Assembly (NCBI GenBank): GCA_017396555.1 | Contig: JAFQLS010000022.1 | Coordinates: 17,204 to 81,203, forward strand | From: Lachnospiraceae bacterium | GTDB taxonomy: Bacteria; Bacillota; Clostridia; Lachnospirales; Lachnospiraceae | Length of the DNA: 64,000 nucleotides | Reading direction: 5' to 3' | Shown here: in pieces, positions 1 to 64,000 of the stretch | How positions within the stretch are numbered: the stretch's first letter is position 1 | How the letters are laid out: the number at the start of each line of letters is the position of its first letter | Position numbers and translations under genes: made by a program | Notes under the pieces: generated by a model | The model's input: the letters and a program-made list of their open reading frames with translations, nothing else | The model's database searches: none | What the model was told of the DNA's origin: nothing

Positions 1-1238
1 ATACATTTTCTCTTGTTAATTTCCAGACCCTTTGTTGTCGAAGAAATAAGAGGATTTGGAGATGTTCCAAGAGACATAATTACTGTATCAAGCTCCAACT
101 CATATTCAGAATCCGGAATTTCGACAGGACTTCTTCTTCCTGATGCATCCGGCTCTCCAAGTTCCATTTTAATAAGCTTCATACCTTTTACCCAACCATT
201 TTCATCAACAATGATTTCTGTAGGATTGGTAAGAAGATCAAAAATAACTCCTTCTTCCTTAGCATGATGAACCTCTTCAACTCTTGCCGGAAGTTCTTCT
301 TCGCTACGTCTATAAATAATATGTACCTCTGCTCCAAGTCTGAGTGCAGTTCTTGCTGCATCCATAGCAACATTTCCACCACCCACTACAGCAACTTTTT
401 TTCCACCTATAATCGGAGTATCATAGTCTTCTCTAAAAGCCTTCATAAGATTATTTCTTGTTAAATACTCATTTGCAGAAAACACACCGTTTGCATTTTC
501 GCCGGGAATTCCCATAAATCTTGGCAATCCAGCTCCCGAACCCACAAATATTGCATCAAACCCTTCTTCCTCTAACAATTCATCAATTGTAACAGACTTC
601 CCTACAACAACATTTGTTTCTATTTTAACACCTAACTTCTTAACATTTTCAATCTCATGCTGTACTACAGTATCTTTTGGCAAACGAAATTCCGGTATTC
701 CGTATACAAGGACTCCTCCTGCCTTATGTAAAGCTTCAAATATAGTTACCTCGTAGCCAAGCTTTGCTAAATCACCTGCACATGTAAGACCAGCAGGTCC
801 AGAACCTATAACAGCTACTTTTTTCCCATTTGTATTAGCTGGTTTCTCTGGAACAACTCCATTTTCTCTCGACCAGTCTGCTACAAATCTTTCGAGCTTA
901 CCAATTGAGATAGCTTCACCTTTAATGCCTCTGATACATTTTCCCTCACACTGGCTTTCCTGTGGACATACTCTGCCACATACAGCCGGAAGCGCTGATG
1001 CCTCTGCAATAACATCTGCAGCCGCTTTGATATCACCTGCCTGAACCTTATTAACAAATTCAGGTATATTGATTCCTACCGGACATCCCTTTACACACTG
1101 TGCGTTATTACATTTAAGACAACGACTCGCCTCTTCCATTGCCTCTTCCATATTATATCCTAAACAAACTTCATCAAAGTTTGTTGCTCTAACCTTTGCA
1201 TCCTGTTCTCTTACAGGTACTTTCTTTAATACATCCAT
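1..1238 (-). CDS. nfnB: NADPH-dependent flavoprotein, NfnB / glutamate synthase small-subunit family (3' end cut by window)
   Basis: I translated this from the minus strand; it starts MDVLKKVP at 1238 and is still open at base 1. The N-terminal part has the two cysteine clusters expected for [4Fe-4S] centres (CLKCNNAQCVKGCP near residues 41-54 and CGRVCPQESQCEGKC near 80-95). An FAD-binding GSGPAGL motif and a second nucleotide-binding GGGNVAMDAA motif follow. This is the family of GltD/SudA/NfnB. Its start overlaps the stop of the next gene upstream as TAATG, so the two are probably translationally coupled. With the NfnA-like partner, the likely complex is cytoplasmic NADH-dependent ferredoxin:NADP oxidoreductase (electron bifurcating). 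Glutamate synthase activity is less likely because no large subunit is seen. Only about 412 residues are visible; roughly 50 are missing. Confidence 0.85.
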   Translation of the reverse strand, partial: MDVLKKVPVREQDAKVRATNFDEVCLGYNMEEAMEEASRCLKCNNAQCVKGCPVGINIPEFVNKVQAGDIKAAADVIAEASALPAVCGRVCPQESQCEGKCIRGIKGEAISIGKLERFVADWSRENGVVPEKPANTNGKKVAVIGSGPAGLTCAGDLAKLGYEVTIFEALHKAGGVLVYGIPEFRLPKDTVVQHEIENVKKLGVKIETNVVVGKSVTIDELLEEEGFDAIFVGSGAGLPRFMGIPGENANGVFSANEYLTRNNLMKAFREDYDTPIIGGKKVAVVGGGNVAMDAARTALRLGAEVHIIYRRSEEELPARVEEVHHAKEEGVIFDLLTNPTEIIVDENGWVKGMKLIKMELGEPDASGRRSPVEIPDSEYELELDTVIMSLGTSPNPLISSTTKGLEINKRKC

Positions 1239-2131
1239 TAATTGTTTCCTCCGCAGCCTTTTCCTTTATGACCTTTATGTGTATCACCCTCACGAAGTCT
1301 AAGCAATGCTCTTCCTTCTTCCGATTTATACATTTGCTGACGTTTCATTGCTTCATCAAAATCAACAAGATGTCCATCAAACTCCGGACCATCGACACAG
1401 GCAAACTTGATTTCTCCACCAACAGATACTCTGCATGCACCACACATACCCGTTCCATCAACCATAACCGGATTAAGACTAACAATTGTTTTAATTCCCA
1501 ATTCCTTTGTAAGTAAACATACAAACTTCATCATAATCATCGGTCCTATTGCAATACATACATCATATTTATTCCCCTGATTATTAACAAGCTCCTTTAT
1601 CTGTTCTGTAACCATACCTTTAAATCCATACGAACCATCATCAGTAGTAATATAAAGATTTCCGGCTACAGCCTTCATCTCATTTTCAAGAATAAGTAAC
1701 TCTTTATTTTTTGCTCCAACGATTACATCGCAGGAAACACCATTTTCACGAAGCCATTTAACCTGTGGATATACAGGAGCTGTGCCCACTCCACCTGCAA
1801 CAAATAAAATTTTCTTATTCTTTAATACACTAATATCTTCATTTACAAATTCAGATGCCATTCCTAATGGACCTGTAAAATCTCTAAATGAATCTCCTTC
1901 TTTCAATGCTGACATCTTTTCTGTAGATGCACCAATAACCTGAAATACAATGGTTATCGTTCCTGCTTCTCTATTATAATCACAAATTGTAAGGGGTATT
2001 CTTTCACCCACTTCATCTAATTTAGCTATAATAAATTGACCCGGCAAGCATGATTTTGCTATCCTTGGTGCTTCAACATCCATAAGATAAATATTTGAAG
2101 TTAATTCTTTTGCATTTAAAATTCTATACAT
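1238..2131 (-). CDS. nfnA: Ferredoxin-NADP reductase-type subunit, NfnA / sulfide dehydrogenase subunit family
   Basis: A 297-residue protein of the NfnA/SudB family (PyrK/FNR-like). The N-terminal half is an FAD-binding beta-barrel (PGQFIIAKLDE, RIPLTICDY), then an NAD-binding domain (FVAGGVGTAPVYPQ), and near the C-terminus the [2Fe-2S] cysteines in GMCGACRVSV and FACVDGPEFDGH. The length is usual for the family. It probably pairs with the overlapping downstream flavoprotein to move electrons among NADH, ferredoxin and NADPH in the cytoplasm. It starts at ATG 2131 after AGGTGG and lies 18 nt behind the zinc-ribbon gene, so it may be co-transcribed with it. The family call is firm; bifurcation itself is an inference. 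Confidence 0.87.
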   Translation of the reverse strand: MYRILNAKELTSNIYLMDVEAPRIAKSCLPGQFIIAKLDEVGERIPLTICDYNREAGTITIVFQVIGASTEKMSALKEGDSFRDFTGPLGMASEFVNEDISVLKNKKILFVAGGVGTAPVYPQVKWLRENGVSCDVIVGAKNKELLILENEMKAVAGNLYITTDDGSYGFKGMVTEQIKELVNNQGNKYDVCIAIGPMIMMKFVCLLTKELGIKTIVSLNPVMVDGTGMCGACRVSVGGEIKFACVDGPEFDGHLVDFDEAMKRQQMYKSEEGRALLRLREGDTHKGHKGKGCGGNN

Positions 2132-2149
2132 TATTTGCCACCTACTCTG

Positions 2150-3790
2150 TTAGTTTATTTCATAATCGCCTTCAGCAGAAACAGACACACTCACCATATC
2201 TCCCGATACTGTATCTATTCCGTATATAAACGAGTCCATAATCTTATTATAAGAGCTTTTCAATACTCCTTCGATTAAATAATATTCCTTATTTTCAATT
2301 ATTGCAATTTCTCTATAAGAAAATTCCATTAATCCATCATCTTCTGTAACGCCACTTTCATCCAAAATTGTACCATTTACAATTAATTCATCAATAAGTA
2401 CGTCATAAGCTTCATCATATGAATATTTTCTCTCTTCTTCGTATTTGTAAATATTTTCAACTACTGCACTACTCATACCTGATTCATCAACAAGGATTAC
2501 AGAGAATACATATTTACCTCTTGGCATATCTATAGGCTCTGTATATTCTTCTGATTCTGTTGTAGGCTCTACACCATATTCATCTATAGTATAATATGCC
2601 TTCATTCCCTCAGGAACCTCTACTTCAATCTTAGTTGCTTCTTTATATGTTCCACCTGAAGGAGTTACCTTTGGCGGCTCAATAGCTTCAAGCTTAAATG
2701 TAAATTCAGCTGTAACTACATCACTCATTTCTCCTTCTTCATCAACTGCAACCGCCTTTATTTCATAAGTTCCCTGCTCCTTGATTTCAATAGGTTCTTC
2801 ATATACCGTACTGTTAGTGTCCGGTTCTGAACCGTCTAAAGTATAATATACCGTACACCCTTTTTCGTACATAATACTAATATCCATGTATTCCTTATAC
2901 TCTCCCGGCTCATTTTCAAATATAGGAGCTGCAACAGACTTAATGCCTAACTCTAAACCTATTTCTGTTCCCATAAGCGATTCTTTAAAGCTTTCTAATT
3001 CTGATTCCATTTCAGCTTTTGTATACAATTTAATTAAATTCTCATAGTGCTCCTTATTATCTTTTTCAAGAGAAATTAATTCCTTAAGTATATCCACACA
3101 CTCATGTATTTCCGATTCTGACAGTGTAACAAATCCACGATTCATATAAGCATCATACAACGCCTTATTTGCATCTATAATTTCCTTGTCTGACTTAGCC
3201 ATATTAACAGCTTTTTGAAATGAGTTAACTGCCTCATCATATTTTGCTGCCGTATATAATTCTATTCCTTCATTATAGATATCTAAAAAAGTATCTTCCT
3301 TAGGGGATTTATTTCCAAATATTAAAACCAGTGCTATTACAATTACTGTTATTGCTATTACACCGGCTACAACACCTGCTATTATTTTACCTGTTTTCTT
3401 CTTTTTAACAGGCGGTTTCTTAACATTTTTTTCACGTCCTGTATTCAATGCATTAACCTGAAAGTCATTATAGCTATTATGTTTTCTTGCAATTTCAATC
3501 AATTCCAGGCTCTCATCCTTAATATCAGGAATAGTTATATCCTGCGTAGAAGTATATCTTTCATCATTTAAAATATCTTCTTCTATTTCAACTCTTCCAT
3601 CAAATACCCTTGTAGTTCCACCTATATCCGAATTACTTTCTGCTTCCATTTCATCCATTAATTCACCAATATTATTTGCAAGTTCTTCTTCTATTAAATT
3701 CAAGTCTGGTATTGAATGAATACGATTACCACATTTCAAGCAAAAGGTTTGATTTGCACCGCATTCTTCACCACATTTATTACATTTCAT
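2150..3790 (-). CDS. Zinc-ribbon membrane protein with TPR-like stretch and chitobiase-type Ig-like repeats
   Basis: About 546 residues. The N-terminus is a zinc ribbon (CNKCGEECG then CLKCGNRI), followed by an acidic linker, a basic patch (PPVKKKKTGK) and one membrane helix near residues 137-160. The outer part has a TPR-like helical stretch (EGIELYTAAKYDEAVNSFQKA) and two repeats with the YYTLDGSEPD / YYTIDEYGVEPTT pattern typical of chitobiase/hexosaminidase C-terminal Ig-like domains. I prefer ATG 3790 over GTG 3793 because GGAGG then sits 8 nt upstream. The role is unknown; the layout suggests a membrane-anchored protein with an extracellular binding region. It has its own promoter just inside the end of the preceding gene. 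Confidence 0.7.
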   Translation of the reverse strand: MKCNKCGEECGANQTFCLKCGNRIHSIPDLNLIEEELANNIGELMDEMEAESNSDIGGTTRVFDGRVEIEEDILNDERYTSTQDITIPDIKDESLELIEIARKHNSYNDFQVNALNTGREKNVKKPPVKKKKTGKIIAGVVAGVIAITVIVIALVLIFGNKSPKEDTFLDIYNEGIELYTAAKYDEAVNSFQKAVNMAKSDKEIIDANKALYDAYMNRGFVTLSESEIHECVDILKELISLEKDNKEHYENLIKLYTKAEMESELESFKESLMGTEIGLELGIKSVAAPIFENEPGEYKEYMDISIMYEKGCTVYYTLDGSEPDTNSTVYEEPIEIKEQGTYEIKAVAVDEEGEMSDVVTAEFTFKLEAIEPPKVTPSGGTYKEATKIEVEVPEGMKAYYTIDEYGVEPTTESEEYTEPIDMPRGKYVFSVILVDESGMSSAVVENIYKYEEERKYSYDEAYDVLIDELIVNGTILDESGVTEDDGLMEFSYREIAIIENKEYYLIEGVLKSSYNKIMDSFIYGIDTVSGDMVSVSVSAEGDYEIN

Positions 3791-3827
3791 CACAATTACC
3801 TCCGATAATAGTTTCCTATATATACAT

Positions 3828-3870
3828 TCACCTCATGACTTGAAGTCACGAGGTGATTTCGACAAATCAC
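3828..3870 (-). promoter_or_regulatory. Tandem hairpins in the 5' leader of the zinc-ribbon gene
   Basis: Two adjacent perfect stems lie between the promoter and the start codon. One pairs 3853-3859 with 3864-3870 (GTGATTT/AAATCAC). The other spans 3828-3856 (TCACCTC...GAGGTGA, one mismatch inside). Neither has a U-tract, so they are leader structures rather than terminators. I do not match them to a known riboswitch. Confidence 0.5.
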
Positions 3871-3875
3871 TAAAA

Positions 3876-3903
3876 ATTATACCATATTTTTAATGATTTA
3901 CAA
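3876..3903 (-). promoter_or_regulatory. Sigma-A type promoter for the zinc-ribbon gene
   Basis: On the minus strand TTGTAA (3903-3898), a 16-nt spacer, then TATAAT (3881-3876) with an extended -10 TGG. It overlaps the stop codon of the small membrane protein gene upstream. Confidence 0.65.
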
Positions 3904-4585
3904 TACTATTTATTTTTGTTAACTTTCTTGTAACACTTGCAAGCATAATTATGAATATATGTGCTGCAATAGCAATCATTGGCCCATATCCTACCATTCC
4001 CATTGCATCATATTGACTTTGAACATATTTTTCTAAGAAAATTACAATCATAATTACTTCTGATACAATAGCAATTACAGATGTAAACATAACAACCACA
4101 TAACCTGCTTTTGTTCTCCATAACATAATAAGGAAAAATTGTACTATTCCTATACCTATTGTAACAATCATACATATAATGGCTGTTATTACAAACACCT
4201 TTTCATCATATAAAAAATCACCAAAATAGTTAATCATATAAAATATATCTGTTCCTTTTATATATTCAATATATGACTGTTCATTAACAGCCGACTGTTC
4301 ATAATGCATTATAAACATATCAAAAATTAAGGTTACACTTGCTATACAGGTAAACAACATCATCATAAAAGACAAAGTAAACTTACATACACCGAAGCCT
4401 TTAACCTTTTTATTACGTTTTTCTTCTACTTTTATTTCATCTATATTTTGTTTTTTTTCTATAACTTCCGGTTCTTCTATATTGTTAGCTTCTTCTGTAA
4501 CTTCCGGTTCTTCTATATTGTTAGCTTCTTCTGTAACTTCCGGTTCTTCTATAACTTCTGCTTCATCAAAGATTTTTTCATCCAT
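3890..4585 (-). CDS. Small four-helix membrane protein with acidic 12-residue repeats
   Basis: About 231 residues, no recognised family. The N-terminal cytoplasmic part is very acidic and contains in-frame 12-residue repeats (unit EEPEVTEEANNI). It is followed by four hydrophobic segments near residues 67-91, 125-150, 160-182 and 196-220. I use ATG 4585 rather than 4600, because GGGAGG lies 7 nt before it and overlaps the upstream ATG. It starts 17 nt after the stop of the large Ig-repeat gene, so the two probably share an mRNA and perhaps the sigma-28 promoter. It might assist display of that protein, but nothing in the sequence proves this. Confidence 0.6.
   Translation of the reverse strand: MDEKIFDEAEVIEEPEVTEEANNIEEPEVTEEANNIEEPEVIEKKQNIDEIKVEEKRNKKVKGFGVCKFTLSFMMMLFTCIASVTLIFDMFIMHYEQSAVNEQSYIEYIKGTDIFYMINYFGDFLYDEKVFVITAIICMIVTIGIGIVQFFLIMLWRTKAGYVVVMFTSVIAIVSEVIMIVIFLEKYVQSQYDAMGMVGYGPMIAIAAHIFIIMLASVTRKLTKINSIVNH
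4461..4555 (-). repeat. 36-bp in-frame tandem repeat
   Basis: A 36-bp unit (positions 4484-4519 and 4520-4555, plus a partial copy before 4484) is repeated almost exactly inside the small membrane protein gene. 36 is a multiple of 3, so gain or loss of units changes the protein by 12 residues without a frameshift. Confidence 0.8.
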
Positions 4586-4602
4586 TTGTATTCCTCCCAT
4601 GT

Positions 4603-7600
4603 TTACTTCTTCATCGTAACAACTCGTACCTTACAAGTCAGTACCTTTCCATTTACTTTAGCTGAAATAATAGCCGTTCCTGCCATCTTAGCTGTAATCA
4701 TTCCCGAAGAACTTACAACGGCAACTCTTCTATTACTTGTCAACCATCTTGTTGACTGAGCATCGCCCAATACATCCAAGTCAAAATAATCATATTGCTC
4801 TAATGTAACTGTCGTTGCATTAAGTGCTATTACATTTATTGTACATGAAGCTTCAACACCTGATAGTGTAGAAACAACTATAATCTCACAACTTCCCTGA
4901 CCTTTCGCCGTAACTACACCTTTGGAATTAACCGTTGCTACCGATTTATCTGTTGAATACCATTTATACGAATCTGTCGAATTACGAGGCAACATTCTTG
5001 CTTCTATTTCTATTCGTTGTCCTCTTAGCATAGTTAGCTTCGAAGAATTAAGCTTTATAGAAGTAGCTTCAACTCTCTTCTTTACTACAACCTTAGCCAT
5101 TCCTTTAACATTACTTCCGTCTGTTGACGTTGCATATATATTACATCTACCAGCACTTACCGCAACTATCTCTCCAGTCTCATCAACTGTTGCTACCGAT
5201 GGATCCGAAGATGTCCACTTAAGATTTCTAATAGAAGCATTAGAAGGAGTAATCTTAGCTTTAAGCTGCTTTGCTTTCCCTTCGTAAATATTTACTCTTG
5301 AAGGTGTGATTGTAATCTTTTTAACCGGTCTTATTACCCTTATTCTGTAGCTTGCCATAACACCACTACCATCCTTAGCCTTTGCACGAATGTATGCAGT
5401 ACCATAACCAACTCCTTTAACAACTCCCTTCTGGGTAACAGTAAGTTTCTTCTTGTTAGTTGTAGACCATTTCACAGCTTTATTCGTAGCCGTAGATGTT
5501 TGAACATTTGCCACCAGCTTCATTTTCTTTCCATAATTAAGATAGTGACTCTTTCCTGTTAATTCAATGCTTGTAACCATTTCTTTTACAGTTATCTTAC
5601 AATGTGCAACCTGTGAGCCTTCTTCTGTTGTAACTGTAATAATTGCTGTTCCACCTTTCTTAGCTGTAACAACACCATTTTCAACTGATGCTACTGATTC
5701 ATCGCTTGAAGACCATGTTACATTTTTATTTCTGGCAGATGCAGGCTTAACTGTTGCCGTAAGAGCTATCTTTTTACCAAGCTTTATGGTTCTTTTCTTT
5801 GAATTAAGAGTAACACCCGTTACTGCCTGTTCGACAGTAACCTTACATTCTGCCACAATAGTATCTCCTGTAAACGGATCCTTACTAGTAACAAGAATTT
5901 TTGTTTCTCCTGCTTCTTTTGCATAAAATCTTGCCTGATTTTTATCAGATTTTTCGAGTTCAACTATATCCTTATCTTTAGTTTCCCATAGGAATGTCTG
6001 ATTATCAGCATTTGCCGGTTCAGTATTTACTTCTAATATGAAGTAATCACCCTTACGTGTAATATATTCAGTGGCACTTAACTTAAGTCCTGTTACATTC
6101 TGGTAAACCTTAACCGTACATTTGGCAAATATACCTGAATCATTTGACTGTGCGGTAATTACACAAGTTCCGGCCTTAACACCCGTTACATACCCCATAT
6201 CATCAACCTTAGCAATTGAACCATTCGAGGTTTCCCATGTAATTGACTTATCTGTAGCATCATCAGGATATATGTTAAGTCCATTTGCAACCTTTAGTTT
6301 TTCGCCAACCTTGATAATTATATTACTGTATTCACTATCGAATTCAACCTTTGTAACCGGCTGTCTAATTACAAATTCACATGTAGCAAACAAGTTCTTG
6401 CCTGTACTATCTACCCCCAATGTCTGAACAATAATTGTTACCGTACCGGGCTTAAGGAATGTAACCATACCTTCCTGACTTACATCTGCCACATCCGGCT
6501 TAGAAGAACTCCATATTACATCTCTATTAACATTTTCCTCTTCCGGCTCAATTGTATATGAAAGCTGATATCTTACATCCTCAAGATCAGCTTCTACTCT
6601 TTCGTCACTTAATATTATTTTTGAAATAGGTTTTGTAACTGTTACCTTACAATAAGCCTGCTTCTGTATATCAGGATGGCTTACACTTACGATTGCCTCA
6701 CCAGTTCCTACAGCCTTAATTTTACCTGTCTGGTCAACTGTTACTATACTCGGATCACTTGTTGTCCATTTAACTGTTGTATCGTATGCATCTGCCGGAT
6801 AAACAACTGCAAATAATGGATATTGCTGTCCAAGAGTTAATGCCTTTTCAGTTTCAGATATTTCGATATCTGTTGCTCTTCTTCTAACATAAACCTTACA
6901 CCATGCACTTCTTGTAATACCACTAACCTGCTGAGTTGCTTTAATCCAAGCTTCCCCCTTAGATATACCTGTAACAGTTATAGTAAAATTATCCTCCTCA
7001 TTTTCTGTTATGGTTATTATAGAACCACTTGTATCAAGAGGACCATCCTTACTCTTATGAATACTCCATTCAACCTCTGAACCACCATCAGTCGCAACAC
7101 AAGTGATGTCAAATGTTTCTCCTTCTTTTACATTATATTCAGTTGCACTAAGTGATAAAGAATCAACAACTGTAAGTTTAATATCTGCCCACTTTGTTTC
7201 TACTGTTCCAAAAATATCCTGATTCGAAATAGTAGCTCTGATTGTTGCTTCACCTTTTTTCTTAGCCGTTACAACACCTTCATTATCAACTTCCACAATA
7301 CTTGTATCTGATGAACTCCAGTTAACACTTGATGCATAGTTTTCATTTACGTTTGTCGAAAGTGTCAGTCTGTCACCTACTGCCAAATATGTATGGCTAC
7401 TTATGATTTTAAAATCAACAAAAACCGGTAATGTTCTCTTTGTAATATACTGATACCATCTATTAGTTTCATCAACTGCACTAATTGTAATTGTCGTTCT
7501 ACCTGCTGTAATACCTCTTGCAATACCATTAGTATTAACTGATACAATATCCGGATCCGCCGATTCATAGACAATATATCCACCAGAGTTTGTTTGCAAT

Positions 7601-8298
7601 TGATAATCTTCCATATATGGAATTGTAACTTCCGAAAATTCCTCCGTAAATTTTGCATTTACACAAACCTCGAACTGTTGTGTCTGCTTTCCATCTGCTG
7701 TTGTACATTTAATAACTGTAACACCCGAACCAGTATACTGAATGGTACCTATACCTGGTTGTTGCTCAACAACTGTTGCAACATTAACATTACTTGATGT
7801 CCATGTTAATGAATTGTTTGAATTAGTGTTTACCTGATATGGAGAATCACTATCCTCAAATACAATGACAGGAGCATTCTTAACCTCTAAAGTAACGGTA
7901 ATCGTTTTAGATGCTGTCGCAGTTATAAGATTGCCAAATTCATCTTCTGATTTAAGTGTGGCTGTAATAGTTGCTGTTCCTGCGCCAACTGCCTGTAAAT
8001 ATGTAGATGAAATATTACCTGTTGCACTCTGATTACTTAGCATAATTACTTTGGGGTCAGATGACTCCCATTCAATAGTAGTACCACTTACTAAATCAAC
8101 CGGAGTATTACCATCAAATGCTGTTGCATTCCATTTAACCATTGTCGGTACATCCCAATAAACATTTTCATCTAGGTTATTACCCGAAATAATAACTGTA
8201 ATTGTTGCAGCCGGTGTCCATTCAAGTGGCAAAATGATATTTGATATCATTACAAAACATAAAATCCATGCGACTATGAATTTAATCTTGTTTCTCAT
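4603..8298 (-). CDS. Large secreted protein with about 14 bacterial Ig-like (Big_2) repeats
   Basis: 1231 residues. It has a Sec-type signal or anchor (basic MRNKIKF, then a hydrophobic stretch to about residue 22). The rest is repeats of about 80-90 residues with the Big_2 signature W(S/T)SSD..V..V...G.V.A...G.A.I; I count about 14. There is no LPXTG motif, SLH domain or choline-binding repeat, and the C-terminus simply ends after the last Ig domain. The family is typical of surface or adhesin-like proteins. A close match to a sigma-28 promoter lies upstream, which suggests expression with motility genes. It is first in a transcript with the four-helix membrane protein. The ligand is unknown. 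Confidence 0.85.
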   Translation of the reverse strand: MRNKIKFIVAWILCFVMISNIILPLEWTPAATITVIISGNNLDENVYWDVPTMVKWNATAFDGNTPVDLVSGTTIEWESSDPKVIMLSNQSATGNISSTYLQAVGAGTATITATLKSEDEFGNLITATASKTITVTLEVKNAPVIVFEDSDSPYQVNTNSNNSLTWTSSNVNVATVVEQQPGIGTIQYTGSGVTVIKCTTADGKQTQQFEVCVNAKFTEEFSEVTIPYMEDYQLQTNSGGYIVYESADPDIVSVNTNGIARGITAGRTTITISAVDETNRWYQYITKRTLPVFVDFKIISSHTYLAVGDRLTLSTNVNENYASSVNWSSSDTSIVEVDNEGVVTAKKKGEATIRATISNQDIFGTVETKWADIKLTVVDSLSLSATEYNVKEGETFDITCVATDGGSEVEWSIHKSKDGPLDTSGSIITITENEEDNFTITVTGISKGEAWIKATQQVSGITRSAWCKVYVRRRATDIEISETEKALTLGQQYPLFAVVYPADAYDTTVKWTTSDPSIVTVDQTGKIKAVGTGEAIVSVSHPDIQKQAYCKVTVTKPISKIILSDERVEADLEDVRYQLSYTIEPEEENVNRDVIWSSSKPDVADVSQEGMVTFLKPGTVTIIVQTLGVDSTGKNLFATCEFVIRQPVTKVEFDSEYSNIIIKVGEKLKVANGLNIYPDDATDKSITWETSNGSIAKVDDMGYVTGVKAGTCVITAQSNDSGIFAKCTVKVYQNVTGLKLSATEYITRKGDYFILEVNTEPANADNQTFLWETKDKDIVELEKSDKNQARFYAKEAGETKILVTSKDPFTGDTIVAECKVTVEQAVTGVTLNSKKRTIKLGKKIALTATVKPASARNKNVTWSSSDESVASVENGVVTAKKGGTAIITVTTEEGSQVAHCKITVKEMVTSIELTGKSHYLNYGKKMKLVANVQTSTATNKAVKWSTTNKKKLTVTQKGVVKGVGYGTAYIRAKAKDGSGVMASYRIRVIRPVKKITITPSRVNIYEGKAKQLKAKITPSNASIRNLKWTSSDPSVATVDETGEIVAVSAGRCNIYATSTDGSNVKGMAKVVVKKRVEATSIKLNSSKLTMLRGQRIEIEARMLPRNSTDSYKWYSTDKSVATVNSKGVVTAKGQGSCEIIVVSTLSGVEASCTINVIALNATTVTLEQYDYFDLDVLGDAQSTRWLTSNRRVAVVSSSGMITAKMAGTAIISAKVNGKVLTCKVRVVTMKK

Positions 8299-8384
8299 AA
8301 TAATCCTCCATTCTTTAGTTAAAAACTAAAAATTATCTATATATTGTGTCTGTTCTCTCTTAAAAATACATTCTCTGGTAGTTT

Positions 8385-8412
8385 ATATCGGCATTTCGCC
8401 ACCCACACTTTA
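8385..8412 (-). promoter_or_regulatory. Sigma-28 (SigD/FliA)-type promoter for the Big_2 protein
   Basis: Minus strand: TAAA (8412-8409), 16 nt, GCCGATAT (8392-8385). The -10 equals the Bacillus SigD consensus, and the spacer is within the usual 14-16 nt. A possible second promoter (extended -10 TGCTAGAAT, -10 at 8422-8417) lies just upstream. The leader to ATG 8298 would be about 80 nt. Confidence 0.65.
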
Positions 8413-8452
8413 GTCTATTCTAGCATATTTTCATATATTTTTACACAAAAAA

Positions 8453-8486
8453 AACATTACAAAATGCAAAATCACTTTATAATGTT
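8453..8486. terminator. Bidirectional intrinsic terminator
   Basis: Outer stem AACATTA (8453-8459) with TAATGTT (8480-8486) plus an inner AT-rich pairing, flanked by T-runs on both strands (eight on the minus strand). It most likely ends the ABC-transporter transcript before the Big_2 gene. Confidence 0.65.
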
Positions 8487-8523
8487 TTTTATTACTCATT
8501 ATCTACATATTCAATAATATGAT

Positions 8524-8634
8524 ATGAAATTAATCACCAAAGAAGAAAAAGAAGCAAAAATAAAAGAATTAACAGCCTAACTCAATTCACTTAACAGAGG
8601 CTACGAAAATATCGCAGCCTCTGTTTCTAATTAA
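8524..8634 (+). pseudogene. Possible short gene remnant with an in-frame stop
   Basis: On the plus strand, ATG 8524 reads MKLITKEEKEAKIKELTA, then TAA at 8578, then stays open as LNSLNRGYENIAASVSN to a second TAA at 8632. The helical, charged composition is gene-like and one CAA-to-TAA change would explain the first stop. There is no ribosome-binding site, and the second half overlaps a hairpin. It could be chance. Confidence 0.2.
8593..8625 (-). terminator. Stable hairpin just after the ABC permease gene
   Basis: A perfect 10-bp stem pairs AACAGAGGCT (8593-8602) with AGCCTCTGTT (8616-8625), starting 2 nt beyond the permease stop. It lacks a clear U-tract on the minus strand, so it may protect the 3' end or be a weak terminator ahead of the stronger one at 8453. 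Confidence 0.45.
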
Positions 8635-9580
8635 TCGCTTCAAATGAACTCCTCTTTGTTTCAATGTAAAATTTAATTACTATTGATATAAGCACCAATA
8701 AAATCAACTCACACAGAACAATCGCAAAATTAAAATTGTCATATGCCAATTCCACATTGACTATTCCTTTAAAGTCGAAGAATTTATCATATAGATAATT
8801 TATGCAATTAAGTAATTCATATTTGCCCGGAATATGAAGTATATATAAATATGCAAATATTATACATACACTCATTGTAGAATTTCTAAACACTGCTGCC
8901 AACAACGCACCTAGTTCCAGAAATACAAATATTGATAATAATATAATTGATAATCTTGCAAATTCTGTTTTTAAATCTGTCTTTGATAAGGAAATGTCAA
9001 CGAGCGACATATCAATTTTATTCTTAACTAGCATAAAAAATATACGATTAGATATTATACCAAACACCACTCCTGATACAGCAATCATGAGTGCCGAAAC
9101 CAACATAGATATCTGTTTCATTTTTATATAGCTAAATTTACTATTTCTTATAGTTTTTAGTTTTTTCATTCTATATTTGTCATCCAAAGATACATATATT
9201 GCCCCAAACAAACTAAACACTATCGGAATAATTATTAAAGACATTTCTTCAAGTTGCGTTATCACATTATCCGGATGAATATAGCTAACATACTGACTAA
9301 GCATTGTTTTATAATATAAAATAGGATTTTCTATCATTCCCGACTTACCATCCGCACTCACAGTAACCTTAAATTCTCCGTTTAAATCCTCCTGCATAGC
9401 TTCTATATCACCGTTATAGAATTCTACTTTTCGATCATAGTTACCCTTCATTTCCATTACCGCTGAATAATTTATAAACTGTATTCCACATACCAAAATA
9501 CAAATAAGTGCAAACATTTTATAATATAGCTTTGAATAAAAGCCATACTTAATCTCTGATTTCAAGTAATTCTTCATCAT
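8627..9580 (-). CDS. ABC transporter membrane subunit (ABC-2-like)
   Basis: 317 residues with about six hydrophobic segments. One is near the N-terminus (residues 22-40), then a long outer loop (about residues 45-105), and then several helices to the C-terminus. This is the shape of ABC-2 type permeases for peptides, lipids or bacteriocin immunity. It overlaps the ATPase gene by about 30 nt, so the two are surely coupled. The first two codons are both ATG (9580 and 9577) behind GAGGAG, and either could start. With the small secreted protein two genes upstream, it may export or give protection against that product; this is an inference from context. Confidence 0.7.
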   Translation of the reverse strand: MMKNYLKSEIKYGFYSKLYYKMFALICILVCGIQFINYSAVMEMKGNYDRKVEFYNGDIEAMQEDLNGEFKVTVSADGKSGMIENPILYYKTMLSQYVSYIHPDNVITQLEEMSLIIIPIVFSLFGAIYVSLDDKYRMKKLKTIRNSKFSYIKMKQISMLVSALMIAVSGVVFGIISNRIFFMLVKNKIDMSLVDISLSKTDLKTEFARLSIILLSIFVFLELGALLAAVFRNSTMSVCIIFAYLYILHIPGKYELLNCINYLYDKFFDFKGIVNVELAYDNFNFAIVLCELILLVLISIVIKFYIETKRSSFEAIN

Positions 9581-10229
9581 ACAGCTCCTCTAAACTTTCT
9601 TTTTTATTTTGAAAATCTGTAATATGAGGAATTATAGTTTTGTCTTTTACAATATATATATCATCTACAATATTATTATAAAAACTAAACTGATGTCCCG
9701 TTAATATAATTGTCATATTATCAGACCATTTTTTTATCTGCTCCTTCAATTCACATACCGACTCATAATCCAAACCATTTGAGATTTCATCCATCACTAA
9801 GTATTTAGGTTGCAATAAATCGACTAATATCAGTGCTAATTTTTTTCTTTGACCATAAGAATATGTCTTAACCTTTCGTTTTAAAATATCCATTCCAAGA
9901 TATTTTAAAGCACACTCTATAATCTCACTTTTAGAAAATTCATTTTCAGATAATATATCAAGATTCTGCAAACCTGTTAAATTGGTATAGAAAGGTGCAT
10001 CATCCCAGATTACAAAGCATTCCTTTCTCACCCTATTAACATTATTTTCGTCAAACAAAATATTACCGTCATATTTTTCTAAATCAAACATACACTTAAT
10101 TAGACTTGTTTTACCCGAGCCATTTTTACCTAACAAAAATGATATTTTATTACTTTCAAACGATAAATTCACATTATCAAACAATATATTATTTTTGTAC
10201 TTTTTACTTAGACTATTAACCCTTATCAT
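9549..10229 (-). CDS. ABC transporter ATP-binding protein
   Basis: 226 residues, a single ABC ATPase domain of normal length. Visible motifs are Walker A (LLGKNGSGKTSLI, about residue 33), a divergent signature (YSYGQRKK in place of LSGGQ), Walker B with the D-loop (YLVMDEISNGLD) and the switch histidine (ILTGHQFSF). It energises the membrane subunit encoded by the overlapping downstream gene. The upstream neighbour is a small secreted protein, 84 nt away across a long hairpin. The substrate is unknown. Confidence 0.88.
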   Translation of the reverse strand: MIRVNSLSKKYKNNILFDNVNLSFESNKISFLLGKNGSGKTSLIKCMFDLEKYDGNILFDENNVNRVRKECFVIWDDAPFYTNLTGLQNLDILSENEFSKSEIIECALKYLGMDILKRKVKTYSYGQRKKLALILVDLLQPKYLVMDEISNGLDYESVCELKEQIKKWSDNMTIILTGHQFSFYNNIVDDIYIVKDKTIIPHITDFQNKKESLEELYDEELLEIRD

Positions 10230-10252
10230 TTTTTATCCTTTCCATTTAATAA

Positions 10253-10292
10253 AACATTCCTCCACAACTTTACAAAGTCACGAAGGAATGTT
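10253..10292 (-). terminator. Long attenuator-like hairpin between secreted protein and ABC genes
   Basis: Read on the minus strand, 10292-10253 folds into a nearly continuous 19-bp stem (outer arms AACATTCCT/AGGAATGTT, several GU pairs inside, 2-nt loop), followed by TTTTATT. This would let the first gene be expressed well above the transporter genes. Confidence 0.6.
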
Positions 10293-10313
10293 CTCATTTA
10301 TACAGGCAACCTA

Positions 10314-10706
10314 TTAATCATCCCAATCTACAGATGCATAACCACTTCTGTAAATTGTAACTCTGTCATCCCACGATGTAGTATAGCCAAGTGTAACACC
10401 TTTAATCTCTGCACCAACAAGGTATACCGTCTCACAATCATACACATGCTTAGTTGATGTGGATTTTGACTTGATTTTTGTTATTCCACCTGCTTCAACA
10501 AAAATACCACTCTCATCCTGATCAGTATCAACATCAACTATTTTAGATGAATTAGTGCTCCATTCAATTGTACTTTTTACATACGCTATGTACTTTTCCC
10601 CTCTGCTAATCCAGTAATCATATGTAGCTGCATTCGCAACAATAGTCGATGATGTAAACACCATCATAGCAAGTAAAAAACCTGTAATCTTATTAAGTTT
10701 TCTCAC
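10314..10706 (-). CDS. Small secreted protein next to an ABC transporter, function unknown
   Basis: 130 residues with a clear Sec signal peptide (MRKLNKITGFLLAMMVFTSSTIVANAA, probable cleavage after ANA-A near residue 26). The mature part is about 104 residues, rich in S, T and aromatic residues, with YDYW near its start and an acidic tail ending DWDD; it has a single cysteine. It starts with GTG at 10706, with GAGGAG 9 nt upstream. It has its own strong promoter and is followed by an attenuator hairpin and an ABC transporter. That arrangement fits a secreted bacteriocin-like or signalling product with a dedicated exporter or immunity pump. I do not recognise the family. Confidence 0.6.
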   Translation of the reverse strand: MRKLNKITGFLLAMMVFTSSTIVANAATYDYWISRGEKYIAYVKSTIEWSTNSSKIVDVDTDQDESGIFVEAGGITKIKSKSTSTKHVYDCETVYLVGAEIKGVTLGYTTSWDDRVTIYRSGYASVDWDD

Positions 10707-10796
10707 TATTTTTACTCCTCTCCTAATAAATAGTCACCATTTATAAGAAGCATAATATCTTAACCCCGGGTAGCTTTATATAAATGATACACATAA

Positions 10797-10826
10797 AGTA
10801 TATAAAATAAAAATAGTGCTTGTCAA
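10797..10826 (-). promoter_or_regulatory. Promoter of the small secreted protein gene
   Basis: TTGACA (10826-10821), 18-nt spacer, TATACT (10802-10797) on the minus strand: near consensus. The leader to GTG 10706 is about 85 nt. Confidence 0.7.
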
Positions 10827-10863
10827 TTTAATCTCATCGTCATATTTCTACACAAAATGCATC

Positions 10864-11592
10864 TTACTCATCCCAATTGTGGTAAACTGCCTGGACATCA
10901 TCATCCTCATCAAGCAAATCGAGTAATTTGTTCATCTTCTTGATATCATTTTCATCTGTAAGCTCAACCCACGTCTGAGGTATCATTGTTACTTCTGCTG
11001 AAGCCATTGTAATACCTGCTGCTTCAAGAGCTTCTCTTACTGCACTAAAATCATCCGGTTCAGTAACAATTTCATAGCTGTCTTCTTCCTCTGCAAAATC
11101 CTCTGCACCTGCATCAAGGGCAGTCATCATAAGTTCATCTGCATCGCCTTCAAAGTCTTCTTTTGCCACAATAATCTGACCCTTTTTATCAAACATAAAT
11201 GACACACAGCCCTGTGTTCCAATATTACCATTTCCCTTTGTAAACGCATTTCTAACGTTTGAAGCTGTTCTATTCTTATTATCTGTAAGAGCATCTACAA
11301 TGATTGCTGTTCCATTTGGTCCATATCCTTCATATGTAACTGCTACATAGTTAACTGAATTAGCATCACCCGCTGCCTTCTTAATACCTCTTTCAATAGT
11401 ATCATTAGGCATATTGTTAGATTTAGCCTTTGCAATAATATCACGAAGCTTGCTGTTATTTGCAGGATCCGGTCCGCCTTCCTTAACAGCTACAGCAATT
11501 TCTCTACCTATAATGGTAAAGATCTTACCCTTAGCAGCATCATTTTTCTCCTTTTTATGCTTAATGTTTGCAAATTTTGAATGTCCTGACAT
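10864..11592 (-). CDS. yebC: YebC/PmpR family protein (TACO1-like)
   Basis: 242 residues, full length for the family. It begins with the diagnostic [21 protein letters not shown] stretch (about 20 residues) and has the [17 protein letters not shown] core. Family members act in the cytoplasm either as DNA-binding regulators or, by more recent work, as translation factors that help ribosomes through proline-rich stretches. It sits 14 nt after the CBS-domain gene with AGGAG before ATG, so it is probably the last gene of that transcript. No clear terminator follows it; the promoter of the secreted protein gene comes next. Confidence 0.93.
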
Positions 11593-11606
11593 AACTTAAA
11601 ACTCCT

Positions 11607-12983
11607 TTACTGTTCATTCTTATCAATATTTTCATCAGTTTCTTCATTTATTTCATCTGCAGGCAATGTTACCTGCACCTTTGAAATCATCTTATTTTGA
11701 ACCTCCAGAACCTTATAAGCAATTCCATCCTTTTCAAATTCCGGACGTTCATCATCATTTAATATTCTATCAAGGCATGCTGTGAGAAAACCATTTATCG
11801 TATCATAGTTCTCATCATCAATACCTAATTCTAAAATATCATTAATTTCCTGAAGACTTGTTGTACCGTTTACAATATATACATTTTCTTCCTTTTTAAT
11901 GATATTTTCTTCTTCCTCATCATACTCATCCTGAATATTTCCAACTATTTCTTCCAAAATATCTTCCATTGCAACTATTCCTGATGTCTGACCATATTCA
12001 TCTATAATAACCTGCATATGCATCTTTTCTCTCTGCATATCCTTAAAAACATCATTAATATTCCTCGTCTCAGGAATAAAACCTACTTCTCTTACTACAC
12101 CCGGTATATCTACAAGTCTCCAGTCATCATGTTCTCCCTGCTCATGAATAATAACTGCATCCTTAAAATGTATAATACCAACTATGTTGTCTATATTTTC
12201 GACATAAACAGGAAATCTTGAGTATTTCTCGTTCAACATAATATTAACATTATCTCTAAGATTTCTCTCACCATCTATAGCAACAATATTCGTTCTATGA
12301 GTCATTATATCCTTAACTTCTTTATCATCAAGTTCAAATATATTAGCTATCATTTCTGCTTCACTTGCTAATAAGACACCCTGCTCATGACCTTCATTTA
12401 CCATATTAACGATAAACTCCTCTGTAACATTCTCATCATCGGAATTTAAATCTATTCCAAATAATTTAAGTGTTACAAATGACAGGCCTTTTATGATAAT
12501 TGTAAGAGGTGTTAATGACACACACACTATGTAGGTAAGTGTATATAATGAAAATGCCCATTTTTCCGGATTTCTCACACCAATCTTCTTAGGAACAATA
12601 ACTCCGGCTACAACAATTATCCATATAAACATAATGGCTGTTAATACAACAGTTATATAATAAATAGCTGTAGAATTAATTCCGGATTCAACATTTCTGA
12701 GAAAAAGCTTTGAAATTTCATGTGCTACAAGTCTGACAACATACAGGCCTGTAAAAATAGTCATCCCCATAGTCATCACATGTACCGTACTGATTAATTT
12801 ATCCGGATGAGAAATAATATGGTTAAGCTTTCCTGCTTTCCCCTTCATTCTCTCATCATATTCCTCAATAGCTTTTAAACTAATATTCTGTACTGCTGCA
12901 TTAAAACAATACAATACCGCATTAAGCGTCAACAATACAAAAAAAACAATCAAACCTATAATCGGGTTACTCCCGTCGTCCAT
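11607..12983 (-). CDS. CNNM/CorB-type membrane protein with CBS pair and CorC domain
   Basis: 458 residues. Four hydrophobic segments in the first 160 residues form a DUF21/CNNM domain. A CBS pair follows (about residues 215-345; VKDIMTHRTNIVAIDG, YSRFPVYVENIDNIVGIIHFKD, QVIIDEYGQTSGIVAMEDILEEIVG). The C-terminus is a CorC/HlyC domain and an acidic tail. Old annotations say hemolysin; the better-supported role of the family is magnesium transport or homeostasis at the plasma membrane. It has its own promoter (13028-13056) just after mazF and is followed by yebC. Confidence 0.88.
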   Translation of the reverse strand: MDDGSNPIIGLIVFFVLLTLNAVLYCFNAAVQNISLKAIEEYDERMKGKAGKLNHIISHPDKLISTVHVMTMGMTIFTGLYVVRLVAHEISKLFLRNVESGINSTAIYYITVVLTAIMFIWIIVVAGVIVPKKIGVRNPEKWAFSLYTLTYIVCVSLTPLTIIIKGLSFVTLKLFGIDLNSDDENVTEEFIVNMVNEGHEQGVLLASEAEMIANIFELDDKEVKDIMTHRTNIVAIDGERNLRDNVNIMLNEKYSRFPVYVENIDNIVGIIHFKDAVIIHEQGEHDDWRLVDIPGVVREVGFIPETRNINDVFKDMQREKMHMQVIIDEYGQTSGIVAMEDILEEIVGNIQDEYDEEEENIIKKEENVYIVNGTTSLQEINDILELGIDDENYDTINGFLTACLDRILNDDERPEFEKDGIAYKVLEVQNKMISKVQVTLPADEINEETDENIDKNEQ

Positions 12984-13027
12984 GATTCTAACTCCTTTAT
13001 CTTTTTATAGTATAACATCCACGTCTG

Positions 13028-13056
13028 AATATATCATTTTACACATAATTAGTCAA
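13028..13056 (-). promoter_or_regulatory. Promoter of the CBS-domain gene
   Basis: TTGACT (13056-13051), 17 nt, TATATT (13033-13028) on the minus strand, directly beyond the mazF stop. Confidence 0.65.
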
Positions 13057-13059
13057 TAT

Positions 13060-13407
13060 TTATGTATTAAGCTCTAGACTAATCAAAAGTGCTTTATTTA
13101 CTTTTTTTATGATACTTTCATCAATATGACATACCTTATCCTTAAGTCTCTTTTTATCAATCGTTCTTAATTGCTCAAGCAAAATAACAGAATCCTTTAC
13201 GATATCACACTTCTTGGAATCAAGCTCTATATGTGTTGGTAACTTAGCTTTATTCATCTTTGATGTTATTGCTGCCACTATTACAGTGGGACTATGTTTA
13301 TTTCCTGTATCATTCTGAATTACAAGTACCGGTCTGACACCGCCTTGTTCCGAACCTATAACAGGTCTTAAATCAGCGTAAAAAATATCTCCTCTTTTAA
13401 TATTCAA
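13060..13407 (-). CDS. ndoA: MazF/NdoA-family endoribonuclease without an adjacent antitoxin gene
   Basis: 115 residues with the MazF/EndoA fold signature ([43 protein letters not shown]). The family cleaves mRNA at short sequence motifs and is normally held by a MazE-type antitoxin. The track's GTG start at 13416 has only 2 nt between it and GGAG; TTG at 13407 has about 10 nt and gives a protein beginning MNIKRGD, which lines up with the Bacillus start (MIVKRGD). I therefore use 13407. It follows alr as in Bacillus, but the 78-nt gap holds no MazE gene. Confidence 0.85.
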
Positions 13408-13485
13408 CGAATTCACACTCCATATTATTCATATGTTATAATTTTCCCCATATTTTAAGTGCGTATTCTTAATATAAACAATTAT

Positions 13486-14694
13486 TTATCGACTTAATTC
13501 TACAGCATATCTGTCTTCAAAACAGTCCTTAGTGCATACAACCTCATCATCTTTAAAATAAATCCTTGGTATTCTCTTAGAAATATCACAAACCACTTCA
13601 TAATTAAATGAATTTGCCATAGCACCTAACTCCTGTGCAGTTATCTCATATTCTCCATCTTTACCAATCAAAGTTACTTCATCATCTATACATACCTCTG
13701 AAATTTCAGTAACATCAACCATAAATTGATCCATACATACCCTTCCAAGTATAGGTGCTTTTTTCCCTCTGATTAATACATATCCCTTATTTGATAATGC
13801 TCTGCTATATCCGTCACCATATCCAATAGGAACCGTCGCAATTTTCATCTGCTTATCTGCTACAAATGTTGCACCATAGCTAACACCTGTTCCTGCTTCA
13901 ATTTCTTTCACAAATATAACATGACTCTTCCACTCTAATGCAGGTTTCAAAGCAATAGACTTATTAATAATAGATTCAGATGGCATCAAACCATACATAG
14001 CAATTCCTGCTCTTACATATCCCATGTTAAATTCGTCCAAATCCATTATTGCAGCACTATTAGAACAATGCTTAACAGGTATATTTATACCTATATTTTC
14101 AAGACTGTTAATAAATCTTGTAAATCTGCGATATTGAACTTTTGCCGGCTCTTTATCACTTTCATCCGAAGCATAAAAATGTGTAAATATACCTTCTATA
14201 TTAATTCCCGGCATTTTACTTATTCTTGAAATTATTTCTATGCTTTTCTCGTTATCCTTAAATCCAATTCTACTCATACCGGTATCTATCTTTAAATGTA
14301 TATTGGCAGTTTTATTTAACTCAACTGCTACATCTGATAGCTCCTTAGCTGATTCCTCTGTAAAAATAGTACATCTGCAATCATTTTCAATAAGTCTCTT
14401 AAACTGGCTGTTATGTGTGTAACCTATGATAAATATTGGTTTGTTAATATTATGCATTCTTAAATTAACAGCTTCATCTAAGGTTGCAACTCCATAAGCT
14501 TCTACCTGTTCACTAATAACTTTTGCAATCGGAACAGCACCATGACCATAACCATCTGTCTTAATCACAGCAATAAATTTAGTTTCCTTTTTTACATTTG
14601 CTTTCAAGCTCTCTATATTACTATATACAGCATCAAGGTCTATTGTTACATATCCTCTATTATATTTTTTTCTGTACGTTTCAGGCACTTTCAT
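13486..14694 (-). CDS. alr: Alanine racemase
   Basis: 402 residues. The PLP-lysine motif is in FIAVIKTDGYGHGAVP near residue 40, the second catalytic tyrosine is in GVSYGATF, and the typical VCMDQFMVDVT segment is present. The enzyme makes D-alanine for peptidoglycan in the cytoplasm. It starts 8 nt after nnr, so the two are co-transcribed. Family length is about 370-390; the extra residues are a short C-terminal tail (CTKDCFEDRYAVELSR). Confidence 0.95.
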   Translation of the reverse strand: MKVPETYRKKYNRGYVTIDLDAVYSNIESLKANVKKETKFIAVIKTDGYGHGAVPIAKVISEQVEAYGVATLDEAVNLRMHNINKPIFIIGYTHNSQFKRLIENDCRCTIFTEESAKELSDVAVELNKTANIHLKIDTGMSRIGFKDNEKSIEIISRISKMPGINIEGIFTHFYASDESDKEPAKVQYRRFTRFINSLENIGINIPVKHCSNSAAIMDLDEFNMGYVRAGIAMYGLMPSESIINKSIALKPALEWKSHVIFVKEIEAGTGVSYGATFVADKQMKIATVPIGYGDGYSRALSNKGYVLIRGKKAPILGRVCMDQFMVDVTEISEVCIDDEVTLIGKDGEYEITAQELGAMANSFNYEVVCDISKRIPRIYFKDDEVVCTKDCFEDRYAVELSR

Positions 14695-14701
14695 ATTTCA
14701 A

Positions 14702-16183
14702 TTAATCCTCCACTTGATTAATAACTTCCCCAATATTATCTATAATATCAATTGGTGACATTGAGTACTTACCTTTTTTAGTGGCAGCCTTATCTCCTGC
14801 CAATCCATGTAAGTATACACCTAATATAGCACTTTCGTAAACATCCTTTTTATTTACTAAAATTCCGGCTATCATCCCGGCAAGCACATCACCCGAACCG
14901 CCCTTTGCCATTCCATTATTCCCTGTAGAATTAACAACATAATTTTCACCGTTGCTTATTACGGTTCTTGCATCCTTTAATACACAAATAATTTTATGTG
15001 CAAGCGCAAATTCCTGACAGCACTCCGTAATGCTATTACAAATATCTTCTATATTAGCTTTAATAAGTCTTGACATTTCACCTAAATGGGGAGTAATAAC
15101 CGCCTGTTTTCCCTTTAAATTGTCAAGTAGTCCTTTGTTTTCACTTAATATATTAATTGCATCCGCATCCAAAACCAGCTTTTTATCGCTATTTATCGCC
15201 ATTTCTACAAGCTCAGCAGCTATACCTCCTGTTGATAACCCCGGTCCTATAAGAACAACATCGCCCCAATTTATTTCCAATTCAACATGTGAAATATCAT
15301 CTGTATATGTTGATAATATTGCTTCAGGTACCTGACTCTGTATTATTACTCTATTTTCTTCACAGGTAATAACTTTAACCAGACCCACACCCATGGCAAT
15401 GCAAGCTTTTGCTGCCATAATCGCAGCACCACACATATTCTTACTTCCTGCAATAATAACAGCCTTTCCATAGCTTCCCTTATTAGAATATGCACATCTT
15501 TTAGGTAATAAATATACATCCTGTTCATCCGTCATATAATTATTCACTTCAAGCATATCCTCGAATGCCTTATTAGGAAATCCTATATCCTCAACATATA
15601 TCCTTCCTGATTTTTCTGCACCGGGATACAATAATAATCCCTTTTTCATAGCTCCAAACGTTACTGTTATATCCGCTTTTATTGCTGTTCCAAGAATTTT
15701 ACCTGTATTACAATCCATACCAGAAGGACAATCAACCGCAATAACTTTACAGTTTGATAGATTAATACTATCTATAACCTCTTTATATTTACCTGTGACA
15801 TCTCTTGTAAGACCAATTCCAAAAATTCCATCTATTATATAATCATATTTTTCAAATTCAACTTTATTATAAATATTAACATCAAATAGTTTCACCTGCT
15901 GCAACTGATATTTAAAGCCTTCGCTTCCTTTATCCACATTCTCCTCGCATAACAAAACATCCACTCTAATACCTTTCGCATTAAGGATTCTTGCAACAGC
16001 CATAGCATCTGCGCCATTATTTCCCAAACCGCATACGGCAAGGTATCTTCCGTTATCATCGTCAATATATTTACAAACAGACATTGCTGCTCTCTCCATT
16101 AATACCAACGAAGGAATCTTCAGCGTACTAATTGTATACTCATCTATTATTTTCATTTCACTTCCGGTTATTAATTTTTTCAT
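14702..16183 (-). CDS. nnr: Bifunctional NAD(P)H-hydrate repair enzyme
   Basis: About 493 residues. The N-terminal NAD(P)HX epimerase (YjeF_N; CGLGNNGADAMAVARIL, VDCPSGMDCNTG) is fused to the C-terminal ADP-dependent dehydratase (VLIGPGLS, VLDADAINIL, TPHLGEMSRL, NGMAKGGSGDVLAGMIAG). Together they repair hydrated NAD(P)H. I start at ATG 16183, because AGGAGG sits 7 nt before it and cuts 11 residues from the longest reading frame. It precedes alr in the same transcript, and follows a coiled-coil gene. Confidence 0.94.
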   Translation of the reverse strand: MKKLITGSEMKIIDEYTISTLKIPSLVLMERAAMSVCKYIDDDNGRYLAVCGLGNNGADAMAVARILNAKGIRVDVLLCEENVDKGSEGFKYQLQQVKLFDVNIYNKVEFEKYDYIIDGIFGIGLTRDVTGKYKEVIDSINLSNCKVIAVDCPSGMDCNTGKILGTAIKADITVTFGAMKKGLLLYPGAEKSGRIYVEDIGFPNKAFEDMLEVNNYMTDEQDVYLLPKRCAYSNKGSYGKAVIIAGSKNMCGAAIMAAKACIAMGVGLVKVITCEENRVIIQSQVPEAILSTYTDDISHVELEINWGDVVLIGPGLSTGGIAAELVEMAINSDKKLVLDADAINILSENKGLLDNLKGKQAVITPHLGEMSRLIKANIEDICNSITECCQEFALAHKIICVLKDARTVISNGENYVVNSTGNNGMAKGGSGDVLAGMIAGILVNKKDVYESAILGVYLHGLAGDKAATKKGKYSMSPIDIIDNIGEVINQVED

Positions 16184-16230
16184 AAATAACCCTCCTAAAA
16201 CATTATAGAGAGCCACAAAGGCTCTCTTAC

Positions 16231-16860
16231 TTAATTTCTATGTCTTTCATCAAAAACCTGCATGAATTCAGGACCGAGCATATCATGTAAATATGAATAC
16301 ATATTTTCGTTATGTTCTTCCATCTCCTGCTTAAGTATAACTCTATTCTTTAATTCTGTTCTAGTTTTTTCAATCCATTCAGTCAACTCTTTTATTTTCT
16401 GTTCATTAATTAAAAGCTGCTCATAACATTGTTCCGCCGTAGCTATCATAAGTGCTTCATTTGCACGTCGAATTTCACTTGGCAATTCCAACTTTTGATT
16501 CTCATAATTTTCCACCTTCGAATTAATTTCTTCGATAAATTGTTTGCTTTTACCAAGCTTCTTTTGTCTCATAATCTCATGCTTTGTATCAGTTGATTGC
16601 TCCATATTATTAACAATCTCAGACATAAGCTTTTTCTTTAATTTGCCAAGTTCCTTTAAATCACTATTAACTTTTCCCTGCTGCTTAATCTTATTATTCA
16701 AATCTTCTTCCAGTCTCTTTATACGGGCATCTTTTTTCTTGTTCTCGTATATTTTATGCCATCTACTATCTAGTGTAAGAAGTGGAAGCTTTCTGTTACG
16801 AACAAGTGCAGCATAATCAAATTCTTCTCTTGATTTTTTCTTTTTTGACAATAGAATCAC
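16231..16860 (-). CDS. Coiled-coil protein of unknown function
   Basis: 209 residues, strongly charged and almost wholly helical, with long K/E/Q/L-rich coiled coils from about residue 45 to 185. There are no cysteine motifs, membrane segments or signal peptide, so it should be cytoplasmic. I do not recognise the family. It starts at GTG 16860, which overlaps the rex stop as GTGA and points to translational coupling; a TTG at 16851 is a possible alternative. Its fixed position between rex and nnr may be shared by relatives. Confidence 0.7.
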   Translation of the reverse strand: MILLSKKKKSREEFDYAALVRNRKLPLLTLDSRWHKIYENKKKDARIKRLEEDLNNKIKQQGKVNSDLKELGKLKKKLMSEIVNNMEQSTDTKHEIMRQKKLGKSKQFIEEINSKVENYENQKLELPSEIRRANEALMIATAEQCYEQLLINEQKIKELTEWIEKTRTELKNRVILKQEMEEHNENMYSYLHDMLGPEFMQVFDERHRN

Positions 16861-17495
16861 CCATTTCGTTCTTCCGTGCTGTGTAATCTATACGACAATC
16901 TCATCAAACTTTCTGACAGATGTACATTCTCAACTATAATATCATTATTCAAATTTAAATCTGTATGTGCAAAATTCCAAAAAGCTTTTACACCACATTT
17001 TATTAACCTTTCAGCTACCTCAGGTGCATAATTTTTAGGAATAGCAATTGCAGCAATCTCAATATCATTCTCAGCAACAAACTCCTCAAGCTTGTCGAGT
17101 CCATATACCTTAGCACCTCTTATTTCTTTACCATGAAGTTCAGTATTAGAATCAAACAATGCTTTAATGATAAATCCTCTTTTTTCAAAATTACCATAGT
17201 TAGCTATTGCCTTGCCAAGGTTGCCGGCACCTACAATAATCATACCATGTTGCTTGTCAATACCAAGAAGTTTTCCTATTTCATCATATAAATATTGTAC
17301 ATTATATCCATAGCCTTGCTGACCAAAACCACCAAAATTATTAAGATCCTGCCTAATCTGTGATGCAGTAATATTCATCCTTTTACTAAGTTCACCTGAT
17401 GAAATTCTATCTACTCCACTTTCCATCAATTCATCAAGATGTCTATAATACCTTGGCAATCTCTTTATGACTGCAGCTGAAATTCCGCTTTTCAT
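16857..17495 (-). CDS. rex: Redox-sensing transcriptional repressor Rex
   Basis: 212 residues. It has an N-terminal winged helix (IKRLPRYYRHLDEL, ITASQIRQDLNNFGGFGQQGYGYNV) and a Rossmann domain with the NAD(H) motif IIVGAGNLGKAI. Rex senses the NADH/NAD ratio and represses fermentation and redox genes in Gram-positive bacteria. It lies between the PilZ gene and the coiled-coil gene in one transcript. I did not find a convincing Rex operator in front of any gene here. Confidence 0.96.
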   Translation of the reverse strand: MKSGISAAVIKRLPRYYRHLDELMESGVDRISSGELSKRMNITASQIRQDLNNFGGFGQQGYGYNVQYLYDEIGKLLGIDKQHGMIIVGAGNLGKAIANYGNFEKRGFIIKALFDSNTELHGKEIRGAKVYGLDKLEEFVAENDIEIAAIAIPKNYAPEVAERLIKCGVKAFWNFAHTDLNLNNDIIVENVHLSESLMRLSYRLHSTEERNG

Positions 17496-17527
17496 TGCTC
17501 TACTCCATTTCCTGTTAGTTACCCTTT

Positions 17528-17881
17528 TTATGAATTATCCTGTACCATCTCGTATATCTGAATCTTTAACTGGTCTGCAGGCAATACACCTATAAATCTA
17601 CAACCATATAAGGTTGCCTCATCACCATAATTTTCCATTCTTACAATTTCAATTACAGTCTGAATAGTTTCTTTTGTCCAAAGCACTACATTTGCATCAT
17701 AAAAAGTATTAAGTTCAAGCTTTTCTTCAGTTCTAAATGCCAAACCATCCTTAGAAATATTTACTATAGCTACTTCTATCTCATTCTTGTTTGCACCCTC
17801 TGAGACCGTACCCGACTTTAACTCATTAAGTTTAATTGTAACGTTAATATCCATTCTTTTGGATCTTCTTCTTTCCGACAT
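17528..17881 (-). CDS. Single-domain PilZ protein (c-di-GMP receptor)
   Basis: 117 residues, one PilZ domain. The two c-di-GMP-binding motifs are present: an arginine-rich RRRSKR near the N-terminus and NISKDGLAF near residue 57. It lies in the queA-rex transcript, 32 nt before rex. With two EAL-domain proteins in the window, it shows that the cell uses c-di-GMP. Its output partner cannot be told from sequence. Confidence 0.85.
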   Translation of the reverse strand: MSERRRSKRMDINVTIKLNELKSGTVSEGANKNEIEVAIVNISKDGLAFRTEEKLELNTFYDANVVLWTKETIQTVIEIVRMENYGDEATLYGCRFIGVLPADQLKIQIYEMVQDNS

Positions 17882-17901
17882 AATTACCCTCCGTTATCGT
17901 G

Positions 17902-18924
17902 TTAATTAATAAACATTGCATCTCCAAAACTAAAAAATCTATATTTTTCATTTACAGCAAGTTCATATGCTTCCATAACCTTTTCTCTTCCTGCAAGTGC
18001 CGACACAAGCATTAATAAAGTGGACTCCGGCAAATGAAAATTCGTTATAAGTCCATCGATAATCTTAAATTCATAACCAGGATATATAAATATCTCCGTA
18101 TTGCCACTTTTGGCTAAAACTTTATTCCCTTCAGCCGCCGACTCCAAAGTTCTTACACTTGTAGTACCTACAGCAATTACTCTCTTACCATCCGCCTTAG
18201 CCCTATTAATCTTGTCTGCTTCAGCTTGCTCTATGCAAAAATACTCTGAATGCATATGATGCTCTAAAATATTATCTACTTTAACCGGTCTAAAGGTTCC
18301 AAGTCCAACATGTAATGTAACATTAGCTATCTCAACACCTTTTTCCCTAATCTTATCAAGCAGTTCCTTAGTAAAATGAAGTCCTGCTGTAGGGGCCGCC
18401 GCTGAGCCCTCGTGAACGGCATATACCGTCTGATATCTGTTCTTATCCTTTAACTGATGTGTTATGTATGGTGGAAGCGGCATTTGACCAAGCTTATCCA
18501 GAATTTCTTCAAAAATCCCTTCATATTCAAACTTTATCAGTCTATTGCCTTCCTCAACTATATCAATTATGCTTCCGGTCATAAGACCTTCACCAAAATC
18601 AAGTTTTGTTCCTACTTTAGCCTTTCTACCTGGCTTAACCAAAGCCTCCCATACATTATCTTCTCTTCTTTTAAGAAGTAATATTTCTATCTTAGCCTTA
18701 GTATCCTGCTTTATTCCAAATAATCTGGCAGGAATAACCTTGGTATTATTAATAACCAGACAATCTCCCTGTTTCAGATATTCAATAATATCACTAAATA
18801 TATGGTTAGTTATACTACCATCTTCTCTATCCAGAACCATAAGTCTTGAACTCGCTCTATCCTCTAGCGGATCCTGTGCTATTAATTCTTCTGGTAAATC
18901 ATAATAAAAATCTTTTAACTGCAT
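17902..18924 (-). CDS. queA: S-adenosylmethionine:tRNA ribosyltransferase-isomerase
   Basis: 340 residues, normal length. Recognised from the start ([27 protein letters not shown]) and the core ([46 protein letters not shown]). It makes epoxyqueuosine in tRNA, a late queuosine step. It lies 51 nt after the DUF3810-like gene and 20 nt before the PilZ gene, and probably shares the long minus-strand transcript. No tgt gene is next to it. Confidence 0.96.
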
Positions 18925-18975
18925 TTTTCTATCCTTACTTAATAATTCTAATATCTATCTTAACTAATATCTTTA

Positions 18976-20082
18976 TTACTGTAAAGCAGATTTTTGATTT
19001 TTTTCATATCTATACTTAGCAACCATAAGTTTTACCATACGAGTATAACTTACAACTCCCTCTTCCTGACCATTAGCTTTGAGGTACGTATCATTTATAT
19101 TTTCAGAAATATCAGAAATAGTCTCTCCAAACTCCGTTTCCTCTAATGAATCCCAATATTCACTATTTTCTATTAAATCTTCATTTACACTATAGGATAT
19201 CAATTCATCTGCTTTTTCCCACAAATCCAAATCAACCTCAAACAACTCATTATGACAAAGAATAAATGCAAGCATTGCTCCACTATATTTAAAATAATCA
19301 TTATCTGATTCCATACAGGCAAGATATGCTATAAAATTTGCTTCATCCTCTCTCATAAAACCATACATGTGTGCCATTTCATGGCAGGCATCGAACGGTA
19401 TATTGTATGATGTCTGTGCAGTATTAACATTAGCTTCCATCGTAAACGGTGAAAAGACACCCGCAATACCTGTATATGACATTACCTCAGAGAAGATAAC
19501 TCCTTTAGGTTTTCCATAAACATCACTGAATACTGAATATTTTTTTCCCAGATTATCGTACGCCCTACGTGTTTCCTCTGCAATCTTTGAAAAATCCATA
19601 TCTTCATTCGCATATGACAATTCATTAACTTGATTCGCAAGCTCTACACACACTTCATATAATTCCTCAGCAGATATTTCCTCAACCTCTTCGTATCCAA
19701 TATATTCACTAATCCCACGTCTATTATAATAAATACCGCAAAATAAAATAAAAATCGAAAACAACACAGCACCAACCGTGAGCATATTAAATAATGTATT
19801 AAATAAAAACTTCTTTTTTTCCTTCTTCTTAATAATACTAATTATAAAATATATGATAATTACTATGCTGCCTGCTCCAACAAACCATATAAGAATCTCC
19901 GCAACTGAAAATGGAAATATTCCGGTAATCAGACTATAAATTCTGGCTATTTGAGGTATAATCAGATAATCTCTGTAGACATCAACAAATGTCGAGTTAT
20001 TATCAGCTATAATCAATAAAATCAAACTAAATGGTGCACTTAGCATGCACCATAATCTTTTACTTTTTAGTATTTTCTTCAT
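18976..20082 (-). CDS. DUF3810-like membrane zinc metalloprotease
   Basis: About 368 residues. Three hydrophobic segments occupy the first 130 residues, followed by an outer or inner soluble domain carrying HEMAH (in PFDACHEMAHMYGF), the HExxH zinc motif, with REDEAN downstream supplying a likely third ligand. The stretch SYTGIAGVFSPFT...NVNTAQTSYNIPF is typical of DUF3810. The reading frame opens with TTG at 20088, but ATG 20082 is a more natural start. It overlaps the end of the VanZ-VanY gene by 23 nt and should be translationally coupled. The two together suggest cell-wall work. Confidence 0.75.
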   Translation of the reverse strand: MKKILKSKRLWCMLSAPFSLILLIIADNNSTFVDVYRDYLIIPQIARIYSLITGIFPFSVAEILIWFVGAGSIVIIIYFIISIIKKKEKKKFLFNTLFNMLTVGAVLFSIFILFCGIYYNRRGISEYIGYEEVEEISAEELYEVCVELANQVNELSYANEDMDFSKIAEETRRAYDNLGKKYSVFSDVYGKPKGVIFSEVMSYTGIAGVFSPFTMEANVNTAQTSYNIPFDACHEMAHMYGFMREDEANFIAYLACMESDNDYFKYSGAMLAFILCHNELFEVDLDLWEKADELISYSVNEDLIENSEYWDSLEETEFGETISDISENINDTYLKANGQEEGVVSYTRMVKLMVAKYRYEKNQKSALQ

Positions 20083-21373
20083 TATCAATATATTTCACCA
20101 CATATTCTTCTAAAGTGTCTATTTTTTTCTTCTTCATATCCTTTGAAATATCTGTTCCGACATATGATATATGCCATGATTCATACATGTAACCCGTAAT
20201 ATCCTCGCTACCTTCCGGATATCTTAATATAAAACCATATTTATATGCATTTTCATATACCCATTTACCTGACTCACTCTCAGCAAACACATCTAAATCG
20301 CTTGGATTGTCCGAAACATCCAGTGCCCTACCTGTACAATGCTCACTAAATCCACCTCTGGCACTATACTTATCTGCCGCCTCTTCTCCATCTCTTTTTG
20401 CAAATGTATTAAACAGACCTTTTTGATAGCTTACAGACCTGTATGAAGACACTATATGAAGCTGCAATCCTATTGCTTCCATATCTTCCTTCATTTTGTC
20501 AAATGCTGCTTTTGTATCAGGTGTAGCCTGAAACTCTCCGTATACAGTAACAAGTTCTTCCGGCTCAAAATCATCACTAACTCTATTATATTTGTTAAGA
20601 AGAAACGGTTCTTTTTCATTTTCCGGATAAGTATACACATCTGTATAAAAATCCTTATCCAGATTGGCCTCTACTCTCCAAATCACTTCATCTATATCCA
20701 TTTCGGGATGTAGCTTTGCATAAGCCTCATATCTTTCATAATTAGCTTCATCTGCATAGTAAATGTCACTATATTGCATAGTCTCTACAACTTCCTCATC
20801 TTTAGATTCTTTTGGCTTAGAATCCAAAAATCTATATGTAGAATTGCCCACAATAAACATAAGCAGTATCATAAAAATTATAAAATCCGCTTCAAAATGT
20901 ATAAATGTATCTACTTTGATTTTTTTTCTTTTTTTAACAATAAATCCTCTTTTTACAGTCTGAAAAACTTCTCTATTGACAGCAAATACCACATATCCTG
21001 TCACTGCCCCTAACACACCTAATACAACATTAATAAATTCAATGCTGTCAAGCTTAATAAACTGTAATAATACTACACATAATGAAACCACTGCTGAAAC
21101 AAACAAGGTAATTGGCAAAGACCTATATCTAACAAACAAAAGTGGTAAAAAAAATCCAAGCGGAATAAACAAAGTGTAACATACAAAACCATTCATTATT
21201 CCTTCTGTCACATTATCTGATACATAAGCAAATACCGAGATTAAATATAATCCCATAGTAACTGTACCAATTTCATGTAGTAAAGTTGTATGAAGTATAT
21301 TAAATGAATACTTAAGATTCATATATAATCTTATTACAATAAGTAAAACAAAACCTATTAAAAAATAGTGCAT
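20060..21373 (-). CDS. VanZ-like membrane domain fused to VanY-type D,D-carboxypeptidase
   Basis: About 437 residues. The N-terminal 190 residues have five or six hydrophobic segments like VanZ (IPLGFFLPLLFVRYRSLP, VVLGVLGAVTGYVVF). The C-terminal part is peptidase M15B: SSYRSVSYQKGLF, the zinc motif SEHCTGRALDVSD and the second site ESWHISYVG. It should trim D-alanyl-D-alanine stem peptides outside the membrane. I prefer ATG 21373 (third codon) for its 7-nt distance from AGAGG. Its promoter is divergent from the EAL gene. There are no vanHAX genes, so glycopeptide resistance should not be assumed. Confidence 0.85.
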   Translation of the reverse strand: MHYFLIGFVLLIVIRLYMNLKYSFNILHTTLLHEIGTVTMGLYLISVFAYVSDNVTEGIMNGFVCYTLFIPLGFFLPLLFVRYRSLPITLFVSAVVSLCVVLLQFIKLDSIEFINVVLGVLGAVTGYVVFAVNREVFQTVKRGFIVKKRKKIKVDTFIHFEADFIIFMILLMFIVGNSTYRFLDSKPKESKDEEVVETMQYSDIYYADEANYERYEAYAKLHPEMDIDEVIWRVEANLDKDFYTDVYTYPENEKEPFLLNKYNRVSDDFEPEELVTVYGEFQATPDTKAAFDKMKEDMEAIGLQLHIVSSYRSVSYQKGLFNTFAKRDGEEAADKYSARGGFSEHCTGRALDVSDNPSDLDVFAESESGKWVYENAYKYGFILRYPEGSEDITGYMYESWHISYVGTDISKDMKKKKIDTLEEYVVKYIDNEENTKK

Positions 21374-21409
21374 TCCCATACCTCTTTTCGCTTTTGCAAA
21401 TATATATCA

Positions 21410-21438
21410 AGTATACCACTTTTATAATCAAACATCAA
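21410..21438 (-). promoter_or_regulatory. Promoter of the VanZ-VanY transcript
   Basis: TTGATG (21438-21433), 17 nt, TATACT (21415-21410) on the minus strand with an extended -10 TGG. Confidence 0.65.
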
Positions 21439-21461
21439 GCAATGTAATTACTTGTATTTTA

Positions 21462-21490
21462 TTGCCATTTTGTACAATATATGATATATT
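21462..21490 (+). promoter_or_regulatory. Promoter of the EAL-domain gene
   Basis: TTGCCA (21462-21467), 17 nt, TATATT (21485-21490), about 30 nt before the ATG at 21519. Confidence 0.55.
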
Positions 21491-21518
21491 TGTACTATAT
21501 TATAGGGAGGTAAATTGT

Positions 21519-23435
21519 ATGTATTGGAACATAGACTTTGAATTATTCAGTTCGGTATTATTCTTTATTCTTATACTATCGTTTTATAGTAAGATAAGAT
21601 TTCCAAATATTGCCAATCAGGTATATGGCTATTTACTAATTTCATCATTTGTAGCTTGTATAATCAACATAGCAAATTGTCTTATTTTAAACAATCTTAC
21701 AATGGAATGGTTGATTTCAACCAATATTTTCACAATTATTTATTTGTTACTTACATGTGTTCTTACACCTATGCTTATCGTATATGTAATAACAGCTTTC
21801 AGTTTAAAATATACATATTCCAAATTAAGTATTGTTTTAATTTTTATTCCATATATGGTTGAATTTGTGGAAATAGTTGCATCTCCATTTAATGGATTCG
21901 TTTTTACAATCACATTAGAAAATGGGTTGCAGTACCATAACGGAATGTTTTTTATATGCGCCATCAATAGTATATATTTAATAATATATCTGGCCAGTAT
22001 TATATTTTTCAGAAAAAACATCCCATTTATAGTTAAGATTTCTATATGTCTTTATGTATTTTTATCTACACTTGGGTATTGGCTACAGTATTTTACTGAT
22101 ATAAGATGGTTGTTTTCAGGCTTTATAACCTCTATCAGTTTTCTGATTTTGTTTTTCTCAATCCATAATCCAACCATTATGATTGATGCTTCTTTAAATA
22201 TATTTAACAGAAGAGCCCTTACACAAATCCTTGATATTAACATAGAGAATAAAAAAGCTTTTCATGTAATCACATTATCTCTTGATAATTTCAAGTTAAT
22301 CATTGATACATTTGGTGTAACAAACGCTGAGGGAATATTGAACAAAGTGTGTACATTTTTAAAGAAACTCTCTCCTAAAAAACGTTTATACAGATATTCC
22401 AATGACTGTTTTACAATCATAATACCTCAGAGCGGAAGTTATCATAATATAATCCAAGAGATTGAAGGACGATTTGCAGATGTTTGGACATATAATGGAA
22501 TTATATGTAAAATTACTGCTACAACAAGTATAATCACAAGTCCTGACTTTGCTTCAAACACAAAGGAAATTTATGATTTAATAGAATTTACATTATCAGA
22601 AATAAAAACTATGGACAAGGGTTCCATTATTTGCAGTGACTCATATCTAAAGACCAAAATGAATCGTCAAAAACGAATCGCTATTGCTTTAGCAAATGCT
22701 ATTGAAAATGGTACTTTTGAGATATATTACCAACCAATATATAATATAATTCAAAATAAATATACGGGTGCGGAAGCACTTATCAGATTATATGATTCAG
22801 AACTTGGAGCAATACCTCCCGAGGAATTTATTACTGTTGCTGAAAAGAATGGTACTATTGTTGAAATTGGTAAAATTGTTCTTGACAAGGTATGTCACTT
22901 TATTTCAAAGGTTCATCCTGAACTACATGGATTTGAATTTATCTCTGTTAACTTATCGGTAGTACAATGTATGCAAAACGGAATAATCGATTTTTTGGAG
23001 GAAACACTTGAAAACTACCATGTATCAAAAAAACATATACATTTTGAAATAACCGAAACTTCAACAAGTAATTCTATGGCTTTGTTTTCCGACTTATTAA
23101 ACAAAATGTCTAGAAGAGGTTTTCACTTAACAATGGACGATTACGGAAGCGGATATTCCACACTTTCATATATAATGTATCTTCCATTCAACACAATTAA
23201 GCTTGACAAAACACTCTTAGATGATGCCTGCAAAAATGACAGAAGCAAATGCATTATTGAATACACTATCAATATGCTTCATAAATTAAACGTAAATATT
23301 ATCGCTGAAGGTATCGAAGATATTGAACAGGTCAATATGATGAAAAAAATGGGATGTAATTATATTCAAGGTTTCTACTATAGTCGTCCGTTAAATTCTG
23401 ATGATTTTATAGAATTAATTAAAAACAATGAATAA
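21519..23435 (+). CDS. Membrane c-di-GMP phosphodiesterase, degenerate GGDEF plus EAL
   Basis: 638 residues from ATG 21519, chosen because AGGGAGG lies 8 nt upstream; the longer frame adds 19 unlikely residues. About six or seven membrane helices fill the first 225 residues. The GGDEF-like domain (about 235-380) has YSNDCF in place of GGDEF and should not make c-di-GMP. The EAL domain is intact: GAEALIRL, VNLSVVQ, FEITETS, MDDYGSGYSTL, IKLDKTLL, IAEGIED and IQGFYYSRP. It is thus a probable c-di-GMP phosphodiesterase anchored in the plasma membrane. It stands alone on the plus strand and ends at a shared bidirectional terminator. Confidence 0.88.
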   Translation: MYWNIDFELFSSVLFFILILSFYSKIRFPNIANQVYGYLLISSFVACIINIANCLILNNLTMEWLISTNIFTIIYLLLTCVLTPMLIVYVITAFSLKYTYSKLSIVLIFIPYMVEFVEIVASPFNGFVFTITLENGLQYHNGMFFICAINSIYLIIYLASIIFFRKNIPFIVKISICLYVFLSTLGYWLQYFTDIRWLFSGFITSISFLILFFSIHNPTIMIDASLNIFNRRALTQILDINIENKKAFHVITLSLDNFKLIIDTFGVTNAEGILNKVCTFLKKLSPKKRLYRYSNDCFTIIIPQSGSYHNIIQEIEGRFADVWTYNGIICKITATTSIITSPDFASNTKEIYDLIEFTLSEIKTMDKGSIICSDSYLKTKMNRQKRIAIALANAIENGTFEIYYQPIYNIIQNKYTGAEALIRLYDSELGAIPPEEFITVAEKNGTIVEIGKIVLDKVCHFISKVHPELHGFEFISVNLSVVQCMQNGIIDFLEETLENYHVSKKHIHFEITETSTSNSMALFSDLLNKMSRRGFHLTMDDYGSGYSTLSYIMYLPFNTIKLDKTLLDDACKNDRSKCIIEYTINMLHKLNVNIIAEGIEDIEQVNMMKKMGCNYIQGFYYSRPLNSDDFIELIKNNE

Positions 23436-23444
23436 ATTAAAAAC

Positions 23445-23468
23445 GGGTTAGCTATTTTTAGCTAACCC
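23445..23468. terminator. Bidirectional terminator between EAL and phosphoesterase genes
   Basis: Perfect 10-bp stem GGGTTAGCTA/TAGCTAACCC with a TTTT loop, followed by ATTTTATTT on the plus strand. It overlaps the last codons of the convergent phosphoesterase gene. Confidence 0.8.
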
Positions 23469-24571
23469 ATTTTATTTGATATATGTTCTACTGTAAAAGT
23501 TCCATCATAATCAAGCTCTATAACTGTTCCACCTCTATGTCCTGATAAATTCTTCGCATACAGGAGACAATCAAGTGATTTCGAATAAGTAAGCCTGATG
23601 CCCTTATATTCTATAGAAAAATCATTTAAGTGATCATGACCACAAAAAATTCCTTTTGTTCCACCGCACTCTAATAATACATCAAATATCCTTGAAGCAT
23701 ATTTTGAGTAACTAATTTTTTCTTCTGCATTACCTATAAAATATTTAACCTTATCGTTATTATTTTTGTATAGCTTCCAAGCTTTGCTATATTCCTTTAA
23801 CGGTATATGTGTGAACAAAAGAGAATTATTATTACCATTTTCCTCTTCTTTTAATTTATTCATCTGTGTTTCATACCATTCAACCTGATCGTCATGAATA
23901 CAATCATATCCTCCCTTACCCATCGCCTCCGGATAAGAATTAGAATCAATCATAATCATCGCATTATTAAGTGTTCCATCATCATTCCTAATTTTAACAA
24001 TATGATTACTCTCACCTGTAACCTCCGGATTGGGATCAGTAAGAAGACAATGCCTTTGGTTCATAAAAAATTCTTTCACTTCACTTCTAGTATGAGTTGC
24101 AAAATATTCTGCATCATGATTACCAAATGTAACCGTATACCACACATCTAACTTTTCCATAAGCTTTGCGATGATTCTCATACTATTCAAATTATTCATA
24201 TTAAATGTGGTCTTAGGTCTTGAGTATACCAAATCACCTGTAATAACAACCAAATCCGGCTGCGTTTTATGAACCAGCTCTGATATAGTATCAATTGCAA
24301 ATTGATCCTCATTAACACTGAGCCAGCCTCCGCCTATATGCATATCAGACAATTGAAGTATCTTAAAGGTATCATATTTATCCTTAATCAATGCATAGCT
24401 TCCATCATCTTCATATTCACATCTAGGTTTAGTCTTTCTTAATGGTTTTATTTTCTTTTCAATATATCTTATATTTCTTTTGGTTCCATAATTAACATCA
24501 TAAAAAACCTTCAAGCCTGCAAGAGAAGCAACTGCTACACTTCCTGCTATTATTTTTGTTCCAGTCTTCAT
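23462..24571 (-). CDS. Calcineurin-like metallophosphoesterase, membrane anchored
   Basis: 369 residues. An N-terminal hydrophobic segment (residues 6-24, IIAGSVAVASLAGLKVF) acts as anchor or signal. The metallophosphoesterase motifs are complete and in order: LSDMHIGG, VITGDLVY, FGNHDAE, LLFTHIPLKEY and CGHDHLND. Such enzymes use two metal ions to cleave phosphate mono- or diesters; this branch resembles YaeI- or Dcr2-like proteins. The substrate is not known. It follows the RNase H gene by 60 nt and may have its own promoter. Confidence 0.87.
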   Translation of the reverse strand: MKTGTKIIAGSVAVASLAGLKVFYDVNYGTKRNIRYIEKKIKPLRKTKPRCEYEDDGSYALIKDKYDTFKILQLSDMHIGGGWLSVNEDQFAIDTISELVHKTQPDLVVITGDLVYSRPKTTFNMNNLNSMRIIAKLMEKLDVWYTVTFGNHDAEYFATHTRSEVKEFFMNQRHCLLTDPNPEVTGESNHIVKIRNDDGTLNNAMIMIDSNSYPEAMGKGGYDCIHDDQVEWYETQMNKLKEEENGNNNSLLFTHIPLKEYSKAWKLYKNNNDKVKYFIGNAEEKISYSKYASRIFDVLLECGGTKGIFCGHDHLNDFSIEYKGIRLTYSKSLDCLLYAKNLSGHRGGTVIELDYDGTFTVEHISNKMG

Positions 24572-24631
24572 ATGTAATCATTCCTTTTAATTATTTTCTC
24601 TTTTTATTTCTATCACATTTTAAGACCATTT

Positions 24632-25249
24632 TCAAGTAGCAATACCTAAAGAAACTTTAGCAAGCTTATCTGCAAGCTCATTATATTTATCACCCGAATG
24701 CCCCTTAACCTTAATAAATTCAATATTTATTTTATTTTTTATCGAATCAAAATATTCCTTATATTCTATCGTACCCTTCTTATTTGTTTTCCATTCTCCA
24801 AGACACCATTTTGCAATTCCTTCATAATCATGATAAATAATTAATTTCTCGCATTTTTTCTCTATGGCAAATTCCATTGCCACTCTGGAGCCAATTATTT
24901 CTCCTGCTACATTTCTCATAGAAATCATATAATCCTGTGAGCCTTTCCCTGACAAATGAATTTCTTCGCCATTACAGAACACGACTGCTCCGTAACCGTA
25001 TTCGTTAGTCTCAACCGAAAAGCTTCCATCTACATATGCTACAACGGTTCCTTTAGGAATCTCCAAAAAATTATCCGCCTTAACAGATACAGATGCATCC
25101 ATATTAATGAATGCATCTGCCTCTTCTATACTGGCAAATCCTTTATATACTGCTCCTTTATATCCTTCAACCTGAGCCTTACAGTCGTCCCATGTATAAT
25201 ATATTCCGGGTGTCTTTCCTATTTTTACAGCATAATATTTTTTAGCCAT
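24632..25249 (-). CDS. rnhA: Ribonuclease HI with N-terminal viroplasmin-like domain
   Basis: 205 residues. The N-terminal 45 residues (KKYYAVKIGKTPGIYYTWDDCKAQV, KGFASIEEADAFI) form the small caulimovirus-viroplasmin/RNase H1 hybrid-binding domain. The RNase H domain follows, with the catalytic acids in VAYVDGSF, the glutamate in EIIGSRVAMEFAI, the aspartate in IYHDYEGI and the last acid in ELADKLA, plus KGHSGDKYNE. It removes RNA from RNA-DNA hybrids. It lies 17 nt behind pheT and could be transcribed from the pheST promoter. Confidence 0.92.
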   Translation of the reverse strand: MAKKYYAVKIGKTPGIYYTWDDCKAQVEGYKGAVYKGFASIEEADAFINMDASVSVKADNFLEIPKGTVVAYVDGSFSVETNEYGYGAVVFCNGEEIHLSGKGSQDYMISMRNVAGEIIGSRVAMEFAIEKKCEKLIIYHDYEGIAKWCLGEWKTNKKGTIEYKEYFDSIKNKINIEFIKVKGHSGDKYNELADKLAKVSLGIAT

Positions 25250-25266
25250 TATTTAACCTCTTTAAT

Positions 25267-27630
25267 TTACATCTGCTTTAAATTAACTCCATCCGCCTTC
25301 AAAGTTTCAATTATAGAATCAACTACTTCCATAACCTCTTCTCTTGTTAATGTTCTGTCTTTCTGTGAGAAAATAATTCTTACAGTAATTGATTTACCAT
25401 TTTCATCCTCATAGGTATCAGTAACAAATACTTTCTTGATTAATTCTGAATTTGCTGCATTAATTGCATTTCCAATCACTTCGTATTTATCTGCAACAAA
25501 TGACAAATCCACCTCCATTGATGGATATTTAGATGGCTCATCGTATGTTATACCAGCATTTTCAATATTAGTTAATGAATTAATATCGATTTCAGCAAAC
25601 ACAACTGCTGCCTTCTTGTCAATTTTCTTAGATACAATCGGATGTGCAACGCCAATTTCACCAATAACCTTACCATCACAAATAATCTTATTAAGGTTCT
25701 TTGGATGCTCATAAGAATGAGTTGCTTCCAGCTTCTCAAATGTTAAGCCCTTATGTCTTATATCTTCAACCATAACTGCTATAATATCTCTTAATTCAAA
25801 ATAAAGCTTTTCTAATGACTTAGTCTTACTAAATAATGTAATTGCAAGCTTTTTATCTTCCTTACACATATTTTTTTCATCAAGACCATCAATTACATGA
25901 CCAATCTCAAACACACCAAAGTCTGTAGCGAATCCTGTGTTATTCTTAACCTGACATAACTGTGTAGGTATAATTGACTTACGAATTGTCTCAATATTAG
26001 GGTTTGTAGAATTAAGGAGCTTAATATTATCCTCAACCTCAATACCTAACTTCTTAAACTCATCTGTATAAGCCCAAATATATGAATGTAATTCGTGTAA
26101 CGAAAATCTCTTTACAAGAAGGTCTTTAACCTTTTCCTCAACAGTTTTTTCTGCTGCTACTCTTACAGGATAGAATGGTGCAACTGTTGTATGCACGTCA
26201 AAATTATCATAGCCGTAAATACGTGTGATTTCTTCAATTATATCAGCCTTAATAGTAACATCCTTAGTTGCTCTCCAGCTTGGAACCAAAACCTTGAAGT
26301 TATTATCATTTAATTCAACCTCAAAACCAAGAGCTGTTAACGTATTAACTATTGTATCATTTGAAATTTCGATACCTGTATAACGGTCTACAAAGCTCTT
26401 TTCAAATTCTAATGTTACCTCCGGATAAGTAAATGCTCTTTCATCTGTAAGAGACGAAATAACCTCTGCCTCGCTATCCACATCCAATAAAAGCTTAATA
26501 AATCTTTCTATAGCCGTAACAGTCATTTCAGGGTCCAGACTCTTTTCATAACGTGCTGAAGCATCTGTACGATGAGCAAGACGAACTGTTGACTTTCTAA
26601 CTGATGATGCATCAAATGTAGCTGACTCCAATGTAAGTTCTGTTGTATCCTCTACTATTTCTGAATCAAGACCACCCATAATGCCGGCAATGGCCACAGG
26701 AATGTCTCCATTACATATCATAAGTGTATTCTCATCAATATTTCTCTCTACACCATCCAATGTCTCAAATACAAATGGTTTGTCAAATTTCTTAATACGA
26801 ATCTTCTCAACCTTCCTTGAATCAAAGGCATGCATAGGCTGACCCATTTCTAACATAATATAATTAGTTATATCTGCAAGAAGATTAATTCCTCTCATTC
26901 CACAATAATAAAGACGAATTCTCATATTTACAGGACTTACATTTTTCTTAATGTTAGCAACCTTAAGACATGAATATCTGTAACATAATGGATCCTCAAT
27001 CTTCATATCAATCTTAGGAAGATTATCATACTTAGACAAATCCACTCTCTCTAATTCCTTTAACGGACGCCCTGCTAATGTAGCAATTTCACGTGCAATA
27101 CCATAATGACCCCAAAGGTCAGGTCTGTTAGTAAGTGATTTATTATCAACCTCAAAGATAATATCATCTATATCATATATTTCTTTCAAATCAGTACCAT
27201 TTGCAACATCCTCTGTGATATCCATAATACCTGAATTGTCATCACTAATACCAATTTCCTTTTCAGAACAGCACATACCATGTGATGTATATCCTGCCAA
27301 TGCTCTCGGAGCTATAGTTATATCACCAATTCTGGCTCCAAGCTTAGCAAATGCTGTTTTCATTCCAACTCTTACATTCGGTGCACCACATACAACATCT
27401 ACTAACTCTGCTTCACCGCAATCAATTTTAAGAAGGTGTAATTTCTTTGACTCAGGATGATTTTCAACCGACTTGATTTCACCCACAACAATTCCTTCTA
27501 TATCTTTTCCTTTATAAAAAATCTCATTTTCAACCTCAGCAGTAGATAACGAAAACTGATGAATCAGTGCATCCTTATCTAATCCTGTTAAATCTACAAA
27601 GTCCGAAATCCAATTTAATGATATAAACAT
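25267..27630 (-). CDS. pheT: Phenylalanyl-tRNA synthetase beta subunit
   Basis: 787 residues, normal for the family. Domains in order are the EMAP/tRNA-binding domain (KDIEGIVVGEIKSVENHPESKKL, residues 40-150), B3/B4 editing, B5 (residues about 400-480), the catalytic-like core, and a C-terminal FDX-ACB anticodon-binding domain (KYPSMEVDLSFV...). It works with PheS as a heterotetramer that charges tRNA-Phe. It starts 17 nt after pheS and is under the same T-box leader. Confidence 0.97.
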   Translation of the reverse strand: MFISLNWISDFVDLTGLDKDALIHQFSLSTAEVENEIFYKGKDIEGIVVGEIKSVENHPESKKLHLLKIDCGEAELVDVVCGAPNVRVGMKTAFAKLGARIGDITIAPRALAGYTSHGMCCSEKEIGISDDNSGIMDITEDVANGTDLKEIYDIDDIIFEVDNKSLTNRPDLWGHYGIAREIATLAGRPLKELERVDLSKYDNLPKIDMKIEDPLCYRYSCLKVANIKKNVSPVNMRIRLYYCGMRGINLLADITNYIMLEMGQPMHAFDSRKVEKIRIKKFDKPFVFETLDGVERNIDENTLMICNGDIPVAIAGIMGGLDSEIVEDTTELTLESATFDASSVRKSTVRLAHRTDASARYEKSLDPEMTVTAIERFIKLLLDVDSEAEVISSLTDERAFTYPEVTLEFEKSFVDRYTGIEISNDTIVNTLTALGFEVELNDNNFKVLVPSWRATKDVTIKADIIEEITRIYGYDNFDVHTTVAPFYPVRVAAEKTVEEKVKDLLVKRFSLHELHSYIWAYTDEFKKLGIEVEDNIKLLNSTNPNIETIRKSIIPTQLCQVKNNTGFATDFGVFEIGHVIDGLDEKNMCKEDKKLAITLFSKTKSLEKLYFELRDIIAVMVEDIRHKGLTFEKLEATHSYEHPKNLNKIICDGKVIGEIGVAHPIVSKKIDKKAAVVFAEIDINSLTNIENAGITYDEPSKYPSMEVDLSFVADKYEVIGNAINAANSELIKKVFVTDTYEDENGKSITVRIIFSQKDRTLTREEVMEVVDSIIETLKADGVNLKQM

Positions 27631-27647
27631 TTTACCAATCTCCTTTC

Positions 27648-28700
27648 CTATTCATCATCTGTGAACTGACTCATACTGTCTAAGCTGCCGGAATTCAAAT
27701 CACGGATATCTTTGATACTGTATTTCATCATTGCAAGTCTTGTAAGACCAAGTCCAAAGGCAAATCCTGTATATTCCTCCGGATCAATTCCTCCTGCCTT
27801 TAATACTTCCGGATGAATCATACCACAAGGACATAACTCTAACCATCCACTGTGTTTACACGAAGGACATCCTTCTCCTCCACAGATTTCACAGTTAATA
27901 TCAAGCTCAAATCCGGGTTCCACGAACGGGAAGAATCCAGGACGAAGTCTGACCTTGATATCTCTGTTAAATACTTCTGAAAGCATTGTCTTCATAAAGT
28001 AAATAAGATTAGAAATTGATATATTCTTATCAACCATTACACCTTCCATCTGGAAAAATGTATTCTCATGACAAGCATCTGTTGCTTCATTTCTAAAGCA
28101 TCTTCCCGGGAAAATAGCCTTGATTGGCACACCCTTTTCAATTAAATCCTTGCCATATTTCTTATAAATAGCATTCTGAGCTGCTGATGTATGAGACTTA
28201 AGAAGCTGACCATTTTCAAGATAATAGGTATCCTGCATATCTCTTGCCGGATGATACTTAGGAATATTTAATGCTTCAAAGCACTCATAATCTGTTACAA
28301 CCTCGCTATAATCTTCTACTGTAAATCCCATAGACTTAAATACATTCTCACACTGACGCTGAACAAGAGTTATTGGATGATACGAACCACGCTCAAGCAC
28401 TGGTGGTATAGAAATATCTATATCCGGTGTTGAATTAATTTCCTCTTCTAATTCTAATCGTGCAAGCTCTTCCTTCTTAGCTGCCAGCTTATCTGCAACT
28501 TCATTCTTTAATACATTTACTTCCTGACCAAGAGTTCTTCTCTCTTCGTCAGAAATCTTGCCCATATCCTTTAAAATAGCTGTAATACTACCCTTCTTGC
28601 CAAGATATCCAACTCTCATATTTTCAAGTTCTGCTGCATCCTTGACATTTTGAAGTTCTGCTTCGAATTGTTTTCTTAATTCAGAAATTTTCTCATTCAT
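27648..28700 (-). CDS. pheS: Phenylalanyl-tRNA synthetase alpha subunit
   Basis: 350 residues. It has the N-terminal coiled coil (residues 1-85), then class II motifs: motif 2 GRCFRNEATDACHENTFFQMEG and motif 3 GFAFGLGLTRLAMMKY. The cysteine-rich stretch CEICGGEGCPSCK is usual in this clade. It forms the catalytic subunit for charging tRNA-Phe. A T-box leader with a Phe specifier precedes it, so expression should rise when uncharged tRNA-Phe builds up. Confidence 0.97.
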   Translation of the reverse strand: MNEKISELRKQFEAELQNVKDAAELENMRVGYLGKKGSITAILKDMGKISDEERRTLGQEVNVLKNEVADKLAAKKEELARLELEEEINSTPDIDISIPPVLERGSYHPITLVQRQCENVFKSMGFTVEDYSEVVTDYECFEALNIPKYHPARDMQDTYYLENGQLLKSHTSAAQNAIYKKYGKDLIEKGVPIKAIFPGRCFRNEATDACHENTFFQMEGVMVDKNISISNLIYFMKTMLSEVFNRDIKVRLRPGFFPFVEPGFELDINCEICGGEGCPSCKHSGWLELCPCGMIHPEVLKAGGIDPEEYTGFAFGLGLTRLAMMKYSIKDIRDLNSGSLDSMSQFTDDE

Positions 28701-28739
28701 GATAATCCTCCTAGATTTGTTCTTATAAATTAAAAAAAC

Positions 28740-28986
28740 CCATATTCTTACGAATATGAGACGAATAAAACCGCGGTACCACTCAACTTCCTGTGCACAA
28801 ACACAAGCCCTCTATACTTAACGCGTATTAACGTCATTCCCTACTATATCGTTCAGGAAAGCAACTCCGGTGAGAAATTCATATATATAATTTTAACTGA
28901 GGACAGCTTCCAGCCGATGACCATCCCTCTCTGACAGTAACTATATAACTACTAGCACCTTCACGGTCTTTAAAATATAACATCTG
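28740..28986 (-). ncRNA. T-box leader of pheST (Phe specifier)
   Basis: The T-box sequence GTGGTACCGCGG (28782-28771) is followed by an intrinsic terminator CATATTCGTAAGAATATG (28758-28741) with a T-run. Stem I has the conserved AGAGAGGGATGGTCATCG and GGCTGGAAGC distal segments. The likely specifier codon is TTC at 28876-28874 in GAATTTCTCACC, matching Phe and the downstream genes. Confidence 0.94.
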
Positions 28987-28992
28987 TGGCTA

Positions 28993-29021
28993 ATCTTACC
29001 ACAATATGTTTCATATGTCAA
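28993..29021 (-). promoter_or_regulatory. Promoter of the T-box-pheST operon
   Basis: TTGACA (29021-29016), 17 nt, TAAGAT (28998-28993) with extended -10 TGG; the start site should be close to 28986. Confidence 0.75.
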
Positions 29022-29040
29022 ATTATAAGGTATTTTTTAT

Positions 29041-29069
29041 TTGTAGAGTAACTAATAAAATGATATAAT
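29041..29069 (+). promoter_or_regulatory. Promoter of the yihY-like gene
   Basis: TTGTAG (29041-29046), 17 nt, TATAAT (29064-29069), about 33 nt before the ATG. Confidence 0.7.
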
Positions 29070-29102
29070 AATGCATATCATAAAACAAAAAGAGGATTAT
29101 AT

Positions 29103-29960
29103 ATGCTTAGCAAAATAATTAGTACAGTTCGGTTGTTTCTTAACAGATTAAAAGATGACGATATAAGCGCCTATTCAGCTCAGGCAGCTTTCTTTATTAT
29201 ACTCTCAAGTGTACCATTTATTTTATTACTTCTTACAATTCTTAAGTATACTCCTCTTACAGAAGATATGTTTACAGAATTTTTACTAAATATTTTACCT
29301 GATTCATTAGACAGCTTTGTAGCTTCACTAATAAGACAATTATACTCCTCTGCTTCCGGCACAGTAATCTCTATTACTGCTATTGCAACCTTATGGTCAG
29401 CCGGCAAGGGAATATTATCTATTATAAGAGGTATGAATTCTATACATCATACAACTGAAACACGCAATTATTTTGTACTAAGGGCTGTATCAACCATATA
29501 CACAGTGTTATTTTTGATTGCTATTATTCTTATGCTTGCCATTCTTGTGTTTGGTAACTACCTTTATGAATTTTTAGGCACGCATGCGCCACTAATCCAC
29601 GAATTTCTCGGTGTCTTCATAAATGATAAAGATATAATATCCATACTTTTTCTTATTTTATTTTTTATATGTGTATATAAAATTGCACCTGATAAAAATT
29701 ATACAGTATTTAATCATTTACCCGGTTCAATATTCTCTGCTTTATCATGGTATGGTTTTTCATATATCTTTTCCATATACGTAGATAATTACAGCAAAAT
29801 TACATTTATGTATGGCAGTCTCTCAACTGTCGCCATCCTAATGCTTTGGCTATATTTCTGCATGTATTTAATGTTTATAGGCGGAGAAATCAATGTTATC
29901 TTCAAACCTAATATAGACAAATTACACAAGCATTTATCCGCCAAATATCACAATCTATAG
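29103..29960 (+). CDS. YihY/BrkB-family inner membrane protein
   Basis: 285 residues with six hydrophobic segments and the family pattern ISAYSAQAAFFIILSSVPFILLLLT near the N-terminus, TLWSAGKGILSIIRGMN, and GSLSTVAILMLWLYFCMYLMFIGGEIN near the end. Older names call it RNase BN; that activity belongs to another protein, and the real role of the family is unsettled (possibly an exporter or envelope integrity). It converges on the spoIID-like gene, the two stops sharing the palindrome CTATAG. Confidence 0.9.
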   Translation: MLSKIISTVRLFLNRLKDDDISAYSAQAAFFIILSSVPFILLLLTILKYTPLTEDMFTEFLLNILPDSLDSFVASLIRQLYSSASGTVISITAIATLWSAGKGILSIIRGMNSIHHTTETRNYFVLRAVSTIYTVLFLIAIILMLAILVFGNYLYEFLGTHAPLIHEFLGVFINDKDIISILFLILFFICVYKIAPDKNYTVFNHLPGSIFSALSWYGFSYIFSIYVDNYSKITFMYGSLSTVAILMLWLYFCMYLMFIGGEINVIFKPNIDKLHKHLSAKYHNL

Positions 29961-31352
29961 CTCATACATGTTTTTTATTTCGACCTTGTTATAGAAAAAT
30001 TTGATTATCTGTTCATAAGTCATACCTTTTTCTGCCATTGTTCTTGTGGCATTCTGACTCATTCCAACTCCGTGTCCAAATCCTCCTCCTATAAATTCAA
30101 AATAAAGCTTTCCGTCCTTAACAACCTTATCTACTACAAAATATCCACTCGGCAGCATATCAAATCCACCTGTCTTTTCTCCATCTTTGTCATAAAGAGT
30201 TACATTTGAAATATCAAATAGTTTTCTTATGTTACTCTGTAATCTTACCTTAACATTTCCTTCACTTCCTTTAATGTTAATAGTTTTTATAATACCTCCC
30301 TTTCCCCTTTTTATAATCTCAATATCCTTTACCTCTCCCACATATGTTCTTTTAACATCATCAATTGTTGGCAACATTTTATTAACCGAATAGGAAAGTT
30401 CATCAGCACTCATCATTACACTCCATCTATACAAATCATAATCTTTATCATAAGTATCTGCCTCTTTTCTTATAAATTCGTCAAAATTCTCTTCTTTTGA
30501 TAAATCCACTCCTTTTTTTTCAGACAAATACACACTCTTAATATATGGAAAATTCTTATTTCCCCATATATCTGCAATTGTTGTAGCTCCACAAGATGTA
30601 GAAAAAAACAACGCATTAATAGGCTCATTTTCATACGTTATAATCATTCCACAAGTTTCATCAACCGCCTCTATAACATCCTCTGTAGGTTCCACATTAT
30701 TATATACCTGATAGTTAACACTATCATCTACATGTGCATTATATTTTTTATAAGACTCGCTAAGCACCTGACTATATGCATAGGTTCTTGCACATACCGC
30801 TTGTACCATTAATGCAGTTTTCTCATAGTTAGATGGCATTTCACTTGGAACAACACCATACAAATACTCTTCAATTGATACTTCATTGGTTATCAATATT
30901 TTGTCATCATACAAATCAAGTTCTATGCTCCCAAAATACTTTGGATTACCATACTGTCTCTCTATCGTCAATAATTCTATTTTCGCATTTTCATTCGTAG
31001 GTACTAATTTAATTTTTCCTTTCTTAAAATACTTACTTTCCGGCTCTATATTTATGGTTTTACCAGCCTTTATTATCTTTTCTTTATCTCCATAAATTAA
31101 TTTACAATCCGAATCACATTTAAGTGTAGCTTTAGAATGAAATATATTTTCAAAATCATCGGTCATGATAAGCACTCTTATATCAACTTGCCTATCTACA
31201 TCCTCTTTTTCATTTGAAATAGCCAGTTTATATTTACTCTTTGTCTCTACTTCTTCTGCAATGTTATCATTTTCAGAAAATTTCAACGCAATTAGAAACA
31301 CTGTAAACATAACCATCAAGAGTAAAATACCCAATTTTATGTATTTTTTCAT
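29955..31352 (-). CDS. SpoIID/LytB-domain protein (lytic transglycosylase-like)
   Basis: 465 residues. An N-terminal membrane helix (residues 7-24) anchors an outer part. The SpoIID domain shows YLYGVVPSEMP, ALMVQAVCARTYAYSQ with the catalytic-type glutamate in SEMP, SCGATTIADIWGN and the closing GGGFGHGVGMSQNATRTMAEKG. SpoIID cuts glycan strands during engulfment in spore formers, and relatives occur in non-spore-formers. It starts 12 nt after GGAGG. It lies downstream of the 6S RNA terminator, so has its own transcript. No other sporulation genes are next to it. Confidence 0.88.
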   Translation of the reverse strand: MKKYIKLGILLLMVMFTVFLIALKFSENDNIAEEVETKSKYKLAISNEKEDVDRQVDIRVLIMTDDFENIFHSKATLKCDSDCKLIYGDKEKIIKAGKTINIEPESKYFKKGKIKLVPTNENAKIELLTIERQYGNPKYFGSIELDLYDDKILITNEVSIEEYLYGVVPSEMPSNYEKTALMVQAVCARTYAYSQVLSESYKKYNAHVDDSVNYQVYNNVEPTEDVIEAVDETCGMIITYENEPINALFFSTSCGATTIADIWGNKNFPYIKSVYLSEKKGVDLSKEENFDEFIRKEADTYDKDYDLYRWSVMMSADELSYSVNKMLPTIDDVKRTYVGEVKDIEIIKRGKGGIIKTINIKGSEGNVKVRLQSNIRKLFDISNVTLYDKDGEKTGGFDMLPSGYFVVDKVVKDGKLYFEFIGGGFGHGVGMSQNATRTMAEKGMTYEQIIKFFYNKVEIKNMYEL

Positions 31353-31399
31353 GCCAATTTACCCCTCCAAAATTATCCTAATAAATAAAAGTAAATAAT

Positions 31400-31425
31400 A
31401 AAAGCAGCAATTCAATGCTGCTTTT
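31400..31425 (-). terminator. Terminator after the 6S RNA
   Basis: Stem AAAGCAGCA/TGCTGCTTT (31401-31409 with 31416-31424) followed on the minus strand by TATTATTTACTTTTATTT. Confidence 0.7.
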
Positions 31426-31436
31426 ATTACTTAATA

Positions 31437-31614
31437 TATCTCCCAAAATGCCGGTTCCTGGTTTTGAGTCCTAGCCGCGCTAGGTGGGCAACCGCAACTT
31501 CCAATCTGCCTTCCACTTATAGAGGCCTGACATCATGTAAGCAATATAGGAATCCCTTATTCAAAAATGTAGGTTCAAAATAGCAGGAGTTATCGAACAT
31601 CTCAGGAATTTTGA
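31437..31614 (-). ncRNA. ssrS: 6S RNA
   Basis: About 178 nt with no reading frame. The ends pair as a 10-bp closing stem (31607-31598 with 31450-31441, including GU pairs). The body is a long rod with GATGTTCGAT near the 5' side and GCGGTTGCCCACC and CTAGCGCGGCTAG near the 3' side, which I recognise as the clostridial form of 6S. It mimics an open promoter and binds RNA polymerase with the housekeeping sigma factor. It has a near-consensus promoter and its own terminator. Confidence 0.85.
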
Positions 31615-31621
31615 TATATTA

Positions 31622-31650
31622 AGTATACCTTATTCTATGCAATTTTTCAA
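31622..31650 (-). promoter_or_regulatory. Strong promoter of the 6S RNA
   Basis: TTGAAA (31650-31645), 17 nt, TATACT (31627-31622): near consensus, giving a start near 31615. Confidence 0.8.
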
Positions 31651-31690
31651 GAAAAAATGCATATTTTTTTATACAATTTTATAAAAATTT

Positions 31691-32527
31691 TTATTCTGTA
31701 TTTTTCAAAATCTCTACTACTTCCTGCTCTGTCTTATCAACTCTTACAGCAATCTCATCCACAGATAATCCGCACTCGCTGTATGCAATAACTTTACCTT
31801 CTATCTTACCAGCATTTTTTCCTTTTTGTTCTGCTCTTTCTAATACAGGACACATATTATCAACACCTCCCTCAAGCTTTAACAAATCCAAATATCTATT
31901 ATCCTCTGTAAAGACTGAAAATAATTTCATTAATTCATCTACATGGATAATCTTATCCGGGCTTGGTACATACTCATTATATTTTCTCATTTGTGTCAAA
32001 TATTGAACAACATGCTTGAAATCACTTGTAAACATATCTACTGTCTCATCTTCCAAGTATGCTAATTCAAATACGTTGATCTTATAGTCATTAACATACG
32101 GCTTAAGGTTCTCTGGAACTTTAACACAATCAAACAATGAATGCTTCTTATCCCATCTATCATTACCATAATACAACACAATGGTTACAACAGGATATAA
32201 ATCTCCCTGTTCCTTAAGTATCTGCGAACGGTACGCCGCACCATCATATCCTATGACTCTAACAGGCATATTATTATCAACCTTAGTCTGATTCTCCATA
32301 CCACATATAGCTATCCTAACATTACCTTTATTCCAATACTTAGCCATATCACGTTCTTGTTCGTGAAGCTTACTTGTGTCAGCCTTGTAGTGACTCATAA
32401 GACCTGTCTCAGATAGTTCAATAGGTTCGATAACCCTCTCACCCTTAAATAACAATACATTAACAATATCCGCAAATACATCTTCATAATCCACTAATAA
32501 CTTCTCTGCGATATCTTTTTGAAACAT
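31691..32527 (-). CDS. Rpn family recombination-promoting nuclease/putative transposase
   Basis: 278 residues of the PD-(D/E)XK superfamily found in Rpn and Transposase_31 proteins. Visible features are the N-terminal DVFADIVNVLLFKGERVI, a middle RDMAKYWNKGNVRIAICGMENQTKVD with the ENQ variant of the nuclease core, and PVVTIVLYYGNDRWD. The C-terminus has the common tail for this family, a small helix-turn-helix-like segment (SVDEIAVRVDKTEQEVVEIL). Such proteins cut DNA in the cytoplasm, and many copies occur in gut clostridia. It has AAGGAGG before ATG and a strong promoter. No inverted repeats flank it. Confidence 0.82.
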   Translation of the reverse strand: MFQKDIAEKLLVDYEDVFADIVNVLLFKGERVIEPIELSETGLMSHYKADTSKLHEQERDMAKYWNKGNVRIAICGMENQTKVDNNMPVRVIGYDGAAYRSQILKEQGDLYPVVTIVLYYGNDRWDKKHSLFDCVKVPENLKPYVNDYKINVFELAYLEDETVDMFTSDFKHVVQYLTQMRKYNEYVPSPDKIIHVDELMKLFSVFTEDNRYLDLLKLEGGVDNMCPVLERAEQKGKNAGKIEGKVIAYSECGLSVDEIAVRVDKTEQEVVEILKNTE

Positions 32528-32590
32528 TCTAGTGCCTCCTTCAAAGTTGCCACTGTAAATGTTTCTCCTAACACAATACCTTATATATCA

Positions 32591-32619
32591 ATAGTATAGT
32601 ATCGCTATAGTTTTGTCAA
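32591..32619 (-). promoter_or_regulatory. Promoter of the Rpn nuclease gene
   Basis: TTGACA (32619-32614), 17 nt, TACTAT (32596-32591); a TATACT overlaps with a 15-nt spacer. Confidence 0.65.
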
Positions 32620-32647
32620 TATAGAACTTTTATTTTTTCTTCCCAAT

Positions 32648-32721
32648 CTTAACGATAAAGTTAAGAAACGCAATAATTGAGCAAGGTGTGAGATTCAAGA
32701 GCATTCTTAACCTCACACCTT
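32648..32721. other. Paired hairpins around the end of the small membrane peptide gene
   Basis: Arms AAGGTGTGAG (32683-32692) and CTCACACCTT (32712-32721) form a perfect 10-bp stem; the second contains the peptide stop codon. Another hairpin, CTTAAC/GTTAAG, lies at 32648-32665. Neither has a good U-tract, so I cannot say whether they terminate or pair with another RNA. Confidence 0.5.
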
Positions 32722-32790
32722 TACTTTGCTTATGAGCATTACATTTATAATCAAAGAAATAATAAATATCACAATCAATAAACTCTTCAT
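32713..32790 (-). CDS. 25-residue single-helix membrane peptide
   Basis: A very short gene: MKSLLIVIFIISL then IINVMLISKVKV, i.e. one hydrophobic helix with a basic tail. It starts at ATG 32790 with GAGGG 7 nt upstream, and stops inside one arm of a strong hairpin. Size and shape resemble type I toxins and small regulatory membrane peptides, but I see no proven antisense RNA and do not recognise a family. It lies between the Rpn gene and folBK in a 400-nt region with no other gene. Confidence 0.45.
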   Translation of the reverse strand: MKSLLIVIFIISLIINVMLISKVKV

Positions 32791-32859
32791 TTGTTGTCCC
32801 TCTTTTCTAATTATCTAAAGCATATTTTCGCACATACACTCTATTATTTTTACTTTTTA

Positions 32860-32888
32860 TTGCTAGATTATTAAAAATTATATATAAT
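32860..32888 (+). promoter_or_regulatory. Promoter of folBK
   Basis: TTGCTA (32860-32865), 17 nt, TATAAT (32883-32888), about 38 nt before the ATG. Confidence 0.7.
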
Positions 32889-32926
32889 CAACTTAGTTAT
32901 AAAAATAAATGAAATGGGTGTAAAAT

Positions 32927-33763
32927 ATGAAAAATTATTACGACGAAATCAAAATATATGATTTAGAGACATTTGCCAACCATGGTGTCTTATCCGAGGA
33001 AAAGACCCTTGGACAAAAATTTCTAATCAGTTGTACTCTGTATACAGATATTTCTAAAGCAGGACATACAGACAAATTAAAATATTCTATTAACTATGCT
33101 GAGGTATGTACATTTATAGATGAATTTATGAGAAATAATACATACAATCTTCTTGAAGCTTGTGCCGAAAAACTATGCAACACACTACTTACACACTTTA
33201 GAGCCGTAGACAAAATCAGTCTTGAAATTAAAAAACCATGGGCACCTATACATCTACCTCTTGATACTGTATCTGTCAAAATAGAAAGAGGCTGGCATAT
33301 CGCTTATATTGCGCTTGGTTCAAATATTGGAGATAGCAGAAGATATTTTTCAGATGCTATAGAAGCTATAGACGAAATGGAAGAATGCGATGTTATTAAG
33401 ATATCCGATTATATCACGACCCCACCATACGGACCGGTTGAACAGGATGATTTCCTAAATGGCTGTATAATGATTAGAACCACTCTCAGTCCAAAGGAAT
33501 TATTAAAAACTCTTAATCAAATGGAAGCAAATGCCGGAAGGACAAGGGAAGTCCACTGGGGTCCCAGAACTCTCGACCTTGATATTTTACTCTATGATGA
33601 CCTTGTAATGTTTACAGACAATCTGATAATACCTCACATTGAAATGCACAAAAGGGACTTTGTCCTAAAACCATTAAGACAAATAGCCCCTTATGTAATA
33701 CATCCGGTTTATAACAAATCCATAACCGAATTATTTGATAACGTTTGCAATTGTACTAAGTAA
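32927..33763 (+). CDS. folBK: Bifunctional dihydroneopterin aldolase / HPPK (FolB-FolK fusion)
   Basis: 278 residues. Residues 1-120 are FolB (DLETFANHGVLSEEKTLGQKFLISC, NYAEVCTFIDEF, LEACAEKLC, KIERGW). Residues 122-275 are FolK, the pyrophosphokinase (AYIALGSNIGDSRRYF, TPPYGPVEQDDFLNG, GRTREVHWGPRTLDLDILLYDD, IPHIEMHKRDFVL). Together they convert dihydroneopterin to the pyrophosphate used for folate. This fusion order is common in clostridia. It has its own promoter, and its last 33 nt overlap the convergent response-regulator gene. No folP or folE is adjacent. Confidence 0.94.
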   Translation: MKNYYDEIKIYDLETFANHGVLSEEKTLGQKFLISCTLYTDISKAGHTDKLKYSINYAEVCTFIDEFMRNNTYNLLEACAEKLCNTLLTHFRAVDKISLEIKKPWAPIHLPLDTVSVKIERGWHIAYIALGSNIGDSRRYFSDAIEAIDEMEECDVIKISDYITTPPYGPVEQDDFLNGCIMIRTTLSPKELLKTLNQMEANAGRTREVHWGPRTLDLDILLYDDLVMFTDNLIIPHIEMHKRDFVLKPLRQIAPYVIHPVYNKSITELFDNVCNCTK

Positions 33764-34489
33764 TTTTTCACTACTAATAGGCTTAAGGATGTATCCTGCC
33801 GGATTCAGATGTAATACGGCAGTGATGTGTTCCTTATCCGCTATACCTGTCAAAAATATAATCGGAATATCCTTATATTCAGGAATTTCTCTTATTTTCT
33901 CAAACGTAACCTTTCCATTCCAGCCAGGCATATCATAATCAAGCAATATCAAATCAGGTTGCTTCTTTTCCATAAGCTTAAGTGCCTGTTCACCCGAAAT
34001 TGATACCGATACATTATACTTATTCTCTAATAAAGACTTAGTATTTCTAAGCATTAATGCACTATCATCGATGATTAAAATATTTTTCTTAGAATCATTT
34101 ATTTTCTCCATAACCCCTTCATCCTTGTCAGTACCAAATAATACTTCCTTACACTTATTTATTATTACCTCCGAACCCACTGGTCTTGTCAGACACATAA
34201 ATCTTTTTTCAGGTAAATACTCCCTGTACTTATTACACTCATCCTTAGTTCCTATAACTAATGTATTAATATTCGAATTATTTCTAACAAGTTCCATAAA
34301 TATTTTAGTGTTTATATCATCAATTTCTGTACAGCATACAATAACAAGATCAGGTCTGCTTATTTTCAACATACCTTTTATAAGTTCAATTGATTCTGAA
34401 CAGAGCTGTACATCAAAATGTCTTGTCAGACACATATTAAGATTTTCCAGAAGATTATTAAATTCACCGATTAACAATATTTTTTTCAT
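33731..34489 (-). CDS. Response regulator with two receiver domains, the first degenerate
   Basis: About 252 residues from ATG 34489 (AAAGGAA 5 nt upstream; the longer start adds five residues). Residues 1-115 have a receiver-like fold but lack the phospho-acceptor pattern (PDLVIVCCTEID). Residues 130-252 are a normal receiver: IDDSALMLRN, LLDYDMPGWNG with the phosphorylatable aspartate, FLTG and KPIS. There is no DNA-binding or enzymatic output domain, so it must act through protein contacts, as CheY- or SpoIIAA-type adaptors do. No histidine kinase is nearby. Its 3' end overlaps folBK antisense. Confidence 0.82.
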   Translation of the reverse strand: MKKILLIGEFNNLLENLNMCLTRHFDVQLCSESIELIKGMLKISRPDLVIVCCTEIDDINTKIFMELVRNNSNINTLVIGTKDECNKYREYLPEKRFMCLTRPVGSEVIINKCKEVLFGTDKDEGVMEKINDSKKNILIIDDSALMLRNTKSLLENKYNVSVSISGEQALKLMEKKQPDLILLDYDMPGWNGKVTFEKIREIPEYKDIPIIFLTGIADKEHITAVLHLNPAGYILKPISSEKLLSTIANVIK

Positions 34490-34639
34490 AATGATTCCTT
34501 TCATTTATGGATTATTTTCTAATTCTGCTCCAAATTCTTATTTTATAAGTTTATCACGATATAAATTATTTTACAATTTCTATTGATAAATTTATTCTCT
34601 TACTTCTTAATTGTAACCTTCCTCATTCAGACGTTTTCC

Positions 34640-36079
34640 TTAATTTACCGGTATAAATATATCTTCCACATATATACCCATTATCTTGTTAACATCTATC
34701 TGCTCCTCAAATTCATATTCTTTTTGCAAATAATGTTTATCACCCTCTTGTACATAATTTACTGCACCACTGGATATAAATGTAATTTCTTCAAAATCAT
34801 GACTTTCTATCAGGTATTCTGTTCCGTCTACCATTTTAATGCTAATATGAATGGAAGTATCTGTAATAGCCAGTTCATCATATGGAAATTTGGATACATC
34901 TGTCATAAATGTCATTCCTATAGGTGTAATTCTTATATTTTCAACCTTTGCTGTAGTATTAACAAACGGAAACTCTACATTATTATTTTCAAGCATAATC
35001 TCTTCTCTTATAGTATAATCCACATTAAATGTTATCCCCCACATTCCTTCTACTAACATGGTAGGATTATCTGACAAAGGCTTGTCCGTAAGATTTCTAA
35101 GAGACAAGGTGACTTCCGAATCCTCTATTAACTCATCAACACTTAGCAAACTCAATATATAAGTAGCCCTATTAGGCGAATTTTGCTGAACCTCAAATAA
35201 CTTACATTCCTTTGCTCCACCAAGAATATCTGATGAATTGTAATTACTTCCTTTGCAAAAAGCATAATATTCAAAAGCTATATCCTCATTAAATTCAACA
35301 CTGGCAGGTGCTGTCACCTCAATAAGCAGATATATATTCTTCTTATCAATAATTGATTCCTTAAGCTCAATCATTAAATCCGGCTTACTTGTAATATTCT
35401 GTTCTTCACTGCTTATTCCCAGACTTTCCGGCTCCTTTATTGTCCCGGTATCTTTATCACTAACCGTAAATATATCCATTATCCTATTTCTAAATCCATC
35501 AAATAATCTTGCTCTAACAACTATTACATTCAAGGAAAAAACAAGTCCTAAAACTGTCAAACATAAAACAACAATAAATAAGCCTTTTGAATTCTTTTTC
35601 TTCTTTGCAATCGGCAAGCGCTCTTTAAGCATATCTCTACCTCTATTCATTCTTGATTTTACTGTACCTATAGGAATATTTAAAACTTCTCCAATCTCTT
35701 TAATAGATAAATTTCCATAATAATACAAAATAATAACACTCCGGTATTCTTCATTAAGCTCCTGTACTATATCCCATAATTCGTCGTGATCATCATATGA
35801 AGCCCCAACCAGAGCTTCAACCTTTTCATTTCCCGGAAGTGCAAATCTCTTTCTAATAAGCTGTAACGCCTCATTTCTGGTAATGGTTATAAGCCACGAC
35901 TTTAATTTGTCCATATCCTTAAGTTCGTCAATATGTTCATACGCCTTTAGTATAGCACTGCAAACTGCATCTTCAGCATCTGTCTCATTTTTAAGAATTT
36001 TAAATGCTATAGCATAAAGCTGCAGTCTATAATTATCAATATTTTCACTAAATATTTCTCTCCTCATAACACTTTTCAT
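34640..36079 (-). CDS. ECF sigma factor fused to a membrane helix and DUF4179-like outer domain
   Basis: 479 residues. Residues 1-165 are a sigma-70 family ECF factor: region 2 (AYAIAF..ETDAEDAVCSAILKAYEHI, LKSWLITITRNEALQLIRK) and region 4 (SVIILYYYGNLSIKEIGEVLNIPIGTVKSRMNRGR). A basic stretch (KKKKNSKG) and one membrane helix (about residues 172-192) follow. The rest, about 280 residues, is predicted to lie outside and resembles the C-terminal part of DUF4179 anti-sigma proteins. Normally sigma and anti-sigma are separate; here one chain holds both. A candidate ECF promoter lies just upstream, suggesting autoregulation. ATG 36079 abuts AAAGG, so ATG 36067 is a possible start. Confidence 0.75.
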   Translation of the reverse strand: MKSVMRREIFSENIDNYRLQLYAIAFKILKNETDAEDAVCSAILKAYEHIDELKDMDKLKSWLITITRNEALQLIRKRFALPGNEKVEALVGASYDDHDELWDIVQELNEEYRSVIILYYYGNLSIKEIGEVLNIPIGTVKSRMNRGRDMLKERLPIAKKKKNSKGLFIVVLCLTVLGLVFSLNVIVVRARLFDGFRNRIMDIFTVSDKDTGTIKEPESLGISSEEQNITSKPDLMIELKESIIDKKNIYLLIEVTAPASVEFNEDIAFEYYAFCKGSNYNSSDILGGAKECKLFEVQQNSPNRATYILSLLSVDELIEDSEVTLSLRNLTDKPLSDNPTMLVEGMWGITFNVDYTIREEIMLENNNVEFPFVNTTAKVENIRITPIGMTFMTDVSKFPYDELAITDTSIHISIKMVDGTEYLIESHDFEEITFISSGAVNYVQEGDKHYLQKEYEFEEQIDVNKIMGIYVEDIFIPVN

Positions 36080-36103
36080 CCTTTTATAGTTTTAATCCAC
36101 ATA

Positions 36104-36134
36104 TTATAGATTCACGAAATCGACAAAAGGTTCC
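36104..36134 (-). promoter_or_regulatory. ECF-type promoter for the fused sigma gene
   Basis: GGAACC (36134-36129), 17 nt, ATCTATAA (36111-36104), close to the GGAACTT...TCTAA layout of ECF sigma promoters and about 25 nt before the start. This would be autoregulation. Confidence 0.4.
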
Positions 36135-36144
36135 AAAAATCTAA

Positions 36145-36175
36145 AAAAGGAATCCCTATTTAAGAGATTCCTTTT
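36145..36175 (-). terminator. Terminator of the pckA transcript
   Basis: AAGGAATC (36147-36154) pairs with GATTCCTT (36166-36173), extended by A-T pairs, then TTTTTTAG on the minus strand. Confidence 0.85.
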
Positions 36176-36190
36176 CAAACATACTAAATA

Positions 36191-37897
36191 TTAGTTTAAT
36201 TCATCTACAAGTTTCTGAAGTGCTGCAAGAGCCTCTTCAGGGAGAGCATCATATCCAGCCTTCTTCTCTGAGAAATCCTTAACAGCATTTACACGAGTCT
36301 GCATAGCATTCTTTAATTCTGCTTTATATTCTGCATTGTTGAAGTCTGCTGTGAAATCTGCTGTCTTACCTGACCACTCTGTCATAATTTCAATATCTGA
36401 GAATGGTCCCCACTGAGTAAATGTAGCCTTACCTTCAACAATTGTCTCAAGTATTCCAAGAGTATCTGCAGGCTTAACCTTTGTACCCATGAAATCACCT
36501 GTATTAACAATATAGCAATCTACGTTCTTTTCTTCAACTAATTTCTTGAACTTCTCATAATCATTTACTAATGGATAAGTTCTGAATGGGTTAGCATATG
36601 GTACAATTCTGATAGCATTTAAGTCTGTACCAGCTGCAACTCTTTCTGCTGAAGATGTCTTTGTAGCAAGTGTAGCTCCCATAACTGATGCTAAAGCTGA
36701 ACCATTTAACTTAACTACCGGTGGAATTGTAGGATCCTTCATAATCCAGAAGATTGCATTAACCGGAGCGTCAATCTTATCTACACGGTTTGGTGACCAT
36801 AACTTAGACTTAATAGCACGTCCGTTACCATTTCTGATATCCTCTGTAACTAACTGAATCTTTCCATCCTCATCCATTGTAGCTGAACAGTTCTGGCATG
36901 ATAATAAATACTTGTTATCAGGACATCCTGTAGGATAGTCTGCTGTCTTATCAAAGTATGTAGGTTCAAGAGCAATTGAAGCACATGTGTCTGTATTAAT
37001 AATGAACGCATCGTCATGAAGAACCTTAATTTCATACTTGCCATCATGCTTAGCATGTGTAAGTGTAGACTTACCTGATCCTGATAATCCGTATACAGAT
37101 GCAACGAACTTAGAACCATCATTAAGGATGTATTCCTTCTGTCCACCGTGGCATGAAGCATAACCATTTCTATTAGCAAGTGCCCAAGCCATTGTAAGAG
37201 TACCCTTCTTATGTTCACCGAAGTATCTCATACCAAGGATTGCTGCACAGTTTTCATTTGTATCAAAATAGCAAAGTGTAAGTGGATCACTTAAGCAACT
37301 ATAATCTACATCAGGTCTTTCTCCAGGAATCCACTGTGGATCTGAGAAGATATAGATATCTGCTTCCTTGCCATCTCCTACTGGCTTAGAATTCTTATAC
37401 ATCTTTACATATTCATCTGACATATACTGGAAGTTTAACAACCAGTTATATAATAAGTTCTCTTCACCTTCCGGAATAAGAAGATGTGCTTTTACCATAA
37501 ATTCCGGATCAAGACCTACAAATGCCTCTGCATGATACATTGTCTTCCATCTTGTCTCATAGATAGCATCCATAACTACCTTATCAAGCTTAGCAGAATC
37601 TACTCCCGGCTCTCCTTTGATACGACGAGCTGCTGCATAACGACCTGTAACAGCACCATCATTGAATAATAAAACCTTAGCATCTGGATCTAATCCGAAT
37701 TCCTCACCTCTGTATACAGGCATATCTGTTACAATAGTACCTGGTGAATTCTTAGCAAGCTCATAAGCCTCCTTAAGTGTATTAACCTTAACTACATTGT
37801 TGCCATAAAAAGCAGCCTCTATAATAGAACGTGTCTTAGAAAAACCAACCTTTCCGGCACCAATTTCTTCTGTCTTGTAATAAGCTTTTGTTGACAT
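36191..37897 (-). CDS. pckA: ATP-dependent phosphoenolpyruvate carboxykinase
   Basis: 568 residues, somewhat longer than the usual 530-540. The P-loop is SVYGLSGSGKSTLTHAKHDG, with YEIKVLHDDAFIINTDTCASIALEP and the MKDPTIPPVVKLNG segment also diagnostic. The enzyme interconverts oxaloacetate and PEP; in anaerobes it often runs in the carboxylating direction for fermentation. AAGGAGG precedes the ATG. It is the last gene of a long run starting at yfbR, separated from the beta-helix gene by 55 nt, and ends at a strong terminator, so it may also have a promoter in that gap. Confidence 0.95.
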   Translation of the reverse strand: MSTKAYYKTEEIGAGKVGFSKTRSIIEAAFYGNNVVKVNTLKEAYELAKNSPGTIVTDMPVYRGEEFGLDPDAKVLLFNDGAVTGRYAAARRIKGEPGVDSAKLDKVVMDAIYETRWKTMYHAEAFVGLDPEFMVKAHLLIPEGEENLLYNWLLNFQYMSDEYVKMYKNSKPVGDGKEADIYIFSDPQWIPGERPDVDYSCLSDPLTLCYFDTNENCAAILGMRYFGEHKKGTLTMAWALANRNGYASCHGGQKEYILNDGSKFVASVYGLSGSGKSTLTHAKHDGKYEIKVLHDDAFIINTDTCASIALEPTYFDKTADYPTGCPDNKYLLSCQNCSATMDEDGKIQLVTEDIRNGNGRAIKSKLWSPNRVDKIDAPVNAIFWIMKDPTIPPVVKLNGSALASVMGATLATKTSSAERVAAGTDLNAIRIVPYANPFRTYPLVNDYEKFKKLVEEKNVDCYIVNTGDFMGTKVKPADTLGILETIVEGKATFTQWGPFSDIEIMTEWSGKTADFTADFNNAEYKAELKNAMQTRVNAVKDFSEKKAGYDALPEEALAALQKLVDELN

Positions 37898-37952
37898 AAT
37901 TTGTATCCTCCTTGTTATCTTATGATTTCATTTAAAAATCTGGTTAATTATC

Positions 37953-38651
37953 TCATTTTTCATTAAAAAAGTCAATATTAATTTCTACTATTTCACTCTT
38001 ACTTTTATATATCGAATTAGCAGGAACAAAGCCTCTTACCATTGATAACGGATATATGTGAGACCCCTTTCCAATCACTGTTCCCGGATTGAGCACGCTG
38101 TTACAACCTATTTCTACATTATCACCTAAGATTGCACCAAATTTTTTAAGACCTGTAGGAATATCTATATATTCTCCATTTTCTGTCTTAACACCTTTAA
38201 CAGTTACTAATGACTTATCGGATTTAAGGTTAGATGTTATAGAGCCCGCTCCCATATGCGACTTATGACCAAGAACCGAATTACCTACATAATTATAATG
38301 GGGCACCTGAACTCCGTCAAACAGTAATGCACATTTTATCTCTGTTGAATTACCTACAGTTGCACCCTTTCCAATTATTGCTGTTCCTCTGATAAATGCA
38401 CAATGTCTAATTTCTGCATTTTCATCAATAATAAGAGGTCCGTTAAGACATGCTGTTGGAGCAATCTTTGCACTTTTTGCCACCCATATATCGTCGCCAC
38501 GTTTTTCAAACTTAGTCATATCAAGTGAATTTCCAAGTTCTATAATATACTCATCAAGCAACGCATACACTTCCCATGGATATTCAACCCTATTAAGTAA
38601 ATCCTTTGCAATTGTATAATTTAAATCAAATAAATCTGTTACTTTTACCAT
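37953..38651 (-). CDS. Left-handed beta-helix protein related to sugar-nucleotide acyltransferases
   Basis: 232 residues. The middle and C-terminal parts are hexapeptide repeats of the left-handed beta-helix type (IAPTACLNGPLIIDENAEIRHCAFIRGTAIIGKGATVGNSTEIK, GHKSHMGAGSITSN, GCNSVLNPGTVIGKGSHIYP). This matches the C-terminal half of GlmU-like proteins, without a nucleotidyltransferase domain. It sits 19 nt after glmS, consistent with amino-sugar or cell-wall precursor metabolism. The exact substrate is not clear. Confidence 0.82.
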   Translation of the reverse strand: MVKVTDLFDLNYTIAKDLLNRVEYPWEVYALLDEYIIELGNSLDMTKFEKRGDDIWVAKSAKIAPTACLNGPLIIDENAEIRHCAFIRGTAIIGKGATVGNSTEIKCALLFDGVQVPHYNYVGNSVLGHKSHMGAGSITSNLKSDKSLVTVKGVKTENGEYIDIPTGLKKFGAILGDNVEIGCNSVLNPGTVIGKGSHIYPLSMVRGFVPANSIYKSKSEIVEINIDFFNEK

Positions 38652-38670
38652 ACATTTATCCTCTATCTAC

Positions 38671-40491
38671 TTATTCTACTGTTACTGATTTTGCAAGATT
38701 ACGAGGCTGATCCACATCACATCCTCTAAGAACTGCTGTATAATAAGCTATATACTGCATAGGTACTGCTGCAAGCATAGGCATAAGAATATCATTAATC
38801 TTAGGCAGTTTTATCAAATGATTAGTTACTGACTTGTCGTCCTCTACATCTTCTGAACATATCATAATCACCTTTGCACCGCGCGATTTTACCTCTTTTA
38901 TATTACTTATTGTCTTCTCTATCAAGTCACTTTGTGTAGCAACTGCTATAACAGGCATTTCCTCTGTAACAAGCGAAATTGTTCCATGCTTAAGTTCGCC
39001 TGCCGCATATGACTCAGAATGAATATATGATATTTCTTTAAGCTTCAAAGACCCTTCCATACTAAGTGCATAATCAAGCCCTCTTCCTATATATAACAGA
39101 CTATCCGAATTAACTAATCTTGATGCCACAAATTGACATCTTTCTTTAAGTTCTAACACTTCTGCAAGCTTTTCCGGAATATCCATGAGCTCCTTTGTAA
39201 GCTTTTTACATTCTTCTTCACTAATCACACCCTTTGCATATGCAAGTTCAAACGCAAGAAGATACATAACCGACAACTGAACTGAATAAGCCTTCGTTGA
39301 AGCAACTGATATTTCAGGACCTGCATGAGTATATATAACTATATCCGAAGCTCTTGCAATTGATGAACCTTTTACATTTACTACAGACATTGTAGTTGCA
39401 CCATGAGATTTAGCTAGTTCTAATGCCGCCTTTGTATCAGCCGTTTCTCCTGACTGCGAAATTAAGATTACCAAATCCTTATCTGTAATAAGTGGATTTC
39501 TGTATCTGAACTCCGAAGCGATATCCACAGTAACCTCAGTTCTTGCTACCTTTTCTATAACATACTTACCTACCAGACCTGCATGCATTGCTGTACCACA
39601 TGCAACAATAAATATACGATTGTAATTCTTTAGCATTTCCTTAGTAAGTCCACTTTCTTCAAGATATGGCATACCGTTTGATATTCTTGGAGCTATTGTT
39701 GTCTTAATGGCTGTTGGCTGCTCATTTATCTCTTTAAGCATAAAATGCTCATATCCACCTTTTTCTGCCGCATCAATATCCCAAGTAGCAGTCTGAAGTT
39801 CTTTGATTATAGGTTCCCTATGTGTATCGCATATCTTAATCTCCCGGTCAGTAATTTCTGCAATCTCATTTTCCTCAAGCAAATAATAATCCCTTGTGTA
39901 TTTAAGAATTGCCGGAACATCTGATGCTATAAAATTTTCATTTTCACCAACACCTATAATAAGCGGACTATCTTTTCTTGCAGCAAATATTTTTCCCGGA
40001 AAATCCCTGAACATTATACCAAGAGCATATGAACCTCTAATTTCTTCAATAGTTCTGCAAATAGTATTAACAGGATCACCATCATAGTAATAATCAAGCA
40101 GTTTTGCAACCGTCTCCGTATCTGTTTCACTCTCAAAACCATAACCTTGAGTTATAAGAAAATCTTTTATTTGTTTATAATTCTCAATTATCCCATTGTG
40201 AACAATGCTTATTCTTTTATTTCCATGAGGATGAGAATTAATATCTGATGGTTCACCATGGGTTGCCCATCTTGTATGTCCTATTCCGCATACACCTGTT
40301 GGTCTTTTATCACTTTCCATTTTAGCCAGAAGATCTTTTATCTTACCTTTAGATTTCTGTACTGCTATCTTTTCATTTTCAAATACTGCAATACCCGCAG
40401 AGTCATATCCCCTATATTCTAATTTAGATAGTGCATCAATCAAAACTTCAACACTATCTTTTTTTCCAACATATCCAACTATTCCGCACAT
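38671..40491 (-). CDS. glmS: Glutamine-fructose-6-phosphate aminotransferase (isomerizing)
   Basis: 606 residues. The N-terminal catalytic cysteine is Cys2 (MCGIVGYVGKKDSVEVL), followed by the glutaminase domain (GIGHTRWATHG, SETDTETVAKLL). Two SIS domains follow (CGTAMHAGLVGK, ISQSGETADTKAALELAK, STKAYSVQ, LKLKEISYIHSESYAAGELKHG) and it ends DQPRNLAKSVTVE. It makes glucosamine-6-phosphate for peptidoglycan. There is only 11 nt before it after topB, so the glmS ribozyme found in many Firmicutes is absent here. Confidence 0.97.
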   Translation of the reverse strand: MCGIVGYVGKKDSVEVLIDALSKLEYRGYDSAGIAVFENEKIAVQKSKGKIKDLLAKMESDKRPTGVCGIGHTRWATHGEPSDINSHPHGNKRISIVHNGIIENYKQIKDFLITQGYGFESETDTETVAKLLDYYYDGDPVNTICRTIEEIRGSYALGIMFRDFPGKIFAARKDSPLIIGVGENENFIASDVPAILKYTRDYYLLEENEIAEITDREIKICDTHREPIIKELQTATWDIDAAEKGGYEHFMLKEINEQPTAIKTTIAPRISNGMPYLEESGLTKEMLKNYNRIFIVACGTAMHAGLVGKYVIEKVARTEVTVDIASEFRYRNPLITDKDLVILISQSGETADTKAALELAKSHGATTMSVVNVKGSSIARASDIVIYTHAGPEISVASTKAYSVQLSVMYLLAFELAYAKGVISEEECKKLTKELMDIPEKLAEVLELKERCQFVASRLVNSDSLLYIGRGLDYALSMEGSLKLKEISYIHSESYAAGELKHGTISLVTEEMPVIAVATQSDLIEKTISNIKEVKSRGAKVIMICSEDVEDDKSVTNHLIKLPKINDILMPMLAAVPMQYIAYYTAVLRGCDVDQPRNLAKSVTVE

Positions 40492-40502
40492 ATTACATCC
40501 TC

Positions 40503-42506
40503 CTACTTATAATTTATCGCAATCACATCATAATTATGTCTTAATAAATTCTGATTATTAATCTTTTTTACATTTTCTGTTCTTCGTGTAACGAAATCAT
40601 CAAGCTTAACCATATAATCTTCTTCTGTAATAACTCCGTCTGACACCTGAGTAAGTCCTTTTTCCCAACTTGCAGTAAGCTCCGGATTAAGTAAAGGCTT
40701 AATCGAAGCATTCACTACCTCATAAACCATTTCCCCCATCTGGGTAGGTGTTATCACCTGGGTCTTTTTGTTAAGCGCCATATATTTTATATTAACAAGT
40801 TTTTCAAGAATACCGGCTCTTGTTGCACTTGTACCAATTCCACTACCCTTTATCTGCGCCCGCAATTCTTCGTCTTCTATAAGCTGTCCCGCATTCTCCA
40901 TTGCAAGAATCATAGAACCGGAAGTATAACGTTTTGGTGGTGACGTTTCACCCTCCTTGATAGTAAAATCATTAATAGTTAGTGTATCATTTTTCTTAAG
41001 ATTTTTCAATGATTCTATAAAGTCTGCATCACATTTTGCATCTTCTTCATTTTCATCCTCTTTCTTCTTAGCAAATGAATTAGCTGCAACCTTAAGATAT
41101 CCTTCATCCACAAGAACCTTGAAATTACTATGAAAATGCTCTTGCTTTTCCGCTCCTATTGCCTCTAACACTATTGATAATTTACTATACACTGCCGGCG
41201 GATAAAATATGCTAAGAAAACGTCTGGCAATAATTTCATATACTCTAAGAGCTGTTTGTGATATTCCTTTAAGATTTGCAAATCCCTGACCTGTTGGTAT
41301 TATCGCATAATGGTCAGTTATCTGCTTGTCATTTACATACCTCGTTGATGCTATATTTTTATACATAGCTTTTTCTATTATTTCTTTTGCATATGATGCC
41401 GTCTGCTCAAAATTACATAGTCCCTTAACATTATTATATATCACCTTTGAAACAGCCGTAGATAACACTCTGGCATCAGTTCTTGGATATGTAACCAGCT
41501 TCTTTTCGTATAATTCCTGTGCAATTTTAAGTGTCTCATCCGGACTTATCTTAAATAGCTTCGAGCATTCATTCTGAAGCTCTGCCAAATTAAATAACAA
41601 AGGTGGGTTTTTATTTTCCTTTTTCCTTTCAACAGATACAACCTTTGCAAGCATTCCGCTATCTTTTCTTAAGCCTTCAATCAGTTCCTCTGCTTTTTCT
41701 CTTTCCTTAAATCCATTATCCTTATACAAATATGGTGTTTCAAAGTATCTAGAGCCTTCCCATACCTTCCATTCACCATCAAATGAATTATTCTCATTCA
41801 CAGCAAAATTACCAAGCACTCTGTAAAATGGGGTCTTTACGAATGCTCTAATTTCCCTTTCCCTTCTAACCACCATACCAAGTACACATGTCATAACCCT
41901 GCCCACAGATATTACGGTATATTTATGATTAAGATAACTAGATATGGTATTTCCATACTTAAGTGTCAGTAATCTTGAAAAATTAATACCCATCAGGTAA
42001 TCTTCCTTAGCACGCAAATAAGCAGCCGAAGACAGGTTATCATATTCAGACAAATCCTTTGCTTCCTTAATTCCTCTCAGAATTTCTTCCTCTGTCTGTG
42101 AATCAATCCACACTCGTCGTCTGTTTTTACCTTCTACGCCCGCTAATTGTTCAACAAGCCTATATATGTACTCTCCTTCCCTTCCCGAGTCGGTACATAC
42201 ATATATGGTTTCAACATCTTCTCTGTTAAGAAGATTTTTTACAATATTAAATTGTTTCTTTACACCATCTATAACTTCATACTTATATTCCTTAGGTATA
42301 AATGGCAACGTCTCAAGTGTCCATCTCTTAAATTTCTCATCATAGACTTCCGGATAACTCATTGTTACCAGATGACCTACACACCAGGTAACTATCGAAT
42401 CCTCTGATTCAATATATCCGTCATTTTTTCTTCCTGATATTTTAAGTGCTTTAGCAAATTCCTGAGCAACACTTGGTTTTTCTGCTATATATAACGCTTT
42501 ACTCAT
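40503..42506 (-). CDS. topB: DNA topoisomerase III (type IA)
   Basis: 667 residues. It begins with the Toprim domain (ALYIAEKPSVAQEFAKAL, VCTDSGREGEYIYR), and the active-site tyrosine is in KKLVTYPRTDARVLS. GSGIGTSATRAGILEKL and GEMVYEVV also fit the family. It relaxes and decatenates DNA. There is no zinc-ribbon tail, and the size is normal for TopB. It lies 27 nt after the GGDEF-EAL gene and 11 nt before glmS, so is in that transcript. Confidence 0.94.
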   Translation of the reverse strand: MSKALYIAEKPSVAQEFAKALKISGRKNDGYIESEDSIVTWCVGHLVTMSYPEVYDEKFKRWTLETLPFIPKEYKYEVIDGVKKQFNIVKNLLNREDVETIYVCTDSGREGEYIYRLVEQLAGVEGKNRRRVWIDSQTEEEILRGIKEAKDLSEYDNLSSAAYLRAKEDYLMGINFSRLLTLKYGNTISSYLNHKYTVISVGRVMTCVLGMVVRREREIRAFVKTPFYRVLGNFAVNENNSFDGEWKVWEGSRYFETPYLYKDNGFKEREKAEELIEGLRKDSGMLAKVVSVERKKENKNPPLLFNLAELQNECSKLFKISPDETLKIAQELYEKKLVTYPRTDARVLSTAVSKVIYNNVKGLCNFEQTASYAKEIIEKAMYKNIASTRYVNDKQITDHYAIIPTGQGFANLKGISQTALRVYEIIARRFLSIFYPPAVYSKLSIVLEAIGAEKQEHFHSNFKVLVDEGYLKVAANSFAKKKEDENEEDAKCDADFIESLKNLKKNDTLTINDFTIKEGETSPPKRYTSGSMILAMENAGQLIEDEELRAQIKGSGIGTSATRAGILEKLVNIKYMALNKKTQVITPTQMGEMVYEVVNASIKPLLNPELTASWEKGLTQVSDGVITEEDYMVKLDDFVTRRTENVKKINNQNLLRHNYDVIAINYK

Positions 42507-42533
42507 ACTGTTTAGTTTCTAGCCCTTGTCTTA

Positions 42534-44201
42534 TTATTTGTTCGCTACTTCAAGTAATTCTATAATCTGCTCCCTATCCATAGGTTTTCCAAGTAAATAC
42601 CCCTGAATATTATCGCAATTTATTTTCTTAAGATATTCATATTGTTCTTCTGTTTCAACGCCCTCTGCTATAGTCTCAAGTCCTAATTTTTTGACCATTG
42701 CAACAACAGAATCAGTAATAATACCTGTAGACTCATCTGTAAGAATCGTATCTACAAAGCTCTTATCTATTTTAAGTGTATCTATAGGCATATCTTTAAG
42801 ATATGACAGAGAAGAATATCCTGTTCCAAAATCATCCAAAGAAATCTTATATCCATTAGCTTTAAGTTTCTTTAAAACCTCTATAGCATCCTCATAATCC
42901 TCCATAAATACGCTTTCTGTAATTTCTATTTCGATATCAGATGGTTCAAGATTATATTTTTTCATTCCAGACACAACATTATCTACAAAATCCTTATCTC
43001 TTAACTGTACCGCCGATATGTTAATAGAAATAACACCATTATAATTATATCTGTTCTTCCATTCAGCAAAATCTTCAAAAGCCTTATCAATGACCCAGTT
43101 GCCAATGCTAACTATATACCCTGTTTTTTCTGCAACAGGTATAAAATCAACAGGACTAATAACAACATCGTCCGGTTTCCAACGAATCAAAGCCTCAAAG
43201 CCTCTGAGTTCTTTACCATTTGCTTCATATTGTGGCTGATAATTAAGGAAAAATGTATTTTCAATAACACCATTCTTAAGCTGATGTTCCATCTGTACAT
43301 TTTTGTTAAAGGAATTAAGCATATCTCCCGAAAAAACTTTCATACCATTCTTGCCACGTTGTTTAACATTAAACATAGCAATATCTGCACATTTCACTAA
43401 TTCATTAGCATCCATACCTTCAGAATAAAAAGCAATACCAACACTTATGCTAATATACACTTCACTATTGTCACTAAGTATAATTGGTTGTTCAAGTTTT
43501 TTTACAAGATCCTCATATATGTCAAATGCAGCATCATCTGTTTTTGCATTAAACAAAGCCATAACAAATTCATCATTATTAAATCTTCCGATTTTTACTT
43601 CATGTGTGGCATAGCTATTCAAAATACCAGAAAAATGAACTATCACTTCATCGGCCATTTCAAATCCGATACTATCGTTAATCATATTGAAATTATCAAT
43701 ATCCATATACAACACCTGAACCTTATTATTCTCGTCAGGTATCTTCTCAATCGCATGATTCAGTCTCTTAATAAAATGATTTCTATTAAACAATCCTGTC
43801 TTGCCGTCAAAAAAGGCCATGTATTCCAGTTCTATCTGTTTTTGTCTTAATTCAGTAACATCCTGAAAAAATACACATTTTTCAGCTATTTCACCTTCTT
43901 CATTGTACCTTACATTAACCTTATGTAAAACCCACTGATTTCCGTCTAAAATCCTGTAACTCACACTATACTCAGTGTCTTTATTCTTCTCTGACTTTAA
44001 TATTTTATTAATATATTTACTTTTATCTTCTTCATAAATCCGTGAAAAAATGTCTTCTTCACTAATTTCCTCATCTTCTAAAAATCCAAACATCAATCTA
44101 AGCTTTGGCGTACACAATACCTGGCCCGTTTCATAATTAACGTACCTGAATCCATCAGCCGATGACTCTGCAATAAAATTGTATATATTCTTATCATCCA
44201 T
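42534..44201 (-). CDS. PAS-GGDEF-EAL protein, predicted c-di-GMP phosphodiesterase
   Basis: About 555 residues from ATG 44201, chosen because AAGAAGG is 8 nt upstream (GTG 44210 is alternative). A PAS domain (about residues 5-120; FFQDVTELRQKQ) leads to GGDEF (about 130-280) and EAL (about 300-550). The GGDEF loop is FNNDEF, lacking both glycines, so cyclase activity is unlikely. The EAL domain keeps FEALIRW, INISAVQL, IEITESV, LDDFGTGYSSLSYL, LKIDKSF, IAEGVET and IQGYLLGKP. It has no membrane helices and is cytoplasmic. It probably degrades c-di-GMP in response to a PAS signal, perhaps with the GGDEF acting as a GTP sensor. Confidence 0.88.
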   Translation of the reverse strand: MDDKNIYNFIAESSADGFRYVNYETGQVLCTPKLRLMFGFLEDEEISEEDIFSRIYEEDKSKYINKILKSEKNKDTEYSVSYRILDGNQWVLHKVNVRYNEEGEIAEKCVFFQDVTELRQKQIELEYMAFFDGKTGLFNRNHFIKRLNHAIEKIPDENNKVQVLYMDIDNFNMINDSIGFEMADEVIVHFSGILNSYATHEVKIGRFNNDEFVMALFNAKTDDAAFDIYEDLVKKLEQPIILSDNSEVYISISVGIAFYSEGMDANELVKCADIAMFNVKQRGKNGMKVFSGDMLNSFNKNVQMEHQLKNGVIENTFFLNYQPQYEANGKELRGFEALIRWKPDDVVISPVDFIPVAEKTGYIVSIGNWVIDKAFEDFAEWKNRYNYNGVISINISAVQLRDKDFVDNVVSGMKKYNLEPSDIEIEITESVFMEDYEDAIEVLKKLKANGYKISLDDFGTGYSSLSYLKDMPIDTLKIDKSFVDTILTDESTGIITDSVVAMVKKLGLETIAEGVETEEQYEYLKKINCDNIQGYLLGKPMDREQIIELLEVANK

Positions 44202-44215
44202 TAATGTCACCTTCT

Positions 44216-44800
44216 TTACGCCTGCTCATCTAATGTCAAATTGTATGCAGGCAAAAATTTATCCAAGAAATATTCTGCTTCTTCCATCTCTAAATTATGA
44301 ATTGCCGCCAAAGTCGCCTGTTCTGCTTTTTCAAAATCTGTATTACCCATCCGTTTTTCTTCTACACACTTAATAAGAGCCGATATCTTATCTGCGGCTT
44401 TAACATATTTCCATGCTTCCTCTTCTCCACTCTCAACATCTAATATATCCCTATATACCCTATTCATTTCATCCGGCAAAGATTTAAGAAGCTGATCCAT
44501 TGCTGTTTTCTCAACTTCCTTATACGCTTCTCTTATCTCCGGTGCAAAATACTTAACCGGTGTTGGTAAATCACCTGTAATAATCTCAGTTGTATCATGA
44601 AACATGGCAAGTACCGCTATATGCTCTGCATTAATATCCTTACCAAAATGAGTGTTTCCAATAACAGCAAGCCCATGTGCAATTATAGCTGTATCAAGAC
44701 TGTGTTCAGCAATGTTTTCGGATATAGTATTCCTCATAAGTCCCCATCTGCTGATATATTTCATTCTGGATAGCATCGCAAAAAAATTATATTCCTTCAC
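44216..44800 (-). CDS. HD-domain 5'-deoxynucleotidase, YfbR-like
   Basis: 194 residues. The HD metal-binding motif is split as expected: AEHSLDTAIIAHG (H), LAMFHDTTEIITGDLPTPVKY (HD), and a later conserved D (AADKISALIKC). The start SRMKYISRWGLMRNTISENIAEHS matches YfbR, which hydrolyses deoxynucleoside monophosphates. The stop is 14 nt before the PAS-GGDEF-EAL start, so it seems to lead that transcript. Confidence 0.88.
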   Translation of the reverse strand: MKEYNFFAMLSRMKYISRWGLMRNTISENIAEHSLDTAIIAHGLAVIGNTHFGKDINAEHIAVLAMFHDTTEIITGDLPTPVKYFAPEIREAYKEVEKTAMDQLLKSLPDEMNRVYRDILDVESGEEEAWKYVKAADKISALIKCVEEKRMGNTDFEKAEQATLAAIHNLEMEEAEYFLDKFLPAYNLTLDEQA

Positions 44801-44904
44801 TTCTATTACCTCACAAAAAAACTACAAATATTATATCACTTTTATATCAATACGGCAAGAAATATAAATATGCATACTTTATCACTTTGCAAATTGAAGA
44901 ACGT

Positions 44905-45597
44905 CTATAACATCGGTTCCTGCAATCCCATTTCACAGATTGTAATATTAAGATTTCCATTTCGGCATCTGAGCTCATCTATAAATTTCTTCTGGTCAGC
45001 ATCCTTTTTAAATGCAATATTATATGTAAGTTCATACAAAGAACCAAGATTAGTTGTTCTTACTTTTACTAAACGATTATATTTTGTAAATTCATCAAAT
45101 AAATCGTCAAACGCACCATTAAAATTCAAATTTTCAGGTATAATTATTTTTAATTCCTTTCTTAAATCCCTGCTTCTTCCATAGCCTGTAATAACAAGTA
45201 CAAAATAAACCAAACCTATAATAAGTGTTACAATCGCAGCAAAAGCCGGATAACCAAGTCCTGTTGCAAGTCCAACCGTCATCGCATAAAAAATGCTTAC
45301 AATATCTTTTGAATCACCCGGAACACTTCTAAATCTTACAAGTGTAAACACACCACCAAGTGAAATAGCTCTTGCAACATTACTTCCTATAAGCATCATT
45401 ACCACAGCAACAATAGCCGGTAAAATAACCAGAGTCAAAGCAAAATTCGCAGATACTCTCTTTGTCCTGTCACTCAAAATGTATATAAGACTTATAAACA
45501 TACCAAGTCCAAGTGCCACGAGTATACATATTATCGCTTCCTTTGTACCTATCTTCATTATCTCCGAAGTTGTTGTCTGAAAAATAGAATCTAACAT
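44905..45597 (-). CDS. DUF4956-family membrane protein
   Basis: 230 residues with four hydrophobic segments in the first 140 residues (ICILVALGLGMFISLIYIL, FALTLVILPAIVAVVMMLIG, LGYPAFAAIVTLIIGLVYFVLVI) and a C-terminal soluble part. The pattern SNVARAISLGGVFTLVRFRSVPGDSKDI is typical of DUF4956. It lies 5 nt after the VTC-domain gene. DUF4956 and VTC proteins often occur together, so a shared role in polyphosphate metabolism or in the envelope is likely; the molecular function is unknown. Confidence 0.82.
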   Translation of the reverse strand: MLDSIFQTTTSEIMKIGTKEAIICILVALGLGMFISLIYILSDRTKRVSANFALTLVILPAIVAVVMMLIGSNVARAISLGGVFTLVRFRSVPGDSKDIVSIFYAMTVGLATGLGYPAFAAIVTLIIGLVYFVLVITGYGRSRDLRKELKIIIPENLNFNGAFDDLFDEFTKYNRLVKVRTTNLGSLYELTYNIAFKKDADQKKFIDELRCRNGNLNITICEMGLQEPML

Positions 45598-45602
45598 ATT
45601 TT

Positions 45603-46337
45603 TTAATCTCCTTTTTTATTTTTTTCTAAATGCACCATATCCCTGTATTCAGTTCCATATTTCGAAAAGGAATTAGGCAAAATATTATTCATATTCAAAA
45701 TATCAGAAAGCCACAGAGGCATTGCCTTATGCGACTTAATCTCCATAAGCCATTTTCCCTCTGGTAAAATTTCCCTTCCAGCATCTCCCTTTTCAAGTTC
45801 AACATCATATCTTCTTGTTCTAATATTTTTGTCAAATGTTATCCTTAGATTAGGTTCTTCAATTCCAAATAGCGCTTTTCTGTCGTAAGCAATATATACG
45901 GCCGGTTCTAATTCACCATATACCTTAATAAAATATTGTATTTCCTTGAGCACCTGCATATTTTGTTTTTCATTTCCATCAGGTATCACACCTGTTCTAA
46001 TAAATTCATAAGCATCTTTCAACACTATTGATGTTCGTCTCTTATTAACTATCTTTTTATATTTTTTTTTGATTTCCAAAAACACTTCCTGATTAATGTC
46101 CGGCACCCCATAACTCCTAAGTCTTAATTTTTCTTTGTATATGGGTTTATCTATACTTCTTCTTATCAACTCATTATCTTTAGTATCAAAATAAACATTA
46201 CATATAGTGTAAAATTCTTCATCTTCATGATGTTTATCACCACGCATATAAGATGAAAGCTTTTTCTGTAACATTTGATATGTATCATCATCAATCATAT
46301 ATTTTTTTTCATATCTGTTAAAAACTTCAATAGCCAT
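45603..46337 (-). CDS. VTC-domain polyphosphate polymerase-like protein
   Basis: 244 residues with the VTC fold of yeast polyphosphate polymerase: FNRYEKKYMIDDDTY at the start, YFDTKDNELIRRSI, KEKLRLRSYG, FLEIKKKYKKIVNKRR, LRITFDKNIRTRR and WLMEIKSHKAMPLWL. The basic residues (K, R) line the nucleotide and phosphate tunnel, and the glutamates bind metal. It probably makes or handles polyphosphate using ATP. It has its own promoter and leads an operon with the DUF4956 gene. Confidence 0.85.
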   Translation of the reverse strand: MAIEVFNRYEKKYMIDDDTYQMLQKKLSSYMRGDKHHEDEEFYTICNVYFDTKDNELIRRSIDKPIYKEKLRLRSYGVPDINQEVFLEIKKKYKKIVNKRRTSIVLKDAYEFIRTGVIPDGNEKQNMQVLKEIQYFIKVYGELEPAVYIAYDRKALFGIEEPNLRITFDKNIRTRRYDVELEKGDAGREILPEGKWLMEIKSHKAMPLWLSDILNMNNILPNSFSKYGTEYRDMVHLEKNKKGD

Positions 46338-46404
46338 AACTCACCTCCATATAATAGAATTTTACCCTTTATATGTGATAAAAACATATGAGTTTTTATT
46401 TTTT

Positions 46405-46433
46405 ATATAATAATTAAACCATATTTTTGTAAA
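46405..46433 (-). promoter_or_regulatory. Promoter of the VTC-DUF4956 operon
   Basis: TTTACA (46433-46428), 17 nt, TTATAT (46410-46405) on the minus strand, about 70 nt before the ATG. Confidence 0.5.
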
Positions 46434-46469
46434 AAAAGCTATATTTTTAATATTTTTTACTTTATATTA

Positions 46470-46498
46470 TTGTGTTTTTTTCACAAATATTGTAGAAT
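46470..46498 (+). promoter_or_regulatory. Promoter of the CheY-like gene
   Basis: TTGTGT (46470-46475), 17 nt, TAGAAT (46493-46498), about 49 nt before the ATG. Confidence 0.5.
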
Positions 46499-46546
46499 GT
46501 ATATAGATTTATGTCGTGCAAGCGCATTGAAAGGAGCTAGTTAATA

Positions 46547-46927
46547 ATGAATATAAGTGACATGAAGATTTTAGTATGTGATGATTCGATTTTATCACGA
46601 AAGAAATTTAAAGATTGTATCGTTAATATGGGTTGTACAGAGATATATGAAGCAGCCGATGGTGAAGAAGTCGTTAACGTATACAAAGAAGTTCGTCCTA
46701 CCCTTGTATTTATGGATATTGTTATGCCTAAGAAGGATGGTATCGATGCAGTAAAGGATATTATTGCTTTCGATCCAAATGCCAAAATTGTTATGGCATC
46801 TTCAGTAGGTACTCAGTCATTCCTTAAAGATGCAATTAAGGCAGGTGCAACTGATTTCCTTCAGAAGCCTATTGATGGCGAACAGGTCAAGAGACTTATT
46901 GAAAACTTTTTACAAGGAGGTAATTAA
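46547..46927 (+). CDS. CheY-like single-domain response regulator
   Basis: 126 residues, a single receiver. The acidic pocket and phospho-acceptor are in CDDSILSRKKFKDCI and PTLVFMDIVMPKKDGID, with ASSVGTQ and QKPIDGEQ as the switch and lysine sites. It has no output domain. It starts after AAAGGAG, and is 3 nt before the CheX-like gene, so the two form an operon. No chemotaxis kinase is in the window. This pair may control motility or polarity. Confidence 0.9.
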   Translation: MNISDMKILVCDDSILSRKKFKDCIVNMGCTEIYEAADGEEVVNVYKEVRPTLVFMDIVMPKKDGIDAVKDIIAFDPNAKIVMASSVGTQSFLKDAIKAGATDFLQKPIDGEQVKRLIENFLQGGN

Positions 46928-46930
46928 TAT

Positions 46931-47812
46931 ATGTTTACCCAGTTTTTTGGAAACTATTTGTTAAACGAGAAGCTCGTTACTCCTGAGCAGTTGGTTGATG
47001 CCCTTCAGGAAAAGAAAAATACCAGACTCAAATTAGGTGTTTTAGCAATCAATGCAGGTTATATGAATGCTACTCAGGTCGAAAAAGCTCATATGGAACA
47101 GACAAAAAGAGATATGAGATTTGGTGATATTTGTGTTGACTTAGGTTTTCTTACAGAAGCACAGGTTGATGAACTTCTTGGAGCACAGAAGGTAGGCTAT
47201 CTCCTTCTTGGTCAGGCACTTGTCGATAAAGGATATATGGACAATGCTACTTTCGAATCAGCTATTAACGCATACAAAGCAAAGTATTCATTAACAGATA
47301 ATGATATTGTCGATGGAACAGCATCAAAAATTGATGAACTTATTTCTTCTTTATGTGATTTTTCTTCTACAGACAACGAAGAATTATATACTGAATTCGT
47401 TTCATTACTCTTTAATAATCTTATCAGATTCGTAGGAGATGACTTCACTCCATTGGAGCCACTTTCTGTGATAAAAGAATCCGATAATACATACCAGACT
47501 ACACAGGGTATTGAAGGAGAATTTTCTACTGATACTTCTATCGTAGCCGATGAAGATGTTATGATAGCATTTGCAAGCAGATATGCTGACGAGGAATTAA
47601 CTTCATTTGATGAATATGTTAGTGCTGCAGCTTGTGATTTCATTAATCTTCACAATGGTTTATTTACAGTTAATGTATCTAACTCAAACGAAATCGAATT
47701 AAGACTTACACCACCTTATACTGATAAAGGAATTAAGCAGACTGACAAAAAATTGTTCGTTTTACCTATTTGTTATCCATTTGGTACAGTTTCTTTCACA
47801 ATCACATTATAA
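46931..47812 (+). CDS. Two-part protein: MshEN-like N-terminal repeats and CheX/CheC-like C-terminal domain
   Basis: 293 residues. The N-terminal 130 residues contain repeats of the pattern L..EKLVTPEQLVDAL...LGVLAI..GYM..TQV, as in the MshEN/GspE N-domain that in some cases binds c-di-GMP. Residues 130-293 resemble CheX/CheC/FliM phosphatases; the segment AACDFINLHNGLF lies where those proteins keep catalytic residues. It follows a CheY-like gene and could be its phosphatase. It ends at a bidirectional terminator shared with thrC. Both assignments are by eye. Confidence 0.6.
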   Translation: MFTQFFGNYLLNEKLVTPEQLVDALQEKKNTRLKLGVLAINAGYMNATQVEKAHMEQTKRDMRFGDICVDLGFLTEAQVDELLGAQKVGYLLLGQALVDKGYMDNATFESAINAYKAKYSLTDNDIVDGTASKIDELISSLCDFSSTDNEELYTEFVSLLFNNLIRFVGDDFTPLEPLSVIKESDNTYQTTQGIEGEFSTDTSIVADEDVMIAFASRYADEELTSFDEYVSAAACDFINLHNGLFTVNVSNSNEIELRLTPPYTDKGIKQTDKKLFVLPICYPFGTVSFTITL

Positions 47813-47834
47813 AATAAATATTGTATAATAATAT

Positions 47835-47863
47835 TTGAGCCGGCTCATTTGAGCCGGCTCATT
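47835..47863. terminator. Bidirectional terminator between the CheX-like gene and thrC
   Basis: The palindrome GAGCCGGCTC occurs twice (47837-47846 and 47851-47860) separated by ATTT; the copies pair as one 10-bp GC-rich stem, with T-rich sequence on both sides. Confidence 0.8.
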
Positions 47864-47876
47864 TAAATTCTAATAT

Positions 47877-49367
47877 TTAATTCATTCCAAGAAATTTCTT
47901 AACAACCTTCTGCATATCCTCTACTTCACATACTGTATCATGAAGAATATTTGCATTTCTAATTTCCTCGATAGCATTTGGTACTGTTACGTTACCAATC
48001 TTGCTAAGCTCATCAACAAGCTCGAAATCACCCATTGAATCATATTTTGCATCTATTGCATTCATAACGCTTCTTGTAAACTTAAATGGACTTGCCGTAG
48101 AAGCAATAACAGTCTTATTAGTATCGCCTGTTTCCTTAGAATACTTGTTAAATACACTAGCCGCAACTGCTGTGTGTGTATCAATAACATATCCTGTAGC
48201 ATCATAAATAGCCTTGATTACTTCTGCAGTCTCTGCTTCTGTTGCATAATTGCCATAGAAATCATTAAGCTCAGCTTTCATATCATCAGTAATATCATAC
48301 TTACCTTCTGTTGCAAGAGCTGCCATAAGTTCTTTATTCTTAGCTGAATCTGCTCCTGCAATCTTATATATAAGTCTCTCAAGATTACTTGAGATAAGAA
48401 TATCCATAGATGGAGATGTCGTTAATATAAACTCTCTGTTCTTATCATATGTACCTGTAGCAAAGAAATCATACAATACCTTATTATCATTTGATGCACA
48501 GATAAGCTTATCAATTGGGAGTCCCATATTCTTAGCATAGTAAGCAGCAAGAATATTACCAAAATTACCAGTAGGAACTACGACATTCATCTTTTCGCCA
48601 TCCGCTATCTCACCGTTTGCATATAATTTAGCATAAGCATAAACATAATATACAACCTGCGGAACAAGTCTACCAATATTAATTGAATTAGCTGATGAGA
48701 ACTGGAATCCAGCCTCTGCCATTTCCTTCTCAAGCTCTTTGTCTCCGAAAATAGCCTTAACACCGCTCTGTGCCTGATCAAAATTACCATTAATACCCAC
48801 TACAAATGTGTTATCTCCCTTCTGAGTAACCATCTGTTTTTCCTGAATTGGACTAACGCCACCCTTTGGATAAAATACAACTATTCTTGTACCCTCAACA
48901 TCTGCAAAACCAGCAAGTGCAGCTTTACCTGTATCACCTGATGTAGCAGTAAGAATAACTATCTCATTTTTAACATTATTTTTCTTAGCTGACGTTGTTA
49001 ATAAATGTGGTAATATTGATAACGCCATATCCTTAAATGCAATAGTAGAACCATGGAATAACTCAAGATAATATGCACCTTCTGCCTTAACAAGCGGCGC
49101 AATCTCCTCTGTATCAAACTTAGAATCATATGCTCTGTTAATACAATTTCTTAATTCTTCCTCTGTAAAATCTGTAAAGAACTCCTTCATTACAGTATAT
49201 GCTGTTTCCTTATAATCCATCTTCGCAAGCTCTTCAATAGAAGCATTAAGCTTAGGAATAGATGTTGGAACAAATAAACCTCCATCACTTGCAAGTCCTT
49301 TTAAAATCGCCTGTGACGCAGTAACAGTTTCATTTTCACTTCTTGTACTCTTATATAATATTTCCAT
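47877..49367 (-). CDS. thrC: Threonine synthase (long form)
   Basis: 496 residues. The PLP lysine is in LFHGSTIAFKDMALSILPHLL, with TATSGDTGKAALAGF, VVPTGNFGNILAAYYAKN and YVIDTHTAVAASVF also diagnostic. It converts O-phosphohomoserine to threonine. The long N- and C-terminal form is shared with enteric bacteria and fungi. It has its own near-consensus promoter and no T-box. Confidence 0.96.
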   Translation of the reverse strand: MEILYKSTRSENETVTASQAILKGLASDGGLFVPTSIPKLNASIEELAKMDYKETAYTVMKEFFTDFTEEELRNCINRAYDSKFDTEEIAPLVKAEGAYYLELFHGSTIAFKDMALSILPHLLTTSAKKNNVKNEIVILTATSGDTGKAALAGFADVEGTRIVVFYPKGGVSPIQEKQMVTQKGDNTFVVGINGNFDQAQSGVKAIFGDKELEKEMAEAGFQFSSANSINIGRLVPQVVYYVYAYAKLYANGEIADGEKMNVVVPTGNFGNILAAYYAKNMGLPIDKLICASNDNKVLYDFFATGTYDKNREFILTTSPSMDILISSNLERLIYKIAGADSAKNKELMAALATEGKYDITDDMKAELNDFYGNYATEAETAEVIKAIYDATGYVIDTHTAVAASVFNKYSKETGDTNKTVIASTASPFKFTRSVMNAIDAKYDSMGDFELVDELSKIGNVTVPNAIEEIRNANILHDTVCEVEDMQKVVKKFLGMN

Positions 49368-49421
49368 TATGACACCTTTCCGCCCTTTTCTTTGGACTAA
49401 TTAACCTAAAATACGTTTTGA

Positions 49422-49450
49422 ATTATAGCATATTAAAATATAACATTCAA
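49422..49450 (-). promoter_or_regulatory. Promoter of thrC
   Basis: TTGAAT (49450-49445), 17 nt, TATAAT (49427-49422) with extended -10 TGC, about 55 nt before the ATG. Confidence 0.75.
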
Positions 49451-49457
49451 GTCAAAA

Positions 49458-50399
49458 CTACTTATAAAAAGCATGATCGCCATAAGTAAATAAATATGCA
49501 AGATTTGTATTGTGCCAGCTATATGGCGATTTCTGTGATGAAAAATATAAAACCTCGTTAGAATAGCACTCACCATTCAAAGCTCTATTTACACAATTTA
49601 TCGTAGTCTGATCTGCATTAACAGTACTGATATATCCATTTTTCACTGGCGAAAACTGGTATATTCCACCACTTACCTGGAAAATAACATCCTTTATATT
49701 ATCCGGAAACTCATTGCTCTTTACACGGTTAATAATTGCATTTGCAACTAAAATTCTTCCCTTTTCATCCTGATTACCTGCCTCAGCGTGCACAATCTTA
49801 ATTAACCAGTAATAATCTTCTTCAGATATAGTCAGTCCTACATTATTTTTAACGTATCCTGAAGCTGTAGAAACATTTGCTGACTTAACCTCAGCCTTAG
49901 AAATCCCCTTACTTCCTACTGCCTTATTATTAGTTACATATTCCGAAAAAATATAAGCTTTCTTTCCTTCAAACTCAATTTCACTCCAACCATTAGTTCC
50001 AATAGCTGTTCTTTTAACCTCATCACCTGCGTAAAGGTATCCAACTTTTTTACCTTCTGCGGCATCTCTAACATTTACATTATAAATAACATAAACCTTT
50101 TCATTAACTGAATTATAAATTTTACTTTCCTTTACTATTTCTGTAGTTCTTTGTTCAACTACTGCAGTTATTTTTTCCGTAATAACTTCTGTAACCTTCT
50201 GTGCTCCCACTTCTGTAGAAGTTTCAGATGTCACCTCAGTTTCTTCGGTGGTTGTCTTAGGTAATTCCTTAGCAGAATTTTCAGCACCAAAGCTACTAAT
50301 CACTAATAAGCTTACAAATGCAACCATAAGCATACCTGTTGTAGCAAGCATTTTCATATTATTCTTCATAAACTTAGTAACATTTTCGTAATATCTCAT
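49458..50399 (-). CDS. SleB-like cell wall hydrolase with SH3 domain
   Basis: 313 residues. An N-terminal membrane segment (about residues 18-38) anchors a T/E-rich linker and an SH3-like domain (VYVIYNVNVRDAAEGKKVGYLYAGDEV...WSEIEFEGKKAYIFSEYV). The C-terminal 125 residues are a Hydrolase_2/SleB domain (DYYWLIKIVHAEAGNQDEKGRILVANAIINRVKS with the catalytic glutamate in HAEAG, and KSPYSWHNTNLAY). It should cleave peptidoglycan outside the membrane; spore-cortex use is possible but not shown. It has a consensus promoter and is monocistronic. Confidence 0.87.
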   Translation of the reverse strand: MRYYENVTKFMKNNMKMLATTGMLMVAFVSLLVISSFGAENSAKELPKTTTEETEVTSETSTEVGAQKVTEVITEKITAVVEQRTTEIVKESKIYNSVNEKVYVIYNVNVRDAAEGKKVGYLYAGDEVKRTAIGTNGWSEIEFEGKKAYIFSEYVTNNKAVGSKGISKAEVKSANVSTASGYVKNNVGLTISEEDYYWLIKIVHAEAGNQDEKGRILVANAIINRVKSNEFPDNIKDVIFQVSGGIYQFSPVKNGYISTVNADQTTINCVNRALNGECYSNEVLYFSSQKSPYSWHNTNLAYLFTYGDHAFYK

Positions 50400-50484
50400 A
50401 AAATTATATACCTCATTTCCTTGTCCCTTAATATTAAATATATTTAGACAAGCCTGATTTTATGCCATTTCTCAAGCTTTCTGT

Positions 50485-50513
50485 ATTATATGTTTTAGAT
50501 TTTTAGGTGTCAA
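50485..50513 (-). promoter_or_regulatory. Promoter of the SleB-like gene
   Basis: TTGACA (50513-50508), 17 nt, TATAAT (50490-50485): exact consensus on the minus strand, about 85 nt before the ATG. Confidence 0.8.
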
Positions 50514-50693
50514 TAAGTCCCAGACAATTTCGGTAATTGTAACCCCTTCAAAAAAAATCAACCCTAAAACACTTGTTAAAATTTGCCAAATTTTAATTGA
50601 TTTTTTTCGTTTCTTTTGTGCAAAACCAAATATATATAGTCCTTTTTTCCTAAATTATATTATTAACTATTTTTTACAAATTATTTAATATAA

Positions 50694-50723
50694 TTGCCAT
50701 ATTTACCTGTACTATGATAAAAT
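50694..50723 (+). promoter_or_regulatory. Promoter of the AP2-HNH-like gene
   Basis: TTGCCA (50694-50699), 18 nt, TAAAAT (50718-50723) with extended -10 TGA. Confidence 0.55.
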
Positions 50724-50755
50724 TTACTAAGTTCATAACTTGGAGGAACATACAA

Positions 50756-51550
50756 ATGAGCAATCTTAAAGGTGTATTTATTGCATACAAAAAAGACGGA
50801 ACCAAATATTACAGAAGTTCTCTTACATATAGAAACAAACATATAAGCCTTGGAAGCTACACTACCGAAGCTTATGCCAATACAGCATACAGAGAAGGAA
50901 GTCAGATAATATCTAATCCTGACATATACATAGACAACCTTGATTCATACATAAGTATTCTTTCGTTCGAAAAATGTGTATCACTAATCAATTTCAGAGA
51001 TAACGGAATATATTTCAAAACACCTATATATATGCATCAGAAATACTTTGATTATTATCTTAACGAGGAAATAATACTGAAATTCGACGTTGATGACCTA
51101 TTCTTCTATGCCAAGCACACAATAATGAAACGTGACGGTCATTTATTTGTAGCTGATTATGGTATGCAAATCAATATAATGTCACGATACGGCATCAAAA
51201 ATTATGCTGTTCCCGGAAAAGATTATGTATTTAAAAATGGTGATTATTATGATTTCAGATACAAGAACATAGAAATAATCAACAGATATTACGGTGTAAC
51301 ACATGAAACAAAACGAGGCAAAAAAGTATTTATATGTAAAATTCATATAAATGGTGACTTTATCGTTGGAAAATACGCTGAAGAAACCGATGCAGCTATC
51401 GCATACAACAAAGCTGTGGACGTTTTAAATGAAAATGGGGTTCATCACAATTATAACAAAAATTATATTGATAATCTCACCCCTATGGAATATGCTACTA
51501 AATACAATAAAATCAAAATATCAAGCAAAATAAGAAATTACAGAGAATAA
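50756..51550 (+). CDS. AP2-domain protein with degenerate HNH-like centre
   Basis: About 264 residues from ATG 50756, chosen because GGAGG lies 9 nt before it; the longer frame adds 14 residues. Both ends look like AP2-type DNA-binding domains: YRSSLTYRNKHISLGSYTTEAYANTAYREG and GVTHETKRGKKVFICKIHINGDFIVGKYAEETDAAIAYNKAVDVL. The middle (about residues 120-180) looks like an HNH fold without its histidines; DFRYKNIEIINRY matches the closing NR..NL..V motif. Relatives are homing endonucleases and phage-borne proteins. It is not in an intron here. It might be a domesticated DNA-binding protein. Confidence 0.6.
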   Translation: MSNLKGVFIAYKKDGTKYYRSSLTYRNKHISLGSYTTEAYANTAYREGSQIISNPDIYIDNLDSYISILSFEKCVSLINFRDNGIYFKTPIYMHQKYFDYYLNEEIILKFDVDDLFFYAKHTIMKRDGHLFVADYGMQINIMSRYGIKNYAVPGKDYVFKNGDYYDFRYKNIEIINRYYGVTHETKRGKKVFICKIHINGDFIVGKYAEETDAAIAYNKAVDVLNENGVHHNYNKNYIDNLTPMEYATKYNKIKISSKIRNYRE

Positions 51551-51551
51551 T

Positions 51552-51582
51552 GGAGCCGGCATATCATCAATATGCCGACTCC
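51552..51582. terminator. Bidirectional terminator between AP2-like gene and leuD
   Basis: GGAGccGGCATAT (51552-51564) pairs with ATATGCCgaCTCC (51570-51582), with a 5-nt loop, followed by TTATAATTTATTT on the plus strand. Confidence 0.75.
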
Positions 51583-51589
51583 TTATAAT

Positions 51590-52075
51590 TTATTTGTTAT
51601 TAATGTAATTAATAAGACCCTCTGCCTTAATTATCTTTTGCATAAACTCTGGAAATGCCTGACCCTGAAACTCAGTTCCTTTAGTCTTGTTATAGATTTT
51701 ACCGCTGTCAAAATCTATCTCTACTTCATCTCCAGCATCAATTCCCTTTGCTGCCTCAGGACATTCAATAATTGGAAGTCCGATATTAATTGCATTTCTA
51801 TAGAATATTCTTGCAAACGTTTCTGCTATAACACAGCTAACTCCTGATGCCTTAATAGCGATTGGTGCATGCTCTCTTGAAGAACCACAACCAAAGTTCT
51901 TATCAGCTACAATGATGTCACCCTTCTGAACATTTTTTGCAAAATCAACATCTATATCCTCCATACAATGCTTAGCAAGCTCTGATGGATCAGGAGCATT
52001 AAGATATCTTGCAGGAATAATTACGTCTGTATCTACGTTATCACCATATTTGTGAACCTTACCAAATGCTTTCAT
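51590..52075 (-). CDS. leuD: 3-isopropylmalate dehydratase small subunit
   Basis: 161 residues, the short LeuD/HacB-type. Motifs [40 protein letters not shown] and [14 protein letters not shown] are diagnostic. It is the swivel subunit of isopropylmalate isomerase in leucine synthesis. It starts 12 nt after leuC, so they are one operon. leuA and leuB are not in view. Confidence 0.96.
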
Positions 52076-52087
52076 CTAAATTACCTC

Positions 52088-53353
52088 CTATAATCCTAAT
52101 TCGCATGGACATGAAATCTTACCTGTGATAGCACTTGCAGCTGCAACAGCAGGGCTTGCAAGATATACCTCTGATTCAGGATCACCCATACGACCAACGA
52201 AATTTCTATTAGTAGTAGCAACTGCTCTCTCTCCTTTTGCAAGGATACCCATATGCCCACCAAGACACGGACCACATGTAGGAGTACTTACAGCAGCTCC
52301 CGCCTTAATAAATATAGACACAAGACCTTCTTCAATTGCCTGAAGATAAATCTTCTGTGTAGCAGGGATAACAATAGTTCTTACTCCCTTTGCTACCTGT
52401 CTGCCTTCCATAACCTTAGCTGCTATTCTAAGGTCTTCAATTCTACCATTTGTACATGAACCGATAACTACCTGATCAATCTTAACCTCTCCAACATTAT
52501 CAATTGTTCTTGTGTTCTCTGGAAGATGTGGAAATGCTACTGTAGGCTTAAGTTCACTTAAATCTATCTCATATGTAGCTTCGTACTCTGCATCCTCATC
52601 AGCTGTATATTCCACAAATTCTCTTGTAGAATGTTCCTTCATATATTCTCTTGTTAAATCATCAACAGGGAAAATACCATTCTTACCACCTGCTTCAATA
52701 GCCATATTAGTCATAGCAAATCTGTCATCCATAGAAAGATACTGGATTCCATCTCCAACGAATTCCATAGACTTATATAAAGCACCGTCCACACCAATCA
52801 TACCGATTATGTGAAGAATAATATCCTTACCACTTATCCATTTAGCAGGCTTATTCTTAAGTACGAACTTGATTGCAGATGGAACCTTGAACCAAGCCTT
52901 ACCTGTAGCCATACCTGCTGCCATATCAGTACTTCCTACACCTGTAGAAAATGCACCAAGCGCACCATATGTACATGTATGTGAATCTGCACCAATTACA
53001 ACATCACCAGCAACTACTAAGCCTTTTTCAGGTAAAAGTGCATGTTCAATACCAACCTCTCCTGTTTCAAAGAAATTAGTAATATCATTTTCATAAGCAA
53101 ATGTCTTAGCACACTTACATAACTCTGCTGACTTTATATCCTTATTAGGTGTAAAATGGTCAAGAACAATAGCTATCTTGTCCTTATCAAATACACCATC
53201 AACCTTCATCTTCTTCATCTCGCCAATAGCAACAGGCGATGTAACATCATTACCAAGAACTAAATCCAAATCAGCTTCAATCAACTGTCCAGCCTTTACT
53301 TCTGAAAGACCTGTATGAGCTGCAAGAATCTTCTGGGTCATTGTCATTCCCAT
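52088..53353 (-). CDS. leuC: 3-isopropylmalate dehydratase large subunit
   Basis: 421 residues of the shorter, archaeal-type LeuC/HacA group. The [4Fe-4S] cysteines are in [12 protein letters not shown] and [11 protein letters not shown], and [36 protein letters not shown] and [22 protein letters not shown] are typical. With LeuD it isomerises 2-isopropylmalate. It starts at ATG 53353, 9 nt after GGAGG. It has its own promoter; no T-box or leader peptide was seen in the 117-nt gap. Confidence 0.95.
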
Positions 53354-53389
53354 AGTTCATTTCCTCCTTACATTTAAATTCACCCTTGT

Positions 53390-53418
53390 ATAATACCACT
53401 TTTATTCATATTATACAA
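53390..53418 (-). promoter_or_regulatory. Promoter of leuCD
   Basis: TTGTAT (53418-53413), 17 nt, TATTAT (53395-53390) with extended -10 TGG. Confidence 0.65.
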
Positions 53419-53430
53419 ACGAAATCTAAA

Positions 53431-53467
53431 AAAATGAGACAATTCCCTTACGAAATTGTCTCATTTT
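53431..53467 (-). terminator. Terminator of the sigma/beta-propeller operon
   Basis: Fourteen-bp stem AAAATGAGACAATT/AATTGTCTCATTTT (53431-53444 with 53454-53467), then TTTTTAGA on the minus strand. Confidence 0.85.
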
Positions 53468-53470
53468 ATT

Positions 53471-55498
53471 TTAAAACCTAACTTTAGATATTATCTCTTC
53501 ACTATTTATATCATATACAACTACTTCCTTAGTAGTATTAATTATATATACAAATTTTCCTATATGAACACCTCTAAGCACATCATAGTAATCTCCACTT
53601 TCATAATCATATATATATTGCTTTTTAGCATTTTCTATAAATCCAACTTCCTCATAAAAAGAGAATATGTAATACGAATTTGTATATGTTGTATCCCCTT
53701 CATCCCAGAAATCATCATAATCCACGTCAAAACCTATCAGATTCTTCTCAGGATTAACCAATAATGCCTTATGGTTATATAACACCTGTGAGTACTGCCC
53801 TTCTATAACCACCTTATCAACCTCTACCATATTTTCAGGATCACTCACATCAAACATTGATATCTTAATACCAAGCTGTTCACCTGTTTGCTCATCAATT
53901 TCTTCACCTACACCCAGCATCAGGTTATCTGACCACATATGAAGGTATTCTGAAAAGCCCGACACCTTGAGTTCACCAAGAATTTTTGGATTATTTTTAT
54001 CTGTAAAATCAACTGCAAATACCGGATCTGTCTCTCTAAATGTTACAAAATATCCCATATCACCATCAAATCTTGCTGAATAAATACGCTCTCCCTCTGC
54101 AAGACCATTTATTTTTCCAATAACCTTTAATTTATTATCAAGAACAAATACGTTATTAGTTGTATCATTAGGTGTAACCATTATATCTTCAACAAAGTCT
54201 ACAATACCAAATCTGTCATCATATTTATATGATCTATATCTATAACTTGTAGTTAAAACTCTTAAAACACCTTCATATTCATCTACCGAAAACTGATCCT
54301 TTACTTTTCCTTCTATCATACCTTCTGCAACAGGCTTGAATTTTCCATCCTTATATGAAATCTTAAATATAGAAGTCATTGTATCTACATATATGCCGTT
54401 TTCTTCTTCTGCCTCTGATAAAATATAAATATTATCCTCACTTACATATATATACGAATTACCTACAAGTACACTTTTAACATCTAATACCTTATCAGGT
54501 TTATTAACATTAATAGAAGCTACGGTTGAATATACATCATAATACGAACCACAACATTTATATATATCACTGCATTCTATTTTTTCATTATTAATCTTAG
54601 GAATATAATTATCATCATTCAAATCATACGACACATACATTTTTGTAAATACATAAACGATTCCATCAACCATTCTTGAAGAATGCATAACTCCGTCCTG
54701 CACAACTCTTCCTACTTCTCTAGGATTAGAAACATCTGATACATCATAAGTTATAACCTGTGTTTCTCCATCCCAATATCCCCCCGAACGCAATATCACA
54801 AGCTTAGTTTCATACAAATACATTTCTGCATCATAACTTCCTCTGTATCCGTCATCTATAACAGAAACCACCTTAGTATTATTGCCGTCAGCTTTTATTA
54901 CTCTTATTACATGCATATCCCAATCATATACAAATATTTCACTACCATTTGTCTTAATTATATCTGCTTCATCTACACCTTCCACCTGTAGATTGGTTCC
55001 TGTATATTCATCATTTGCACTTCCATAATCTTGTCCTTTTGGAACCTCGTTACTTCCCGGCTCCGCATCCGACATTTCTTCATTTATTGCACCATCAGCT
55101 TCAACAGAACCAAATATTAATTCTCTATCTTTTTGGTCTTCTAATGCCTCATACAAGTCTTCATAGCTGTCAAATGCAGGTAAAAGTTCCGTTTCTATCT
55201 TTTCATCTTTCGATTCATTTGAATTCTGCTTATCTGATGTACTAATTCCAGGAACATTAGGTCTGCTAATTAATTTATCATACATTCCTATTCCAAAAAC
55301 TATTACAAGTGATGCTGCAAGTACTGTGGTAATCGCTCTAATCCCACTATTAAATCTATTTTTCTTAGCCTTCTTTTCCTGTATACGCTTCATCATATTC
55401 TCCGGACTTAATGACTCCGGTATTTCAAGATTTTCACTTTTTTCTCTAATTTCATTCATAATCTTCTCATCCAATTCTTCCTGATTAAATTCGCTCAT
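53471..55498 (-). CDS. Membrane-anchored beta-propeller protein with anti-sigma-like N-terminus
   Basis: 675 residues. The first 55 residues are cytoplasmic and helical (SEFNQEELDEKIMNEIREKSENLEIPESLSPENMMKRIQEKK), then one membrane helix (about residues 53-73). The outer part starts with an acidic linker and a beta-propeller domain recognised by NLQVEGVDEADIIKTNGSEIFVYD (Beta_propel family) and about seven repeated blades (VFTKMYVSYD, IYVSEDNIYILSEAE...). It is 4 nt downstream of an ECF sigma gene, so the N-terminus is likely its anti-sigma part and the propeller a sensor or secreted effector. The ligand is unknown. Confidence 0.8.
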   Translation of the reverse strand: MSEFNQEELDEKIMNEIREKSENLEIPESLSPENMMKRIQEKKAKKNRFNSGIRAITTVLAASLVIVFGIGMYDKLISRPNVPGISTSDKQNSNESKDEKIETELLPAFDSYEDLYEALEDQKDRELIFGSVEADGAINEEMSDAEPGSNEVPKGQDYGSANDEYTGTNLQVEGVDEADIIKTNGSEIFVYDWDMHVIRVIKADGNNTKVVSVIDDGYRGSYDAEMYLYETKLVILRSGGYWDGETQVITYDVSDVSNPREVGRVVQDGVMHSSRMVDGIVYVFTKMYVSYDLNDDNYIPKINNEKIECSDIYKCCGSYYDVYSTVASINVNKPDKVLDVKSVLVGNSYIYVSEDNIYILSEAEEENGIYVDTMTSIFKISYKDGKFKPVAEGMIEGKVKDQFSVDEYEGVLRVLTTSYRYRSYKYDDRFGIVDFVEDIMVTPNDTTNNVFVLDNKLKVIGKINGLAEGERIYSARFDGDMGYFVTFRETDPVFAVDFTDKNNPKILGELKVSGFSEYLHMWSDNLMLGVGEEIDEQTGEQLGIKISMFDVSDPENMVEVDKVVIEGQYSQVLYNHKALLVNPEKNLIGFDVDYDDFWDEGDTTYTNSYYIFSFYEEVGFIENAKKQYIYDYESGDYYDVLRGVHIGKFVYIINTTKEVVVYDINSEEIISKVRF

Positions 55499-55502
55499 AT
55501 CC

Positions 55503-56024
55503 TTAACCTCCTATCCAGCTCATAATCTCTAATTTCTTCTGCATTTTCGCTAATGCTCTACTTAGCTTTGACCTTACAGTATTTGAATTAAGCCCCATAC
55601 TTTCTGCTATCTCATGACTCTTATAGCCTGCAAATACTGACAATGACACAACCTGTTTTTCTTCTTCTGTCAAGACCGAAAATGCTACCCTAACATCTTC
55701 ATATTCATCAATGTCCTTTTCCTCAAATGCAATATTATCTGTAAGCTCCACATCTCTTTGTATGTACTTCTCAAGCTTCTTCTTGCACTTTATTGTCAAT
55801 ATTCTAAACATCCAGTTCTTAAAGGATTCTTCCTGTCGGAGTTTTCTAATCGACTTATATGCATCTAGTACTGTTTCTGCCACTGCATCCTCCGCATCCA
55901 TAGCATTATCCAGATAGTAATATGCATATTTATACATATCCTTGTAAATCAAAATGTAAAGTTCTGAAAATGCATCATCATCACCAGCCTTTGCTTTCTT
56001 TACTAATTCTGTTGATATTTCCAC
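55503..56024 (-). CDS. ECF-type RNA polymerase sigma factor
   Basis: About 173 residues from GTG 56024, chosen because GGGAGG sits 6 nt upstream; ATG 56048 would add eight residues and puts the SD inside the gene. Region 2 is AKAGDDDAFSELYILIYKDMYKYAYYYLDNAMDAEDAVAETVLDAYKSI, and region 4 is LTEEEKQVVSLSVFAGYKSHEIAESMGLNSNTVRSKLSRALAKMQ. It directs transcription of an envelope-linked regulon and is coupled to the beta-propeller gene. A weak ECF-like box (TGCAAC, 56088-56083) lies upstream and could mean autoregulation. Confidence 0.9.
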   Translation of the reverse strand: MEISTELVKKAKAGDDDAFSELYILIYKDMYKYAYYYLDNAMDAEDAVAETVLDAYKSIRKLRQEESFKNWMFRILTIKCKKKLEKYIQRDVELTDNIAFEEKDIDEYEDVRVAFSVLTEEEKQVVSLSVFAGYKSHEIAESMGLNSNTVRSKLSRALAKMQKKLEIMSWIGG

Positions 56025-56130
56025 TTTATCGCCTCCCTTGAAATGCATTTCTATATATTAAGTGTTTTTATTTTCCATTTTTGTTGCATAAATTTTATTT
56101 TTTTTGAGTATAACATAAAATCCCAAAAAA

Positions 56131-56158
56131 ATCTGCCGGACATTAATGTCCGACAGAT
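56131..56158 (-). terminator. Terminator of the invertible-switch surface protein gene
   Basis: ATCTGcCGGACATT/AATGTCCGaCAGAT (56131-56158; one mismatch), then TTTTTTTGGG on the minus strand. Confidence 0.9.
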
Positions 56159-56168
56159 AAATATAAAT

Positions 56169-57500
56169 TTATTTCACCTTATATGTAACAGTATTAGAAT
56201 AGTTACCATATATATCTACAACCTTAACCTTTACTTTTGCTCCCTTTGTAAGCTTCTTACTTAATCTAATACTGTAATTCTTAGATGTCAACTTCTTCTT
56301 AACAGTCTTTCCTTTATAATTAACATATACTGTTACGCCCTTCTTTGCTGTACCTTTTACAAGCTTAGTATTCCTCTTAGCTGTCTTTATCTTTGGAGAC
56401 GCAAGCTTTCTATTCTTAACTATAAGTTTTGTTGTTGTTGATTTGTTACCATTTTCATCTTTAGCATAAACAGATATCTTATTTCCAACCTTTAATACTG
56501 GTGTCTTAATTTTAAATACTCCATACTTATCAGTAACAGCCTTATAAGTTTTTTTCCCGATTTTCGCATATACTGTTGAACCTACTTCTGCATTACCTTT
56601 GATGTATTTAGTACCTGACTTATATGATTTTGTTTTAGGCGAAGCTGGTGCATAAACATCTTTTACATCAATAACCGTCTTTATCTGACCAGTTGTTCCT
56701 TCTGTTCTATCAATAGATATATAATATGTACCTGCTTCTAATGTAAATTTATCATCTAAATTTTTAAGTCCGTAAGCAGAATCTAATTTTTCTAAATCTT
56801 TACCTTCTCCTGCATATTTATATACAGCTGCTCCAAAAATCCCTGAACTATCCCAAAGGCTTGAAACATCAACACTTACATCACTCTTTGATTTAACATC
56901 AAATCTAAACCACTGATACTCAGCAACATCTGACATTACTCCATACGCAGTACTTTTTCCATATTTTCCATTATTAATATTAATTGCCTCCGATGCCGAA
57001 TAACCTTTAGTCTTTCCTGTTCTTTCCAAATCTTGTTTAAATACACTTAATAACATCTGACTATCTTCATCTGCCAAAAAACTGCCTTCTCTCACAGCTT
57101 CATATTTTATATAATATGTCCCCGGTTCTAAAAGACATTCTGAATATCTTATTTCGTCCGGATTACTTAACACCTGTTCAGTAAACACACCTGTTTGGCT
57201 ATAATATAACACTTCATGCGAGCGCATAGAAATATCAGCATATGCCTTAAATACAACATATGCAGGTTTATCCAAAGAAAACTTATAATAAGAAGTAGCT
57301 CTACCATTTGTATTATAATCTTCCATAATATCAACATCAATCATCCAAGGTGTTTGCTGAGTAGTATCCTCATAATTCGTCACATCAATAGGTACTATCT
57401 CTGTTGCCTTTGATACATCATCTGCATATGACATAATAGCAAAACTTAATGTCATAATCATCATTGTTACTAATCCAAAAAATATTTTCCTTAATTTCAA
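56169..57500 (-). CDS. Secreted Ig-like surface protein downstream of an invertible promoter
   Basis: 443 residues. A Sec signal peptide (MKLRKIFFGLVTMMIMTLSFAIMSYADD, cleavage near residue 26) is followed by two pre-peptidase-like beta domains (about residues 40-150 and 165-280; FSLDKPAYVVFKAY, YYIKYEAV, YYISIDRT). The C-terminal 160 residues hold two bacterial Ig-like domains of the Big_6 kind (KYIKGNAEVGSTVYAKIGKK, KLVKGTAKKGVTVYVNYKGK). The tail is very basic, which may hold it to the wall; there is no LPXTG. AGGAGG precedes the ATG. The 83-nt leader up to the left inverted repeat has no convincing promoter, so expression should depend on inversion or on readthrough from the recombinase gene. 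Confidence 0.78.
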   Translation of the reverse strand: MKLRKIFFGLVTMMIMTLSFAIMSYADDVSKATEIVPIDVTNYEDTTQQTPWMIDVDIMEDYNTNGRATSYYKFSLDKPAYVVFKAYADISMRSHEVLYYSQTGVFTEQVLSNPDEIRYSECLLEPGTYYIKYEAVREGSFLADEDSQMLLSVFKQDLERTGKTKGYSASEAININNGKYGKSTAYGVMSDVAEYQWFRFDVKSKSDVSVDVSSLWDSSGIFGAAVYKYAGEGKDLEKLDSAYGLKNLDDKFTLEAGTYYISIDRTEGTTGQIKTVIDVKDVYAPASPKTKSYKSGTKYIKGNAEVGSTVYAKIGKKTYKAVTDKYGVFKIKTPVLKVGNKISVYAKDENGNKSTTTKLIVKNRKLASPKIKTAKRNTKLVKGTAKKGVTVYVNYKGKTVKKKLTSKNYSIRLSKKLTKGAKVKVKVVDIYGNYSNTVTYKVK

Positions 57501-57583
57501 TTTTTTGTTCCTCCTCTTAAATATTATTCTCGTATTCTTTTTGTCACACCTTATCTACTTATGATACAGTAATAAAAACATAG

Positions 57584-57615
57584 TTTTGCGTAGAATTAAA
57601 CATTCTTAACTATAT
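57584..57615 (+). repeat. Left 32-bp inverted repeat of the invertible segment
   Basis: Perfect reverse complement of 58661-58692. Core layout AGAAT-TAAAC-ATTCT at 57592-57606 looks like two recombinase arms around a 5-nt spacer. It lies between the surface protein leader and the end of the recombinase gene. Confidence 0.92.
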
Positions 57616-57625
57616 TACATTGGTT

Positions 57626-58570
57626 TTATTCGTATAAAGTAAGTTTTTCTATCTGAATAATTTTTTGTTCTATAGAACTGTGAACATATACGTTAAGAGT
57701 AAAATTAACATTAGAATGTCCTAATATTTCACTTAATGTTTTCACATCCACACCAGCCTCTACACATCTAGTTGCAAACGTATGCCTTAATCCATGAAAA
57801 TTAATTGGTAAAATTTCACATTTCTTTAATATTTTGTGATATCTGTATTCCAAGGTTCTCGGACTAATAAATGTATTTGTAGAAGATGCAACATATGCTG
57901 AAGTTGATTGCAAATACATCATCTTTAGCATTTGTAACAGTTTGGAATTAATAGGAACTACCCTTATTGAATTTGAGGTTTTCGGCGTATCCAATATTAA
58001 TTTTGTAACTGCATCTTCTTGATTACATAGCACTCTGGCAACCGTATGATTTATATTTATATACATCTTCTTCATATTTATATCATCCCAACGTAATGCA
58101 CATATTTCTCCAATTCTTAAGCCTGCATATAGTGCTAAAGCTATTGCTACCCCTGTATGCGAAATATTCCTACTTATATATTTAATTAATTTTGCTTGAG
58201 ATTCTATATCCAGAACATTAATCGGTCTCTTTGGTATTGAAGGACACAATACACAATTTAATTTCAAAATTTCACAATAATTCATATCCGTAGCATATTC
58301 CATTATTGAATTAAAAATAATAATTATTGTTTTTATGTATGACGGACTTAGCGAAGTGTTGTTTTTAAGATTTCCAACCATTATTTTTTCATTTACAAAA
58401 TCAACGAATTGTTTTTCGTTTATTTCTCTAACATCAACGTTATTAAAATATGGTAATAAATGATTATTAACTATATTAGTATATTTTAAAAGTGTTGAGG
58501 CTTTCTGTTTGACTGATTGAATCAGTAACCATTCATCTGCAACCTCCTTAAATGTTCTCTTTTGTTGCAT
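57626..58570 (-). CDS. Tyrosine recombinase (site-specific invertase) inside its own invertible segment
   Basis: 314 residues, intact. An N-terminal SAM-like core-binding domain (residues 1-100; FKEVADEWLLIQS, STLLKYTNIVNNHLLPYF) is followed by the catalytic domain with R (YAGLRIGEICALRW), the HxxR motif in NFHGLRHTFATRCVEAG, H in LGHSNVNFTLNVYVH, and the nucleophilic tyrosine in VYVH. GGAGG lies 9 nt before ATG. Perfect 32-bp inverted repeats enclose it, so it is very likely the enzyme that flips this segment. There are no other phage or conjugative genes. The call as recombinase is firm; inversion is inferred. Confidence 0.92.
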   Translation of the reverse strand: MQQKRTFKEVADEWLLIQSVKQKASTLLKYTNIVNNHLLPYFNNVDVREINEKQFVDFVNEKIMVGNLKNNTSLSPSYIKTIIIIFNSIMEYATDMNYCEILKLNCVLCPSIPKRPINVLDIESQAKLIKYISRNISHTGVAIALALYAGLRIGEICALRWDDINMKKMYININHTVARVLCNQEDAVTKLILDTPKTSNSIRVVPINSKLLQMLKMMYLQSTSAYVASSTNTFISPRTLEYRYHKILKKCEILPINFHGLRHTFATRCVEAGVDVKTLSEILGHSNVNFTLNVYVHSSIEQKIIQIEKLTLYE

Positions 58571-58609
58571 TTATCTATTCCTCCTTGTAAAACATTTTTA
58601 ATAAATCAC

Positions 58610-58638
58610 TTGAATTAAATAAAGTGTTATGTTAGAAT
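58610..58638 (+). promoter_or_regulatory. Outward promoter inside the invertible segment
   Basis: TTGAAT (58610-58615), 17 nt, TAGAAT (58633-58638), extended -10 TGT. It points right through the right repeat into a terminator. After inversion it would point at the secreted Ig-like protein gene with a leader of about 130 nt. The recombinase itself has only a weak candidate promoter in this region. Confidence 0.72.
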
Positions 58639-58660
58639 AAAATCCGTATTTTTGTTGAAT

Positions 58661-58692
58661 ATATAGTTAAGAATGTTTAATTCTACGCAAAA
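58661..58692 (-). repeat. Right 32-bp inverted repeat of the invertible segment
   Basis: Perfect reverse complement of 57584-57615. The distance between the inner ends is 1045 bp. Outside it, the T-tract of the adjacent terminator extends the A-run to eight. Confidence 0.92.
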
Positions 58693-58696
58693 AAAA

Positions 58697-58723
58697 CCTT
58701 GAGATTTCACATTATTCTCAAGG
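58697..58723. terminator. Bidirectional terminator at the right edge of the switch
   Basis: CCTTGAGA (58697-58704) pairs with TCTCAAGG (58716-58723). A T-run of eight on the minus strand overlaps the right repeat, and ATTTTTC follows on the plus strand. It stops the outward promoter in this orientation and also insulates the switch from the ilv transcript. Confidence 0.82.
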
Positions 58724-58887
58724 ATTTTTCTATTTATAAAACTATTTACATTTAATTAATATAGAACAAAGAGTCCGCTTGTAGACTCTTATGCCTGCGG
58801 CGAGTCGCATTGTGACATCTTCCGCTCCAACGAAGTGCGCATCCCACTGGAAGCTTTTGATTCATATGAATTTCCTATGAATCAAAA
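58724..58887. other. GC-rich structured intergenic element, nature unknown
   Basis: About 160 nt without a credible gene. Two hairpins stand out: AAGAGTC/GACTCTT at 58769-58790 and CTTCC...GGAAG at 58819-58853. The stretch 58790-58855 is about 60% GC, in sharp contrast to the surroundings. It could be a small RNA or a dispersed repeat; I cannot decide from one copy. A short open frame (starting MPAASRIV) has no ribosome-binding site. Confidence 0.4.
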
Positions 58888-58913
58888 ACCCCTTGGGAAA
58901 ATTCCCAAGGGGT
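58888..58913 (-). terminator. Terminator of the ilvN-ilvC-orf73 transcript
   Basis: Perfect 12-bp stem ACCCCTTGGGAA/TTCCCAAGGGGT with a 2-nt loop, followed by TTTTTGATTC on the minus strand. Confidence 0.9.
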
Positions 58914-58917
58914 CAAA

Positions 58918-59139
58918 CTATCTTCGAATATTCTCGAAGGTCTTCTTATACTTATTAACACCTTCTATAAGCTTATTATAGTCCTTCTCAGAAATCTTTT
59001 CCTCTCTTCTAAGATCCATAATACAGGCTTCATATTCCTTCCAGCTCTTATATGCTGCTTCCTTATAATTATTAGCTAAATTTAGTTTAAAAGCATTCTC
59101 TTTGTCTTCAAGAAGCTTCTTTGTCTTTCCAAAAATCAT
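58918..59139 (-). CDS. 73-residue helical protein of unknown function behind ilvC
   Basis: A short, highly charged and helical protein (MIFGKTKKLLEDKENAFKL, ... EKDYNKLIEGVNKYKKTFENIRR) with no signal peptide, cysteines or recognised family. It starts 25 nt after ilvC and ends 4 nt before a strong terminator, so it is the last gene of the ilv transcript. Codon use looks like that of the neighbours, so it is probably real. It could form a small cytoplasmic helical hairpin. Confidence 0.6.
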   Translation of the reverse strand: MIFGKTKKLLEDKENAFKLNLANNYKEAAYKSWKEYEACIMDLRREEKISEKDYNKLIEGVNKYKKTFENIRR

Positions 59140-59164
59140 TTAGCGTACCCCCTAAACATCTCAA

Positions 59165-60229
<1,065 letters not shown>

Positions 60230-60241
60230 TTAGACACTAAA

Positions 60242-60748
60242 TCAATCAAATTCACCGGCAAGCATATCTGCTGTACCTCTTGTAAGACCTGTAATACCAG
60301 TTCTTACCATTTCAATAACCTTAAATCCATCAAGCAATGCTAAAAATGCATCCAGCTTAGACTGATTACCTGTAAGTTCAATCATAAGCGAATCCGGCGA
60401 TACATCTACCACCTTGGCTCTAAATATATCCGAAATAGCAATTATCTGCTGTCTGTCAGCAGGTGTAACTGCAATCTTACATAATACAAGTTCTCTACAA
60501 ACCGAACTACCATCCTTAAGTTCAATAACTTCTTTAACATCAACGAGCTTAGCTACCTGTTTCTCAATCTGCTCAAGAATCTCATCTTCACCACGAACCA
60601 CGATAGTCATTCGCGAATAACCCTTTGATTCCGTCTCACCTACTGTTAAGCTGTCAATATTATAACCTCTTCTTGCAAAGAGTCCTGCAACTCGTGTAAG
60701 AACACCCGAAGTATCTTCAACAAGTGCTGATAAAACTACTTTCTTCAT
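60242..60748 (-). CDS. ilvN: Acetolactate synthase regulatory (small) subunit
   Basis: 168 residues. The ACT domain is at the N-terminus (LSALVEDTSGVLTRVAGLFARRGYNIDSLTVGETE), and the second ACT-like C-terminal part follows (ELVLCKIAVTPADRQQIIAISDIFRAKVVDVSPDSLMIELTG). This regulatory subunit gives valine feedback to acetolactate synthase. The catalytic ilvB gene is not next to it, unlike the usual ilvBN order. It has its own promoter and leads the ilvN-ilvC-orf73 transcript. Confidence 0.95.
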   Translation of the reverse strand: MKKVVLSALVEDTSGVLTRVAGLFARRGYNIDSLTVGETESKGYSRMTIVVRGEDEILEQIEKQVAKLVDVKEVIELKDGSSVCRELVLCKIAVTPADRQQIIAISDIFRAKVVDVSPDSLMIELTGNQSKLDAFLALLDGFKVIEMVRTGITGLTRGTADMLAGEFD

Positions 60749-60786
60749 TAATGAAATCTCCTTAATCTATTATTAGCCTATTAAAA

Positions 60787-60814
60787 ATCATAGCATAATA
60801 CTAGGATTTGTCAA
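60787..60814 (-). promoter_or_regulatory. Promoter of ilvN-ilvC
   Basis: TTGACA (60814-60809), 16 nt, TATGAT (60792-60787) with extended -10 TGC; it overlaps the stop of the upstream gene. Confidence 0.7.
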
Positions 60815-61572
60815 TACTTGTATTTTAACAAATCTCTAATGATATATGAAGAAATGCCAAAATTTTCAATATATTCATTATGATTATTTTCTTCAAGATA
60901 AATACTAAACACCGGGGCATTATCTGTATCCATTAACTGAACTGATAATTCAAACAAAGTAAATGCTAATATCCCTATTAGAATGGTAAATATATAGCTT
61001 ATTACAGTCCTCCTTGAATATCCAAGTATATCTTCATCAATTCTATTAAACACAACAAAAATAACAACCGAAATAGCCAATGGCAATAACATCAATAATA
61101 CACACCACCATTTATTAGCTAAAGCATTAATAACATCTTTGCCATCCATATAGATAACACTTAAAAACCTGTCAGAAAACATACCATTTGCTTCATAATA
61201 AATAACCTGTCCAACATATATAAAACAAATAAATAATTTTATCACACAGGAAATAATGTAGTTAACTACCCTATTTTTAAAAATACATGAAATAACACTT
61301 ATTGCTGCCGAAACCACACCTGCAGTCAAAAAATAATACAGCATATTAACCGGTTTAATTCCACCACATACAAGCCCTGTTAATACTTCCAAATAAAATA
61401 CAAACAAACTTATAAGCACCAAGCCTCTAACAGCACTAAGTCTATACTGCTCATCATTTCTCTTTTCATCATTACGTTTAAAAAAACCTTTATTGATAGT
61501 ATCAAAGCCGTACTTCTTATTATTTATTATTGGTTTTGTAGAATCATGATTTCTAAGTGCCATCCTATGCAT
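60811..61572 (-). CDS. Five-helix membrane protein resembling a truncated LTA synthase N-terminus
   Basis: 253 residues with five hydrophobic segments (about residues 48-75, 77-98, 103-128, 155-178 and 187-210). The layout, and the closing stretch FSIYLEENNHNEYIENFGISSYIIRDL, recall the membrane part and linker of LtaS-like enzymes. Those continue with a 400-residue extracellular sulfatase-fold domain, which is absent: the gene stops and ilvN begins 62 nt later. It may be a truncated remnant or a stand-alone membrane domain. The start may be ATG 61572 or 61563. Confidence 0.5.
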   Translation of the reverse strand: MHRMALRNHDSTKPIINNKKYGFDTINKGFFKRNDEKRNDEQYRLSAVRGLVLISLFVFYLEVLTGLVCGGIKPVNMLYYFLTAGVVSAAISVISCIFKNRVVNYIISCVIKLFICFIYVGQVIYYEANGMFSDRFLSVIYMDGKDVINALANKWWCVLLMLLPLAISVVIFVVFNRIDEDILGYSRRTVISYIFTILIGILAFTLFELSVQLMDTDNAPVFSIYLEENNHNEYIENFGISSYIIRDLLKYKY

Positions 61573-61616
61573 CCTTTCTGCTCATCTTTTAGAAGATAAT
61601 AATACCACTTTTATAG

Positions 61617-63770
61617 TTAATTATCAATGAGATATCTTTCCCATTCCACATTTTCCCAACCTGTAGTATCAAATGTTTCTCTAATACACTCAGCATAAAA
61701 ATTTAACTTATCTTTTATTAAAGGCATCTCATTATAATCCGGATACCATGAGTCGACATTCATTAAATTTTCAAATATCCTAGCCCTATCTTCTGTTGGA
61801 TATGTAAGGCTATAATTATCCAAATAATATGACTCCTTTGCTCTATCATCCATATACAAGTAATCATATATATACTTATCCAATCCTAAATCATATACCT
61901 GCGATTCATAATCTTTGTATGAATACATATATACATCATCCGGATTCTTTTCATTCCACTTTTCATTAAAATCACTCATATGATATTCAATTCTTTGATC
62001 TATAGCATGTGCCATCTCATGATGAATGTTTTGTTTAATACTTGACGGATCCTCACCACAATCCATAGCTATAACAATATTATTTGCTCCATCCGTATTA
62101 TGAAGTCCCCCTGCAAAATCCAGATTATCCGCTTCTTCATCCATTAATATTATTTTTGAACTTATATATATATCAATACCTTTATACCCTGAATATACAA
62201 ACTGTTCAAAAAAACCTTTTGGATATCTGGCAAGTTCTTCATCCAAATATTTCAGACTCGTCTCAACATTAGCATAGCTACTAAGTGGAAATATGGCATA
62301 TACATCTAATATCTTACCTGACTCTCCTTCGATAAAAATGTCCAAACCATACTTTTCTTCCATCTCGTCAGCTATTTCTCGAAGTGGCATAAACTCTTTA
62401 CTACACTCACCTGTTCTTAACAAAGATATATCGTATTCCTCGTCAATCTCCATTATAGTATCTGTAGGCATTTCATACTCAGACATACTAATAATATCTA
62501 ATTTCTCTGATTTGCTCATATCCCAAATATAGAAAAGCCTGTTCCCCACGTTGTCTATAACATTTAACAATAATTCCTGTTCTCCGATATATATAGGATT
62601 CTGTATATAATAAGCAACACTTGAATATTCATCTACATCATTACCTTCTGCCATAGGTGCCTCATATGATGTACTCCCTTTCAACTCATTTGTTTCATTG
62701 TCATATACTGCAACATGCATTTCTCCGTCACTATAATATTCAAAAAATAAGTCTCCGTTATCAAGTATTCTCAGATTAGCTACTTGATTGGATTTATTAC
62801 ACTTATATTTACGAACATTTCCTTTAGAGCCTGCAACTATATAATAATTATCACCATCTTCATTATACTTATTAGTTTGTATATATGCATTATTTACGAT
62901 TGACGAAAGGGCGCTTTCATCATTACTTATATACTCCAGCTTAGATGTTGCAGAATTAAAAATTGCGTTGTGTTTTTTTAAATCTCCTCCCATTACTGTC
63001 ATAAGTATGTGGTCCACATCTGAATCATCTGTTAATATACCATTAATAAAATCCACATATATATTATCATCCATACTAATTTTCTTAGTAGTCTCATCCC
63101 TTACATCATATACATACAGCCAGCCGCCATCATCATAGTAAATTTTATTTCCATCTGCTGTCATACATCCAAAGAACAACGAATTTGTATCATTTACCTC
63201 TATTAGCGCTTCCTGCTCTAGTTCATCATTATATCGTATCATTTTTTTATTGCCGTCATTTTCTTTTGTGTACCATGTTCCACCAATAACTCTGGTTGCA
63301 TACGACGATACATCTTCTCCCACTAAAATGTCCTTTTCTACTTTGTGAGTTTTACCATTCATCCCTACAAGATGCATATCATAAAGCGATTTTTCCATAT
63401 TTTCTTCTAAATACTCACCCTCTGTATTACTTTTATCACTTAATACATACTGAACAACAACATTTTCATTATTGCATTTGTATATTAATAAATCACTTAG
63501 TGAATTCTCACCAATAGTTGCATCTTTGTCTATTTTTGCAACTAATGAAATCTCTTCACTATTTACCTGATTTTCCTTTCCATAATATGTATAGCCATTC
63601 ACATTAAGCGGATTATTATAATCTATTTCTTCTGTGGTAGTTTCCTGTGTCTCTTTTGTTGTGCTTTGTGAAGTATCTGCATTATTCTCACTCTTTTTTG
63701 TTGAACAGGCAGAAAATGCCATAGATACAGTTAAAATTAGTGAAACAACGTATATCTTTTTCTTTATCAT
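61617..63770 (-). CDS. Large lipoprotein with HExxH zinc-protease motif
   Basis: About 717 residues from ATG 63770, which has AAGGAG 8 nt upstream. The lipobox is AFSAC near residue 21, so it is a lipoprotein on the outer face. Residues 60-440 look like repeated beta segments (LSDKSNTEGEYLEENM, WLYVYDVRDETTKKISMD, YYIVAGSKGNVRKYK), perhaps a propeller. The C-terminal 270 residues hold HHEMAHAIDQRIEYH with HExxH, and a possible third ligand in EDRARIFENLM. This suggests a metallopeptidase, but I do not know the family. It stands alone on its transcript, with no promoter identified. Confidence 0.65.
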   Translation of the reverse strand: MIKKKIYVVSLILTVSMAFSACSTKKSENNADTSQSTTKETQETTTEEIDYNNPLNVNGYTYYGKENQVNSEEISLVAKIDKDATIGENSLSDLLIYKCNNENVVVQYVLSDKSNTEGEYLEENMEKSLYDMHLVGMNGKTHKVEKDILVGEDVSSYATRVIGGTWYTKENDGNKKMIRYNDELEQEALIEVNDTNSLFFGCMTADGNKIYYDDGGWLYVYDVRDETTKKISMDDNIYVDFINGILTDDSDVDHILMTVMGGDLKKHNAIFNSATSKLEYISNDESALSSIVNNAYIQTNKYNEDGDNYYIVAGSKGNVRKYKCNKSNQVANLRILDNGDLFFEYYSDGEMHVAVYDNETNELKGSTSYEAPMAEGNDVDEYSSVAYYIQNPIYIGEQELLLNVIDNVGNRLFYIWDMSKSEKLDIISMSEYEMPTDTIMEIDEEYDISLLRTGECSKEFMPLREIADEMEEKYGLDIFIEGESGKILDVYAIFPLSSYANVETSLKYLDEELARYPKGFFEQFVYSGYKGIDIYISSKIILMDEEADNLDFAGGLHNTDGANNIVIAMDCGEDPSSIKQNIHHEMAHAIDQRIEYHMSDFNEKWNEKNPDDVYMYSYKDYESQVYDLGLDKYIYDYLYMDDRAKESYYLDNYSLTYPTEDRARIFENLMNVDSWYPDYNEMPLIKDKLNFYAECIRETFDTTGWENVEWERYLIDN

Positions 63771-63840
63771 AAGCAACACTCCTTCCAAATATATTATTAG
63801 ATTATATTAATTTCTAAGTTTTTTCAAGACTTAGTGCATA

Positions 63841-64000
63841 AAAAAAAGGAATCATATGGTCAATGTCATTAAGTTAAGATGACGAATTAAGATCTCAGTA
63901 TTTGAAATAATACTGGGGTCTTTTTATTTTGTAATAAATACTTGACATAAAAACAAAAATGTGCGGCCGCTTTCGCTATTGAATGTTAATGAGGTAGCGA
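63841..64000. other. Intergenic right edge, possible insertion-sequence end
   Basis: A non-coding stretch with an A-run, a segment reading TCAATGTCATTAAGTTAAG (63860-63878), a plus-strand terminator and TTGACA (63952-63957). It looks like the outer end of a transposable element, in which a terminator blocks entry of outside transcripts, but the window stops before any transposase. The GGCCGC-rich end at 63961-64000 differs in composition. Treat as tentative. Confidence 0.25.
63890..63921 (+). terminator. Plus-strand terminator near the right edge
   Basis: AGATCTCAGTATT (63890-63902) pairs with AATACTGGGGTCT (63909-63921), 13 bp with two GU pairs and a 6-nt loop, followed by TTTTATTTT. Confidence 0.75.

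Follow-up and report, generated by a model that had tools for sequence, protein, structure and literature searches.

The window, a 64,000-nucleotide stretch of a Lachnospiraceae bacterium contig and the whole of the DNA analysed here, holds a gene for a secreted protein next to a short segment that is bounded by inverted repeats and encloses a recombinase gene, and the question raised by this locus is whether the segment works as a switch for its neighbor. The sequence and its comparison with relatives suggest that the segment at 57584-58692 is very probably a self-contained invertible promoter (i.e., an inverton enclosing its own recombinase), which is OFF as assembled and lies beside a secreted PPC/Ig-like gene. 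The left (57584..57615) and right (58661..58692) inverted repeats are 32 nt each, are 100% complementary, and have 1045 nt between them. A chance origin of these repeats was rejected, since only approximately 3e-9 such perfect pairs are expected per 64-kb window of the same base composition. In the 2.34-Mb genome of the organism (the assembly is 85% complete), they are the sole copies at up to three mismatches, and the exact repeat has no match in viral contigs. A relaxed search of the same genome for the site gave five matches beyond the two repeats, versus three for a reversed-pattern control, and nothing beyond two weak repeats with a score of 15 was found around those five sites and around the four further recombinase loci of this organism (1.7-3.4 kb each).

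The enclosed gene (57626..58570, reverse strand) encodes a tyrosine recombinase of 314 amino acids, as identified by Pfam, residue alignment, and structure match. Its Pfam domains are Phage_integrase and a SAM-like N-terminal domain, and membership in the serine invertases (Hin/Gin) was rejected on the basis of the former. The open reading frame is intact, and Arg152, Lys197, His259, Arg262, His285, and Tyr295, which we take to be the catalytic R-K-H-R-H-Y set of tyrosine recombinases, are all present; each of the six is conserved in at least 80 of the 81 recombinases aligned. The repeat search, the Pfam domains, and the intact residues thus confirm the initial annotation, which had described perfect 32-bp inverted repeats enclosing an intact tyrosine recombinase. 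In the phylogenetic tree, the protein groups with the recombinases of two relatives, L045 and L046 (support of 100/99), and all three lie between repeats. A fragment of a further recombinase, which is 45% identical over 86 residues and has an internal stop, is found on contig 37 of the same genome (L007, 1501-1773).

Among solved structures, the protein is most similar to "Int protein" (6emy and others), of which 6emy is presumably the Tn1549 integrase (Int). This match would suit a minimal integrating element, consisting of an integrase and its ends, that was inserted beside a gene and is not a regulatory switch; we regard this explanation as very improbable. An N-terminal arm-binding domain is a feature of the Tn916/Tn1549-type integrases of conjugative elements, and this domain is absent from the window recombinase, which starts at the SAM-like domain. 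The repeats at the ends of the segment are, moreover, inverted and not direct. At least 60 additional N-terminal residues are carried by 47 of 80 relatives, and the lack of this extension in the window protein could fit a locked relic, i.e., an element that inverted once and no longer does so. Such a relic is improbable, because the reading frame and the six expected catalytic residues are intact, the repeats are identical over 32 bp, and relatives such as L054, L097, L098, and L111, which have no extension either, are also located between repeats.

The presumed target of the switch (56169..57500, reverse strand) encodes a protein of 443 amino acids with a TTG start, a PPC domain and Big_6 Ig-like repeats assigned by Pfam, and an N terminus that resembles a signal peptide, as judged by eye. 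The TTG codon is located 83 nt beyond the left repeat, and a ribosome-binding site, AGGAGG, lies at 57510..57515 on the same strand; both had been claimed previously and hold, the former by calculation and the latter by eye. At the 3' side of the gene, the consensus scan identified a terminator hairpin with a 12-bp stem followed by a T run (56131..56158, reverse strand). Relatives of the target were not found at 1e-25 in the other 298 genomes of the family, and the organism itself has one paralogue, which is 44% identical. Upstream of the paralogue is a near-consensus promoter, TTGACA-18-TATAAT (by eye); its contig has no recombinase match, and around the gene there are four imperfect repeat pairs (78-88%) and no perfect inverted repeat of at least 16 nt. 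Elsewhere in the window, an open reading frame of 278 amino acids without a Pfam match (50714-51550) lies on the strand opposite the adjoining leuD-like gene.

Inside the segment, an outward promoter, TTGAAT-17-TAGAAT with an extended -10 (TG), is located at 58610..58638 on the forward strand and is directed away from the target as assembled. Its motif, spacing, and TG are as initially described, but by itself the promoter is not above chance, as the consensus scan of 56000-59200 gave 23 promoter-like sites versus 19.5 ± 4.8 in shuffles. A distance of 54 nt separates the end of its -10 element from the outer edge of the repeat. Just past the right repeat, a terminator with an 8-bp stem, a T tail, and a folding energy of -11.0 kcal/mol, which folds on both strands, was found where it had been claimed (58697..58723); the consensus scan missed it because its loop is 11 nt, whereas the scan is limited to 8 nt.

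In the assembled sequence, no hairpin terminator was found between the end of the recombinase gene and the target, so this orientation may not be silent, and basal expression of the target is possible. An inward promoter for the recombinase was looked for by promoter scoring and was not found. Three 9-of-12 promoter matches from the consensus scan point at the target within 200 nt upstream. Two of these are inside the segment, at 57684-57657 and at 57638-57609 (the -10 of the latter being in the left repeat), and the third, at 57547-57520, is outside the segment and would place the start site in the ribosome-binding site. The earlier statement that the target lacks a convincing promoter is therefore fair but not absolute. 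The two sites inside the segment and the missing terminator could also indicate a reversed or graded polarity, in which the assembled orientation expresses the target via the recombinase transcript or the weak promoter at 57638-57609, and the outward promoter serves another purpose. We consider this reading unlikely.

Recombinase matches at an E value of 1e-40 or below number 82 and are distributed over 62 of the 299 genomes of the family, including that of the window. Repeats were sought around 81 of these recombinases, namely, that of the window and 80 of its 81 family relatives (G194 was left out). The search of relatives that had been proposed in the initial annotation gave 48 of 81 recombinases between inverted repeats (score of at least 16), versus 1 of 134 shifted controls; the scores for repeats and promoters, the gene calls, and the thresholds are home-made, the cut-off of 16 for the repeats was chosen after a first look, and not every one of the 48 loci is independent, as several come from one genome. 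The 33 of 80 relatives without detectable flanking repeats at this threshold, some of which are at contig ends, would accord with the integrating element described above. On the recombinase tree, flanking by repeats is weakly clustered (21 changes versus a shuffled mean of 25.7, with 17 of 500 shuffles as low).

The same architecture is found in the genus of G114, where 22 of 27 tested loci lie between repeats (three of the 27 being G114 loci already counted in the family), and in a class-wide sample, where 30 of 291 genomes have a recombinase match. In that sample, 43 matches besides that of the window were obtained, of which 27 were tested, 3 were already in the family test, and 13 had no locus; 21 of the 27, and 19 of the 25 outside the window's family, are between repeats, a count that was made with no shifted control, that has two positives exactly at the threshold, and that includes two loci, L170 and L174, whose very long repeats may be of another kind. 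These repeats are approximately 340 and 166 bp long, respectively, and perhaps belong to another inversion system. One follow-up search left partial matches and matches without a locus out of the repeat test. Within the genera of G156 and G098, no second genome with a match was found. Further afield, the GTDB 220 scan gave three distant loci with 25-26% identity, the viral contigs gave two loci at 25% identity, and 412 plasmid records match the recombinase, all at less than 60% identity and at 36.8% or less among the 20 matches listed. The architecture, whose rarity had been implied, is thus common in the family and class of the window.

The promoters of the 48 repeat-flanked loci were scored in the stretch from the upstream repeat to the recombinase start, as sigma-A-like sites that exceed shuffles at p ≤ 0.1. 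Of the 48 loci, 39 have such a site in the outward direction and 4 in the inward direction; in an earlier run, for which the stretch differed slightly, the counts were 37 and 5, respectively. For the recombinases without repeats, the figure is 9 of 31 in each direction (two of the 33 were too short to score), and in the DNA outside the repeats it is 5 and 7 of 48 on the upstream side and 9 and 6 of 48 on the downstream side. Among the 36 stronger promoters, including that of the window, the commonest spacing between the -10 element and the outer repeat edge is the 54 nt seen in the window (6 of 36; range, 29-172 nt). The outward promoter is a conserved element of these loci and the inward promoter is not, which argues against a reversed polarity; such a conserved promoter would also be unexpected at the end of an integrase element.

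The core sites of tyrosine recombinases are expected to consist of half-sites flanking a short centre. By comparison with relatives, the left repeat of the window can be divided into a putative outer half-site, TTGCGTAGAA (57586-57595), a putative inner half-site, ATTCTTAAC (57602-57610), and a 6-nt centre (57596-57601), which is the probable crossover region; the corresponding centre of the right repeat would be at 58675-58680. The outer half-site is common to the window, L045, L046, L128, and L169, in the form TTTCGTAGAA in one arm of L046 and one arm of L128. The recombinase of L169, which comes from another family of the class, is 45% identical to that of the window, and this locus shares both half-sites but not the centre. 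In this comparison, the centres vary between elements, while both arms within each element agree. The half-sites are palindromic at 7 or 8 of 8 positions in 54 of 71 repeat sites (three loci being counted twice), compared with 31 of 710 random pieces. The window repeat scores 6 of 8, which is within the background (174 of 710 random pieces), and the script centred it elsewhere, so the half-sites given here rest on the comparison with relatives and not on the palindrome.

Recombinase identity and repeat similarity are correlated across the loci (r = 0.48, with 0 of 2000 permutations as high), whereas the flank control gave r = -0.03; after seven near-copies were dropped (41 of 48 kept), the values were 0.36, again with 0 of 2000 permutations as high, and -0.04, respectively. 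L198 (1139-3540) belongs to a family of the class other than that of the window; its half-sites are nearly the same as those of the window, and its recombinase is 45% identical to the window protein. The L198 recombinase is upstream of a TadZ-like gene, near trp-like genes (by eye), and the gene beside it resembles the same TadZ as the target of L046 (by eye); the locus may represent a transfer of the cassette.

Both orientations of the segment occur at matching loci in two clean pairs of relatives, each pair from one genus. The segment of L143 (G114) is 89% identical to that of L131 (G318) and inverted, with breakpoints at the repeats, between flanks that match in the same orientation on both sides (90% over 1145 bp; 84-85% over 587 and 207 bp). 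L128 (G305) and L046 (G269) share one flank, which extends for 1427 bp to the repeat at 93% identity, and do not match on the other side; their segments (76%) run in opposite directions, and the breakpoints fall no more than approximately 15 nt from the repeats. L046 belongs to the recombinase clade of the window (100/99), its target is TadZ-like, and the genes that follow this target resemble a Tad operon (by eye). In a third pair, L139 (G320) and L138 (G331), a reversed segment lies beside a 78% flank, but this pair is uncertain and may consist of paralogues, because NusG-like switches recur within these genomes and the second flank matches only approximately 24 bp past the repeat. L158 and L148, as well as L077 and L120, share a flank on opposite sides, and alignment of their segments is partial or absent.

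The element of the window is known in one orientation only, which a locked relic would explain; a flipped copy was not found, with one genome in its genus and the target absent from 298 family genomes at 1e-25. The clean pairs, in which the segment occupies matching loci in two species but in opposite orientations, are not what insertion of an integrating element would give. The claim that the segment inverts at its repeats by means of the enclosed recombinase and carries an outward promoter is therefore supported by comparative data, namely, the frequency of flanking repeats, the conserved outward promoter, the co-variation of enzyme and site, and the inverted pairs.

For an invertible promoter, the direction of the outward promoter makes OFF the likely state of the assembled orientation of the window, and inversion would likely turn the target ON. 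The recombinase would bind the half-sites in both 32-bp repeats and exchange strands at the short centre that separates the half-sites, thereby inverting the 1.1-kb segment along with the recombinase gene itself. In the assembled orientation, the outward promoter would fire into the terminator past the right repeat, leaving the secreted gene OFF or at a basal level; once the segment had inverted, transcription from this promoter would cross the left repeat and enter the target, with a leader of approximately 130 nt that includes the ribosome-binding site. The window copy would flip, with the promoter direction setting expression, and its biological role would be the on/off display of a secreted protein within the population.

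The orientation of the 48 loci was called from the first gene of at least 100 amino acids on each side, using the home-made gene calls. Twenty-one loci, including the window, are OFF-like and 4 are ON-like; in 17, the genes lead away on both sides, 4 reach contig ends, and 2 have none. That 21 of 25 single-target loci are assembled in the orientation of the window is a point in favor of the reversed polarity, and the bias may stem from majority-form assembly, from selection for OFF, or from this polarity. Conversely, 16 of 21 OFF-like loci have a terminator-like hairpin in the path of the promoter, compared with 120 of 384 random pieces, and 7 of these 21 loci have one after the recombinase, which speaks against the reversed polarity; this comparison is confounded, since that is where convergent genes end, and some matches (e.g., L079 and L105) are in or adjoin the palindromic repeat.

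The Pfam scan covered 30 of the 61 listed targets of the relatives, of which two have no Pfam match and two match only below the cut-off. The scanned targets include TadZ, a sugar transferase, Wzz, NusG-like proteins, PP2C, a response regulator, a signal peptidase, and FHA, in addition to Big_2, LRR_5, a glycosyltransferase, an epimerase, four helicases, and three TnpB-like proteins. In L057, L116, and L118, a TnpB-like gene (Cas12f1-like TNB domain) is the first gene beyond the downstream repeat. In L045, the closest relative, an FHA gene (Pfam) and PP2C-like and kinase-like genes (by eye) lie on one side of the switch (2023-5901), and genes for membrane or secreted proteins lie on the other side (7766-10262), divergent from the FHA set; this switch is possibly a two-way toggle.

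Hin is a serine recombinase that uses hix sites and an enhancer, and it differs in type from the tyrosine recombinase of the window element. In the account given in the consulted part of PMC5903667, the Hin gene of Salmonella lies, as in the window, inside its own invertible promoter segment. The same source describes a fimbrial invertible segment of Providencia stuartii, from another phylum, that is 844 bp long, encloses a recombinase open reading frame, and has imperfect 14-bp repeats; it resembles the window element in its short repeats, its length below 1.5 kb, its enclosed recombinase, and its adjoining surface-structure genes, and the section of PMC5903667 concerned does not state its recombinase type. 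In gut Clostridia, inverton group 139 (33 invertons, 32 of them from Clostridia) is linked to tyrosine invertase group 35 (PMC11892184, in part), which makes it similar to the window element in phylogeny and in the type of its linked recombinase; group 35 is possibly the same family as the window recombinase, a likeness drawn from its description, in which a recombinase inside the segment is not stated. RecV of Clostridioides difficile is likewise a tyrosine recombinase that inverts short regulatory segments, but it is one enzyme acting on several segments of 154-230 bp, which are too short for a recombinase gene (PMC5903667 and PMC7241687, as far as consulted). Given the Hin, P. stuartii, and Clostridia precedents, the window element is a further case of a known type of switch. 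Recombinase-enclosing invertons of its family were not found in the titles and abstract openings of the openly licensed literature, from which we do not claim their absence from print, and the consulted part of PMC8493755, a possible precedent, mentions no enclosed recombinase.

The commonness of these cassettes, the variety of their targets, and their OFF bias (21 to 4) are more notable than the window copy itself. There is about an even chance that the repeat, outward promoter, recombinase, and repeat form a phase-switch cassette that is portable, has spread across the class, and lies upstream of many unrelated genes, including those for Tad pili, NusG-like regulators together with glycan genes, FHA and PP2C proteins, and secreted adhesins; in about a third of the loci (17 of 48), in which the genes lead away on both sides, it would be a two-way toggle and not an on/off switch. 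The bias toward OFF in assemblies is a testable question. Each recombinase is apparently tied to its own repeats, and the family thus offers many natural enzyme-site pairs for studying the site choice of tyrosine recombinases. As the switch family is recognizable from sequence, and the enzyme, sites, and promoter travel together, candidate phase-variable genes could be listed from single assemblies.
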